Positions 1 through 48,807 of a stretch of 48,807 nt of DNA are shown piece by piece (positions within the stretch are counted from its first letter, which is position 1; each line of letters begins with the position of its first letter). Location: NCBI GenBank assembly GCA_012512505.1, contig JAAZEB010000322.1, positions 1-48,807 on the forward strand, given 5' to 3'. The notes under the pieces were generated by a model that saw nothing but the letters and a program-made list of their open reading frames with translations, was not told where the DNA came from and did no database searches. The position numbers and the translations under genes were made by a program. This DNA is from Armatimonadota bacterium (GTDB lineage: Bacteria; Armatimonadota; JAAZEB01).

Positions 1-223
1 CGCCGTCGGCGTTCTGGGCAACCACGATCTTCCCGCCCGGCAGCCGGGCAAAGAGCTTGCGCCCCTGGAACTCGGGGAGTTCGTGCCACCCCTGGGCCGT
101 GATGCGCTGCCGCTCCTCCTCGGCAGTGACCACGGCGAAGCCGGCGCGGCAGCACGCACCACACTGGTGGCAGTCATAGCGCTGGAACGCCGGCGGCGTG
201 TGCAGCGGGATCGGTTTTCTCAT
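1..223 (-). CDS. YkgJ-family cysteine-cluster protein, 3' part missing
   Basis: Only the first 74 codons lie in the window; the gene runs off the left edge. The translation opens MRKPIPLHTPPAFQRYDCHQ and has a CxxCGxCC motif (CHQCGACC) within the first 30 residues. This is the hallmark of the YkgJ/UPF0153 family of proteins, thought to bind zinc or an iron-sulfur cluster. The start ATG overlaps the stop of the HEPN gene by four bases (ATGA), so the two are probably translationally coupled and part of one MNT-HEPN-YkgJ transcript. The remaining Cys ligands cannot be seen. The family call is fairly secure; the biochemical role is not known. Confidence 0.75.
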   Translation of the reverse strand, partial: MRKPIPLHTPPAFQRYDCHQCGACCRAGFAVVTAEEERQRITAQGWHELPEFQGRKLFARLPGGKIVVAQNADG

Positions 224-630
224 GGCGTCGCCGGCGCCAGGCGCTGGAGCTGCCCCTCGGCCCGGGCCCGCACCTGCGCGATCAGGGCGACGGCAGCCGA
301 CCGGCCGAAGTCAGGTGGCGGCGCGAGTGGCTCGTAGCGGTGTTCTACGGCAAATGGAGTGAGGCCCCGTATTGCTGCGCCGTCGATGCCGCCGGGGAGC
401 GCCAGTCCGTTCGCGGCTAGCAGGGTAAGGAGCAACTCTAGGTCATGCGTCCGCGGTGGAGCGACGCCACCGGCGGCAAGCACCGCCTTGCGGGTCTTCT
501 CCAGGGCCTGCTGGCAGTGGAAGCCAAGCACCGAATCCGAGATGTCAGCGTCATCGCGGAACTTCCGCGATGCCACCGCATCCTCGTCTGCCTTCGCGAG
601 GAACTCGAGCGCCAGGTCATAGAGAGTCAT
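220..630 (-). CDS. HEPN-domain protein (toxin-like partner of MNT)
   Basis: A 136-residue all-helical HEPN protein. The core matches the family: FHCQQALEKTRKAVLAAGG (about residues 37-55) followed by PPRTHDLELLL (58-69), with the R-x-H pair at R60/H62. HEPN proteins are often RNases or nucleotide-binding partners and form toxin-antitoxin pairs with minimal nucleotidyltransferases (MNT/HEPN). The start at 630 (MTLYDLALEF) is chosen because homologous HEPN domains begin there; an upstream in-frame extension would only translate the end of the MNT gene in another frame. It overlaps the MNT gene by 14 bp and the YkgJ-like gene by 4 bp. Whether it is toxic cannot be told from sequence. Confidence 0.82.
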   Translation of the reverse strand: MTLYDLALEFLAKADEDAVASRKFRDDADISDSVLGFHCQQALEKTRKAVLAAGGVAPPRTHDLELLLTLLAANGLALPGGIDGAAIRGLTPFAVEHRYEPLAPPPDFGRSAAVALIAQVRARAEGQLQRLAPATP

Positions 631-937
631 GGAGCACCCTGCCCTCGGTAAGCGCCTCGTGGTAGACAGTGCCCGGCACGGGGCCCCAGTCGCGCACATG
701 CTCCTCAGAAGCGACGAGCACATCGATCGGCATGCGGATCGGGTTCAGCGCGTGTCTCAGACGCACCATTTCCGCGTGGCGGTTGGCGACCTCCTTCTTC
801 ACGACCAGCAAGTCCAGGTCGCTCTCCTCACCGGCGTCGCCGCGCGCCTGAGAGCCAAAGAGGATGATGCGCACCGGGTCCGCCGCCGCTTCGCGCAGTA
901 GTCTCACCGCCTCCTGCAGGGTCTCTTCCGTCACCAT
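617..937 (-). CDS. minimal nucleotidyltransferase (MNT), HEPN partner
   Basis: A 106-residue DNA polymerase beta-superfamily nucleotidyltransferase. The active site is intact: GSQARGD at residues 28-34, then SDLDLLVV with the two metal-binding aspartates D40 and D42, and a third acidic residue at D72 (MPIDVLV). In MntA/HepT systems the MNT protein neutralises the HEPN partner by adenylylation; here the same pairing and order (MNT first, HEPN overlapping) suggests a type VII-like system. The start at 937 follows a GGAGG-type ribosome site. An extended -10 promoter sits only about 14 nt upstream of the ATG, giving a short leader. Confidence 0.87.
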   Translation of the reverse strand: MVTEETLQEAVRLLREAAADPVRIILFGSQARGDAGEESDLDLLVVKKEVANRHAEMVRLRHALNPIRMPIDVLVASEEHVRDWGPVPGTVYHEALTEGRVLHDSL

Positions 938-957
938 GACGCCTCCGTCCTGGTGCT

Positions 958-966
958 ATTCTACCA
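958..966 (-). promoter_or_regulatory. extended -10 promoter of the MNT-HEPN operon
   Basis: On the minus strand the sequence reads TGGTAGAAT, a TGn extended -10 element, with no convincing -35. Transcription would start near 951, giving a leader of about 14 nt before the MNT start codon, just enough to hold its ribosome-binding site. Confidence 0.5.
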
Positions 967-1018
967 CAGAAGCGGCCGCGCGGGCACGTCCCGACACGTC
1001 CGGCGGGCGACCCGGCCT

Positions 1019-1140
1019 GTTCGTAGTGCGGCGATGAACCGCACTACGAACGAGAGCCAGCATTACGCCTACGCTCAGGGCCAGTTCTGAGCGTAGCGAA
1101 GGATGACGGATCCCCAGGCGGGCACCTAGAACCCGCCTGG
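1019..1140. repeat. three consecutive palindromes in the MNT upstream gap
   Basis: The 240-bp gap between the MNT gene and the isomerase gene contains three perfect inverted repeats in a row. The first has 13-bp arms (GTTCGTAGTGCGG, 1019-1031 with 1039-1051, 7-nt loop). The second has 10-bp arms (CTACGCTCAG, 1069-1078 with 1087-1096). The third has 9-bp arms (CCAGGCGGG, 1114-1122 with 1132-1140). None is followed by a T-run, so they are not classic terminators, though the third could end isomerase transcription on the minus strand. The last one contains CGGGCACC-type sequence also seen in the intergenic repeats near 2.9 and 39.1 kb. Confidence 0.7.
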
Positions 1141-1177
1141 AGGACAACGTTCGGCAGTGCAACGACACCCTACGCTG

Positions 1178-2077
1178 TCACACGTCGCACAGCTTCACGG
1201 CCTGGGCCAGCGCCGCCAGCGGCTCGCCCCGGGGAATGAACTCGTGCGCCACGTAGCCGGTGTACTTCATATCGAGCAGCGCCTGCATGATCGCCGGGTA
1301 GAACAGCTCCTGGGTCTCGTCCAGGTTGCTGCGCCCCGGCACCCCGCCGGTGTGGATGTGGCCGATGTACTCGGCGTTCTCCTTCAGGGTGGCGATCACG
1401 TCGCCTTCCTGGATCTGCATGTGGTAGATGTCGTAGAGCAGCTTCACCCGCGGCGAGCCGACCGCCTTGCACACCTGCACGCCCCACTCGGTGCGGTCGC
1501 ACATATAGCCCTTGTGGTCGCGCTTGCTGTTGAGCAGCTCCATGCAGATGGTGACGTTCTTCTCCTCGGCGAAGGAAGCGATCTGCTTCAGCGCCTCGAT
1601 GCAGTTCTTCGCCCCCTGCTCGTCATCGATGCCCGGGCCACGGTTCCCGGAGAAGGCGGCAACGTTCGGGAAGCCGGCGGCGGCCGTCGCCTCAATCGCC
1701 TCGCGCAGCGTCTGGAGGCACTGCGGGTGGTTCTCCTTGCGGTTGAGGCCATCGGTGAGGCTGTGGGAGTTGGTCATCGTGCAGACCAGCCCGAACTCCT
1801 TCAGCGTCGCGAAGTCGGCCGGACCCAGCAAGTCAATCCCCACCAGGCCCATCTGGCGGCAGACCCGAGCAAACTCCGGCAGGGCGATGCTGCCAAAGCA
1901 CCACTTGCTCACCGACTGTCGAATGCGTCCGTTCTTAACCACTGCTTCCATCGCTTCTCCCTCGGCTCCGAAGGCGGGCGGCCACCGGAGCAGTGCCGCA
2001 GCGGCGGCCGCGCCGGCGGCGGTCATCACTGCGCGGCGCGTCAGTCGTACCGATCCTGGTTCGCTGCGCATCGTCAT
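1178..2077 (-). CDS. Tat-exported hydroxypyruvate isomerase-like TIM-barrel protein
   Basis: A 299-residue protein of the xylose isomerase-like TIM-barrel family (AP endonuclease 2 superfamily), closest in pattern to hydroxypyruvate isomerases. The N-terminus has a twin-arginine type signal (RLTRRAVMTAAG, then an Ala-rich hydrophobic stretch to about residue 38). Catalytic-style residues include the glutamate in ICMELLNSKRDHKGYMCD, the YDIYHMQIQEGD segment with metal-ligand Asp and His, and HEFIPRGEP near the C-terminus. GGGGAGG lies just upstream of two possible starts, 2077 and 2071. The upstream small exported-protein gene ends 30 bp before it, so both are probably co-transcribed. The substrate is not determined; export of such an enzyme is common in carbohydrate-degrading Armatimonadota and Planctomycetes (family knowledge). 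Confidence 0.82.
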   Translation of the reverse strand: MTMRSEPGSVRLTRRAVMTAAGAAAAAALLRWPPAFGAEGEAMEAVVKNGRIRQSVSKWCFGSIALPEFARVCRQMGLVGIDLLGPADFATLKEFGLVCTMTNSHSLTDGLNRKENHPQCLQTLREAIEATAAAGFPNVAAFSGNRGPGIDDEQGAKNCIEALKQIASFAEEKNVTICMELLNSKRDHKGYMCDRTEWGVQVCKAVGSPRVKLLYDIYHMQIQEGDVIATLKENAEYIGHIHTGGVPGRSNLDETQELFYPAIMQALLDMKYTGYVAHEFIPRGEPLAALAQAVKLCDV

Positions 2078-2107
2078 TCGGCCTCCCCACGATCGGCGCC
2101 AGCCGGC

Positions 2108-2614
2108 TCAGAACCCCAAGCCAACGTTGAGGTCGAGGAAGCTGCTGGCGCCGCTGACATCCGGGAAGACGAGGTCTACCTGGACGAATGGCCCCTGTCG
2201 CTGCCGCTCTGGCTGCAGGAAGTGGCGCGCGAAGATACGCCCACCGCTCGGCACCAGCCCGATCCCCACCTCGGTCGAGCCGATGCGCGCGCCCCCGCCG
2301 AGGGTGATGCCGAACTCCTTAGCATCGTCTCGGTTCTCGCGGCCCAGCCGCCAGCCCATCAGGCCAGCCTCAGCGAAGTACGGCGTCTCCAGGCGGTAGA
2401 TCCCGGTGAGCTGCCAGTTCCAGCCGCCATGCCCGTCGCCATCACGGAAGGTGAGGAAGTCCACCACGCCACTGGAGGTGAACCCGGCGGAAGCAGCAAA
2501 CCGGAGCTTCCCGACCCACTCCGGTAGTTCCTCGTCGTCCTCCCACTGCGCCTGCGTCGGCACGGCAACCAGCAGGCCCAGGAGCACAGCAGCGGCCACT
2601 ATCTGCTTGAGCAT
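2108..2614 (-). CDS. small exported protein, beta-strand rich, unknown function
   Basis: A 168-residue protein with a clear Sec signal peptide (MLKQIVAAAVLLGLLVAVPTQAQ, cleavage after AQA). The mature part is short and rich in alternating aromatic/Gly segments (FAASAGFTSSGVVDFLTF, WNWQLTGIYRLETPYFAEAG, GITLGGGARIGSTEVGIGLV, FLDLNVGLGF). It ends in Gly-Phe, as outer-membrane beta-barrel proteins often do. I infer a small outer-membrane or periplasmic beta-barrel-like protein; no family is recognised. It is the first gene of a probable two-gene unit with the isomerase-like gene. Confidence 0.6.
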   Translation of the reverse strand: MLKQIVAAAVLLGLLVAVPTQAQWEDDEELPEWVGKLRFAASAGFTSSGVVDFLTFRDGDGHGGWNWQLTGIYRLETPYFAEAGLMGWRLGRENRDDAKEFGITLGGGARIGSTEVGIGLVPSGGRIFARHFLQPERQRQGPFVQVDLVFPDVSGASSFLDLNVGLGF

Positions 2615-2747
2615 CGTCCTGTTCCCTTTCCACGTTCCTCACACTTGATGGTTCTCTGCAGCCGGCGCGTTTCCCTCGCGTCTGGCGTTTGCTGAAGCCG
2701 CGCCGGCCCCGTAGGAGGCGCCTCCGACGCCGAGGGGGTTCCTCCTC

Positions 2748-2836
2748 CAGGAGATGGCCGGAGTGCCCGAGCAATCGGGCTTCACACTGTAGGAAGCCGC
2801 ATCGCTGCGGCGCTCCGCTGCCCTCCCAGGAGATGG
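2748..2836 (-). repeat. dispersed structured repeat, copy A
   Basis: Read on the minus strand this is one unit of an intergenic repeat also found in tandem at 39176-39356 and as a variant at 26119-26214. It contains two short perfect hairpins: GCCGCAGCGATGCGGC with a GCGA loop, and GCCCGATTGCTCGGGC. The unit is bounded by CAGGAGATGG at 2748-2757 and 2827-2836; the same phrase marks the unit junction in the tandem array, so I read it as a unit boundary rather than a target-site duplication. The rest of the 2615-3126 gap holds the second repeat block at 2891-2947 and the promoter at 3035-3064. Confidence 0.8.
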
Positions 2837-2890
2837 TCTCTTGCCACCCGCCTAACTCTTGGATTAGCGACGGATCCCCATTTCTATCCT

Positions 2891-2947
2891 CTTGGGTGCC
2901 CGCCGGGCATGGGGGACTCCTACGGCGGGGGACCGGCGCTCCGACCG
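2891..2947 (-). repeat. second block of the composite intergenic repeat
   Basis: The reverse complement closely matches 39073-39140: both contain GGTCGGAGCGCCGG, then GCCGTAGGAG, then CATGCC and GGCGGGCACCCA. On the minus strand here, as on the plus strand at 39 kb, this block precedes the 80-bp hairpin unit, so the two loci carry the same composite element in inverted orientation about 36 kb apart. Confidence 0.75.
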
Positions 2948-3034
2948 GACTGGTGTAGGAGGGGTGTGTCACTCCCTCGGCTTACCTGGTTGACAGCGAG
3001 CAGGCCGTGAATGTTCGCCCGCTCGCTTGCCCGC

Positions 3035-3064
3035 TTGACCAGCCTGAGGCAGGGGTGCTATAGT
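3035..3064 (+). promoter_or_regulatory. sigma-70-like promoter of the DUF4091 gene
   Basis: TTGACC at 3035-3040 and TATAGT at 3059-3064, 18-bp spacer. Transcription would begin near 3071, about 56 nt before the preferred start at 3127. Confidence 0.6.
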
Positions 3065-3126
3065 GTGACAGCACCCACACGATGCCGGCCTGGCGCGCTG
3101 CGCGTCACCGGGTAGGAGCGCTCACC

Positions 3127-6009
3127 ATGCAACCGATCGGCTTCCGGGTTCTGATCTGCCTCTTGCTGTTGGCGAGCACCGCGCACGCCGCGCCGGTGCG
3201 GAACGGCACATTCGCGATCGAGGCAAAGCTGGAGGGGTGGCAGCCGGGGGCCACCGCCTATCGCTTCGCCGATGACGATGGCTACACGGCGCCCGGCTGC
3301 GTGGCGTTCGCCGGACCAGCCCCGGCCGGTGCTCCGGCACCGTCGCAGGTAGCGACGGTGACCCCCAACACCAACTACGTCCTCTCCGCCGCGCTGAAGA
3401 GCGACGGCCGGCTTTCCCCGTCGGTACGGCTCCTCCGGGCCGACGGCACGCTGCTGGCCGCGGCCTCGGCAGGCAGCCCCACCGAATGGACGGTGGCGCG
3501 CGCCCGCTTGAACAGCGGCGCGGCGCGGGAACTGACGCTGGTCTGCCTTGCCACCGCGGGCGAGGCTCCCGCGGGAGCGCGCGCCTGGTTCGACGACATC
3601 GCCCTCCTGCCGGCAAGCCAGGCGGGTGGCGAGGGAAACGGGGCGGCGCCGGCCGCCGCGGCCGCCGTGAACGTGGCCCGAGGCTGCCCGGTACGGTTCA
3701 ACCCGGCGCCCAACTACGGTCTCTGCACCGATCCAGAGGATGCTCGCCAGCTTACCGATGGGGAGTACAGCGCCGGCTACTTCTGGGTGCAGCGGGGCAC
3801 CGTCGGCTGGTCGGGCGCCCAGATGATCACCATCACGCTCGACCTCGGCACGGTGCAGCCGATTGCCGGCCTCTCGTTCAACACGGCGGCCGGTGCCGCG
3901 CAGGTCACCTGGCCGCGCGCCCTGCACACGGCCGTCAGTGACGATGGCTACATCTGGCGCGAGGCGGGCAACCTGGTCGCGATGAGCAAGCGGCCGCCGC
4001 GGCGCGGCTATGCCGTCCACCGCTACGTCGTGTCCGGGCTAAAGACCCGAGGCCGGTTCGTGCGTCTGGTGGTAGTGCCCGGCGGGCCGTACGTGTTCTG
4101 CGATGAGATTGAGGTGCTGCGGGGCCCGGAGAGCCTGCTGGCGGGGCCGGCTCCCGGCCGGCTGGCGCGTGACAGCGTGCTCTCTTCCCCGGCCGATTGG
4201 AACCCCACGCGAACCGGGATCTACCGCCGCCTGCGCGCCGACCTGGAAGCGGCCCGCGCGGCATTGCGAGCGGCGCGGCTGCCGGCAGCGCGGAAGAAGG
4301 AGCTGCAGGCCCGCCTCGATAGCGCCGAGCAGGCGATCTTCGACATTGCCGACCCCGACCCGGAAACGTTCCGCACCCTCTTCCCGCTGAACGACACCCA
4401 CGCGCGCATCCTGGCGATCCACGCGCCGATCCTGCGGGCGCGCGGGCTGCCGCCCTTCTTCGCCTGGCACAAGCACCGCTATGCCTTCCTGCGCCCCCAC
4501 GAGGCGCCGCGCTCAGCACCGGCCGCGCCCCCGACTCTCTCGCTGCGGCTGATGGGCGGCGAGTTTCGCGCCGAGTCGTTCCTGCTGACGAACACCACCG
4601 AGCAGCCGGTCACCGCCCGCGTGCGGGTGCAGGGGCTGCCGGGCGCCCCTTATCCGGAGTGGCTGCGCCTCTCAGCGGTGCCGTGGACCGACACCGCGCA
4701 GGGCGTGCCGGTTGCCGCGGCGCTGCCCGATGCCGAAACCGCCGACGGCGCCTACCTGGTGCCAGTGCCGGCCGGCATCACTCGCAAGGTGTGGCTGACC
4801 GTCGACTCGGCGGCGCTGACGCCGGGGCAGTACCAGGGCGAGCTCCTGGTCGAGGCGGTTGGGCCGCCGTTGCGCCTGCCGTTGCGGCTGAACATCTCCC
4901 CGATCCGGATGCAAACGCCCCGCCTCTCGCTGGGGATGTGGGACTACACGAACGGCGGCGGGGTGTATGGCATTAGCCGGCGCAACGTGGACGCGGCCAT
5001 CCGGCTGCAGCGCTCCCACTTCGTGGACACGCCCTGGGCCACCTCCGGCGCGCTTCCCTGGCCCGGCGCCGAGGCGTTCGACGCGCAGCACCGGCTGAAG
5101 GCGCCGCTGACCTTCGACGCGCTGGATCAGTGGATTGACCAGTGGCCCGGCGCCCGCAACTACTTCGTCTTCGCCGCCGTCAACGACACCTTTGCCGGGG
5201 CAAAGATCGGCACCGCCGCCTTCAACGGCCGGGTGGCAAGCTGGGCGAAGGCACTGGCGCAGCACCTGCGCGACCGGGGGCTCAAGCCGGAGCAGCTCGG
5301 GATCCTGCTGGTGGATGAGCCACAGACCGACGAGCAGGACGCAATCATCGCCGCCTGGGCCGGCGCCATCAAGGCGGCCGCCCCGGAACTCACCCTCTTT
5401 GAGGACCCGATCTGGGAGCGCCCCGATCAGGCCAAGATCCAGGAGGCACTCACCCGGGTCGATATCCTCTGCCCCAACGTGTCCCTCTTCTACCGGGGTG
5501 GACCGGCGGTCGCCCGCTACTTCGCCCAACGGCAGGCCGCCGGCCAGAAGCTGTGGTTCTACCAATGCTCCGGCCCGGCGCGCCTCTTCGACCCGAGCCG
5601 CTATCACCGCCTGCAGTCGTGGCACGCGTTTCGGTATGGCGCGGTGGGGATCGGCTTCTGGGCGTTTGGTGACACCGGCGGCGCCAAGAGCTCCTGGAAC
5701 GAGTATGCCGCCTCCGGAACCGCCTATGCCCCGGCCTTTCTGGGAGTGGCAGACGCCACCGACAGCGTTCACTGGCAGGCGGTGCGCGAGGGAATCGAGG
5801 ACTACGAGTACCTGGCGATGCTGCGCGACGCGGCCGCTCGCGCCGAAGACCCCCGCCTGAAAACAAGAGCGGAAGCACTCCTCGCCGAAGCGTCGGCCGC
5901 CGTGATCGGCCGCTATCGCCCGGAGTATGACTGGAGCCGGGGCACCGGCCACGACGCGCCCGACCGCTATCGCCTGCGGGTGCTCTCGCTTCTCGAACAG
6001 ATGCGCTGA
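3127..6009 (+). CDS. exported DUF4091 glycosidase-like protein with two carbohydrate-binding-type domains
   Basis: A 960-residue secreted protein. The start at 3127 is chosen over 3082 because AGGAG lies 8 nt upstream and the translation then opens directly with a signal peptide (MQPIGFRVLICLLLLASTAH). Domains in order: a CBM4/9-like jelly roll (about 25-165, ending WFDDIALLP), an Ala-rich linker, an F5/8 type C discoidin-like domain (about 180-335, VNVARGCPV to FCDEIEVLRG), a helical linker, a beta-sandwich (about 465-590), and a C-terminal TIM-barrel-like DUF4091 domain (about 595-955). The DUF4091 signatures are visible: LLVDEPQTDEQD, FWAFGDTGG and the terminal REGIEDYEYLAMLRD. DUF4091 proteins are predicted glycoside hydrolases; D/E in LVDEP is a candidate acid/base. 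The natural substrate is not known. Confidence 0.85.
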   Translation: MQPIGFRVLICLLLLASTAHAAPVRNGTFAIEAKLEGWQPGATAYRFADDDGYTAPGCVAFAGPAPAGAPAPSQVATVTPNTNYVLSAALKSDGRLSPSVRLLRADGTLLAAASAGSPTEWTVARARLNSGAARELTLVCLATAGEAPAGARAWFDDIALLPASQAGGEGNGAAPAAAAAVNVARGCPVRFNPAPNYGLCTDPEDARQLTDGEYSAGYFWVQRGTVGWSGAQMITITLDLGTVQPIAGLSFNTAAGAAQVTWPRALHTAVSDDGYIWREAGNLVAMSKRPPRRGYAVHRYVVSGLKTRGRFVRLVVVPGGPYVFCDEIEVLRGPESLLAGPAPGRLARDSVLSSPADWNPTRTGIYRRLRADLEAARAALRAARLPAARKKELQARLDSAEQAIFDIADPDPETFRTLFPLNDTHARILAIHAPILRARGLPPFFAWHKHRYAFLRPHEAPRSAPAAPPTLSLRLMGGEFRAESFLLTNTTEQPVTARVRVQGLPGAPYPEWLRLSAVPWTDTAQGVPVAAALPDAETADGAYLVPVPAGITRKVWLTVDSAALTPGQYQGELLVEAVGPPLRLPLRLNISPIRMQTPRLSLGMWDYTNGGGVYGISRRNVDAAIRLQRSHFVDTPWATSGALPWPGAEAFDAQHRLKAPLTFDALDQWIDQWPGARNYFVFAAVNDTFAGAKIGTAAFNGRVASWAKALAQHLRDRGLKPEQLGILLVDEPQTDEQDAIIAAWAGAIKAAAPELTLFEDPIWERPDQAKIQEALTRVDILCPNVSLFYRGGPAVARYFAQRQAAGQKLWFYQCSGPARLFDPSRYHRLQSWHAFRYGAVGIGFWAFGDTGGAKSSWNEYAASGTAYAPAFLGVADATDSVHWQAVREGIEDYEYLAMLRDAAARAEDPRLKTRAEALLAEASAAVIGRYRPEYDWSRGTGHDAPDRYRLRVLSLLEQMR

Positions 6010-6087
6010 GGCGGCCGGCGCCGGGGATACAGGAGTTCACCCAGCCGAGCGCGAACAATAGCACGGTATACCACGAGAGGGATCACC

Positions 6088-7110
6088 ATGCGCAAGCTCT
6101 TGATCACCGGGGGCGCGGGGTTCATCGGCAGCAACTTCGTCCACTACCTCCGACGGCACCACCCGGACTACGGCGTGGTCGTGCTCGACAAGCTCACCTA
6201 CGCCGGGAACCTGGACAACCTGAAGGATCTGGCGGAGGGGCCACACTACCAGTTCGTGCGCGGCGACATCGCCGATGCGGCCCTCGTGGATGAGGTGATC
6301 GCCCGGCACCAGATCAACGTCATCGTCAACTTTGCCGCCGAGACGCACGTTGATCGCAGCATCCTGGACCCGGGCGCCTTCATCCGCACCGACGTGGAGG
6401 GCACCTACACGCTCCTGGAGGCGACCCGCAAGTGGAAGCTAGAGCGTATGGTGCAGGTCTCCACCGATGAGGTGTACGGCACCGTGCCAGAAGGCCACGC
6501 CACGGAGGAGGACAAACTGGCGCCGCGCAGCCCCTACTCGGCCAGCAAGGCGAGTGGCGACCTGCTCGCGCTGGCCTACCACACCACTTACGGCACGCCG
6601 GTGCTGCTCACCCGCGGCGCCAACACGATCGGCCCCTGCCAGTATCCCGAGAAGGTCGTGCCGCTTTTTGTCACCAACGCCCTCGAGGATCAACCGCTGC
6701 CGATCTACGGCGAAGGCAAAGCGGTGCGCGACTACATCCACGTGGATGACCACTGCGCCGGCATCGCGACGGTGCTGCACCAGGGCGAGCCCGGCCGCGC
6801 CTACAACATCGGCGCGGGCAACGAGGTGAACACCGTGCAGCTTGCCACCGCCATCCTCGACCTGCTCGGCAAGCCCCACTCGCTGATCTCGTTCGTGGCC
6901 GACCGGCCCGGGCACGACATGCGCTACGCGCTGGACACCACCCGTCTGCGCGCGCTCGGTTGGGAGCCCCGCTATTCGTTTGCCGAGGCGCTGGCCCACA
7001 CCGTGGCCTGGTACCGCGAGAACGAATGGTGGTGGCGCAAGCTGAAATCCGGCGAGTTCCGCGAGTACTACCGCAAGCAGTACGCCCGCCCGCTGGCAGA
7101 GGGCGGGTAG
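6088..7110 (+). CDS. rfbB: dTDP-glucose 4,6-dehydratase
   Basis: A 340-residue extended SDR enzyme that converts dTDP-glucose to dTDP-4-keto-6-deoxyglucose, the second step of dTDP-rhamnose and other deoxysugar pathways. The NAD-binding motif GGAGFIGSN is at residues 8-16. The RmlB-specific catalytic triad STDEVYG (T126, D127, E128) is present, followed by the SDR pair in YSASK (Y150, K154). The LDKLTYAGNLDNL stretch is typical of RmlB. GAGAGGGATCACC precedes the ATG. Other rml genes are not in the window. It starts 78 bp after the DUF4091 gene on the same strand and may be co-transcribed with it. Confidence 0.95.
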   Translation: MRKLLITGGAGFIGSNFVHYLRRHHPDYGVVVLDKLTYAGNLDNLKDLAEGPHYQFVRGDIADAALVDEVIARHQINVIVNFAAETHVDRSILDPGAFIRTDVEGTYTLLEATRKWKLERMVQVSTDEVYGTVPEGHATEEDKLAPRSPYSASKASGDLLALAYHTTYGTPVLLTRGANTIGPCQYPEKVVPLFVTNALEDQPLPIYGEGKAVRDYIHVDDHCAGIATVLHQGEPGRAYNIGAGNEVNTVQLATAILDLLGKPHSLISFVADRPGHDMRYALDTTRLRALGWEPRYSFAEALAHTVAWYRENEWWWRKLKSGEFREYYRKQYARPLAEGG

Positions 7111-7187
7111 CCGTAAACGACCACCCGCTTGCCACCCGCCGAGTGCTGGCCCCTGCCCAGCCCCCGCCTGCTGACCAGCGCCGGCGT

Positions 7188-7216
7188 TTGACGCCCCCTG
7201 CCAGAGGTGCTACAAT
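7188..7216 (+). promoter_or_regulatory. near-consensus sigma-70 promoter of the STAS-kinase fusion gene
   Basis: TTGACG at 7188-7193, exactly 17 bp, then TACAAT at 7211-7216. Predicted transcription start near 7223, only about 11 nt before the ATG at 7234; this excludes the in-frame ATG-like start at 7207, which would lie upstream of the transcript. Confidence 0.75.
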
Positions 7217-7233
7217 GGAGGGGCGAGGACTGC

Positions 7234-8031
7234 ATGTCGCACGGGATCTCGGTGGAGGATCGGCTCCGGCAAGCTGAGGGCGAAGCAGCGGCACTGCCGG
7301 TTCGGGTGGAGGGAGACCTCGATGCCGTCACGGCGCCCGCTCTGCGCGCGCGGCTGCTGCGCCTTCTCTCGCGGGGGCACGCACACCTGCTGGTGGACCT
7401 GGCCGACTGCCGCTACGTGGATAGCAGCGGCATGCTGGCGCTGATCACCGCTGGAGACCGGGCCGCTGCCCAGGGGGGATCGGTGCGCCTGCAAAACGCC
7501 CCGCCGCTGCTGCTGAAGATGCTCCGCTTCGCTCACCTGGGGAAGGTGCTGGGAGTGCCCGGTGAGGAAACCCCTCATCCCTGCAGGCGCCAGCCCGGCC
7601 CCGATACCGCCGTTGGCCAGTGGCAGGTCCGCCGGATCGTCCAGCAGGCGGTGCCGCACGCGTCGGTGCTGGTCCGCCACGCGGTCCTCGACGAGGCCCG
7701 CGCCACCCCCCTCACCAACGCCGACCTGGCAGACGTGGAACTCGCCGTCGGGGAAGCGTTCGCCAACGCGGTGCGCCATGGCTCGCCGCGCGGAGCCCAG
7801 GACCAGGTCGTCACGCGGGCGTTGGTGGGAACAGAGGCGTTCGTGGCTGAGGTGCGGGACTGCGGCGAGGGCTTTGATCCCGCCCAGATCGAGACACCCA
7901 ATCCCGAGCGCCTCCGCGAAGGAGGGCTGGGCCTCTTCTACATGCGGGCCATCATGGACTGGGTGGAGTTCGAGCGCGACCGGCAGGGAGCCACCGTGCG
8001 CCTGGTGAAGCTCTACCCGCGTTCTGAGTAG
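7234..8031 (+). CDS. STAS domain fused to RsbW-like anti-sigma-factor kinase
   Basis: A 265-residue two-domain regulator. Residues about 20-110 form a STAS (anti-anti-sigma) domain with the phosphorylatable serine region YVDSSGML (S64/S65). Residues about 125-262 form a GHKL ATPase of the RsbW/SpoIIAB type, with the N box ELAVGEAFANAVRHG (169-183; E174, N178), G1 box RDCGEGFDP (208-216) and G2 box GGLGLFYMR (230-238). RsbW-type kinases bind a sigma factor and phosphorylate the STAS antagonist. Here the usual partner pair is on one chain, so phosphorylation could be intramolecular (inference). The start is set by the promoter. No sigma factor gene is adjacent; a second STAS gene converges on it, 24 bp away. 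Confidence 0.85.
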   Translation: MSHGISVEDRLRQAEGEAAALPVRVEGDLDAVTAPALRARLLRLLSRGHAHLLVDLADCRYVDSSGMLALITAGDRAAAQGGSVRLQNAPPLLLKMLRFAHLGKVLGVPGEETPHPCRRQPGPDTAVGQWQVRRIVQQAVPHASVLVRHAVLDEARATPLTNADLADVELAVGEAFANAVRHGSPRGAQDQVVTRALVGTEAFVAEVRDCGEGFDPAQIETPNPERLREGGLGLFYMRAIMDWVEFERDRQGATVRLVKLYPRSE

Positions 8032-8055
8032 CGCCTTGGTTGCGGCGGTGCGCCG

Positions 8056-8430
8056 CTACGCCTCGCTGGCGGCGGCCGGCTCTTCCTCCTGCAAGCCAAA
8101 GAAGCGCAGCGTGTCGGTGATCTCCAGCATCCGGCGAACGTGGGGCGAAGGCCGCCTCAGGATCAGCTCGCCGCCGCTGTGGCGCAACTCGCGGCAGACG
8201 CGCAGCAAGGCGCCGAAACCGGCGCTGTCCATGTAGGTCACCTCGGAGAGGTCCACCACCACGGCGCGGTGCCGGCCACGTAGGCGGCGCAGCCGCCGCA
8301 GCAGCCTCTCTGCGTCCGCGTAATCTACCTCTCCCCGGATCGTCAGTACGTTACCGAGCTCTGCAAGCGCAAGGTGCCTCTTCGTCGTCGCCAGCACGCC
8401 GGTTCCTCCATCCTGCCCGTTGAGAGCCAC
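8056..8430 (-). CDS. STAS-domain anti-sigma factor antagonist
   Basis: A 124-residue single STAS protein. The core is LTIRGEVDYADAERLLRRL, VVVDLSEVTYMDSAGFGALL and RMLEITDTLRFFGL, with the conserved phosphoacceptor serine S69 in YMDSAGFG. Such proteins release a sigma factor by sequestering its anti-sigma kinase when unphosphorylated. It lies tail-to-tail with the STAS-kinase fusion, so the two are separately transcribed; a functional link (the fusion phosphorylating this protein) is plausible but unproven. The next upstream gene on the minus strand is distant. Confidence 0.85.
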   Translation of the reverse strand: MALNGQDGGTGVLATTKRHLALAELGNVLTIRGEVDYADAERLLRRLRRLRGRHRAVVVDLSEVTYMDSAGFGALLRVCRELRHSGGELILRRPSPHVRRMLEITDTLRFFGLQEEEPAAASEA

Positions 8431-8505
8431 TCGCTTCCATTATCGGCAGGGGGATGCGAGTCTTGAGTCCAGCGGCCATAACGAAGAATCGCTGGTGACC
8501 GCGCG

Positions 8506-10016
8506 TCAGTAGCCCAGCGGCAGGAGGGTGTGGCCGGCCATCTGGGCGACCGCCAGCGCCGTGGAGGGAAAGACCCCCAGGGCGATCACCAGCAAGGCCG
8601 CCACTGCCACGGCCACCCCCAGCGAAGTCGCCCGCGAGATCGGCCGCACCGCCGCCTTCGGCACCTCGGTCATGTACATGAACCAGACGACGCGCAGGTA
8701 GTAGTACCAGGAGACAACGCTCGCCAGGCCCAACACCACCGCCAGCCCATCGAGGTCCGCCCGCAGGGCCGCGTTCAGGATGTAGAACTTGCCGAGGAAC
8801 CCGGCTGTCAGCGGGAAGCCGGCCAGCGAGATCATGAAGAGGCCCATCGCCGCGGCCGCCCAGGGATGGCGCGACGCCAGGCCGCGGTAGTCGGACAGCT
8901 CCTGGTTTGCCTCCCCCTCCTGACCGACGACCAGCAGGATCGCGAAGGCGCCCACGCCCATCGCGGTGTAGGTGAGCGCGTAGTAAAGCACGCTGCCGAT
9001 CGCCACGTCACGCGCCGTATAGGCGGCCAGGGCCACCAGCAGGTAGCCGGCGTGGGCGATGCTGGAGTAAGCCAGCATCCGCTTCACGTTTTGCTGGCGG
9101 ATCGCGGCCGCGTTGCCCAGCACCATCGTCAGCACGGCCAGCACCCACAGCACCGGCTGCCACACCTCCCCCAGGTTGCGGAACCCACCAAACAGCAGCC
9201 GGGCGAATGCCGCGAAGGCGGCCGCCTTCACCCCGGCCGACATGAAAGCGGTGACTGGCAGTGGCGCGCCTTCGTAGACATCCGGCACCCAGGCGTGGAA
9301 CGGCACGATCGCCGCCTTGAAGGCGATCCCCACCACCAGCAGCGCCAACCCGGCCAGCAGCAGGGCGTTGCCGAACAGCCCCCGCTCCAGAATCAGCCCG
9401 CTGATCGTGCTCGCCGACTGGCCGAGCGGGTCATAAAGCACCGTGGTGCCGGTAGCTCCGTAGACGAGAGCAATGCCATAGACCAGGAAGCCACTGGCGA
9501 AAGCGCCCAGGAGGAAGTACTTCAGCGAGGCCTCCGCCGATACCGCGCGCCCCCGGGCGATGCCTGCCAGGACATACACAGCCAGCGAGAGGATCTCGTA
9601 GCTGATGAAGAGGGTGATCAGCTCGGCGCTCATCGCCATCATCATCATGCCGAAGACGGCGAACAGCGTCAGCGCGTAGTACTCGCCGGCCGGCAGCGCC
9701 TCCCGCTCCACGTAGCGCAGCGAGAGGAGAACCCCCAGGATCGCGGCAACGAGGAAGACCACATCAAAGCCGAGCGAGTAGGGGTCGCGCAGCAGCAGGG
9801 CGCCGAACACCTTGTGGAGCTGGCTGGGGCCGCCGCTTTGCGCCCAGAGCGCGCGCAGCACCCACCCCAACGCCACGCCAAGCGGCACCAGTGCCACTCC
9901 GCCCAGCACCCGTCTACGCCCCCGCGGCAGGAACAGGTCGAGCAGCAGCACCGCCGCCGCGCCGAGGAGGACCACCAGTTCAGGGGTCAGGTAGCCAAGC
10001 TCTCTCCAGGTGGTGG

Positions 10017-10020
<4 letters not shown>
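8506..10020 (-). CDS. nuoN: NADH-quinone oxidoreductase subunit N
   Basis: A 504-residue membrane subunit of complex I with about 14 hydrophobic helices, one of three antiporter-like proton-pumping subunits. Family signatures include VPDVYEGAPLPVTAFMSAG and the LAYSSIAHAGYLLV helix; the conserved pumping lysine and glutamate sit in transmembrane contexts (MMAMSAELITLF, GIAFKAAIVPFH). Its start overlaps the stop of nuoM by 4 bp. It is the last gene of the nuo operon. Confidence 0.96.
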
Positions 10021-11654
<1,634 letters not shown>

Positions 11655-11687
11655 CGCTCTGCCATCCTATGCCGGCCCGCCGGCACC

Positions 11688-13676
11688 CTACCGGATCACG
11701 AAGTAAGCCATCACCACCACCACGCCGATCAGCACGGAGAAGGCGTAGCCCCGCACGTAGCCGCCTTGCAGCCGCCGCAGCCCCTCGCCCATCACCTCAA
11801 CGGCCCGGCCGATGCCGTTCACGGCACCATCGATGCTTCCCTGGTCCACCGGACCGGCCAGGTAGTCGGAGAGGCGCGTGCCGCCGCGCACGAAGAGCGC
11901 GTGATAACCCTGCTCGATGTGCCACTTCTGGTCGAAGAAGCGCCACCAGGCGCCCAGGCGGCGCTCCGCCGGCTCGGGGGCGGCAAAGGCCGGCTCGCGG
12001 TAGGCACGGCGGGCGGCGAGGATGCCAGCCAACGCCACCGCCGTCGCCACGGCCATCAACCCGAGGAGTGTCGGCAGCGGCGGGTGCGCCGCCTCGTGCC
12101 CCAGGATGTGGCGCGCCGGCTCCCACACCGGATGCAGGTAGGCGCCAATCAGGCTCTCGCGGCCAAGCAGCACCGGCCCGGCCAGGACGATGCCGGCCAC
12201 CGCCGACAGTCCGGCGAGGATCCAGAGCGGCCCGGTCATCACCGGGGGCGATTCGTGCAGGTGCGCCTCGGTGTGCGCGTCGAGGCGCTGGTTGCTGTGG
12301 AACGCCAGGTAGTAGGCCCGGCTCATGTAGAAGGCGGTCAGCAGGGTAACCACCAGGCCGATGCCGTAGAGGAGCGGCCCCGAGGCCCACCAGGCGTGCG
12401 CCTGAACGTGCAGCGCCCCGGCCAGAATCTCATCCTTGCTCCACCAGCCGGCGAGCAGGGGGAAACCGGCAATCGCCAGCCAGCCGATCTGGAAGGTGCG
12501 GTGGGTCGCCGGCAGGTAGCGGTGGAGCTGGCCCATCTCCCGCAGGTCGATCTTGTTGCCCAGGGCGTGCATCACGCTGCCGGCCGCCAGGAAAAGCAGC
12601 CCCTTGAAGAAGGCGTGCGTCATCAGGTGGAAGATGCCCGCGGTGTAGGCGCCCACCCCCACCGCCAGGAACATCAGGCCAAGCTGGCTGATCGTCGAGT
12701 AGGCCAGCACCCGCTTCAGGTCGTACTGCGTCAGGGCGATAGTGGCGGCAAACAGCGCCGTCAGCGCGCCGACGAGGGCGACGACCGCGCTGGCGGCCGG
12801 TGCCAGCGCGTAGAGCGCGTTCGCCCGAGCGATCATGTAAACGCCGGCGGTGACCATCGTGGCGGCGTGGATCAAGGCGCTCACCGGGGTGGGGCCCTCC
12901 ATCGCGTCCGGCAGCCACACCCACAGCGGCAGTTGCGCCGACTTGCCGGTGGCCCCAACAAAGAGGAGCAGGGCGATCAAGGTCGCCATCCCGGTGGTGA
13001 GCAGGCCGGCCTGGTGGAACTGCTGCGCGCTTTGGTTGATGTCGGTGAAGCGGAGGGTGCCGAAGACAGAGAAGAGGAAGAGCATCCCCAGCACGAAGCC
13101 GAAATCGCCCACTCGGTTCACCAGGAACGCCTTCTTGCCAGCCGCCGCCGCGCTCTCCTTCTCGTACCAAAAGCCGATCAGCAGATAGGAGCAGAGACCG
13201 ACGCCCTCCCAGCCCACGAACATCAGCAGGAAGTTGTTCGCCATCACCAGCGTCAGCATTGACGCGGCGAAGAGGTTGAGGTAGGTGAAGTAGCGCGAGT
13301 AGTCCGGGTCGTGCGCCATGTAGCCCACGGAGTAGAGGTGGATCAGCAGGCCGACGCCGGTGACCACCAGGACCATCACCACCGACAGCGGGTCGATCAG
13401 GTAGCCGACCGGCGCGTCGAAGTTGGCGCTGAAGCCGCCGCCCGGCGGGGTGCCCAGCGGGATCCAGGCGAAGAGGTCTTTGGTGAACACGCCGCCGGCG
13501 GTGCCGCGCAGGGCCAGGAGCGTTGCCACCGCGCCGGCGAACGCGGCGGCGACCGTGCCCACGCCGACGAAGCTGACAAACGGCTTGCCCAGGCGCTTCC
13601 CCAGCAGGCCGTTCAAGATCGCCCCGACCAGCGGGAACACCGGGATCAGCCACGCGTATTCAAGCACCATCTGCAT
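11688..13676 (-). CDS. nuoL: NADH-quinone oxidoreductase subunit L
   Basis: A 662-residue subunit, the largest membrane antiporter-like component of complex I, with the lateral C-terminal helix that braces the other pump subunits. Signatures: MEGPTPVSALIHAATMVTAG, LKRVLAYSTISQLGLM and GWEGVGLCSYLLIGFWYEK. The C-terminal part (about 520-662) holds the hydrophilic stretch and final anchor helix. Length is normal for the family. It begins 56 bp downstream of nuoK. Confidence 0.96.
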   Translation of the reverse strand: MQMVLEYAWLIPVFPLVGAILNGLLGKRLGKPFVSFVGVGTVAAAFAGAVATLLALRGTAGGVFTKDLFAWIPLGTPPGGGFSANFDAPVGYLIDPLSVVMVLVVTGVGLLIHLYSVGYMAHDPDYSRYFTYLNLFAASMLTLVMANNFLLMFVGWEGVGLCSYLLIGFWYEKESAAAAGKKAFLVNRVGDFGFVLGMLFLFSVFGTLRFTDINQSAQQFHQAGLLTTGMATLIALLLFVGATGKSAQLPLWVWLPDAMEGPTPVSALIHAATMVTAGVYMIARANALYALAPAASAVVALVGALTALFAATIALTQYDLKRVLAYSTISQLGLMFLAVGVGAYTAGIFHLMTHAFFKGLLFLAAGSVMHALGNKIDLREMGQLHRYLPATHRTFQIGWLAIAGFPLLAGWWSKDEILAGALHVQAHAWWASGPLLYGIGLVVTLLTAFYMSRAYYLAFHSNQRLDAHTEAHLHESPPVMTGPLWILAGLSAVAGIVLAGPVLLGRESLIGAYLHPVWEPARHILGHEAAHPPLPTLLGLMAVATAVALAGILAARRAYREPAFAAPEPAERRLGAWWRFFDQKWHIEQGYHALFVRGGTRLSDYLAGPVDQGSIDGAVNGIGRAVEVMGEGLRRLQGGYVRGYAFSVLIGVVVVMAYFVIR

Positions 13677-13732
13677 TGAGCGCTACTCCACTGGGTCCGG
13701 ACACGTAAGGTGCGGCCGCCCACGCCCTACGA

Positions 13733-14035
13733 TCACCACTTCATCAGGTTCACGTGGTCCACGTCCACCGTGTCGCGGTGGCGGAAGACGGAGAGAATGA
13801 TCGCCAGTCCGACGGCCACCTCGGCGGCGGCCACCGCCAGGATAAGCAGCACGAACACCTGGCCGGTGGCGTGCCCGTGCTGGCGGGCAAAGCTCACCAG
13901 CGACACGTTCACCGCGTTCAGCATCAGCTCAATCGACATGAAGATGATCAGGGCGTTGCGGCGCACCAGCACCCCCACCACCCCGAGGGTGAACAGCACC
14001 GCGCTCACCGCCAGATACGCTACCGTCGGAACCAT
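13733..14035 (-). CDS. nuoK: NADH-quinone oxidoreductase subunit K
   Basis: A 100-residue membrane subunit with three transmembrane helices. The signature FMSIELMLNAVNVSLV with the conserved membrane-embedded glutamate (E37 region), and a second glutamate in AAAEVAVGLAII, mark the proton channel at the NuoK/NuoJ interface. It is separated from nuoJ by a 118-bp gap filled with a large palindrome. Confidence 0.95.
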   Translation of the reverse strand: MVPTVAYLAVSAVLFTLGVVGVLVRRNALIIFMSIELMLNAVNVSLVSFARQHGHATGQVFVLLILAVAAAEVAVGLAIILSVFRHRDTVDVDHVNLMKW

Positions 14036-14069
14036 GAACTCGCTCTCCCTACGCCCTCACCGGGGGTTT

Positions 14070-14150
14070 GATCCACGAAGGGGCACGAAGGATCACGAAG
14101 GAACCGCCACCTTTCCCCCTTTGTGTCCCTTCGTGTTCCTTCGTGGATCC
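14070..14150. repeat. CACGAAGG palindromic repeat between nuoJ and nuoK
   Basis: An imperfect inverted repeat with outer perfect arms GATCCACGAAGG (14070-14081) and CCTTCGTGGATC (14138-14149). Inside each arm the phrase CACGAAGG recurs at 10-bp spacing (three times on the left, and CACGAAGG, CACGAAGG, CACAAAGG on the right), so arms of about 32 nt can pair. It fills the gap between nuoJ and nuoK and would fold into a long hairpin in the operon mRNA. Similar CACGAAGG palindromes are widespread intergenic repeats in bacteria (general knowledge). Confidence 0.85.
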
Positions 14151-14153
14151 ATC

Positions 14154-14651
14154 CTACTCGATCCGGCGCCGGGCCAGTACGATCGCCCCGATCATCGCCA
14201 CCAACAGCAGCACCGAGGTCAGCTCAAACGGCAGCATCCACTCGGTCAGCAGCGCCGTGCCCACCTGGCGCAGGGTAACCCCGCCCGGCTCCGTCGGGAT
14301 CGCCCCCAGGCCGGACCGGGTGGTGATGGCGCCGACCATCACCACCAACAGCACCGCCGCCAGCGTCAGGCCGGCGCGCCGGTGCGACGCGGGCACCGCC
14401 GGCTCCCCCTCCCGCTCTGGATTTACGAGCATGACGACGAAGAGGAAGAGGATCATGATGGCGCCGGTGTAGACGATGATCTGCACCGCGGCGAGGAACG
14501 GCGCCCCCAGGGTTAGGAAGAACCCGGCGACACAGAAGAAGGTGAGCACCAGCCACAGCGCGCAATGCACCGGGTTGCGCCCCACCAGCATCATCACCGC
14601 CGAACCGATGGCGATGACGCTCAACACCACGAACAGGATCCACTCGGTCAT
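14154..14651 (-). CDS. nuoJ: NADH-quinone oxidoreductase subunit J
   Basis: A 165-residue membrane subunit of complex I with five helices. The signature AAVQIIVYTGAIMILFLFVVMLV contains the pi-bulge helix found in NuoJ/ND6. The start at 14651 (MTEWILFVV) is chosen because GAGGATGAT lies just upstream; a longer in-frame extension only translates the palindromic gap before it. The palindromes on both sides set this gene apart from its tightly packed neighbours. Confidence 0.94.
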   Translation of the reverse strand: MTEWILFVVLSVIAIGSAVMMLVGRNPVHCALWLVLTFFCVAGFFLTLGAPFLAAVQIIVYTGAIMILFLFVVMLVNPEREGEPAVPASHRRAGLTLAAVLLVVMVGAITTRSGLGAIPTEPGGVTLRQVGTALLTEWMLPFELTSVLLLVAMIGAIVLARRRIE

Positions 14652-14665
14652 ATCATCCTCGGATT

Positions 14666-14695
14666 GCGAACCGCGGCTTGCGAATCGCGGTTCGC
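14666..14695. repeat. palindrome between nuoI and nuoJ
   Basis: Perfect 10-bp inverted repeat, GCGAACCGCG (14666-14675) and CGCGGTTCGC (14686-14695), 10-nt loop. It lies in the 108-bp gap just before the nuoJ ribosome-binding site and would form a stable mRNA hairpin. No T-run follows. Confidence 0.65.
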
Positions 14696-14759
14696 CCCCG
14701 GCCTGCCGCACGGCATCCGGCTCGGGCAATCCGAGATCCGCAACCTGAGATCTCCAAGG

Positions 14760-15350
14760 TTACTGGCGGTGCTCGCCAATCGCCGGGGCAGCGTGCGACG
14801 GGGGAGTCAGCGGCTCCGCGTGCCCCGTCCACTCCGGCAGCTTCTCCGGGTGGCACCACTCAATGCCGTAGCCCGCCTGGTCCTTCCAGCGCAGGTAGTT
14901 CTTTATCAGATCCTCTTTGTCGTAGATGCAGTCGCGGCGGTGATACTCGCCCAGCTCGTACTGGGGAGTCATCGCCAGCGCGTCGGTGGGGCAGGCCTCC
15001 ACGCAGAAGCCGCAGTAGAGGCAGCGTGCCGAGTTGAGGATATAGACCCGGGCGAAACGCTCGTAGTGCGTGACGCGCTCTTCCTCGGGGTTATCCGTCT
15101 CGGCGCCCTCCACGTAGATGCACTCCGCGGGGCAGACCAATCCACACAGGTTGCAGCCGACGCACAGCTCCTTGCCGTTCTCATCCAGGCGGAGCTGGTG
15201 GATCCCCCGGTAGCGGAACGCCTGCGGCGGCCGCTGCTCGGGATATTGGGTGGTCACGCGGCGCTCCCGCAGGATGTGCCGCAGCGTCACCCCCAGGCCC
15301 CGGAAGATGGCCAGCGACTGCTCCACCGCGTCTTTGATATCCTTCAGCAT
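14760..15350 (-). CDS. nuoI: NADH-quinone oxidoreductase subunit I (two 4Fe-4S clusters)
   Basis: A 196-residue peripheral-arm subunit carrying clusters N6a and N6b. Both CxxCxxCxxxCP motifs are intact: CVGCNLCGLVCP (C63, C66, C69, C73) and CLYCGFCVEACP (C110, C113, C116, C120). The N-terminal amphipathic region (LGVTLRHILRERRVTTQYPE) matches the membrane-contact helix of the family. It hands electrons toward NuoB at the quinone site. It begins 22 bp after nuoH. Confidence 0.97.
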   Translation of the reverse strand: MLKDIKDAVEQSLAIFRGLGVTLRHILRERRVTTQYPEQRPPQAFRYRGIHQLRLDENGKELCVGCNLCGLVCPAECIYVEGAETDNPEEERVTHYERFARVYILNSARCLYCGFCVEACPTDALAMTPQYELGEYHRRDCIYDKEDLIKNYLRWKDQAGYGIEWCHPEKLPEWTGHAEPLTPPSHAAPAIGEHRQ

Positions 15351-15372
15351 CCTCGCAGCCCCACTCCCCAGC

Positions 15373-16383
15373 CTACCGCGCCACCCAGTACGCCGTGATG
15401 AAGATGTTGATCAGCGCCGCGGGCAGCATCACCTTCCAGGCAAACCGCATCAGTTGGTCGTAACGCAGGCGGGGCAGCGTGGCCCGCAGCCAGATGAAGA
15501 AGTAGACCAGCGCCACCGTCTTTACCGAGAAGTAAAGCACCCCCAGGATCGGGAACCGGTCTACCCCTGGCCCGAGCCACCCTCCCAGGAAGAGCGTGGT
15601 GATCACTCCCGACAGCGTCAGCAGGTTGATGTACTCCGCCATGAAGAACATGGCGAACTTGAAGCTGCTGTACTCCGTGTGGAAGCCGGCTACCAGCTCG
15701 CTCTCCGCCTCCGGCAGGTCGAACGGAACGCGGTTTGCCTCGGCCAGGCTAGCAATCAGGAAGATCAGGAAGCCGAGTGGCTGGGCAAACAGCCAGATCC
15801 CCGGGATCACGCCGAAGTAAGGAGTGGCCTGGGCCTGAACGATCTCCACCAGGCTAAGCGAGCCGGAGCCGATCACCACCCCCATGATGCTGAGGCCCAG
15901 CAGGATTTCGTAGCTGATCATCTGCGCCGACGAGCGCAGGGCGCCCATCAACGAGTACTTGTTGTTGGAGGCCCACCCCGCCAGCACGATGCCGTAGACG
16001 CCCAGTGTGGTCACGGCGAAGACGTAGAGGATGCCAACATCCTTCAGGTCAGCCACGTAGCCCACCGGGTAGCCGAACAGTTTTAGGTCCGGGCCGCCAT
16101 AAGGCACCACGGCGAAGGTGATCAGCGCCGGGATGATGGAGAGAATCGGCGCCAGGTAGAAGATGCGCTTGTCAATCCCCGTCGGCACCACGTCCTCTTT
16201 GAAGATGAGCTTCAGGGCATCGGCGAAGCTCTGGAGGATGCCGAAAGGGCCGACACGGTTCGGGCCGATGCGCGCCTGCGCGTCTGCCATCACCTTCCGC
16301 TCCGCCCACACGATGAAGGGCATCGAGCCGGAGACAAGCGCGAAGACCACCACGGCCTTGGCGGCCATCACCACGTACTCCAT
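15373..16383 (-). CDS. nuoH: NADH-quinone oxidoreductase subunit H
   Basis: A 336-residue membrane subunit forming much of the quinone chamber. Signatures: ARIGPNRVGPFGILQSFAD, GWASNNKYSLMGALRSSAQ, and FDLPEAESELVAGFHTEYSS with the conserved acidic residues of the E-channel. Eight membrane helices are evident. It starts 7 bp after nuoG ends. Confidence 0.97.
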   Translation of the reverse strand: MEYVVMAAKAVVVFALVSGSMPFIVWAERKVMADAQARIGPNRVGPFGILQSFADALKLIFKEDVVPTGIDKRIFYLAPILSIIPALITFAVVPYGGPDLKLFGYPVGYVADLKDVGILYVFAVTTLGVYGIVLAGWASNNKYSLMGALRSSAQMISYEILLGLSIMGVVIGSGSLSLVEIVQAQATPYFGVIPGIWLFAQPLGFLIFLIASLAEANRVPFDLPEAESELVAGFHTEYSSFKFAMFFMAEYINLLTLSGVITTLFLGGWLGPGVDRFPILGVLYFSVKTVALVYFFIWLRATLPRLRYDQLMRFAWKVMLPAALINIFITAYWVAR

Positions 16384-16390
16384 CGGCTGG

Positions 16391-18964
16391 CTACTCCTTC
16401 TCCACCCGCACGCGGTCCACGGCGGCCGCCGCGTCCAGGAGCACGTTGGCCGGGGCCTCGGCGAAGTGGTGCGGCAAGAAGAGGATTCCAGGCGCGCCCC
16501 CTGGCTGCACGTGCGCGAAGAGGCTCAACGCGCCGCGCGGCGAGACCAGCCGCACCCGCTCGCCATCGGCCACCCCCAGCGTCGCGGCGTCTTCCGGCGC
16601 GATCTCCACGTAGGCGTGCTGCGCGAGTCGGCGCATCTCCGGCGCCCAGGGCGACAGCGTCCCCGAGTGGAAAAGGGTCTGGCCGGTGAGCAGCACAAAC
16701 GGGTACTCCCCGCTCGGGGCGGCCGGCCCCGCGCCGCCTGAAACCACCGGCTCCGCGGCCGCTGCCGCCAGCGGTGCCGGCCGCACCAGGAAGTTGCTCA
16801 CTGGCAGGTCCAGCGCCTGGTAGCTCAAGCCGGCGTAAAGTGGCACCAGGCGAGTGATCTCGCGGGCCACCTCCCCGGCGGAAAGGTAAGGCCACGGCCG
16901 GCCAAGGCGCCCGGCCACCGCCTGGAGGATCTCCCAATCGGCGCGGGCCTCTCCCACCGGCTCCATCGCCCGACGCACGCGCTGCACGCGCCCTTCCCCG
17001 TTGGTGAAGGTGCCCTCCTTCTCGGCGAAGGAGGCGGCCGGCAAGACCACGTCCGCCTGCTGCGCCGTCGGCGTGAGGAAGAGGTCCTGCACGACAAGAA
17101 ACTCCACGCCGGCCAACGCCTGCCGGACGCGCTCGCCATCCGGGAAGGCCACCGCCGGGTTGGCGCCGAGCACGTAAAGCGCCTTGAGCTCGCCGTGCGC
17201 CGCCGCCGCCAGCATCTCGGGGGTGCTCTTCCCGGGCCTGGTTGGCAGCGCCTCGCCCCACTCCGGGGCGAACCCGGCCGTCTTCATGCCAGCATAGCCC
17301 GGGTAGGTGTCCGGCAGCAGGCCCAGGTCTTGGGCCCCGCGGGTATTGTTGTGGCGCGCCAGCACGACCACGTCGACGCGCTTCGGACCGTCGGCGCCAG
17401 CCGGCCGGCGCACTCCCAGCGTCTGGGCAAGCTGCGCCGCGGCCAGCATTGCCGCGTCCGGGTCGGTGCCAGCGCAGACCCTCGGCCCGAGGAGCAGCAC
17501 TACGTCTGGGGCGTCTTGCAGCTCCTTGGCGAACGCCTGCAGCTCGTCCGGCGCCACGCCCACGGTGGCGGCCACCTGCTCGGCCTGCGCCTCGTTGGCG
17601 ACCAGGCCGGCCAGGCCCCGCAGCAGCGCCGGCTCGGTGCCAGGCGCGTGCCGCAGCCAGCGGCTGGCGTATTCCACCGGGCGAATCCGCCGCGGGTAGG
17701 CCAGCAGCACCCGCTGGTGATCCTTGGCGGTGGCCTGGATGATCTGCTTCTCGCTCCAGGGGTTCTCTGAGGTGAGGTCGGCACCGACCAACACCACCAA
17801 CCGCGCGTGTCGCAGGCGCCACAGCGCCCCCTCCGGCGGCGCCAGCGCCAGCAGGCGGGCCAGCGACGCCGCCTGGAACGGCCGCTTCGCCTCGGTGCGG
17901 TAATCCACGTTGTTGGTGCCGAGGACGCCCCGCAGCAGCTTGCCGAAGAGGTAGGCCTCCTCGTTGGTGCACTTCTCCGAGCCGATGCCGCCGATGGCAT
18001 CCGCGCCGTGGCGCTCCCGGATCTCCGCCAGGCGTGTGGCCACCAGATCGAGCGCCTCATCCCAGGTGGCCGGCACCAGCTCGCCGTCGCGGCGCACCAG
18101 GGGCTGCTTCAGGCGCTCGGGGCTGTTGACCATCCCATAGCCGAAGCGGCCGCGCACGCAGAGGAACTCGTCGTTGACGCCTTGGCCATCGTGACCGCGA
18201 GTGCGGATAATGTGTGTTTCGCCCGAGTGGCGCCCCTTCACCTCGATGGTCATCGTGCAGCCGTCGCCGCAGTACTGGCAGAGGGAGTTGGTCTGTTTGC
18301 GGTCCAGCGGGCGAGCCTTCAGGTCGTAGAACTCGGCGGTGAGGGCGCCGACAGGGCAGACCTCGATGCAGTTGCCGCACTGCTCACAGGCCAGCCCCCC
18401 ATCCATGAAGGCGGCCGGCTCGGTGCACACCCCGCGGTTGATGAAGCGGAGGGCGCCGACGCCCATCACCTCGTCGCAGTAGCGGATGCAGCGGGCGCAG
18501 TGAACGCAGCGGCTCATCACCTTCTCGATGATCGGCGGCATCGGCTTCTTCTGGCGCAGGATCTTCGGCTCCTCGAAGCGGCCTTCCGGCACGCCGTGTC
18601 GGAAGGTGTGATCCTGCAGGTCGCACTCGCCGCCCTTGTCGCAGAAGGGGCAATCGAGGGAGTGGTTGGAGAGGAGAAACTCCAGCACGCCCGCGCGCGC
18701 CGCCGCCACCTCCGCCGAGTTGGTGGTGACCACCATCCCCTCGGCCACCTGCAAGGTGCAGGAGGTGATCAGCTTCGGGATCTTCTCGACGCGCACCAGG
18801 CACATGCGGCAGGCGCCAATCGGCTCCAGCTTCGGGTGCGAGCAGAAGACCGGAATCTCGATTCCCGCCTTCCTGGCCGCGTCGACGACGAGCGTGCCCT
18901 TCGGCACACTCACCTCGATGCCGTCTATCGTCAGTGTGACGGTGTCCACCGTTGCATCACTCAT
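16391..18964 (-). CDS. nuoG: NADH-quinone oxidoreductase subunit G (multi-cluster Fe-S subunit)
   Basis: An 857-residue subunit. All N-terminal cluster ligands are visible: a 2Fe-2S site (C41, C52, C55, C69), the His-ligated site H101/C105/C108/C114 (cluster N5), two ferredoxin-type motifs CVHCARCIRYC (153-163) and CEQCGNCIEVCP (193-204), and the extra CxxCxxxC...C site (C229, C232, C236, C269), which corresponds to the off-pathway cluster N7 known from E. coli and Thermus. The rest is a molybdopterin oxidoreductase-like domain (about 280-650) and an aspartate-decarboxylase-like C-terminus (PEMRRLAQHAYVEIAPEDA). The start ATG lies 25 bp after the apparent nuoF stop and 51 bp after the HicB-like gene. 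Confidence 0.97.
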   Translation of the reverse strand: MSDATVDTVTLTIDGIEVSVPKGTLVVDAARKAGIEIPVFCSHPKLEPIGACRMCLVRVEKIPKLITSCTLQVAEGMVVTTNSAEVAAARAGVLEFLLSNHSLDCPFCDKGGECDLQDHTFRHGVPEGRFEEPKILRQKKPMPPIIEKVMSRCVHCARCIRYCDEVMGVGALRFINRGVCTEPAAFMDGGLACEQCGNCIEVCPVGALTAEFYDLKARPLDRKQTNSLCQYCGDGCTMTIEVKGRHSGETHIIRTRGHDGQGVNDEFLCVRGRFGYGMVNSPERLKQPLVRRDGELVPATWDEALDLVATRLAEIRERHGADAIGGIGSEKCTNEEAYLFGKLLRGVLGTNNVDYRTEAKRPFQAASLARLLALAPPEGALWRLRHARLVVLVGADLTSENPWSEKQIIQATAKDHQRVLLAYPRRIRPVEYASRWLRHAPGTEPALLRGLAGLVANEAQAEQVAATVGVAPDELQAFAKELQDAPDVVLLLGPRVCAGTDPDAAMLAAAQLAQTLGVRRPAGADGPKRVDVVVLARHNNTRGAQDLGLLPDTYPGYAGMKTAGFAPEWGEALPTRPGKSTPEMLAAAAHGELKALYVLGANPAVAFPDGERVRQALAGVEFLVVQDLFLTPTAQQADVVLPAASFAEKEGTFTNGEGRVQRVRRAMEPVGEARADWEILQAVAGRLGRPWPYLSAGEVAREITRLVPLYAGLSYQALDLPVSNFLVRPAPLAAAAAEPVVSGGAGPAAPSGEYPFVLLTGQTLFHSGTLSPWAPEMRRLAQHAYVEIAPEDAATLGVADGERVRLVSPRGALSLFAHVQPGGAPGILFLPHHFAEAPANVLLDAAAAVDRVRVEKE

Positions 18965-18989
18965 AGCCTGTGCAATCCCTGTCGCCAGG

Positions 18990-20558
18990 TCACAACGCGT
19001 CGGAGAACCAGGAGCCTAAGCGGCACAGAGGTCCATCTCGAGCGACCGCACGGTCGGCATCACGGTCGCACGCGGCGGCGTGAAATGCAGCTCCAGTGCC
19101 TCTCTCAGGTTGGCCAGCGCTTCCTCCTCGGTGCGCCCCTGGCTGGCGACATCCACCTCCAGGCACTGCGCCACCACCCATTCCCCTTCTTGCCACAACA
19201 CGGCGCTGAACTCTTGCTTCATCGGTATCTCCGCGAGTTCCGGGGTCAGTATGCCCGTCCCCGAAGGGGCAGCGGCCTTCAGCCACGTGCTGCTCGAACT
19301 CGTGGCGCCAATGCTGAATGGCGCTGCGCACCGGCACGAGGGCCGACTCTCCCAGCAGGCAGAAGCACTTCCCGTCCATCTGCTGGCAGATGGCCAGCAG
19401 CAGGTCGATGTCCTTAGGCCGGCCTTGCCCGTGCTCAATGCGGCGCAGGATCTGCGAGAGCCAGGGGCAGCCCTCGCGGCAAGGCGTGCACTTGCCGCAC
19501 GACTCGTGCTCGAAGAAGCGCACCAGGTTCATCGCGGCGCCCACCATGCAGGTGGAGTCGTCCATCACGATCACCCCGGCCGAGCCGATCATCGAGCCGG
19601 CCTCTACCATCCCCTCGAAGTCGAACGGGTAGTCGAACTTGTCCGGGGGGAGGATCGGCATCGAGGCGCCCCCGGGGATCACCGCCTTGAACTGGCGGCC
19701 CTCCAGCGGCCCCCCGCCCCACTCGTAGAGGATCTCCCGCAGCGAGACGCCGAGGGGAAGCTCGTAGACGCCCGGCTGGCGCACGTGGCCGCTGAGGCAG
19801 ACCAGCTTGGTGCCCGGGCACTTCTCGCGCCCGAACTGGGTGAAGACCTGCGGGCCCTCGCGCACGATGTGCGTCACGTTGCAGTAGGTCTCCACGTTGC
19901 TGAGCGCCGTCGGCATCGAGAGGTAGCCCTTGGCCGCCGGGAAGTAGGGCGGACGCAGGCGGGGCTGGCCGCGCTTCCCCTCCAGGCTGTCCAGCAGCGC
20001 CGTTTCCTCGCCGCAGATGTAGGCGCCAGCGCCCCGGTGAACCGCCATGTCGCAGTTGAAGTTGCTGCCCAGGATGCGCTGGCCGAGGAAGCCGTGGTCG
20101 TAGGCTTCACGGATGGCGCCCCACAGCCGCTCTGCCGCCAGCTCGAACTCCCAGCGGAGGTAGATGTAAACCTGCTCGGCACCGACCGCGTAGGCCGACA
20201 GGATGAGACCCTCCAGGAGTTGGTGCGGGTCGCGCTCCATGATCTGGCGGTCTTTGCAGGTGCCCGGCTCGCTCTCATCGGCGTTGGCCACCACGTAGCG
20301 GGGGAAGACGCCGGGAGGCATCAGGCCCCACTTGCGCGCGGTGGGGAAGAAGGCGCCGCCGCGGCCGCGTAGGTTGGCCTGGGCTACGTACTCGACCACC
20401 TGCGCCGGCGTCATCTCTTTCAGCGCCTTCCGCAGGCCGGCGTAACCGCCATGCTGCAGGTAGCGCGTGATGCGATACTGCTCCGGGTCGTTGATGTAGC
20501 GGAAGAGCAGCGGGCCGTCGTTCATCCGCGCCGCCGACTCCTTGTTCACCACTGGCAT
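18990..20558 (-). CDS. nuoF: NADH-quinone oxidoreductase subunit F with abnormal C-terminal extension
   Basis: The FMN- and NADH-binding subunit. The start at 20558 (MPVVNKESAAR) precedes the conserved domain and lies 11 bp after nuoE. Motifs: GRGGAFFPTARKW (65-77, FMN/NADH site), YICGEETALLDSLEG (180-194) and the N3 cluster ligands in SCGKCTPC plus C400. The conserved protein ends around residue 432 (AEGRCPF), the usual NuoF length, but no stop follows. The frame continues for 90 more residues to 18990, passing in a different frame through the entire HicB-like gene. The tail codons look non-coding (about 9 of the first 20 end in G or C), so a lost stop or a frameshift near 19230-19265 is likely. 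Confidence 0.9.
   Translation of the reverse strand: MPVVNKESAARMNDGPLLFRYINDPEQYRITRYLQHGGYAGLRKALKEMTPAQVVEYVAQANLRGRGGAFFPTARKWGLMPPGVFPRYVVANADESEPGTCKDRQIMERDPHQLLEGLILSAYAVGAEQVYIYLRWEFELAAERLWGAIREAYDHGFLGQRILGSNFNCDMAVHRGAGAYICGEETALLDSLEGKRGQPRLRPPYFPAAKGYLSMPTALSNVETYCNVTHIVREGPQVFTQFGREKCPGTKLVCLSGHVRQPGVYELPLGVSLREILYEWGGGPLEGRQFKAVIPGGASMPILPPDKFDYPFDFEGMVEAGSMIGSAGVIVMDDSTCMVGAAMNLVRFFEHESCGKCTPCREGCPWLSQILRRIEHGQGRPKDIDLLLAICQQMDGKCFCLLGESALVPVRSAIQHWRHEFEQHVAEGRCPFGDGHTDPGTRGDTDEARVQRRVVARRGMGGGAVPGGGCRQPGAHRGGSAGQPERGTGAAFHAAACDRDADRAVARDGPLCRLGSWFSDAL
19016..19222 (-). CDS. orphan HicB-like antitoxin-family protein inside nuo operon
   Basis: A 68-residue protein of the HicB/UPF0150 family: MKQEFSAVLWQEGEWVVAQC, then LEVDVASQGRTEEEALANLREALELHF, the partial RNase H-like fold typical of HicB antitoxins. 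It has no C-terminal DNA-binding domain, and no HicA toxin gene is adjacent, so it is an orphan. The start at 19222 is the first Met of the domain. Codon use is coding-like (about 16 of the first 20 codons end in G or C), unlike the overlapping nuoF tail. It lies between nuoF and nuoG and is wholly overlapped by the nuoF read-through frame. Its function in the operon is unknown. Confidence 0.8.
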   Translation of the reverse strand: MKQEFSAVLWQEGEWVVAQCLEVDVASQGRTEEEALANLREALELHFTPPRATVMPTVRSLEMDLCAA

Positions 20559-20569
20559 GTGGTCCCCCG

Positions 20570-21106
20570 TCAAGGCAAACCCTGGCGCTCGCCCTCTGGC
20601 GGCGCCACGCGCTCCGACGCCTCGGCGCGCAACTGCTCCAGGATGGCATCCAGCTTCTCCGGCGTGAGGTTCTCGTAGATGCGGTTGTTGATCAGCATGG
20701 CCGGTGCGTTCGAGCAGGCGCCGATGCATTCCACCTCGCGCAGCGTGAAGAGACCGTCGGCGGTTGTCTCGCCTGCCTGGATCCCGAGCCGCTCTTCCAG
20801 GTGCCGGGTGAGCTTCCGCCCGCCCAACAGGGCGCAGGAGAGCGTGCGGCAGACCTCCAAGAGATACTTTCCCACAGGCTGCCTGTGATAAACCGTGTAG
20901 AACGTCACCACGTCAAACACGTCCACCGGCCGGCAGCCGACGATCTCCGCCACCTCGCGCATCGCCGCCTCGGAGATGTAGCCTTCCTCGCGCTGCACCA
21001 GGTGCAGCAGCGGCAGTAGGGCCGACCGCCGCTCCGGGTAACGGGCCAGGATCTCCTCCACCTCCGCGCGGCAGGTCTCCCTCAGTCCGGCGCGCGCCTG
21101 CGTCAT
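20570..21106 (-). CDS. nuoE: NADH-quinone oxidoreductase subunit E (2Fe-2S)
   Basis: A 178-residue thioredoxin-fold subunit with cluster N1a. Ligands are C86, C91 (CRTLSC), C127 and C131 (CIGAC). The helical N-terminal part has LLPLLHLVQREEGYISEAAM and the VFDVVTFYTVYHRQPVGKY stretch typical of the family. The start at 21106 (MTQARAGLRE) overlaps the nuoD stop by 4 bp, with GGGGAGGTGG upstream as ribosome site. Confidence 0.96.
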   Translation of the reverse strand: MTQARAGLRETCRAEVEEILARYPERRSALLPLLHLVQREEGYISEAAMREVAEIVGCRPVDVFDVVTFYTVYHRQPVGKYLLEVCRTLSCALLGGRKLTRHLEERLGIQAGETTADGLFTLREVECIGACSNAPAMLINNRIYENLTPEKLDAILEQLRAEASERVAPPEGERQGLP

Positions 21107-22296
21107 CGGTCCACCTCCCCCAAGACGATATCGATGCTGCCGATCATGGCGACCAAGTCGGCGATCAGCCGGCCCTCGGCGATCTTGGGAAGCGCCTGCA
21201 GGTTCACGAAGGAGGGCGGGCGCACCCGGCAGCGCCACGGCTTGCGGCCGCCGTCGCTGACGATGTAGAAGCCGATCTCCCCCTTGGGCCCCTCAATCGG
21301 CCGGTAGACCTCCCCCACCGGCGCGCTGAAGCCCTCGCTTACGAACTTGAAGTGGAAGATGAGGGCTTCCATGCTGGTCTTGATCTCCTGGCGCGTCGGC
21401 AGCGTGTAGCGCCAGTCGCGGATCTTGAAATCTCCTTCCGGGAGCCCTTCCAGCGCCTGGGTGATGATGCGGTGGCTCTGGCGCATCTCGGCGAGGCGCA
21501 CCCGGTAGCGGTCGTAAACATCGCCGTTTTGGCCCACCGGCACCTCGAAATCGAAGCGCTCGTAGCCGCAGTAAGGCTCGGCCTTGCGCAGGTCGTGCGC
21601 CACCCCGGAGGCGCGCAGCACCGGTCCGCTCACCCCCAGGGCGATGGCGTCAGCGGCGGAGAGGACGCCGATGCCCTGGGTGCGCTGTACCCAGATGCGA
21701 TTGCGGGTCAGCAGGCCCTCATAGTCATCCACCCGCTTGGGGAAGATCCGCAGGAACTCGCGAAGCTGGTCGGCCCAGCCGGGCAGGATGTCCAGCGCCA
21801 GGCCGCCGATGCGGATGTGGCTGGTCATCATCCGGACGCCGGAGATGCCCTCGAAGAGGTCGAGGATCATGTCGCGCTCGCGGAAGGTGTGCCAGAACGG
21901 CGTAACGGCGCCCAGGTCGAGGCCGTGGGTGCCCAACCACACCAGGTGGCTGGCAATCCGCTGCAGCTCCACCAGGATCACGCGCAGGTATTGGGCGCGC
22001 TCCGGCACTTCCAGGCCGAGCAGCTTTTCCACCGCCAGGCAGTAGGCCAAGTTGTTGGAGAGCGGCGCCAGGTAATCCATGCGGTCGGTGATCGGGATCA
22101 CCTGGTGGAACGTCTTGTCCTCAAACGTATTCTCGAAGCCGGTGTGTAGGTAACCGATGTGAGGCACGCACCGGATGATGGTCTCACCATCCAGCTCGAG
22201 CACCAGGCGCAGCACCCCGTGCGTACTCGGGTGCTGGGGGCCCATGTTGAGGACCATCGTTTCCGTGCGAATCTCGGGTGCCGCTGGGTGCGCCAT
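21103..22296 (-). CDS. nuoD: NADH-quinone oxidoreductase subunit D
   Basis: A 397-residue 49-kDa subunit, relative of hydrogenase large subunits, forming the quinone-binding pocket with NuoB. Signatures: NMGPQHPSTHGVLRL with the quinone-site histidine, GYLHTGFE, and LDILPGWADQ. The C-terminus DLVAMIGSIDIVLGEVDR is typical. The start at 22296 (MAHPAAPEIRTE) is close to the end of nuoC (gap of 5 bp). Confidence 0.97.
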   Translation of the reverse strand: MAHPAAPEIRTETMVLNMGPQHPSTHGVLRLVLELDGETIIRCVPHIGYLHTGFENTFEDKTFHQVIPITDRMDYLAPLSNNLAYCLAVEKLLGLEVPERAQYLRVILVELQRIASHLVWLGTHGLDLGAVTPFWHTFRERDMILDLFEGISGVRMMTSHIRIGGLALDILPGWADQLREFLRIFPKRVDDYEGLLTRNRIWVQRTQGIGVLSAADAIALGVSGPVLRASGVAHDLRKAEPYCGYERFDFEVPVGQNGDVYDRYRVRLAEMRQSHRIITQALEGLPEGDFKIRDWRYTLPTRQEIKTSMEALIFHFKFVSEGFSAPVGEVYRPIEGPKGEIGFYIVSDGGRKPWRCRVRPPSFVNLQALPKIAEGRLIADLVAMIGSIDIVLGEVDR

Positions 22297-22301
22297 TGGC
22301 T

Positions 22302-22817
22302 CTACTTCCCTCGCGTCTTGTCGAAGTTGACCGCCACCTTGCCCATCGGGAAGTCCTTGCGTAGCGGGTGGCCCTCCCACTCGTCAGGCATCAGGATGCG
22401 CCGCAGGTCCGGATGGTTTCGGAAGCGGATGCCAAATAGGTCGTAGACCTCTCGCTCCAGCCACTCGGCGCCCGGCCAGACCCCGGTTGCCGTCTCGATC
22501 TCCGGGTCTTCCTCCGGCACCGGCACCTTCACCCGCAGCCGGTGGTTGTGCGGCAGCGACTTCAGGTGGTAGACTACCAGGAAGCGCGGCTGCCGCGGCA
22601 GGTGGTCCACCGCCGTCAGGTCGGCGAGGAAGTCGAAGCGCAGCTCAGGGTCGTCGCGCAGGAACGCCAGCACCGGCCCGATCCCCTCACGGCGCCCGAC
22701 GAGGGTGTGCTCGCCGCGGAATACCGTGCTTTCCAGCACCCACTCCGGGAAGCGCTCGCGCACCTTGCGCGTCGCCACGAACTCCTCCGCGACCGACAGC
22801 GCCTCTTCTTGCTCCAC
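22302..22817 (-). CDS. nuoC: NADH-quinone oxidoreductase subunit C
   Basis: A 171-residue 30-kDa subunit. The C-terminal signature EREVYDLFGIRFRNHPDLRR followed by ILMPDEWEGHPLRKDFP is diagnostic. It is separate from nuoD, not fused as in enterobacteria. It follows nuoB after a 139-bp gap that contains a short hairpin. Confidence 0.96.
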   Translation of the reverse strand: MEQEEALSVAEEFVATRKVRERFPEWVLESTVFRGEHTLVGRREGIGPVLAFLRDDPELRFDFLADLTAVDHLPRQPRFLVVYHLKSLPHNHRLRVKVPVPEEDPEIETATGVWPGAEWLEREVYDLFGIRFRNHPDLRRILMPDEWEGHPLRKDFPMGKVAVNFDKTRGK

Positions 22818-22862
22818 AGCACGCTCCTGTTCCTGCCAACACGCACACCGCCCGCCGGCCGG

Positions 22863-22879
22863 CCCCCATGCAGTGGGGG
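22863..22879. repeat. short hairpin between nuoB and nuoC
   Basis: CCCCCA (22863-22868), 5-nt loop, TGGGGG (22874-22879). It lies in the 139-bp gap before nuoC in an operon whose other early gaps are under 15 bp. It has no T-run. Confidence 0.4.
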
Positions 22880-22956
22880 TGAGTTCACCGGCGGCACCGA
22901 GGCCTCCCGCACCGGGGCGTGCCTGGCGCCGGAGGGGCTGGCGACGCCGGCGGCCC

Positions 22957-23454
22957 TCAGCCGCGCAGCGGATGGTCCTTCTTGATCTTCTCCTGAATCT
23001 GGATGATCGCCGAGATCAGCGCCTCCGGGCGCGGGGGGCAGCCGGGCAGATAGACATCCACCGGCACGATCCGATCCACCCCCTGCACGATCGCGTAGTT
23101 GTTGAAGACGTTGCCCGTGGAAGCGCAGGAGCCCATCGAGATCACCCACTTTGGGTCGGCCATCTGGTCATAGATCCGCCGAACAGCGGGGGCCATCTTG
23201 CGGCTCACCCGTCCGGAGACGATCATCAGGTCGGCCTGGCGGGGCGAGGCCCGAAAGACCTCGGCGCCGAAGCGCGACACGTCGGCGCGGGCGCTCACGG
23301 TGGCCATCATCTCAATGGCGCAGCAGGCCAAGCCGAAGGTGAGGGGCCACAGCGACGACTTGCGCGCCCAATTCACCGTGCTCTCCGCCAGGCCCACCAT
23401 CCGCTCCACCGTCGTCAGGAAGACGGTATCCTTGAGCTCCTCCTCTACTCCCAC
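22957..23454 (-). CDS. nuoB: NADH-quinone oxidoreductase subunit B (cluster N2)
   Basis: A 165-residue subunit that carries the terminal 4Fe-4S cluster N2. All ligands are present: the tandem cysteines C44-C45 in [11 protein letters not shown]110 in SMGSCAS, and C139 in [10 protein letters not shown]. There is no suitable ATG before the conserved region, so I place the start at a GTG at 23454 that overlaps the end of nuoA by 10 bp (GTG GGA GTA GAG). An ATG further in would remove the conserved N-terminal helix. The start is the least certain part of this call. Confidence 0.93.
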
Positions 23455-23804
23455 TCCAGTGCTCCTTTCCTCAGGGCATATAGGTAGCCCAGCAGGAGGA
23501 TCCCGACGAACACCGCCGCCTCCACCAGACCCGTCAGCTTGAGCTGCTGCGCCTGCAGCACCGCCCAGGGCCACAACAGCACCGCCTCCACGTCGAAGAG
23601 GATGAACAGGATCGCCACCACGTAGAACTTCACGTCGAAGCGCAGGCGCGCGCTGCCCACCGGGAGCGAGCCGCACTCGTAGGGCGCCGTCTTCGTCGCC
23701 GTGGCCGTCTTCCGCCCGGCCAGCGACGACAGGAAGATCATCGTCACCCCGAAGCCGATCGCCAGCACCAGCATCAGCAGAATCGGGAAGTACTCCTTCA
23801 GCAC
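23445..23804 (-). CDS. nuoA: NADH-quinone oxidoreductase subunit A
   Basis: A 119-residue three-helix membrane subunit. The signature [20 protein letters not shown] with the redox-sensitive loop cysteine, then [18 protein letters not shown], is diagnostic. It is the first gene of the nuo operon. I see no strong promoter in the 142 bp upstream, so it may be co-transcribed with the tandem winged-helix gene that ends at 23947. Confidence 0.95.
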
Positions 23805-23946
23805 CTCTTGCGCCTTTCTTCACAAACAAAAGGGCCACGGCAGCCCCTGACCTGCTTCGGCCCGGACCCCGCGACCCCCTCCCGAGACGGGGTTGGGCTG
23901 CGGCCGGCCACTCCCCATTTCGGGCTTTAAGCAACTTATTCCTTTA

Positions 23947-25791
23947 TTATTCTTTGATATACTTCCGCTTTTGTCTACGGATCCCCTGCTCCACCTTCTT
24001 CTCGTCGTAGCCCCAGTAGCCGGGCCGCAGGTAGTTGAAGCACGCGTAGGCCGACAAAATGGAGGCGATCAGGTAGGCGTGGGTGCGGCGCACGACGTTG
24101 ACCTCTGTGAACAACGTCACGAAGTGCAGCCCCTTCTTGTCGTAGGCGCCCAGGATCTTCTGGATCAGCTCGAAGGTGGAGGTCTGGGTGTTCTCCGGGT
24201 CCTCGCGCATCGCTTCCAGGACGGCAAGGCGCTCGTCGCTGACGGCGACCAGTGGGTCCACGTCGCCCGGCTTGTAGGAGACGGTGTAGTCGGTCGTCAC
24301 ACCTTTGCCGCGGGGCTGAAGCTGGAACGAGCCGCCGCACAGCGGCAGGTCGAGCCGGTCAAAGAACGGCCCGAGCTCCACCATCAGGTTCAGGTTGTTG
24401 TTTAGCCAGGCGGTGAAGCTCTTCCCCGCGTGCAAGAGGGTAATCTCGACCACCTCGGGCTGGGTGGGGAAAAACGCGCGCAGGTCACCGTAGATGGGGA
24501 GTGCCCCGGCCAGCCGCAGCTCATAGCGGATGGCGGGGGTCACCTTGGGTGGCGCTTCCTCCGGCACGCTCCCCTCGGGGATCGGCTGGCCGGCGATCAT
24601 CACCCGGGGGTCTTTCACCCATTCCAGCAGGTCACCCTCGAAGCCTTCCTCGGCCAGCTCCACGTCGAGCGGCTCGCCATCCTCGTTGACGAAGTAGGGC
24701 AAATAGGGCAGATCCAGCAGTTCGGGCACCTTGTTGAGCAGGCGCGGCACCGTGCCGGCGAGCCGCCACCGCTCGCCGCCAACCCAGGCGAAGCGCTCGT
24801 CGGCACCCATAGCACCCCACACGCTCCCGAACGCCGCGTTGTAGTCGCGCTCGCCCGGCGACAGCTCGAAGATCGTCTCGATCACCTCGCTGATGCGGTG
24901 CGAGCGGCGGTCGGCCAACAGGCCGGCAATCTCGGCAACCTCGCTGGCGGTCACCTCGAACACGCGCGGCGTAGCTCCCTCTTCCGTCGTTTCCGGGGCT
25001 TCCCGCTCGGCGAGCTGCTCCGCGAACGTCTCCAGCGTCTGCCCGAACTCGCCCACCATCTCCGCGGCGCACCAGTGCCCCGTCGAAAGGAGCAGCGCGT
25101 CCTCGTGGTCGAGCAGTTGGGCGAAGAACTCGCCGGGGCGGAAGGCGCGGCGGGCCGCGCACCAAGCCAGGAACTGGAGCACCTTCCCAGGCACCGGTTC
25201 CCCAGCCTGCCGCAGAACCTTGACTGCCGAGTCGGCCAGTGCCTGGCGGTCCCACGGCAACCCGCCGAGGGCCTCGCGGAAGCGCGTCAGCACCTCCTCG
25301 TCCAGGAAGAAGTTGCGGAAGATGATCTCTTCCTCGTCGTGGTCGTCAACATCCAGCAGCCAGGCGGTGAGGCCCCAGCGGTCGCCGGCGGCGAAGTACT
25401 TGCCACGGCCACGGACCACCTGCTGCACCGAGGGAAGCAGCACATCCACCGGCCGGCCGACTCCCTCAGCGAGCAGGCGGGCGATCTGCTCGGCGGTCAT
25501 CGGCCGCCCGATCTGCTGCAGCACCTGCTCCACGCTGGCCTCAATCGGCCGGCGAGGATCCACTTCCGGGGCCGCCATCAGCCAGCGCCGGTCAATCGCC
25601 TGGTAGTTGTCGCTCGATTCCAGAACAGCGCGCAGCAACCGGGAGGTGACGGTGCCGTCTTGTTGGACGGCGGCGAGGATCTCGGAGACCTTGAGGGGTT
25701 CATCGGCCTGCAGCAGGCAGTCGGTGATGCGATCCAACAGATAAGTTCTGGCGGAGCCCTCAAGTTTCGGCTCCACGGCGACGTCGCTCAA
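23947..25791 (-). CDS. unrecognised protein with four apparent tandem winged-helix repeats
   Basis: A 614-residue acidic, soluble protein that I cannot assign to a named family. From the TTG start, four segments each of about 60 residues share the pattern of a helix-turn-helix ending in a W-containing wing: about 16-73 (EPLKVSEILAA ... RRWLMA), 83-144 (RPMTAEQIARLL ... DRWGLTAW), 184-243 (EPVPGKVLQFLAW ... GHWCAAE) and 291-346 (HRISEVIETIF ... ERWRLAG). This resembles HARE-HTH-type winged helices such as the RNA polymerase delta subunit. The C-terminal 250 residues are a separate unknown domain ending in a basic tail (IRRQKRKYIKE). The start is TTG at 25791 with GGAGG 7 nt upstream; a GTG at 25818 lacks a ribosome site. 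It lies immediately upstream of nuoA on the same strand. Confidence 0.7.
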   Translation of the reverse strand: MSDVAVEPKLEGSARTYLLDRITDCLLQADEPLKVSEILAAVQQDGTVTSRLLRAVLESSDNYQAIDRRWLMAAPEVDPRRPIEASVEQVLQQIGRPMTAEQIARLLAEGVGRPVDVLLPSVQQVVRGRGKYFAAGDRWGLTAWLLDVDDHDEEEIIFRNFFLDEEVLTRFREALGGLPWDRQALADSAVKVLRQAGEPVPGKVLQFLAWCAARRAFRPGEFFAQLLDHEDALLLSTGHWCAAEMVGEFGQTLETFAEQLAEREAPETTEEGATPRVFEVTASEVAEIAGLLADRRSHRISEVIETIFELSPGERDYNAAFGSVWGAMGADERFAWVGGERWRLAGTVPRLLNKVPELLDLPYLPYFVNEDGEPLDVELAEEGFEGDLLEWVKDPRVMIAGQPIPEGSVPEEAPPKVTPAIRYELRLAGALPIYGDLRAFFPTQPEVVEITLLHAGKSFTAWLNNNLNLMVELGPFFDRLDLPLCGGSFQLQPRGKGVTTDYTVSYKPGDVDPLVAVSDERLAVLEAMREDPENTQTSTFELIQKILGAYDKKGLHFVTLFTEVNVVRRTHAYLIASILSAYACFNYLRPGYWGYDEKKVEQGIRRQKRKYIKE

Positions 25792-26010
25792 GTTAGCACC
25801 TCCAAGTATAGCCGTCACCCGGCACGCCGGGAGGGTGCAAGCGCCTTACAAGGCACGGGCCCTCGCGCCGGCCTGGGTATCGCCAGCAGCCCTCCGATGG
25901 CGAGCCTCCAGCCCCCGCTCCGGTTGGCCCTCTCCCGCCGTCTGCCACCACGCCAGTGGCCGGGCGCCGGCCGTGGGTTCCCTTCGACGCCCGGATGGAG
26001 TACCCTCGCT

Positions 26011-26040
26011 GCTGCCGGAAGGGATCGAGCTTCCGGCAGC
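26011..26040. repeat. 11-bp perfect hairpin in the leader region
   Basis: GCTGCCGGAAG (26011-26021) and CTTCCGGCAGC (26030-26040), 8-nt loop. No T-run follows on either strand, so it does not look like a simple terminator. Confidence 0.65.
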
Positions 26041-26118
26041 GTCCTCGGAGGCACCCCCACTCCGTAAGCCCCCCGCAAACCACTGGGCCACGGCAGAGAT
26101 GGCATCCTGGGGGCTAAT

Positions 26119-26214
26119 AGCCTATCCGAAAAGCTCCGATACGTACCGGAGTGCCCGAGCAATCGGGCTTTGTAACCGTATCGCTGCGGCACACCGCTAC
26201 TCTCCGGATAGGCT
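26119..26214 (-). repeat. dispersed structured repeat, variant copy D with nested stems
   Basis: Bounded by perfect 10-bp inverted repeats AGCCTATCCG (26119-26128) and CGGATAGGCT (26205-26214). Inside on the minus strand lie a CGATACG/CGTATCG pairing and the hairpin GCCCGATTGCTCGGGC shared with the copies at 2.8 and 39.2 kb, plus GCCGCAGCGATACGGT, a degenerate form of the other shared hairpin. The nested pairing gives a compact branched fold of 96 nt. Confidence 0.75.
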
Positions 26215-26258
26215 CTAAAGGCGAGGTTCGGCCGTGCCACGGGCTCAGCAACAGGCCC

Positions 26259-26287
26259 ATCTTACCACAATCGGGAGCCGTAGTCAA
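26259..26287 (-). promoter_or_regulatory. sigma-70-like promoter reading toward the winged-helix gene
   Basis: On the minus strand TTGACT (26287-26282), exactly 17 bp, TAAGAT (26264-26259). Start predicted near 26252. It lies about 84 bp beyond the stop of the thioredoxin-like gene. Confidence 0.65.
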
Positions 26288-26371
26288 TCGCCTGCCCGCC
26301 TGCCCGGCCAGGCGGCAGCCCTCGAACCGGCACCACTCCTGGCCAAGAGGGATGGGGTTCCCGGCGCCTCG

Positions 26372-27388
26372 CTACTTCATCTGCAGCGCCGCGGCGATCA
26401 CGTCGGTGACGTGGCAGGGCATCACGCCGCCGCCCCCTTTGCCTTTCGCCGGTGCCGGTGGTTGGCTGTCCCGCTTGTTCTCCGGCAGCACCCACGTCGG
26501 CTTGTTGGATTGGGCGGTCACCACCAACAGCGACGGGAACGCGGTCACCCCATAGCGGCCGGCCAGCTTCTTCTCCGCCGCGCTCCGGCTGGGCACAATC
26601 TTCACCGCCGTGGCGCGCGCCAGCACCTCCCCGGCGCGACAGGCCGAGAAGACCTCCGCTTCCAGGCTGCGGCACCGCGCCGAGGTCGGCTCCGAGAAGT
26701 AGAGCATGACCCCCTTCTTGGTGGCGGCAAGCTCCTTCATCGCCGTGTCGTGGCCCTTGCTGCCGTTCAGCCACTTCACCCGACCACCGGCCGCCCCCGG
26801 AGCACCCGGCGACTTTGGCTTCGTCGTCTCCGCCACCTCAGTGTTCCCGGTGATCATCAGGGCGGTGCGCCGCGCTTCCGCCGGCAGCGGCTCCGGCGTG
26901 AACACCATCGTCGCCTGATACTCGCGGGAAAACTGCGAGAACAGCCCGAAGCGCTGCTCCCCCTTGGCCAGCGGCGCGCTCTTGTTGCCTTGGACCACGA
27001 TGCACACCGAGCCGCCGGCCATCCGCCGTACCTTGGACGCGGCGATGACTCCGGAGAACGGGGTCTGCTTCTGTTCCTGGCGGCGCGCCTCCCAGGCGAT
27101 GCTGCCGGTTCGGGTGCCGGCCGCCATGACGTCGTAGCTAGTGCGGTAGTCGCCGATCAAATAGCTGACGCTGCCCAGCTTGATCGGCCGGGTGGCCTTG
27201 AGCACCTTGCTGACCGCAACCGGGGTGCTGATGGCCACCAGGCGCACCTTCGGCAGCGTCGCCACCACCGTCTTCGAGCGGCTGGCTTTGGGGGCCGCCG
27301 CGGCGGCGCTGACAAAACCCACCAGCAGCATCAGTACCAGCGGCAGGGGGAACCGCCACCGGTTGCACTCCATCGGCAAAGCGTTCAT
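26372..27388 (-). CDS. exported protein with single-cysteine thioredoxin-like domain
   Basis: A 338-residue protein with a signal peptide (hydrophobic LPLVLMLLVGFVSAAAAAP, about 15-33). The middle (40-190) is unrecognised. Residues about 213-300 form a thioredoxin fold: GVMLYFSEPTSARCRSLEAE in place of the usual FxxxWCxxC region, then the partner segment KLAGRYGVTAFPSLLVV with the conserved cis-proline P285. The CxxC motif is broken; only the second cysteine position (C239) is kept, with C250 further on. A disulfide reductase role is therefore doubtful; a single-Cys isomerase, binding or structural role is possible. The C-terminal part is Lys/Gly/Pro rich. It is divergent from the ModABC-like operon and has its own promoter. 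Confidence 0.65.
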   Translation of the reverse strand: MNALPMECNRWRFPLPLVLMLLVGFVSAAAAAPKASRSKTVVATLPKVRLVAISTPVAVSKVLKATRPIKLGSVSYLIGDYRTSYDVMAAGTRTGSIAWEARRQEQKQTPFSGVIAASKVRRMAGGSVCIVVQGNKSAPLAKGEQRFGLFSQFSREYQATMVFTPEPLPAEARRTALMITGNTEVAETTKPKSPGAPGAAGGRVKWLNGSKGHDTAMKELAATKKGVMLYFSEPTSARCRSLEAEVFSACRAGEVLARATAVKIVPSRSAAEKKLAGRYGVTAFPSLLVVTAQSNKPTWVLPENKRDSQPPAPAKGKGGGGVMPCHVTDVIAAALQMK

Positions 27389-27490
27389 GCTCTATCCCCT
27401 CATCCTGTCTGTGGTTGGCGGTGAGGTCGGTCTCCGGTGCAGGCGCGGGCCGCGGTTGGCCGCCACGCGGACACTACGCGGCCAGTCATC

Positions 27491-27520
27491 ATCTTACCAC
27501 CTCGGCGGCCGGGCCGTCAA
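27491..27520 (-). promoter_or_regulatory. sigma-70-like promoter of the thioredoxin-like gene
   Basis: On the minus strand TTGACG (27520-27515), 18 bp, TAAGAT (27496-27491). Start predicted near 27484, about 96 nt before the ATG at 27388. Confidence 0.65.
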
Positions 27521-27583
27521 TTCGCTCCCGCTTTCACGATCAAGGACCCGTGACGCCGGCGTTTGGTGGCAATCCCCAAAATA

Positions 27584-27613
27584 TTTAACGCATGCTTAAC
27601 GTGAGCTTAACGC
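27584..27613 (+). promoter_or_regulatory. three-copy 11-bp direct repeat resembling a Pho box
   Basis: TTTAACGC, CTTAACGT and CTTAACGC start at 27584, 27595 and 27606, exactly one helical turn (11 bp) apart, with 3-bp spacers. This is the geometry of cyanobacterial SphR/PhoB-type boxes (three 8-bp repeats of YTTAAYYW with 3-bp spacers) and is similar to the TTAACA repeats bound by Bacillus PhoP. A -10 candidate TACAAT (27625-27630) follows 11 bp later and TATAAT lies at 27633-27638, so an activator bound here could replace a -35. It faces the ModABC-like genes. Confidence 0.65.
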
Positions 27614-27672
27614 TGCAACCCTGCTACAATACTATAATAATAGAAGCGAGATCCTGGTGGTAAGCGCCGGGG

Positions 27673-27702
27673 TTGCGCGCCCGGCGGCGCGCATGGTATA
27701 GT
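27673..27702 (+). promoter_or_regulatory. second promoter candidate upstream of the ModABC-like operon
   Basis: TTGCGC (27673-27678), 18 bp, TATAGT (27697-27702). Start predicted near 27709, leaving a 70-nt leader. Together with the -10 elements next to the direct repeats, this suggests one regulated and one basal promoter. The rest of the 27389-27779 gap holds nothing else that I recognise. Confidence 0.45.
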
Positions 27703-27779
27703 AACAGAGCGTTCGGCTGCTATCCTCACCGGCGTTACGGAAGAGAGCTCCCGCTCCCGGGGGGCCATAAGGGAAAGTC

Positions 27780-28700
27780 ATGTTCCGCAGAAACAGCGCA
27801 CCAGTGCAAGCCGACCGAGAAGCGCCACGGATGAGAAGGGCGCGCTGGGCACTGCTGGCGGCCGCCCTCAGCCTGGTCGTCGCCGCGGCCATCCCGCGCG
27901 GGTTCGCCGCCCCCGCGGGCGAGAAGGCGATCGAGTTGATGGGGCCCAACGGCCGCTGCAACTATCCCCGGCCGAGGGGGGGGCTGATGATCCTCTGTGC
28001 CGCCGGCCTGCGCAAGCCGATGGAGGCCCTGCGCAAGGAGTTCGAGCAGCGCTACCACATCCCGGTGCGGGTGGCCTACAGCGGCTCCCAGTGCCTGCTG
28101 GCGCAGATCGCCATCACCTACCGGAACCGCCTGGTGGACCTCTACATCCCCGGCGAGGAGTATTTTGCCCAGCAGGCGGAAAAGCGCGGCTTCGTGGCCG
28201 AGTCCAAGCCGATCAGCTACTTCGTGCCGGTGATCATGGTCCGCGCTGGCAACCCCAAGGGGATCCGATCGCTGAAAGACCTGGCGAAGCCCGGCCTCCG
28301 CGTGGGCCTGGGTGAGCCGAAGACGTGCGCCGTGGGCAAGACGACCCAGGAACTGCTGCAGAAGCATCGCCTGGCGCAAGCAGTGAAGAAGAATGTGGTG
28401 ATGTACACCCCGATGGCCCCGGAGCTGGGCAACGCGGTGAAGCTGGGCAGCGTGGATGCCGCCATCAACTGGGATGCCGTGGCCGCCCCCTACGAGGCCG
28501 GCACCGACATCATCACCATTCCGCCCAACGACAACCTGATCGTGCGCTCCTTCGTCTGCGTCCTGAAGTCGGCGCGGTCGCCAATAAAGGCTAAACAGTT
28601 CCTCCAGTTTGCCGCGAGCAAGGAGGGCCAGGCCATCTTCAAGAAGTGCGGCTACACGGTGGACCCAAAGCATCCGGTCTACCCGCACAAGGGTCACTGA
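27780..28700 (+). CDS. ModA-like oxyanion-binding protein of an ABC transporter
   Basis: A 306-residue periplasmic binding protein of the SBP_bac_11 (ModA) type. A hydrophobic signal region follows basic residues at about 18-45 (MRRARWALLAAALSLVVAAA); the start may be 27780 or the internal ATG at 27831. The ModA-style core is visible: LMILCAAGLRKPMEALRKEF, VAYSGSQCLLAQIA, DLYIPGEEYF and VGLGEPKTCAVGK. The first anion-binding serine of classical ModA (AAxSL) is a glycine here (AAGL), so the substrate may not be molybdate. It is the first gene of a three-gene ABC transporter, overlapping the permease gene by 1 bp (TGATG), and lies behind the Pho-box-like repeat. Substrate assignment is open: molybdate, tungstate, sulfate or phosphate-like. 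Confidence 0.78.
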   Translation: MFRRNSAPVQADREAPRMRRARWALLAAALSLVVAAAIPRGFAAPAGEKAIELMGPNGRCNYPRPRGGLMILCAAGLRKPMEALRKEFEQRYHIPVRVAYSGSQCLLAQIAITYRNRLVDLYIPGEEYFAQQAEKRGFVAESKPISYFVPVIMVRAGNPKGIRSLKDLAKPGLRVGLGEPKTCAVGKTTQELLQKHRLAQAVKKNVVMYTPMAPELGNAVKLGSVDAAINWDAVAAPYEAGTDIITIPPNDNLIVRSFVCVLKSARSPIKAKQFLQFAASKEGQAIFKKCGYTVDPKHPVYPHKGH

Positions 28701-29617
28701 TGACCGGAATGCCGGCAACCGACACCGCCGTTCAGCCACCGTCGCCCTCGCGGCGCTCGTCGCTCCACGAGAAGCGGGGCGACCTGCTCTTCGCCGCCCT
28801 CCTCAGTTCGCTGCTGTTCGCCTACGCCGGGTTCATCCTCGCGGTGATCCTCGCCGATGTCTCCTGGCTCAGCCGGCCGGCGGAGGTGGGCAAACCGCGA
28901 GCGATCACCGCCGTGTTGGCGACGCCGGACCTGTTTGACCAGGTGAAGGCGGCGTTCCTCCTCAGCTTCGCCACGTCGTTCATCACCTCTATCCTGGCGA
29001 TGGGAGTGGCGATCCCTTCGGCCTACGCCCTCTCGCGCTACCGGCTGCCGTTCAAGGCCGCCATCGATACGATCATCGACTTGCCGATTGTCATCCCGCC
29101 GCTGCTGGCCGGCATCAGCCTGCTGATCTTCTTCAACCAGTCCTCGCTGGGGCTGGCGGTCGAAGAGTGGTGGCGCCGCAACCTCGGCGACGGCGACCTG
29201 GGCATCGTCTACTCGCGCGTGGGGATCATCGTCGCCCAGTTTTTCATCGCCTCCGCGTTCTGCATCCGCGCCGTCAAGGCGGCCATCGATCAAGTGAACC
29301 CCCGGTTCGAGGCGGTGGCACGCTCCCTCGGCTGCGGCCCCGTCCGGGCGTTCTGGAAGGTGACCCTTCCCCTGGCCCGCACCGGCCTGGTGGCCGGCTG
29401 GATCATGACCTGGACGCGGGCCATGGGCGAGTTCGCGCCGATCATGGTCCTGGCCGGCGCGCGGTTCGATACGGCGGTGCTGCCGGTGACCGCGTTCCTC
29501 AACCTCTCCGGGGGCGACCTCGAGGTCTCTGTCGCCATCACCGTCCTGATGATCCTCCTGGCGACGGGCACCCTTCTCCTGTTCAAGCGGCTGGGGGGGA
29601 AGGGCTACATATGGTAA
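28700..29617 (+). CDS. ModB-like ABC transporter permease
   Basis: A 305-residue integral membrane permease with about six helices and the binding-protein-dependent transport fold. The EAA loop that contacts the ATPase is clear: EAVARSLGCGPVRAFWKVTL. FATSFITSILAMGVAIPSAYAL and the WTRAMGEFAPIMVLAG segment match the ModB/CysT/WtpB group. The ATG overlaps the stop of the binding-protein gene, and its 3' end overlaps the ATPase start by 7 bp, so expression is tightly coupled. Confidence 0.85.
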   Translation: MTGMPATDTAVQPPSPSRRSSLHEKRGDLLFAALLSSLLFAYAGFILAVILADVSWLSRPAEVGKPRAITAVLATPDLFDQVKAAFLLSFATSFITSILAMGVAIPSAYALSRYRLPFKAAIDTIIDLPIVIPPLLAGISLLIFFNQSSLGLAVEEWWRRNLGDGDLGIVYSRVGIIVAQFFIASAFCIRAVKAAIDQVNPRFEAVARSLGCGPVRAFWKVTLPLARTGLVAGWIMTWTRAMGEFAPIMVLAGARFDTAVLPVTAFLNLSGGDLEVSVAITVLMILLATGTLLLFKRLGGKGYIW

Positions 29618-30693
29618 GCCTGCGCGTCGAGGGCCTCTGCGTCCGGCTGGGCGAGTTCGATCTGCGCGACATCACCCTGGCAATTGCCGCCAGCGAGTAC
29701 TTCTGCATCCTCGGGCCCACCGGCGCCGGCAAGAGCGTGCTGATCGAGTGCATCGCCGGCCTGCAGCGCCCCGACCGGGGCCGCGTCTTCCTGGGCGACG
29801 CCGACATCACCGACGTGCCGCCCGAGCGCCGGGGAGTGGGCTACGTGCCGCAGGACTATGCCCTCTTCCCGAACATGACCGTGCGCCAGAACATCGCCTT
29901 TGGCCTGCGCGTGCGGCGCACCCCGCCAGAGGTGATCGCCAAGCGCGTCGCCTCGCTGGTGGGGCTATTCCACATCGAGCACCTGCTGGAGCGCCAGCCA
30001 CTGCACTTGAGCGGCGGGGAGAAACAGCGCGTGGCCCTCTCGCGTGCCCTCGCCGTGGAGCCCAAGGTGCTGCTGCTGGACGAACCGCTGGCCGCCGTGG
30101 ACGAGCAAACGCGCGACCGCCTCTGCGCCGAGCTGCACGACATCCAGCGCGCCACCGGCGTGACCGTCATCCACATCTCTCACAACTTCGACGAGACGTT
30201 GGCCGTGGCCGACCGCATCGGCATCATGCACGCCGGCCAGATGGTGCAAGTCGGCACCCCCGACGAGATCTTCTCCGCGCCCCAGAGCCGCTTTGTGGCC
30301 GAGTTCACCCGCGCCGAGAACGTGATCCCCCTGGCAGCCCCGCCTCAGCCGGTCGCCGGCGCGCGGTTGCGGCTATCGCTCTCGACGCAAGACTCACTGC
30401 TGGCCGCGGTCCCGGCCCGGGGGGCTTCCGGCTGGAGCCATGCCATCGTGCGTCCGGAGGCGTTCCGTCTCTACCCTCAGGCAGACGGCCCGGCCGAGAC
30501 GCCGGACGGCGCCCTCACCGCCACCGTGACCCGCATCACCGAGCGCGGCCACCTCTTGCACTTCCAAACCCAGACTGATTCCGGCCTCACCCTCACCGCC
30601 CTGAAGCTGCGCAGTGAAGCCCGCGCCGCCGGCCTGAAAGTGGGCGACCGCGTTTGCCTGCTGGTCAGCCCCGACGACGTGCATCTCCTTTGA
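29611..30693 (+). CDS. ModC-like ABC transporter ATP-binding protein
   Basis: A 360-residue ATPase. Walker A GPTGAGKS (35-42), Q-loop QDYALFPNMT, signature LSGGEKQRVALSRAL (133-147), Walker B VLLLDEP (153-159) and H-loop HISHN are intact. The 110-residue C-terminal part (WSHAIVRPEAFRLYP, DGALTATVTRITERG) is a TOBE-like regulatory/anion-binding domain as in ModC, WtpC and CysA. The start is the ATG at 29611, within the end of the permease gene. A GC-rich perfect palindrome (GCCGCGGCGCCGCGGC, 30711-30726) follows 17 bp after the stop. Confidence 0.88.
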   Translation: MVSLRVEGLCVRLGEFDLRDITLAIAASEYFCILGPTGAGKSVLIECIAGLQRPDRGRVFLGDADITDVPPERRGVGYVPQDYALFPNMTVRQNIAFGLRVRRTPPEVIAKRVASLVGLFHIEHLLERQPLHLSGGEKQRVALSRALAVEPKVLLLDEPLAAVDEQTRDRLCAELHDIQRATGVTVIHISHNFDETLAVADRIGIMHAGQMVQVGTPDEIFSAPQSRFVAEFTRAENVIPLAAPPQPVAGARLRLSLSTQDSLLAAVPARGASGWSHAIVRPEAFRLYPQADGPAETPDGALTATVTRITERGHLLHFQTQTDSGLTLTALKLRSEARAAGLKVGDRVCLLVSPDDVHLL

Positions 30694-30887
30694 TCCCCCC
30701 TCGCGCCGAAGCCGCGGCGCCGCGGCGATTGCGCCGCAGTACGCTTGACCCGCCAATGCTTCGCCCCTACCACCACCCGGAGACCCGCGAGTCCCCCTTC
30801 GTTCACCCAGCAGGATTACCCGGGGTGTTTGGGGAAGCTGCAGAGCGTACCGCTGCGCGCTTATCCTGGGAAAAGGAGCGGTCGCTC

Positions 30888-31568
30888 ATGGCAGACAACG
30901 AGTTTGGGTGCAAGCTGCGCGAACTGCGCTGCCGGCGTGGGTTCTCCCTGCAGAAGCTGGCCGACCGGCTGACGGGCATCCGCGACGCCACCAGCCAAGA
31001 CACACGCGGGGTGAACAAGAGCTACATCTCCGACCTGGAGCGTGGCACCAAGCCGCCTCCCAGCCGCAAGCAGATCGCCCGCATCGCGCTGGCGCTGCGC
31101 TGCAACGACCAGGAGCGTGACGAGCTGTACCTGGCCGCCGGCTTTGTGCCACCCAGCCTTGCCGGTTCTCTTGGCACCGCGGAGCTGCGCGCCGCCCTGG
31201 CGGACCTCGGCAGTGTCGCTCCGCCGGCCGCCGTGGCCGCACCCCACTACGAGGCCGGTGGCGGAGCGCCCTTCCCCGCCCCCCTCGCGGCTCCGGCTCT
31301 GCCAGAACACGACTTCACCGTGGCCATCGCCGGCGCGGCGGGCGGCGGTCTCTACCAGGAGGGGGATCTGCTGCTGGTGAAGGCGACCCGCGCGGTGCCC
31401 AACGGCGCCCCGGTGGTCTGCCAGGTCGGTGACGAGGTGTGCGTGCGGCGCTACGAGAGACACGCCCTGACGGTGGCGCTGACCGCCGCCGAGGAGGAGA
31501 GCGACCGCGTTGCGGCCGACCAGGTCAAGCTGCTGGGGCAGGTCGTCGCCTTCATCCGCCGCTGCTGA
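30888..31568 (+). CDS. XRE-family regulator with S24-like domain lacking protease residues
   Basis: A 226-residue protein. Residues 8-85 are an XRE helix-turn-helix (KLRELRCRRGFSLQKLADRL ... VNKSYISDLERGTKPPPSR), with a 10-residue insertion (DATSQDTRGV) before the recognition helix. After an Ala/Pro linker, residues 142-226 look like the LexA/S24 fold: LYQEGDLLLVKATRAVPNGA, PVVCQVGDEVCVRRY and the terminal LLGQVVAFIRR. The catalytic Ser of GxSM is absent (GAAGGG) and the expected Lys is Arg (VRR), so self-cleavage seems impossible. It may bind a ligand instead. AAAAGGAG 10 nt upstream fixes the start. It follows the transporter operon by 194 bp and could regulate it (inference). The gap holds only a GC palindrome and a weak promoter candidate. 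Confidence 0.78.
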   Translation: MADNEFGCKLRELRCRRGFSLQKLADRLTGIRDATSQDTRGVNKSYISDLERGTKPPPSRKQIARIALALRCNDQERDELYLAAGFVPPSLAGSLGTAELRAALADLGSVAPPAAVAAPHYEAGGGAPFPAPLAAPALPEHDFTVAIAGAAGGGLYQEGDLLLVKATRAVPNGAPVVCQVGDEVCVRRYERHALTVALTAAEEESDRVAADQVKLLGQVVAFIRRC

Positions 31569-31634
31569 AGGCGCGGTAGCCACCCGGCGGCCCTGGCGAC
31601 GCGCGCCGAGGCGCCGCTGGACCCACTCACGCCA

Positions 31635-31663
31635 TTGCGGGAAAAGGCGCCGAATGGTAGAAT
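31635..31663 (+). promoter_or_regulatory. recN promoter, apparently for a leaderless transcript
   Basis: TTGCGG (31635-31640), exactly 17 bp, TAGAAT (31658-31663). Position +1 falls at 31670, the G of the recN GTG start, so the mRNA would have no leader; an ATG start lies 9 nt further in. Confidence 0.65.
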
Positions 31664-31669
31664 AGACTG

Positions 31670-33361
31670 GTGCCCACGATGCTATCGGAACTGTACATCG
31701 AGGACTTTGCACTAGTCGACCGCCTGACGGCGCGCTTTGGCCCGGGTCTGAACGTCCTGACCGGCGAAACCGGCGCCGGCAAGTCGATCATTATCGACGC
31801 CATCAACTGCATCCTTGGCGTGCGCGCCGGGAACGACCTGGTGCGGCACGGCGCCGCACGCGCCACCGTCCAGGCCGCTTTTGACCTGGACGACGCCGCC
31901 GACGCCCGCGCCGAGGCCGAGAGCGCCGGCCACCCGGTGGAGGAGGGGCTGCTGATCGTCCACCGCGACCTGCCCGCCACCGGCAAGACGCAGTGCCGCG
32001 TCGGTGGCCGCCTGGTCACCGTCGCCATGCTGCGCAACCTGGGCCGCACCCTGATCGATGTGCATGGCCAGCACGAGCACCAGTCGCTCCTCTCCGTAAG
32101 CCGCCACCTCGACCTGCTGGATGCCTGGGCCGGCGCCGAGGTGATGGCGCTGCGCCAGCGGGTGGGCGAGTGCCACCGGGCACTGGCGGCGCTAGATCAG
32201 CAACTCGCGCAGCTCGGCATGGACGAGCGCGACCGTGCCCGCCGGGTGGACCTCTACCAGTTCCAGCTCAAGGAGATTGACGCCGCCGCCCTACAGCCGG
32301 ATGAAGAGGAGCAACTAGAGAGCGACCGCCTGCGCCTGGCCAACGCTGAGAAGCTGTTCCTGCACGCCGGCCAAGGCTACGACCGCCTGCGCGACGACGG
32401 GGGCGCGCTCGACAACCTGGGGGCGGCCTTGGAACACCTGCAGAGCCTGGCCGACATCGACCGGGCAGCCACCCCGCTGCTGGAAGCGCTCCAGGCCGCC
32501 TACTACCAGATTGAGGACGCCACCGACCAGCTCCGCAGCTACCGCGACGCCATCGAGTTCAACCCGGAGCGCCTGGAGGAGATCCAGGAGCGCCTCTCGG
32601 TGATCCAGAGCCTGAAGCGCAAGTACGGCGACAGCATCCCCGAGATCCTCGCCTACCGCGCGCAGGTAGCTGCCGACCTGGAGCGCCTGGAGAGCGCCGA
32701 GGCCAACGAGGCAGCGCTGCAGGCGCAGCGTGCCGCCACCGAGAGTGAGGCACTCGCGCTGGCAGAGGAGCTTGGCCGGCTGCGCCGCGAGGCCACCCGG
32801 CGCTTCGAGCGGGAGATCGAGGCGGAGCTAGCGGCCCTGGCGATGGGCACCACCCGCTTTGCCGTGGCACTGGCGCCCCAGCCGTTGGGCCCTACCGGCA
32901 CCGACCGCGCCGAGTTCCTGATCGCCCCCAACCCCGGCGAGCCGCTGAAACCGCTGGCGAAGATCGCCTCCGGCGGCGAGCTGTCGCGCGTCATGCTGGC
33001 GCTGAAGTCGGTCCTTGCCCGGGTAGACCGGGTGCCGACGCTGATCTTCGACGAGATCGACGTGGGCATCGGTGGGCGCACCGCCCACGTGATCGGTGAG
33101 AAGCTGGCGTCGCTGGGGCGTGAGAAGCAGGTGGTCTGCGTGACGCACCTCCCCCAGATTGCCGCCCGCGCCGATGTCCACTTCAGTGTCCGCAAGGAGG
33201 TTCAGGGCGAGCGAACCGTCGTGCGCCTGTGCCGCCTCAGCGAGGAGGAACGCATCGAGGAGTTGAGCCGGATGCTGGGTGGCCGTGCCGACTCGGCAAC
33301 CGCCCGCGAGCATGCCCGCGAGCTGTTGGCGCAGCGCGCCACGAGGGAGGCCGCGGCTTGA
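31670..33361 (+). CDS. recN: DNA repair protein RecN
   Basis: A 563-residue SMC-like ATPase for double-strand break repair. Walker A TGETGAGKS (31-39) follows the family opening LYIEDFALVDRL. The coiled-coil region spans about 150-360, then SGGELSRVMLALKSVL (near 434) and the Walker B stretch LIFDEIDVGIGGRTA (near 458). The C-terminal VVCVTHLPQIAARAD is diagnostic. The start could be GTG 31670 or ATG 31679; there is no ribosome site, consistent with leaderless translation. The stop overlaps the TTG start of the SteA-like gene. Confidence 0.95.
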   Translation: MPTMLSELYIEDFALVDRLTARFGPGLNVLTGETGAGKSIIIDAINCILGVRAGNDLVRHGAARATVQAAFDLDDAADARAEAESAGHPVEEGLLIVHRDLPATGKTQCRVGGRLVTVAMLRNLGRTLIDVHGQHEHQSLLSVSRHLDLLDAWAGAEVMALRQRVGECHRALAALDQQLAQLGMDERDRARRVDLYQFQLKEIDAAALQPDEEEQLESDRLRLANAEKLFLHAGQGYDRLRDDGGALDNLGAALEHLQSLADIDRAATPLLEALQAAYYQIEDATDQLRSYRDAIEFNPERLEEIQERLSVIQSLKRKYGDSIPEILAYRAQVAADLERLESAEANEAALQAQRAATESEALALAEELGRLRREATRRFEREIEAELAALAMGTTRFAVALAPQPLGPTGTDRAEFLIAPNPGEPLKPLAKIASGGELSRVMLALKSVLARVDRVPTLIFDEIDVGIGGRTAHVIGEKLASLGREKQVVCVTHLPQIAARADVHFSVRKEVQGERTVVRLCRLSEEERIEELSRMLGGRADSATAREHARELLAQRATREAAA

Positions 33362-34542
33362 GGCGCAAGGCTTCTGGCCGGGCGGTACAGGGGCCGGCCC
33401 GCCCCGGCCGCAAGACGAAGAAACTGATCCCCGAGCTGCAGCGCGGCGACATCGCCATCATCGACCACCCCGACATGGACGGCGTGTGCGCCACGGCGCT
33501 GGCGGCGCGCCGCGTCGCCGCCGTGGTGAACGCCGCCGAGGCGCTCACCGGCCGCTACGCCGCGTCTGGACCCGGCATCCTCCTTGCCGCCGGCATCCCG
33601 GTGTACGACTGCGCCGGCAGCGATCTGCTGGACCGCCTCCAGCCGGGCGCTCCCTTGGAGATTCGCGACTCCGGCGAGATCATCGCGGACGGCGATTGCC
33701 TGGCCGTCGCCCGGCGCGTCTCCACCGACCTGCTGGAGCAGCGCCTGGCGGAAGCGCGCCAGAACGTCGCCACGGAGATGGAGGCGTTTGTCCGCAACAC
33801 CCTCTCCTACCTCTCGGAAGAGTGGACCCTCCTGTTCGACGAGCGCCCGCTGCCGGAACTGCGCACGCCGATGCAGGGCCGTGACGTGTTGGTGGTGGTC
33901 CGCGGCGAGGGCTACCGGGAGGATCTGCAGGCGATCCGCTCCTACGCGCGCGACAAGCGCCCGGTGCTGATCGGTGTCGAGGGGGGCGCCGACGCCCTGC
34001 GGGAGATGGGGCTGCGCCCCGACGTGATCCTGGGCGACATGGACTCCGTGAGCGACGACGCCCTGCGCTGCGGCGCGGAGATCATCGTTCACGGCTACGA
34101 GCGGCGCTCTCAGGGAGAGGCCGGCACTGCCCAGGTAGCGAGCGCGCCCGGCCTGGCGCGCGTGCGTCGGCTGGGCCTGGAGGCCCACGTGCTCTACGCC
34201 CTGGGAACCAGCGAGGACGTGGCGCTCATCCTCGCCGAGCGCAAGGGCGCCCGCCTGATCGTGGTGGTCGGCTCGCACTTCTCGCTGCAAGACTTCCTCG
34301 ACAAGGGGCGCAAGGGGATGAGCAGCACCTTCCTGGCGCGCCTAAAGGTGGGCTCGATCCTCGTCGATGCCAAGGGCGTCAGCCGCCTCTACCACCGGGG
34401 CCTGCGCATCATCGACATCGCCTCGCTGGTCCTGGCGGCGTTGGTGCTGGTGCTGGTGATCCTCTCGGTGAGCGCGGGCGCGCGCGGCTTCGTGGACCTG
34501 CTGGCCTTGCGCCTGCAGGTGTGGCTACGGCAGCTTTGGTGA
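33358..34542 (+). CDS. SteA-like protein (thiamine pyrophosphokinase fold, membrane anchored)
   Basis: A 394-residue protein of the SteA/DUF115-like group seen next to recN and copT/mctB in Actinobacteria and Armatimonadota. The middle domain has a thiamin pyrophosphokinase-like core (VEGGADALREMGLRPDVILG, then DMDSVSDDAL, TSEDVALILA). One or two membrane helices lie at about residues 342-365 (ASLVLAALVLVLVILSV). In Corynebacterium SteA/SteB act in cell-envelope and division functions. The start is TTG at 33358 (TTGA overlap with recN stop) because GAGGGAGG lies just upstream and no ATG or GTG precedes the conserved region. Confidence 0.83.
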   Translation: MRRKASGRAVQGPARPGRKTKKLIPELQRGDIAIIDHPDMDGVCATALAARRVAAVVNAAEALTGRYAASGPGILLAAGIPVYDCAGSDLLDRLQPGAPLEIRDSGEIIADGDCLAVARRVSTDLLEQRLAEARQNVATEMEAFVRNTLSYLSEEWTLLFDERPLPELRTPMQGRDVLVVVRGEGYREDLQAIRSYARDKRPVLIGVEGGADALREMGLRPDVILGDMDSVSDDALRCGAEIIVHGYERRSQGEAGTAQVASAPGLARVRRLGLEAHVLYALGTSEDVALILAERKGARLIVVVGSHFSLQDFLDKGRKGMSSTFLARLKVGSILVDAKGVSRLYHRGLRIIDIASLVLAALVLVLVILSVSAGARGFVDLLALRLQVWLRQLW

Positions 34543-34549
34543 GGCACTC

Positions 34550-35470
34550 TTGATTGACCTGAAGTATCACATCGCCAGCCTGGTAGCGGTCTTCCTGGCG
34601 CTGGCCGTCGGCATCTTGATCGGCACCTCCCTGATCCGCTCGCAGTCAGTGGAGAGCCAGATCGACCACCTGCGCGACCGCTTCGACCGCATCCAGGCGG
34701 AAGACCGACAGCTTCGGGCCGACAACAGCGAGCTTCAGCAGCAGATCCGCACCCTGGAGAACGCCTTGCAGTTGGTGGTGCCCGCCGCCGTGCGCGCGCG
34801 CCTCACCGGCAAGCGGATCGCCGTCATCGTCAGCGAGCCGCGCCCCGACACCAGCCTGCTGCGCGACCTGAAGCACCTGCTCAACGGCGCCGGGGCCAGC
34901 GTGGCCTCGATCACTACTCTGCGCGGCAACCTGATCCCCGAGAACGCCGCCAGCCGCCAGGCGATCCTGGCACACGCCGGGATTGAGGGGCAGGAGTTGG
35001 AGCGCGCCCGCCGCCAGCTTGCCGGACGGATTGTGCAGGGCGTGGTGCAAGGCAAGGAGCCGGAGTTCCTCCGCCTGGCGGCGCAGTACTCGCCCGGCCT
35101 GGTGCTGGATGGCGACTACACCCTGCCGGTGGATGGGGTGCTGCTGCTGGCGGCCACCAGCACCGAGGAGACCGAGGCGCTCACCCACGGCAACGGCGTG
35201 CTGGCGCGGGTGGCTAGCGTGCTGGCGGAGCAGGAGGTGCCGGTGGTGGTCTGCGAGCGCCAGGCCGTCACGGCCTCCCTGGTGCCTCGCTTCGCCCGCT
35301 ACAACCTGACGACGGTAGACAGCGTCGACACGCCGTTGGGCAAGATCGCGCTGGTCTATGCCCTGGCAGGGAAGCAGGGCCATTTCGGCACCAAGCCAGA
35401 CTCGGCCCAGTTGCTGCCCGAGCTGGACCTGGAACCGCTGAGCCCGGAGCCTACACCTCCAGCTCGTTGA
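34550..35470 (+). CDS. MctB/CopT (SteB)-family membrane protein
   Basis: A 306-residue protein with an N-terminal membrane helix (YHIASLVAVFLALAVGILIG) and a coiled coil (about 32-75, QIDHLRDRFDRIQAEDRQLR). The rest is an alpha/beta domain ending in a Pro-rich tail. This architecture is that of the copper-transport/outer-membrane-channel MctB (SteB) family, regularly encoded after SteA. The start is TTG at 34550, 7 bp after the SteA-like stop; two consecutive TTG starts in one operon suggest deliberately weak translation. It overlaps the convergent BON gene by 20 bp at the 3' end. Confidence 0.82.
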   Translation: MIDLKYHIASLVAVFLALAVGILIGTSLIRSQSVESQIDHLRDRFDRIQAEDRQLRADNSELQQQIRTLENALQLVVPAAVRARLTGKRIAVIVSEPRPDTSLLRDLKHLLNGAGASVASITTLRGNLIPENAASRQAILAHAGIEGQELERARRQLAGRIVQGVVQGKEPEFLRLAAQYSPGLVLDGDYTLPVDGVLLLAATSTEETEALTHGNGVLARVASVLAEQEVPVVVCERQAVTASLVPRFARYNLTTVDSVDTPLGKIALVYALAGKQGHFGTKPDSAQLLPELDLEPLSPEPTPPAR

Positions 35471-35678
35471 CGACGGCGTGAACCCCCGGCACCTGGGCGG
35501 CGGCGCGCGTGGCGGCATCCCGCGCCTGGGGGCTGGTGGCACGGCCCCGCAGGTAGATGATTCGCCCCTCGCGGGTGACGGTGATCAGGTGGTCCTGCAC
35601 GCCCTCGTCCTCCAGGAGCGCCTCCTCCACCTGCTCCACCAGGTCGGTCTCATCCATGGTAGCGCGCGTGTACTCCAT
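35451..35678 (-). CDS. small BON-domain protein
   Basis: A 75-residue protein consisting of one BON domain: LVEQVEEALLEDEGVQDHLI, VTREGRIIYLRGRATSPQAR and AAAQVPGVHAVVNELEV. BON domains bind membranes or phospholipids or sense envelope state. There is no signal peptide from this start. The start at 35678 is chosen because GGGGGTGG lies just upstream; the longer in-frame extension is poorly conserved in composition. It converges with the MctB-like gene, overlapping by 20 bp. The 153-bp gap to Lon holds nothing recognisable. Confidence 0.75.
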   Translation of the reverse strand: MEYTRATMDETDLVEQVEEALLEDEGVQDHLITVTREGRIIYLRGRATSPQARDAATRAAAQVPGVHAVVNELEV

Positions 35679-35831
35679 CAGGCCACCCCCATCTGCCCGC
35701 GGCGGGACCCCACCGGGCCGCCGGGCGAGGAGCATTCGGTACACGCTGTTACCCAAGTGCCGCCGCGCGCAAACAAGGGGGCGCGCTGCACGTTGCGTGC
35801 CGGCCACCGAGCGGCAACGGGGGATGCCCCG

Positions 35832-38336
35832 CTAAGGCGCGGGCGCCGCCGGTTGAGTGGTGGGGCCAGCGTGCGCGCGTGGGCGTGCCCTGGTGGCGGG
35901 CGCCTCGCCATCGTCCTGCTGTTCGCCGGCGTCCGCCCGAGGCTCCGCCGGTGCATCCAGCGTCAACTCCAGCACCCGCTGGATCGTGTCGGCGAACTCC
36001 ACCTGCAACTCCTGGCGGATCTCCTCCGGCACCTCCTCCAGGAGGTCTTTGCGGTTGCGCTCAGGCAGCACGACGCGCTTCAACCCGGCGCGATGCGCGG
36101 CCAGCACCTTCTCTTTGATTCCCCCTACCGGCAGCACACGCCCGGTGAGCGTGATCTCTCCCGTCATCGCCACGTCACTGCGCACCCGCCGGCCGGTTAC
36201 CAGCGAGGCCAGCGCGGTGGCCATGGTGACCCCCGCCGACGGCCCGTCCTTCGGGATCGCGCCAGCGGGCACGTGAACGTGGAGATCGTGCCGGCGGAAG
36301 AAATTCGGATCGACCCCCAGTTCGGCGGCGTGGGCGCGCACGTAACTCAGGGCCGCCTGGGCCGACTCTTTCATCACGTCGCCCAGTTGCCCGGTGAGCA
36401 GGAGGGTGCGCCCGCCGGGAAGCGCCGTCGCCTCCACGAACATCACGTCGCCGCCCACCGGGGTCCAGGCAAGCCCGACTGCCACGCCCGCTTGCGAGGT
36501 GCGCTCGGCGATCTCCTCGTACTCGAAGCGGGGCACGCCCAGGTAGCGCCGCACCGCTTCCTGGTCGATGGTAACCGGCTCCGTGCGTCCCTCGGCAAAC
36601 TCTCGCGTCACCTTGCGGCACACCGAGGCGATCTCGCGCTCCAGGTTGCGCACGCCGGCTTCCCGGGTGTAGCCAAGGGCGATGGCGCGCAGCGCCGCGT
36701 CTTCCCAGCGGATGTGCTCCGGGGTGAGGCCGTGCTCGCTCATCTGCTTGGGCACCAGGTGGCGCTTGGCGATCTGCAGCTTCTCCTGCTCGGTGTAGCC
36801 GGAGATCTCGATGATCTCCATGCGGTCGCGCAGGGGCGGCAAGATCGTGTCGAGCACGTTCGCCGTGGTGATAAAGAGCACCCGCGAGAGGTCGAACGGC
36901 ACGTCCAGGTAGTGGTCGCGGAAGGTGGCGTTCTGCTCCGGGTCCAGCACCTCCAGCAGCGCGGAGGAGGGGTCGCCACGGAAGTCGGCGCCCACCTTGT
37001 CGATCTCGTCGAGCATGAAGAGGGGGTTATTGGCGCCGGCGCGGCGGATGCCCTGGATCACCTGGCCCGGCAGGGCGCCGATGTAAGTGCGCCGATGACC
37101 GCGGATCTCCGCTTCGTCGCGGATGCCGCCCAGCGACATGCGGAAGAACTTGCGCCCCAGCGCCCGGGCGATTGACTTGCCGAGGGAGGTCTTGCCGACG
37201 CCGGGAGGGCCGGCAAAGCAGAGGATCGGGTGGCGGTGGCTCTCCGGGTGGAAGCGGCGCACCGCCAGGTACTCCAGGATGCGCTCCTTCACCTTGTCCA
37301 GGCCATAGTGGTCGGCATCGAGCACCTCGCGCACCGCGCGAATATCGAGGTTGTCCTCGGTGCTGATGTTCCACGGCAGCGCCACCAGCCAGTCGATGTA
37401 AGTGCGCGAGACGGTGTACTCCGCCGCCTGGGGCGGCATCTTGGCGAGGCGGTCCAGCTCGCGGTCGGCCTCTTTGCGGGCTTCCTCGGGCAGGTTGGCC
37501 TCTTCGATCTTCTGGCGCAGCTCCTCGATCTCGGCGGTGCGCTCGTCGGTTTCGCCCAGCTCCTTCTGGATCTGCTTGAGCTGCTCGCGCAAGTAGTAGT
37601 CGCGCTGCATCTTGCCCAGCTCGGTGTGCACCTGCGACTGGATCTTGGACTGCAGCTCGAGGATCTCCAGATCGCGGTTGAGGAGGGCCGCCAGCTTGCG
37701 CAAGCGCTCGCGCAGGTCCACCGTCTCCAGCAGGTCCTGCTTCTCGCCGATCGGCATGCGCACGTGCGCGGCCACTAGGTCGGCCAGGACGTGCGCTTCC
37801 TGAACGTTCTGCGGGATCGCCTGCAGCTCGTCCGGCAGGTCGGGCGAGAGAGAAACCACCTTCTGGAAGAGGCCGCCGACGTTGCGGCGCAGTGCCTCCA
37901 CTTCCATCAGGGCCTGCGGGTCGGTGGGCAACTCTTCGGGCAACACGCGCACGCGCACTTTGAGGTAGGGCTCTGTCTGGAGGCACTCGAGCACCTCAAA
38001 GCGGCGCAAGCCCTGCACGATCAGCCGGATGCCCTCCGGCAGCTTCAGCATCGTATGGATCACGGCGGCCGTGCCAACGCGGTAGACGTCGTCGAGGCTC
38101 GGCTTCTCCGTTTCGGGCGACTTCATCGCCACGGTGCCGATGACGCGGCTGCCGGAGACGGCCGCGTCGTCGATCAGCTTGACGGAGCTCTCGCGAGAGA
38201 CGGCCAGCGGCACCACCACCACCGGGAACAACACCGTGTCGCGCAGGGGGAGCAAACTCAGCTCCTCCGGGATGTTGACGGCGCCGTCCTCTCCCCCAGC
38301 CGGAGCCGGGGCCTGCTCCTCAGTCACTTCCATCAC
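35832..38336 (-). CDS. lon: ATP-dependent Lon protease
   Basis: An 834-residue AAA+ serine protease. The N-terminal LON substrate-binding domain (about 25-220), coiled region (225-305), AAA domain with Walker [10 protein letters not shown] (376-384) and Walker B FMLDEID (440-446), and the P domain with catalytic S700 (PKDGPSAG) and K741 (GGIKEK). A 40-residue Ala/Pro/Glu-rich tail extends past the domain. It starts 6 bp after the hsp20 gene, so both are read from the hsp20 promoter. Confidence 0.97.
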
Positions 38337-38342
38337 TCACCC

Positions 38343-38828
38343 TCACTCCCCGGTGACCGGAATGGTGCGCGCGACCGCGCGCTCCGCCTGGGGCATCTTG
38401 GGGAGCACCACCAGCAGGAATCCATCCTTGTAACTCCCCACGATTCGGTCGCGATCGACATGGACATCACCCGGCAGGGGGATGGCCAGCTCGAAAGGAC
38501 CGAAGTAGATCTCAAAGCGATACCACCGCACGCGGCCGACGCACTCGTCGCAATCCTCAACACGCTGGCCGCGGATGGTGAGCACTCGCCCATCCGGCGA
38601 CAGGTCCACGTGGACATCGGCAAGACCGCCGGTGTCGGGGTCGACACGCAGCCCGGCGGCCTCCACTTTGACGACGAGGTTCTCCTCGGTCTCGTAAACA
38701 TCTGTGCGGGGCTGCCAGAACCGCCCGGGCACCGGCAACGGATCGAAGAAGCCGCGCCAACTCTCGGTCAGGCGCTCCATCTCCCGTTCCATCTGGCGGA
38801 TGACGTCTTCGTAACGTCGAAAGCTCAT
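38343..38828 (-). CDS. Hsp20 small heat-shock protein
   Basis: A 161-residue small chaperone. The alpha-crystallin domain spans about 50-145: RTDVYETEENLVVKVEAAGL, VHVDLSPDGRVLTIRGQR, GPFELAIPLPGDVHVDRDRI and YKDGFLLVVLPK. The start at 38828 (MSFRRYEDVIRQ) has AGGTGAG just upstream. Coupling to lon makes a small proteostasis operon. The transcript starts about 150 nt upstream at the promoter 38987-39015; I see no CIRCE element. Confidence 0.9.
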   Translation of the reverse strand: MSFRRYEDVIRQMEREMERLTESWRGFFDPLPVPGRFWQPRTDVYETEENLVVKVEAAGLRVDPDTGGLADVHVDLSPDGRVLTIRGQRVEDCDECVGRVRWYRFEIYFGPFELAIPLPGDVHVDRDRIVGSYKDGFLLVVLPKMPQAERAVARTIPVTGE

Positions 38829-38986
38829 CGTGCTCACCTGTCCTCGAAGTGACACAGGCCCCGCAGGCCCACGGTGGCAGGGGCGGACCGGATAGCTGCC
38901 CTCCCGAGACGGCCGCCACCCGGGCCGACCGAGCACCAGGCGTGCCATAGCGAATCGGATAGCCAGGCCGGTGATGGCCGCTCCCT

Positions 38987-39015
38987 ATCTTAGCACATGC
39001 GCGCAGGTTGTTCAA
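38987..39015 (-). promoter_or_regulatory. sigma-70-like promoter of hsp20-lon
   Basis: On the minus strand TTGAAC (39015-39010), exactly 17 bp, TAAGAT (38992-38987). Start near 38980, giving a leader of about 150 nt. The stretch from 39016 to 39462 holds only repeats. Confidence 0.6.
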
Positions 39016-39072
39016 TAGCGACGCGGCCCCCGCCGCGGGGATATGGCGGCGGAATCGTCTCCAACGCCGAGC

Positions 39073-39140
39073 GGTCGGAGCGCCGGCGTCCCGCCGGCCG
39101 CCGTAGGAGACCCTCATGCCTGGCAGGCGGGCACCCAGAA
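39073..39140 (+). repeat. composite intergenic repeat, first block
   Basis: Matches the reverse complement of 2891-2947 (shared GGTCGGAGCGCCGG, GCCGTAGGAG and GGCGGGCACCCA). It is followed directly by the 80-bp hairpin units, in the same order as at 2.8 kb. Confidence 0.75.
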
Positions 39141-39175
39141 GCAGCGAGGTGCCGCGGCGACGCGGCCGCCCGGCA

Positions 39176-39356
39176 GAGGCCCGATGGCTCGGGCACTCCG
39201 GCTAGTTGCCTAGGAGAGCAGCGGAGCGCCACAGCGATGTGGCTTCCTACAGTGTGACGCCCGATGGCTCGGGCACTCCGGCCAGTTGCCTGGGAGAGTA
39301 GCGGAGCGCCGCAGCGATGCGGCTTCCTAACAGCGTGAAGCCCGATGGCTCGGGCG
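39176..39356 (+). repeat. tandem array of the 80-bp structured repeat (copies B and C)
   Basis: A partial unit (39176-39200), a full 80-bp unit (39201-39280) and a nearly full unit (39281-39356). Each holds two hairpins. The first is GCCACAGCGATGTGGC in unit B and GCCGCAGCGATGCGGC in unit C: a paired G-C to A-T change that keeps the stem. The second is GCCCGATGGCTCGGGC in both; it differs from the 2.8-kb copy only in its loop. Confidence 0.85.
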
Positions 39357-39369
39357 GTACAAGGCACCG

Positions 39370-39429
39370 GGCGCACCACCGTGCGTCCCTACGCTCCACG
39401 CTCTGGGTAGGGGCGCACGGTGGTGCGCC
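39370..39429. repeat. long 23-bp-arm hairpin
   Basis: Arms 39370-39392 and 39407-39429 are complementary over 23 nt with a single G-T wobble, separated by a 14-nt loop. The arms begin GGCGCACCACCG and the right arm opens GTAGGGGCGCAC. It lies 34 bp beyond the stop of a Gfo/Idh/MocA gene and could terminate or protect that transcript, but no T-run follows. It has the look of a miniature inverted-repeat element. Confidence 0.8.
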
Positions 39430-39462
39430 TGGCGAAGTGCCCTGGGTGCCGTGAATAGATTC

Positions 39463-40509
39463 TCAGGTAATCGGGAGGGTTTTGCCGGCGGCGGCGGCTT
39501 CCATGGCGGTGAGGATCACGTTCAGCGCCTTGTAGCCTTCCTCACCGTTGATAGACGCCGGCTTGCCCGCCTTGATCTCGGCCACGAAGAGATCGATGAC
39601 GCCGCTGGAGACCTGCTTCACGTTGGTGGAGATCTCGCCCACCTTGTGCTGCTCCACGTCGCCGTTGCGGTAGTTGACCACCACGTTCCAGACCGGGTCG
39701 GTGCCGATGGAGAGGACGCCCTTCTCGCAGTAGAGGACGGTCCAGTTGTCCTCGGCGCCGTAGTTGGTCCAGCTAACCGTCACCGTGCCGACGACGCCGG
39801 CATCGCTTTTCAGGGTGAGGATGGCGTTGTCGTCGATGTCGATGAGGGTGCCATCGGGGTAGCGCTTGTCGAGGGTGGTGATGATGCCGCCCACCTCGGT
39901 GAACTCCTGGCCGAGGAGCCAGCGCATCAGGTCGGCCTTGTGGACGCCGAGGTCTCCGGTCACGCCGAGGCTGGCAACGCCCTTCTTGAAGAACCAGGTG
40001 TTGGCGTTGTTGTCGACGCTCCAGAACTCGGGGCCGGGGTGAGCGAAGGCGGTGCGGAAGGAGATCACCTTGCCGAGGCGGCCACTATCGAGGATCTCCT
40101 TGGCGCGGACGTGGGGGGGCATCAAGCGCTGGTTGTGGCCGATCATCAGGTTCTTGCCGCTCTTCTGCGCGGCGGCGATCATCGCCTGGGCCTCTTCGCG
40201 CGTGGTGGCCATCGGCTTCTCGCACAGCACGTGCAGGCCGGCCTTCAGGGCATCCAGCGTCTGCTGCGCGTGCAGGGTGTTCGGCCCGCACACGACCACC
40301 GCGTCGAGCTTCTCGCCCTCCAGCATCTCCTGGTAGTCGGTGTAAGCCTTGACGCCAAACTGGGCGGCCACTTCCTTGACGCGCGCCGCGTTGGCATCGC
40401 ACACCGCGACGAGCTGGCAGTCGGGGTTGGCGACGCACTCCGGGATATGCCGGCGCTGGCCAATCGCGCCCGTTCCGATAATCCCGAACCTCACGGGAGT
40501 TGCAGCCAT
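39463..40509 (-). CDS. Gfo/Idh/MocA-family oxidoreductase
   Basis: A 348-residue NAD(P)-dependent sugar dehydrogenase-like protein. Rossmann motif GIIGTGAIGQRRHIPEC near the N-terminus, the family EKP motif (LCEKPMATTREEAQAMI) with conserved lysine, and the C-terminal sheet domain (GDLGVHKADLMRWLLG, with the conserved H). The start at 40509 (MAATPVRFGII) has AGGGAG upstream. It is downstream of a second, paralogous dehydrogenase. The substrate cannot be read from sequence. Confidence 0.88.
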   Translation of the reverse strand: MAATPVRFGIIGTGAIGQRRHIPECVANPDCQLVAVCDANAARVKEVAAQFGVKAYTDYQEMLEGEKLDAVVVCGPNTLHAQQTLDALKAGLHVLCEKPMATTREEAQAMIAAAQKSGKNLMIGHNQRLMPPHVRAKEILDSGRLGKVISFRTAFAHPGPEFWSVDNNANTWFFKKGVASLGVTGDLGVHKADLMRWLLGQEFTEVGGIITTLDKRYPDGTLIDIDDNAILTLKSDAGVVGTVTVSWTNYGAEDNWTVLYCEKGVLSIGTDPVWNVVVNYRNGDVEQHKVGEISTNVKQVSSGVIDLFVAEIKAGKPASINGEEGYKALNVILTAMEAAAAGKTLPIT

Positions 40510-40532
40510 GGGAATCTCCCTTTCCTGATCAT

Positions 40533-40578
40533 CCTCGTCCTCGTCGCTGGTCACTCACGAGCAACGACGAGGACGAGG
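40533..40578. repeat. 14-bp perfect inverted repeat between the two dehydrogenases
   Basis: CCTCGTCCTCGTCG (40533-40546) and CGACGAGGACGAGG (40565-40578), 18-nt loop, just upstream of the ribosome site of the downstream dehydrogenase gene. A smaller hairpin CACGGCG/CGCCGTG lies at 40607-40623, after the stop of the upstream dehydrogenase gene. The pair may attenuate read-through or process the mRNA (inference). Confidence 0.75.
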
Positions 40579-40671
40579 CGTTTCTGCGAAGGAGCTGTCC
40601 GCGAAGCACGGCGCAGCGCCGTGTGCCCCTACGACATCCTGGGCGATGCCCGAGGTGTTCGTGGACGCGTC

Positions 40672-41826
40672 CTAACCGATAGTCACCCACTGGCCGCTGG
40701 CGGCGGAGCGCTCCACGGCGTCGAGGACGAGCTGCGCCTTGAGACCATCGCGGAAATCGGGCGTGGCGGGCTTGTCCTGGGTGATCGCCTCGATGAAGTC
40801 GACCACCTGGTGCGTGAAGGAGTGCTCCCACCCGATGATGTGGCCGGCGGGCCACCAGGCGTCCACCCAGCGGTGCTCGCCGCCCTCAGTGACGCTGATG
40901 GTGCGGAAGCCCTGCACGTGGCCCGCGTCCCGGCGCGAGTAGAACTGCAGCTCGTTCAGCCGCTCGACGTTGAACGCCAGGCTGCCCTCACTGCCGTTGA
41001 TCTCGAAAATGTTGCCGTTGCGGTGGCCGGGGGCGAAGCGCGTCGCCTCGAAGGTGCCGATGGCGCCGTTGCTGAAGCGCGCCAGGAAGAGGGTGCCATC
41101 GTCGACCGTCACCGGGCCGCGCTCCTGGCTGGCGGTGGCCTCCAGGCCGCTCATCGAGGTGGCGATCGGCCGCTCCTTGATGAACGTCTCCATCAGGCCG
41201 CTCACCGCGGTGATGTCGCCCACCAGGAAGTGTGCCAGGTCGATGGAGTGGGCGGCCAGGTCGCCGAGCGCGCCGGAGCCGGCGTCTTCCTTCTTCAGGC
41301 GCCACACCAGGGGGAAGTCGGGGTCGACGATCCAGTCTTGCAGGTAGACGGAGCGCCAGTGGAAGATCCGGCCGATGGCACCCTCGTCGATCAGCCGCTT
41401 GGCGAGCTGGATGGCCGGCAGCTTGCGGTAGTTGAAGTTGACGCAGTGCTTGACGCCCGCCTGCTCGACCGCCTGCACCATCTCGCGCGCTTCGCTGACG
41501 GACATGGCCAGCGGCTTCTCGCAGAAGACGTGCTTGCCCGCCCGCGCGGCGGCAATGGCGATCTCGGCGTGCGAGGTGTTGCCGGTGACGATGTCCACCA
41601 CGTCGATGTCGGGCCGGCTCACCACCTCGCGGTAGTCGGTGGCATAGCTCTCCCAACCAAGCTTCGCCGCGGCGGCCTTCACTCCGGCTTCCTCACGCCC
41701 CACGAGGACCTTCATCACGGGCTCAGCATCCAGATCGAAGAAGACCGGCGCCTGACGGAAGGCGTTGCTGTGCGCCTTCCCCATGAACTTGTAGCCGATG
41801 AGGGCTACGTTGAGCTTCTGGGCCAT
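40672..41826 (-). CDS. Gfo/Idh/MocA-family oxidoreductase (second)
   Basis: A 384-residue paralogue. N-terminal LNVALIGYKFMGKAHSNAFR Rossmann motif, EKP motif FCEKPLAMSVSEAREM, NFNYRKLPAIQLAKRLIDEG, and GDLAAHSIDLAHFLVGD with the conserved catalytic-type His. The start at 41826 (MAQKLNVALIG) follows AAAGGAGG. Transcribed from the promoter at 41925-41953. Likely a sugar or inositol dehydrogenase; substrate unknown. Confidence 0.88.
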   Translation of the reverse strand: MAQKLNVALIGYKFMGKAHSNAFRQAPVFFDLDAEPVMKVLVGREEAGVKAAAAKLGWESYATDYREVVSRPDIDVVDIVTGNTSHAEIAIAAARAGKHVFCEKPLAMSVSEAREMVQAVEQAGVKHCVNFNYRKLPAIQLAKRLIDEGAIGRIFHWRSVYLQDWIVDPDFPLVWRLKKEDAGSGALGDLAAHSIDLAHFLVGDITAVSGLMETFIKERPIATSMSGLEATASQERGPVTVDDGTLFLARFSNGAIGTFEATRFAPGHRNGNIFEINGSEGSLAFNVERLNELQFYSRRDAGHVQGFRTISVTEGGEHRWVDAWWPAGHIIGWEHSFTHQVVDFIEAITQDKPATPDFRDGLKAQLVLDAVERSAASGQWVTIG

Positions 41827-41924
41827 GGTGCAGGTGGCCTCCTTTCTGCGGTAGCACAGAGGGGAGCGGCACGGATGTCCGTGGAAGCCGACGCGCAGCA
41901 GCGCCATCCCGCCGCTTCGCCCGG

Positions 41925-41953
41925 ATTCTAGCACATCCCCCAGGGTTTGTAAA
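41925..41953 (-). promoter_or_regulatory. sigma-70-like promoter of the dehydrogenase pair
   Basis: On the minus strand TTTACA (41953-41948), exactly 17 bp, TAGAAT (41930-41925). Start near 41918, a leader of about 90 nt. The rest of the 41827-42219 gap shows no clear promoter for the divergent M48 gene. Confidence 0.7.
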
Positions 41954-42219
41954 GGCGGCCAGCGGGTATACCGTTAGCATCCCACGCGCTCGGCGCTCCT
42001 GCCGGGGGAGCCCCGCCCCGCCCCGGGCCGGAGCGAGACGGCCGGCGCCGGCCGCTGCCCCGCAATAGGCCGCGAAATTGCATGCCCTTTCCTCGGCAGC
42101 AGCGCCAAGGCGCTGTGGGGCCCCGCCCCAGCCGCGGGCCGGCGCGCGCGCCGCCGCGGGCGGGACGGACGGGCATCCCCGCCACCATGGCGTGGCCGGG
42201 AGAAGAGGAAGGGGGAGAG

Positions 42220-43413
42220 ATGCCGGGACACAACAGCCGGCTCAGGTGGCTTGGCCAGGCGCTAGCGGCCCTCGTGCTGGTGATCGGCGCCGCCGGCCCC
42301 TGGGGCAGCGCCGCTTGGGGCACCGGCGCCCGGCCGGGTGCCGCCCAGAAGGAGGCGCCGGCAGCCAGCGCGGGCGCCGCCAAGGAAGACGACGAGGTGC
42401 GCCTCGGCCGACAGGCCGCCGCGGCCCTCGAACGGGAGTACAAGCTGGTGCGCAACGTGCAGCAGCTCGCGCGGCTGCGGCGCATCGGCGAAGAGATCGC
42501 CGCCGTCTCCGACGAGCCAGGCTACCGCTATACGTTCAAAATCCTCGATACCGAGGAGGTCAATGCTCTCTCGCTGCCAGGGGGGTTCACCTACGTCACC
42601 AAGGGGATGCTCTCCTACGTGCGCTCCGATGAGGAACTGGCCGGCGTGTTGGCCCACGAGATCGCCCACGCGGCCAAACACCACGTGAGAGACCTGCGAC
42701 GCCGCGAGTCGGCCGCCAACCAGTACGTGATCATCGGCGTGCTGAGCGCGCTGCTTCTAGGGCGGCTGCACTCCTCTGGCCTGGGCAACATGCTCTTCGG
42801 CGCCGAGATTGTCAAGACCGCCTACCTCAATCAGTACGGCCAGGAAGCAGAAACGGAGGCCGACCGCGCGGGCGTCGAGTACCTCATCAAGACCGGGAAG
42901 TACAACCCGGTGGGGATCCTCACCGTGATCGAGCGGCTGGCGCGCGACGAAGAGCGGCAGGCAGGCCCGCAGTTGGGCGTCTTCCGCACGCACCCGCCCG
43001 GCCGGCAGCGCGTGGAGGCGCTAGAGAGCTACCTGCGCGCCCAGAACGTGTCGATCAACCGCCGCGCCGTGCAAGACCAGCTCCGCGCCAGCGCCCGCGA
43101 TACCAGCACCGACGACCGGTCGGCGGCGCAGGTGCGGCTCGGTGAGGAGGTGATCTACGAAACTGCCGCCGGCCTGCCCGAGGCCCAGCGGGTTGCCGCG
43201 CGGCTATCCCAACTGATACTGGACGGCGCCGAGATGCGTGATGTGCGCGTGGCGGACGACGAGGTGACGGTCACCCTGCGGGGCGAGGCGCTCTTCAGCG
43301 TGACGCCCGCCGATGCCGCCCTGGTTGGCAAGCCGGCAGCGGAAGTCGCCCAGGCGGCCGCGCGCACAATCGCCCATCTGCTTTGGCGCGCGTTCGTGGA
43401 GCAGGTGTCCTAA
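42220..43413 (+). CDS. M48-family zinc metallopeptidase (BepA-like)
   Basis: A 397-residue exported protease. N-terminal signal/anchor (LGQALAALVLVIGAAG, about 11-26). The zinc site is intact: HEIAH at 146-150 and the downstream EADRAGVEYL (third ligand E213). The region after about 290 is a separate, unassigned C-terminal domain. Its stop overlaps the start of the Omp85 gene (TAATG), so it may act in outer-membrane protein quality control, as BepA does (inference from context and family). The start at 42220 has GGAAGGGGGAG directly upstream. Confidence 0.85.
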   Translation: MPGHNSRLRWLGQALAALVLVIGAAGPWGSAAWGTGARPGAAQKEAPAASAGAAKEDDEVRLGRQAAAALEREYKLVRNVQQLARLRRIGEEIAAVSDEPGYRYTFKILDTEEVNALSLPGGFTYVTKGMLSYVRSDEELAGVLAHEIAHAAKHHVRDLRRRESAANQYVIIGVLSALLLGRLHSSGLGNMLFGAEIVKTAYLNQYGQEAETEADRAGVEYLIKTGKYNPVGILTVIERLARDEERQAGPQLGVFRTHPPGRQRVEALESYLRAQNVSINRRAVQDQLRASARDTSTDDRSAAQVRLGEEVIYETAAGLPEAQRVAARLSQLILDGAEMRDVRVADDEVTVTLRGEALFSVTPADAALVGKPAAEVAQAAARTIAHLLWRAFVEQVS

Positions 43414-45062
43414 TGCATGCGAAAGCGTTCACATATCGTGACGGCAGTGCCGGCCGTGCCGGGCGGGTCCCGGCCGTGCCGGGCTGCCCCGGCGGCCGGC
43501 GGGTCCCGGCACCAGGGGTTGCGGCCCCGGTGCTGCTCCTGTTGGCCGCTCTCGTCTGGCTCTCCCCGGCGGCCCGGGCAGCAGAAGCCGACGCTGCCAC
43601 CGCCGGCCTAGTCGTGAAGGGGGTGCGCTTCACCGGCGTCACCCAACTGCCGGAGGCGAAGCTGCGGGAGGTGCTGCACACCCGCCCCGGCCAGCCGTTT
43701 GATGCCGAGGCGCTGGCGCGCGACGTGCAGGCTGTGGAGGCGCTCTACCGCCAGGCGGGCTACCCCCTGGCCCACGTAGCTGCCGGCTTCGGCATCGATG
43801 CCGAGGGCGTGGTCACCCTCCCGATCAACGAGGGGCGCATCGAGAAGGTGGTGGTGAAGGGCGCCAAGAAGACCCGGCACCACGTCATCACCCGGGAGCT
43901 GGAGTCGCGCGCCGGACAGGTCTACCGCCGGGAGGCCCTGGCGGACGACCGGCGGCGGCTCTACGACCTGGGTTTCTTCGAGTCGGTCTCGATGGTGCCG
44001 TCGGCCGGCTCTGAGCCGGGCAAAGCGGTGCTCACCGTGGAGGTGAAGGAGCGGTTAACCGGCAACGTGGCGGCGGCGGCCGGCTACGCCAGCTCGGCCG
44101 GCCTGGTCGGCTTCGTGCAGTTGAGCGACAGCAACTTCCTCGGCACCGGCCAGACGATCTCGGTGAACTGGCAGCGCGGCAGCTACGGCACGCGCACCTT
44201 CCTCGACGATGGCACCTATCTCGGCGGACAGATGCGCAGTGGCCTGGATGTCGGGTGGTTCTCGCCGTGGCTGTTCAGCCGCAAGTTCTCCGCCGGCCTG
44301 CGCTACTTCGACACCGGCACCCAGCAGTTCACCTACTTCGATCAGGACTACGAGGACGACACCCTCAAGTTCTACGAGTGGCGCCACGGCACCTGGTTGA
44401 CCCTGGCGCGCGAGCTGGGGCACGGCATGACGCTAGGCTTCCTCGCCCGGCGCGAGCGGGTGGACTACAGCCTGGCCCCGCCGGAGATCACCGCGCCCGC
44501 GGGCGAGTCGGCGGCGCCAACACGGGTGAGCAGCGTGCGGCTGAGCATGGCGCGGGGGCCGATGAACCCGTTCTCGGAGATGCAGGGTATCCCGCGCACC
44601 GGGGCCTACCTGGAGCTCGGCCAGGCGGACGCCAACGGCCAACGCCAGAGCTACCAGAAGCTGGGGATCACCAGCACGCACTACCTGCCGCTGTCGAAGA
44701 AGGACGTGCTGGCCTCGCGGGTGCAGCTCGGATGGTCATTCGGCGCGGTGCCATTCTCGGAGCTCTACGGGGTGGGCGGGGCACAGACGCTGCGCTCCTA
44801 CTCCTGGAGCCGCTTCCTAGGCACGCGCATGCTGGTGGTGAACACCGAGTGGCGCCACCAGATCACCAGCGGCCTGGCCGCCACCGCCTTCCTGGACTTG
44901 GGCTACGCCTGGCCGCGAGGCGTTACCTTGAACCTGGGCGACCTGCGCCCGGCCGTCGGCCTGGGGCTGCGGGTGGTGACGCCGTTCGGGCCGATTCGCC
45001 TCGACTACGCCTTCGGCCGCGACGGCGGGCGCGCGCACCTCACCACCGGCGATCGCTTCTAG
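43413..45062 (+). CDS. Omp85/BamA-type outer-membrane assembly protein
   Basis: A 549-residue protein with a signal region (PVLLLLAALVWLSPAARA, about 39-56), two POTRA-type domains (about 64-138 and 140-220: GVRFTGVTQLPEAKLREVLH; VVVKGAKKTRHHVITRELES) and a C-terminal beta-barrel (220-549) with GLVGFVQLSDSNFLGTGQTI and GYAWPRGVTLNLGDLRPAVG, LRVVTPFGPIRLDYAFGRDG. The last residue is Phe (TTGDRF), as in outer-membrane barrels. Two POTRAs is fewer than the five of E. coli BamA. The sequence around the early signal peptide contains repeated GCCGTGCCGGGC. This gene is the main evidence that the organism has an outer membrane. Confidence 0.9.
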   Translation: MHAKAFTYRDGSAGRAGRVPAVPGCPGGRRVPAPGVAAPVLLLLAALVWLSPAARAAEADAATAGLVVKGVRFTGVTQLPEAKLREVLHTRPGQPFDAEALARDVQAVEALYRQAGYPLAHVAAGFGIDAEGVVTLPINEGRIEKVVVKGAKKTRHHVITRELESRAGQVYRREALADDRRRLYDLGFFESVSMVPSAGSEPGKAVLTVEVKERLTGNVAAAAGYASSAGLVGFVQLSDSNFLGTGQTISVNWQRGSYGTRTFLDDGTYLGGQMRSGLDVGWFSPWLFSRKFSAGLRYFDTGTQQFTYFDQDYEDDTLKFYEWRHGTWLTLARELGHGMTLGFLARRERVDYSLAPPEITAPAGESAAPTRVSSVRLSMARGPMNPFSEMQGIPRTGAYLELGQADANGQRQSYQKLGITSTHYLPLSKKDVLASRVQLGWSFGAVPFSELYGVGGAQTLRSYSWSRFLGTRMLVVNTEWRHQITSGLAATAFLDLGYAWPRGVTLNLGDLRPAVGLGLRVVTPFGPIRLDYAFGRDGGRAHLTTGDRF

Positions 45063-45150
45063 GAACCAGCAGCAAGACACCGCGGGGCGCCCCGCCGGGT
45101 GCCCCGCGGTCCTTGAGCACAACGGTCGTCTCGCCGGCTAGCCCGCGGCC

Positions 45151-45232
45151 AGGCACAGTGGTCGGATCGCCGGCGTCTCGCCGGCCCTACCAGGCACAGC
45201 GGCCGGATCGCCGGCGTCTCGCCGGCCCTACC
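45151..45232. repeat. tandem pair of a 41-bp repeat
   Basis: Two copies at 45151-45191 and 45192-45232 differ at two positions (AGGCACAGTGGTCGG versus AGGCACAGCGGCCGG); a degenerate third lies before them. Each contains the hairpin GCCGGCGTCTCGCCGGC. The array fills the gap between the convergent Omp85 and VanW genes and could act as a bidirectional transcription block. Confidence 0.8.
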
Positions 45233-45273
45233 AAGGGTTGGCCCAGGCCCTGGGTACCAAACACCCAACGGCC

Positions 45274-45999
45274 TCACGGCTTCAGGCTGTTCACCGGCGG
45301 GTAGGCCTCATGTCCCAGCACTTGCCCCTTCTTCCCCCGCAGGACGTAGGTCAGGGAAGTGAAGCCGGGCTGGCCTGGCTTGCGCTGCCCCGCCCCGCGC
45401 ACCTCCGGCGGCTGAGCCACCGCCTCGACCTCGGTGCGAACGACCACCGGCCGGCGCGGGCCCCGGCCACGCACGGCCACCACCAGGCTATCGCCGACGC
45501 GGCGGGCTTCCAGGCGCACCGGGTGCGGGTAGGGGTTGCGCAGGCGCAGGTCGATGCTGGGCATCGCCACCGCCGCGTCACGGCCCGGGGCAACGTAGGT
45601 GGGCGGGCGGATGTGCCGGTGCCGCTCGACCACTTCGAGGCCGGCGAGGAGAGCCGCGTTGTAGAGGGTGGTGGAGGTCTGGCACACACCCCCGCCATAA
45701 GAGGGCATCATTTCGCCGTCGTAGCTGACGGGGGCTTTGCGATAGCCCGCGGCGGCATTCCAGGGCCCCACGCGGCGGTTATAGGAGAAGACGCCTCCCG
45801 GTGGGATCTCGGCGCCATGCAGCGCCCGCGCGGCACGCAGGGCGTTGTAGACCTGGCTGCGCGTTCGGCCGCGCAGGCTGGTGCCGTAGCTGCCCAGACA
45901 CTGCTCCGGGGCCGGTAGGCGCAGGGCCGCCGCGCCCAGGCCCCCCACCGCCAGCAGCGCCAGCAGCGAGATCCCGGTGATCACCAGTCGCGCTTTCAT
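45274..45999 (-). CDS. VanW-family protein
   Basis: A 241-residue protein with an N-terminal membrane helix (LVITGISLLALLAVGGLGAA) and the VanW core: SYGTSLRGRTRSQVYNALRA, PPGGVFSYNRRVGPWNAAAG, YGGGVCQTSTTLYNAALLAG and EVVERHRHIRP. The Gly-Gly-Val-Cys-Gln motif is intact. VanW proteins occur in vancomycin-resistance clusters and more widely at the envelope; molecular role unknown. It starts 73 bp after the alpha-2-macroglobulin gene and is probably co-transcribed with it. Confidence 0.87.
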   Translation of the reverse strand: MKARLVITGISLLALLAVGGLGAAALRLPAPEQCLGSYGTSLRGRTRSQVYNALRAARALHGAEIPPGGVFSYNRRVGPWNAAAGYRKAPVSYDGEMMPSYGGGVCQTSTTLYNAALLAGLEVVERHRHIRPPTYVAPGRDAAVAMPSIDLRLRNPYPHPVRLEARRVGDSLVVAVRGRGPRRPVVVRTEVEAVAQPPEVRGAGQRKPGQPGFTSLTYVLRGKKGQVLGHEAYPPVNSLKP

Positions 46000-46072
46000 G
46001 CCAACGTGTCCATCTCCAGGCAAACCGCCGGGGGCGTTCCACTCCCGGGCGCCCCGAGGAACCCGCGGGGCC

Positions 46073-48807
46073 TCAGCGAATCTCCACCCGCGTCTCGGCG
46101 CCGCCGCCGCGCACCTCGGGGTCGTACATCCCCGATACCTCCGTCGGCATCACGTGATAGCGGCCGGGCACGGCGGCGCGCAGGTAATACTCCAGCACCT
46201 GTTTGCCCGACGGCAGCGTGCGCGCGAAGAAGGCGATCTGCGAGTCGCGTACGTCCACTTCCGTCCACCAGTGGCGCCAGTCGTACTCATCCACACGGCC
46301 GCGATCCAGTGGCTCGCAGCCGGCGGGAAGCGGCTCCTCGATCACTACATGCTCGTAAGCACGGGGCGACTGGATCACGATCCGACCGAGGTACGACTGG
46401 CCGGCGCGCATCCGCGTCACCGCCTTCTCGGAGGGCACCAGGCGAAACGCGCCGGTATCCGGGTCGCGGCCGGGGCGCAACAGGTGGTAGGTGCGCGCGA
46501 CAGTGATGCCGCAATCGGCCAGCAGCACCGGCACGTCCTCTTGCCCGCTGTACTGGCGCAGGCGCAGCGTGTAGTGGAGGTCTCCCCTCCCCTGTTTCTC
46601 CAGGCGCAGCAGGTTCTCGCCCGGGCGCACCCACTCCGACGGCACCTCCAGGCGCAATTCCGGCCGGAACAGGTCTGCCCGCCCGAACCGCACCGGCCGC
46701 AGCGGCTTGCCATTGAAGGAGGGCCGTACCGTGAAGGCGGGCGCCATCTCGCCACGGGCGTGCTGGAAATCGACCAGGGCGAAGAGCACCCGGGAGGTGG
46801 CCCAGGTGGAGCGCCAGTGATCTCCGTCGCGCTGCGCCAGCAGCCAGCGCACGATCTTCGGCTCCAGGCGCGCGGCGCGGGGGCTGGCGAGGTGCTCGCC
46901 AACCGCCGCCGTGGCGCGTCCGCTCAGCAGCGCCTGCAGCGCCAGCGCCGTGGCCTCCGGGTCGTTTTGCCAATGGCAGAAGAGGCTGCTCTCCTGGGCT
47001 TGGGCCATCAGGCGCTCGCGCAGGCGGTTGGCCTCGGTGGCCTGGCCGGCCGCGGCAGCCGCCAGGCAGAGCCGGGCGAGGATGCGGGCATCCTCCACGT
47101 CGGCGGTGGCATCGGTCGGGGTTGTCAGGGCCGCCGTCACCACGTCCCCGGTGCCGGCCTCCGCCAGCGCCAGCAGCGCCTCCGACCGCTCCAGCGGGAT
47201 CAGCGGCGCGGGATCGTGCCGCGTGGGCGGCCGAAGGAAGGCGGCCGGCGGCTCGTCAGGCGGCGCCCCGTAGGCCAGGCGCCGGGGAGTGCCCAGGCGC
47301 GGGATGCCGCGCACCATCCAGTCGCGCGCGCGCTCCCGCAGCCAGGCCACGCCCCGCTGCAGCACCTCCGGGTTCACGGCGAACCCCTCCCGCTGCGCTG
47401 TCAGCAGGCCCTGCACCACGTAGGCGGTCATCCGCACGTCCGACCGGTCGAACTCCCACCAGCCCCAGCCGCCATCGTCATGCTGGAAGCGCGCGAGGCG
47501 CTGCAGGCCGGTGTTCACCATGTCCGGGATTGCTTGCTCCAGGCGCGCCGAGCCGATGCCCAGGCGTTTCATGGCGCGGTGGACCACCAGGTCCGGCAGG
47601 AAGGCACTCAGCGTCTGCTCCGTGCAGCCATAGGGATACTCCGCCAGGTAGTTGAGTGCCGAAAGCATTCCCGCGGCCAGGGAGGGCGCCAGGTAGAGGC
47701 CCACCTCCATCACCCCGGTGCTATCCGGGCGCAGGGTGATCGGCGCCTCCGCCGTGCCATCGCCGCTCAGGGTGCCGGCGATCGCCTCCCGGCGGGCGCG
47801 CCCGTGTGGCAGAATCGGGAACTGCTGCTCCACGGCGTCGCGCGGGCCACCGTCCGCCTGGGCGGTGCACACCAGCCGGCAGCGACCCTGCTGCTCGGTG
47901 GTGATCTGCCAATCGAGGCGCTGAACCTGCCCCGGGCGCAGGCGCAGGCGCCGCCGGGCCTCTCCCTCCAGGCGCACGCCACTGGCCTGCAGCGATACCT
48001 GAACCTGCTGCTCGGCGCCCGACTCGTTGTGGACCATCGCCGAAACGGTGGCGCTGTCGCGGGCGGTGAAGGAGCGCGGCGTCTGCAGGCGCACCATCAG
48101 CTCCTTGCGGCAGGTCACCTTGCTCGCTGCCTGCCCAACGAACGTCTCGCGGGTGTGCGCCCGCGCCGTGGCCCGCCAGGAGGTGAGGGAATCCGGAATC
48201 TTCAGCCTCACCGTGGCCTCGCCGCGCGCGTTGGTGCGCAGACTGGGCACCCACAGCGCCGTGTCCGGGAACTCCTTGCGCACCTCGCCCGGCACCCCCG
48301 ACTTGTCGCCGCCGCTTAGGTAGATCTGGGGGAAGGAGAACTCGGTGCTCACCTGGCTGTAGCGGCTGGGGTAGAAGGCGGTGAGGATGTTCGCCCGATC
48401 CTCGCGGATGGCGTAGACCGACTCGTCCACCACGCCCAGGGAGACCTCCGCCGGCACCGGCTTACCGTCCGGGCCCAGGGTCCGCACCCGGTAGGTAGCC
48501 GTATCGCCCGGCGCGTAAGTTTGCCGGTCGGCGGCTACTTCCACCCGCAGCGTCCAGGGGCGCTTGGAGACGCGTACCGGGATCTGCCGGTGAACGAACT
48601 CCTTGTTGCGCACGCAGCACACGGAGAGCCAGAAGTTGGGCGCATGGGCGCGGGTAATCGGCAGGCGGAAGGTGGTGGCCGGCTCCGACAACGCCAGCGT
48701 TTTCTGGGTAAGGATGCCGTCCGTCTCCGCGGTGATCAGCGCGGTGGTGCCCACCATCGAGGTGTGGATGACGAAGGTGGCCGTGTCTCCCGGGCGGTAC
48801 TCCTTGC
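46073..48807 (-). CDS. alpha-2-macroglobulin-family protein, 5' end outside window
   Basis: At least 911 residues are visible; the gene begins beyond the right edge, so the signal or lipobox is not seen. The visible part includes MG-type beta-sandwich domains, the A2M family domain (YRVRTLGPDGKPVPAEVSLG; ALWVPSLRTNARGEATVRLK), and the thioester domain with an intact CxEQ motif in PYGCTEQTLSAFLPDL (codons at 47615-47626). The alpha-alpha toroid follows (YVVQGLLTAQ, DGGWGWWEFDRSD). Bacterial A2M traps attacking proteases in the periplasm or envelope, often beside a penicillin-binding protein (PbpC); here the neighbour is a VanW protein instead. Confidence 0.9.
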   Translation of the reverse strand, partial: KEYRPGDTATFVIHTSMVGTTALITAETDGILTQKTLALSEPATTFRLPITRAHAPNFWLSVCCVRNKEFVHRQIPVRVSKRPWTLRVEVAADRQTYAPGDTATYRVRTLGPDGKPVPAEVSLGVVDESVYAIREDRANILTAFYPSRYSQVSTEFSFPQIYLSGGDKSGVPGEVRKEFPDTALWVPSLRTNARGEATVRLKIPDSLTSWRATARAHTRETFVGQAASKVTCRKELMVRLQTPRSFTARDSATVSAMVHNESGAEQQVQVSLQASGVRLEGEARRRLRLRPGQVQRLDWQITTEQQGRCRLVCTAQADGGPRDAVEQQFPILPHGRARREAIAGTLSGDGTAEAPITLRPDSTGVMEVGLYLAPSLAAGMLSALNYLAEYPYGCTEQTLSAFLPDLVVHRAMKRLGIGSARLEQAIPDMVNTGLQRLARFQHDDGGWGWWEFDRSDVRMTAYVVQGLLTAQREGFAVNPEVLQRGVAWLRERARDWMVRGIPRLGTPRRLAYGAPPDEPPAAFLRPPTRHDPAPLIPLERSEALLALAEAGTGDVVTAALTTPTDATADVEDARILARLCLAAAAAGQATEANRLRERLMAQAQESSLFCHWQNDPEATALALQALLSGRATAAVGEHLASPRAARLEPKIVRWLLAQRDGDHWRSTWATSRVLFALVDFQHARGEMAPAFTVRPSFNGKPLRPVRFGRADLFRPELRLEVPSEWVRPGENLLRLEKQGRGDLHYTLRLRQYSGQEDVPVLLADCGITVARTYHLLRPGRDPDTGAFRLVPSEKAVTRMRAGQSYLGRIVIQSPRAYEHVVIEEPLPAGCEPLDRGRVDEYDWRHWWTEVDVRDSQIAFFARTLPSGKQVLEYYLRAAVPGRYHVMPTEVSGMYDPEVRGGGAETRVEIR

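What the first reader, a model, noticed from the sequence alone, without database searches (positions are those of the whole stretch)
23947..26287. Unrecognised tandem winged-helix protein behind a 460-nt structured leader, directly upstream of the nuo operon
The 614-residue protein appears to carry four winged-helix repeats, each ending in a conserved tryptophan wing, plus an unknown C-terminal domain with a basic tail. Its promoter (TTGACT, 17 bp, TAAGAT) sits about 460 nt upstream of a TTG start with a good ribosome site. That leader contains a nested branched fold and a perfect 11-bp hairpin. The gene is on the same strand as nuoA and no other nuo promoter is visible, so it may set nuo expression. 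The repeats are my reading from residue patterns; the winged-helix call resembles HARE-HTH domains but is not proven.
Basis: partly seen in the sequence, partly recalled or inferred. Interest (0 to 1): 0.75.

Follow-up and report, generated by a model that had tools for sequence, protein, structure and literature searches.

The report
Armatimonadota five-winged-helix core protein
A gene next to the respiratory nuo operon encodes an unnamed protein with five winged-helix domains like the RNA polymerase delta subunit plus a B3-like domain, kept in one copy by nearly every member of this bacterial phylum; its place beside nuo is a local accident, and the striking fold in its leader is a dispersed genomic repeat.

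Summary
In detail: a 614-aa TTG-start protein (23947-25791, minus) lies behind a TTGACT-17-TAAGAT promoter, directly upstream of nuoA. A confident AlphaFold model (mean pLDDT 91) shows the four proposed winged helices and a fifth, missed one at the C-terminus, the best-conserved part. WH2, WH4 and WH5 each match the RNA polymerase delta profile in one member or another, below curated cut-offs. The 'unknown' domain is B3-like by fold (1yel, VRN1) but not by sequence. The gene is single-copy in 193 of 205 Armatimonadota genomes at least 90% complete, and has no Pfam or NCBIfam family.

The nuo and leader interpretations fail. Its usual neighbours are rimO (34/53 loci) and gltX (23/53); nuo adjacency is confined to its own family (3 genomes) and one looser case, and a sister genus has its own promoter before nuoA. 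The branched leader fold is one copy of a MITE-like repeat with about 90 matches in this genome and none in 20 relatives; leader length varies (467/300/153 nt).

Best reading: a phylum-wide delta-like accessory factor of transcription, working on RNA polymerase and/or DNA (about 0.4). Function is inferred; fold is predicted; distribution and context are shown.

The parts
26259..26287 (-). Promoter TTGACT-17-TAAGAT with TG before the -10
   Evidence: Scan; same promoter conserved in G001 and G002
26119..26214 (-). Copy of a dispersed MITE-like repeat: terminal inverted repeats AGCCTATCCGGA/TTCGGATAGGCT round a GGAGTGCC...GGCACTCC-type branched unit (the 'nested branched fold')
   Evidence: about 90 matches elsewhere in own genome, none in 20 relatives; TIRs and consensus structure; fold z -6.6
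26011..26040 (-). Perfect 11-bp hairpin GCTGCCGGAAG-8-CTTCCGGCAGC
   Evidence: sequence, fold z -3.2 for the region; no relative found in own genome
25797..25803 (-). Ribosome site GGAGGTG before TTG start
   Evidence: conserved in G001 and G002
23947..25791 (-). 614-aa tandem winged-helix protein, single-copy phylum-wide family
25576..25770 (-). WH1 (residues 8-72)
   Evidence: model; hhalign to WH2 91%
25348..25545 (-). WH2 (residues 83-148), closest to RNAP delta
   Evidence: family profile versus PDB 2krc E 0.0014; hhalign 95%
25066..25239 (-). WH3 (residues 185-242)
   Evidence: model; hhalign to delta 84%, to WH4 93%
24760..24948 (-). WH4 (residues 282-344)
   Evidence: model; orthologue L062 matches TIGR04567 in the corresponding segment, E 1.5e-7
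24253..24546 (-). B3-like beta domain (residues 416-513)
   Evidence: C-terminal model pLDDT 94.6; top two PDB fold hits are plant B3 domains; no sequence support
23992..24237 (-). WH5 (residues 519-600), best-conserved domain, RRTxRRxxASxLSxY helix
   Evidence: TIGR04567 hits in orthologues
23950..23991 (-). Basic C-terminal tail (KRKY)
   Evidence: mean net charge +3.7 over 45 sequences
23445..23804 (-). nuoA, first gene of the downstream nuo operon (neighbour, not part of the function proposed)

Best explanation
The gene encodes an undescribed core protein of Armatimonadota: five tandem winged helices of the RNA polymerase delta (HARE) kind, with a B3-like domain before the fifth, acidic linkers and a basic tail. 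Shown by computation: a confident fold model, sequence similarity of several winged helices to delta, single-copy presence in almost the whole phylum, and a common position beside rimO and gltX. Inferred: it is a constitutive accessory factor of transcription. [quoted passage not shown] It is not a dedicated nuo regulator.
For: Family profile versus PDB: the best hits are RNAP delta chains (6zfb, 2krc E 0.0014). TIGR04567 (RNAP delta) matches 23 of 45 members at E <= 0.1, best 5e-8, at WH2, WH4 or WH5 in different members. hhalign WH2-delta 95%, WH3-delta 84%, WH5-delta 77%. Foldseek lists 2krc prob 0.98 and 9a6y prob 0.99. No other delta in own genome. Present in 193/205 phylum genomes, one copy each. 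Neighbours are often informational genes, rimO 34/53 and gltX 23/53. WH5 is the most conserved part with a basic helix.
Against: The window protein does not reach the delta or HARE-HTH cut-off (13.0 against 42 bits; 18.2 against 25.9), nor does any orthologue scanned singly reach the delta one. Delta has one winged helix and a disordered acidic tail; this has five and a basic tail. Winged helices are a common fold, and the full-length fold search also lists RNA-binding SelB and other tandem winged helices, with no hit at E <= 0.001. No direct evidence of polymerase or DNA binding.
Confidence: 0.4

Rival explanations
1. A nucleoid or chromatin-like DNA-binding protein: the winged helices and the B3-like domain bind DNA in series, possibly sensing base modification, without contacting polymerase.
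For: The two best PDB fold matches of the C-terminal domain are plant B3 DNA-binding domains, and FUS3 B3 appears in the full-length search. B3 domains bind DNA in restriction enzymes (PMC4267653). HARE-HTH domains are proposed to read modified DNA (PMC10853773, PMC11037411). Basic conserved WH5 helix and tail.
Against: WH1-WH4 and the linkers are neutral to acidic on average, unlike typical DNA-coating proteins; no B3 match by sequence; no PADLOC hit.
Confidence: 0.3
2. A translation or RNA-linked factor, binding RNA with tandem winged helices as SelB does, in line with the rimO-gltX neighbourhood.
For: rimO (ribosomal protein S12 modification) upstream in 34/53 loci and gltX downstream in 23/53; SelB winged-helix fragments among the full-length fold hits.
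Against: Sequence similarity is to delta, not SelB; bacterial neighbours of core genes are often functionally mixed; no GTPase part.
Confidence: 0.18
3. One reading: a regulator of nuo with a long regulatory RNA leader.
For: Directly upstream of nuoA on the same strand in all three genomes of its family; no nuo promoter of comparable quality visible in the window between the two genes.
Against: Adjacency absent elsewhere in the phylum except one looser case; G002 has TTGACG-18-TAAAAT before nuoA; leader not conserved and its main fold is a repeat copy.
Confidence: 0.05

Closest known systems
RNA polymerase delta subunit (RpoE; TIGR04567; 2krc, 6zfb)
   Same: Winged helices WH2, WH4 and WH5 resemble the delta N-terminal domain in sequence profile; wing Trp; acidic stretches
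   Different: Five winged helices instead of one, folded C-terminal module, basic tail instead of a disordered acidic tail, 600 aa instead of about 170; below the curated cut-off
HARE-HTH domain (PF05066)
   Same: Winged helix with hairpin wing; weak profile match at WH2
   Different: Below gathering score in the window protein (18.2 against 25.9 bits); the model shows three helices per unit, without an obvious inserted fourth
B3 DNA-binding domain (plant B3 proteins At1g16640, VRN1, FUS3; restriction enzyme B3 domains)
   Same: Fold of residues 416-513 by Foldseek, prob 1.00 and 0.99
   Different: No detectable sequence match to B3 in Pfam or PDB; Foldseek E-values 0.011 and 0.055; DNA contacts untested
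SelB C-terminal winged helices (1lva, 2uwm)
   Same: Tandem winged helices in one chain
   Different: No sequence similarity found; no GTPase domain; weak global fold scores

Membership tests
RNA polymerase delta subunit | Score above curated TIGR04567 cut-off (42 bits) | tested here: not met
   Window 13.0 bits; highest score seen when members were scanned singly 31.5 bits, L062; best E among all 45 members 5e-8
RNA polymerase delta subunit | N-terminal winged helix with delta-type sequence | tested here: met
   Profile versus 2krc/6zfb E 0.0014; hhalign WH2-delta 95%; similarity is weak and at domain level only
RNA polymerase delta subunit | Disordered, strongly acidic C-terminal region | tested here: not met
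   C-terminal half folds with pLDDT 94.6 and ends in a basic tail
[quoted passage not shown]
   Property described in PMC7749165
HARE-HTH (PF05066) | Score above Pfam gathering threshold | tested here: not met
   18.2 against 25.9 bits; 4 of 45 members match at E <= 0.1
HARE-HTH (PF05066) | Winged helix with an extra helix inserted in the HTH (PMC11037411) | tested here: inconclusive
   DSSP of the model shows three helices and a hairpin per unit; delta coordinates not superposed
B3 domain | B3 pseudobarrel fold | tested here: met
   Top two PDB hits are 1yel and 4i1k, TM by target 0.64 and 0.57; E-values modest
B3 domain | B3 sequence signature | tested here: not met
   No B3 hit with the domain profile or members
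B3 domain | Sequence-specific DNA binding | not testable with these tools
   needs a binding assay
nuo operon regulator | Conserved linkage to nuo | tested here: not met
   3 genomes of one family plus one looser case among about 53 loci
Cis-regulatory RNA leader | Structure conserved upstream of orthologues | tested here: not met
   Leader 467/300/153 nt without shared sequence; no Rfam match; main fold is a dispersed repeat

The most novel reading that the evidence does not exclude
A previously unrecognised, phylum-specific RNA polymerase-associated subunit or general transcription factor of Armatimonadota, built from five delta-like winged helices and a B3-like domain, taking the place of delta.
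Probability: 0.2. Interest if true: 0.85.

Novelty: new variant of a known kind. Interest (0 to 1): 0.55.

Why it matters
A single-copy gene kept by about 94% of the well-sampled genomes of a phylum, without a family in Pfam or NCBIfam, is likely a basic cell component that has been overlooked. If it acts on RNA polymerase, it would show that delta-type accessory factors exist in a quite different, multi-domain form outside Bacillota. A B3-like fold in a bacterial protein with no recognisable nuclease would also bear on where plant B3 domains come from.

Tried and rejected
nuo regulation: rejected on neighbourhood data and a separate nuo promoter in G002. Regulatory leader or riboswitch: rejected on lack of conservation, no Rfam match and the repeat nature of the fold. 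Sub-threshold Rfam matches (mir-1822, P10, Clostridiales-2) were taken as chance. Pfam 'Dimerisation', DUF4777 and WH_Rok hits were below cut-off and read as generic winged-helix similarity. Defence role: no PADLOC hit, and the phylum-wide single-copy distribution argues against it. Y1 transposase as mover of the repeat: none found. Search for relatives outside the phylum: the one genome-contig scan used two peptide patterns and returned only Armatimonadota or unnamed MAGs; no match in plasmids or phages. Alignments A1 and A2 were too diverse for that scan. Viral fold library gave nothing usable. No paper found on such a protein in Armatimonadota; the original HARE-HTH paper (Aravind and Iyer 2012) is not held.

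Full report
What was claimed.

The gene. The ORF is real: TTG at 25791 to the stop at 23947 on the minus strand. Its start context (GGAGGTG, TTGAGCG) is shared by the two sister genera. Differences to those genera fall mostly at third codon positions (119/82/275 and 127/95/260), so the protein is under selection. The promoter TTGACT-17-TAAGAT is found by the scan and is conserved in both sister genera as TTGACT-17-TAACAT.

Distribution. Of 61 genomes searched, its own and 60 relatives, 58 have a match. Taking all genomes of the phylum at least 90% complete in the held set, 193 of 205 have the C-terminal module, one match each; six of the twelve without it belong to one family, f29. Named records fetched with related queries are Armatimonadetes, Chthonomonas or Chthonomonadaceae/Chthonomonadales, apart from two unnamed MAGs. 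No match was found in plasmid or phage records. Presence outside the phylum was not properly tested.

Fold. With 45 aligned homologues, AlphaFold gives mean pLDDT 91. The elements are WH1 8-72, WH2 83-148, WH3 185-242, WH4 282-344, a beta domain 416-513 and a fifth winged helix 519-600. pTM is 0.69, so relative domain placement is less sure than the domains. Wing tryptophans are conserved to different degrees (W70 40/45, W144 43/45, W240 29/45, W336 25/45, W593 42/45). WH5 is the most conserved domain.

Relation to delta. The window protein, and every orthologue scanned singly, stays below the curated delta cut-off, but several searches point the same way. The family profile's best PDB hits are RNA polymerase delta chains (E 0.0014). 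NCBIfam delta TIGR04567 matches 23 of 45 members (best 5e-8), and members scanned singly show it at WH2 (L037, L073), WH4 (L062 1.5e-7, L069, L084) or WH5 (L034, L035, L036, L076). Profile-profile comparison links WH2 (95%), WH3 (84%) and WH5 (77%) to delta, and WH1-WH2 and WH3-WH4 to each other. Delta chains also appear in the structure search with probability 0.98-0.99, though with weak E-values. The own genome has no other delta-like gene.

The beta domain. Folded with WH5 alone (pLDDT 94.6, pTM 0.88), the C-terminal half gives as its two best PDB matches the plant B3 domains At1g16640 (prob 1.00) and VRN1 (prob 0.99); FUS3 B3 appears in the full-length search. E-values are modest (0.011, 0.055), and the domain profile finds no B3 by sequence. 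B3-like is a fold-level statement.

Neighbourhood. In 53 loci, rimO lies upstream on the same strand within 1.5 kb in 34 and gltX downstream in 23, both in 20; ftsK is sometimes further upstream. The names rimO, gltX and ftsK are my reading of the neighbour sequences, not a family search. In the window's genome rimO and gltX are on other contigs. nuo genes are adjacent only in the window's family (three genomes), with one looser case in G005. In G002 a TTGACG-18-TAAAAT promoter stands between this gene and nuoA. The nuo link is therefore most simply a recent and local one.

The leader. Its length from the -10 to TTG is 467, 300 and 153 nt in the three genera. The branched fold (26119-26214, z -6.6) belongs to a repeat with about 90 further matches in the genome, often in tandem with a period near 80 bp, flanked by AGCCTATCCGGA/TTCGGATAGGCT inverted repeats, and found in none of 20 relatives searched. 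The 11-bp hairpin (26011-26040) is not repeated and remains unexplained.

Function. The most likely reading is a constitutive transcription accessory factor that works like delta in part: delta-like winged helices for docking, the conserved C-terminal module for nucleic acid. [quoted passage not shown] this protein lacks such a tail, though its linkers are acidic. Rivals are a DNA-coating or modification-reading protein and a translation-linked RNA binder. No binding was tested. It is not filed as a delta subunit, because two defining features were tested and not met.

Noticed in passing
window 26119-26214 (-), 2757-2828 (-), 39140-39357 (+); L098, L110, L112 and others: MITE-like repeat of this genome: terminal inverted repeats around one to several units of about 80 bp, each forming a closing helix with two hairpins (GGAGTGCC...GGCACTCC). 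About 90 matches in own genome, none in 20 relatives, no Rfam match, and no Y1 transposase found.
   Followed up: partly
L032 (G002) between the homologue and nuoA: A strong promoter TTGACG-18-TAAAAT before nuoA, sharing the GATTGTGRTAANAT form of the promoters before the winged-helix gene, which suggests an extended -10 consensus in this family.
   Followed up: partly
L122, L123, L124, L125 (G055, G033, G030, G043): A few Armatimonadota genomes carry other, Pfam-recognised HARE-HTH proteins of different architecture (the L123 protein has two HARE matches).
   Followed up: no
window 26372-27388 (-): Upstream neighbour encodes a protein that looks thioredoxin-like with a signal peptide (my reading); a homologue keeps this place in G001 (42% identity).
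   Followed up: no
window 23830-23848 (-): Terminator-like hairpin with T-rich tail just before nuoA; not more than shuffles give (1 found, 1.6 expected).
   Followed up: no
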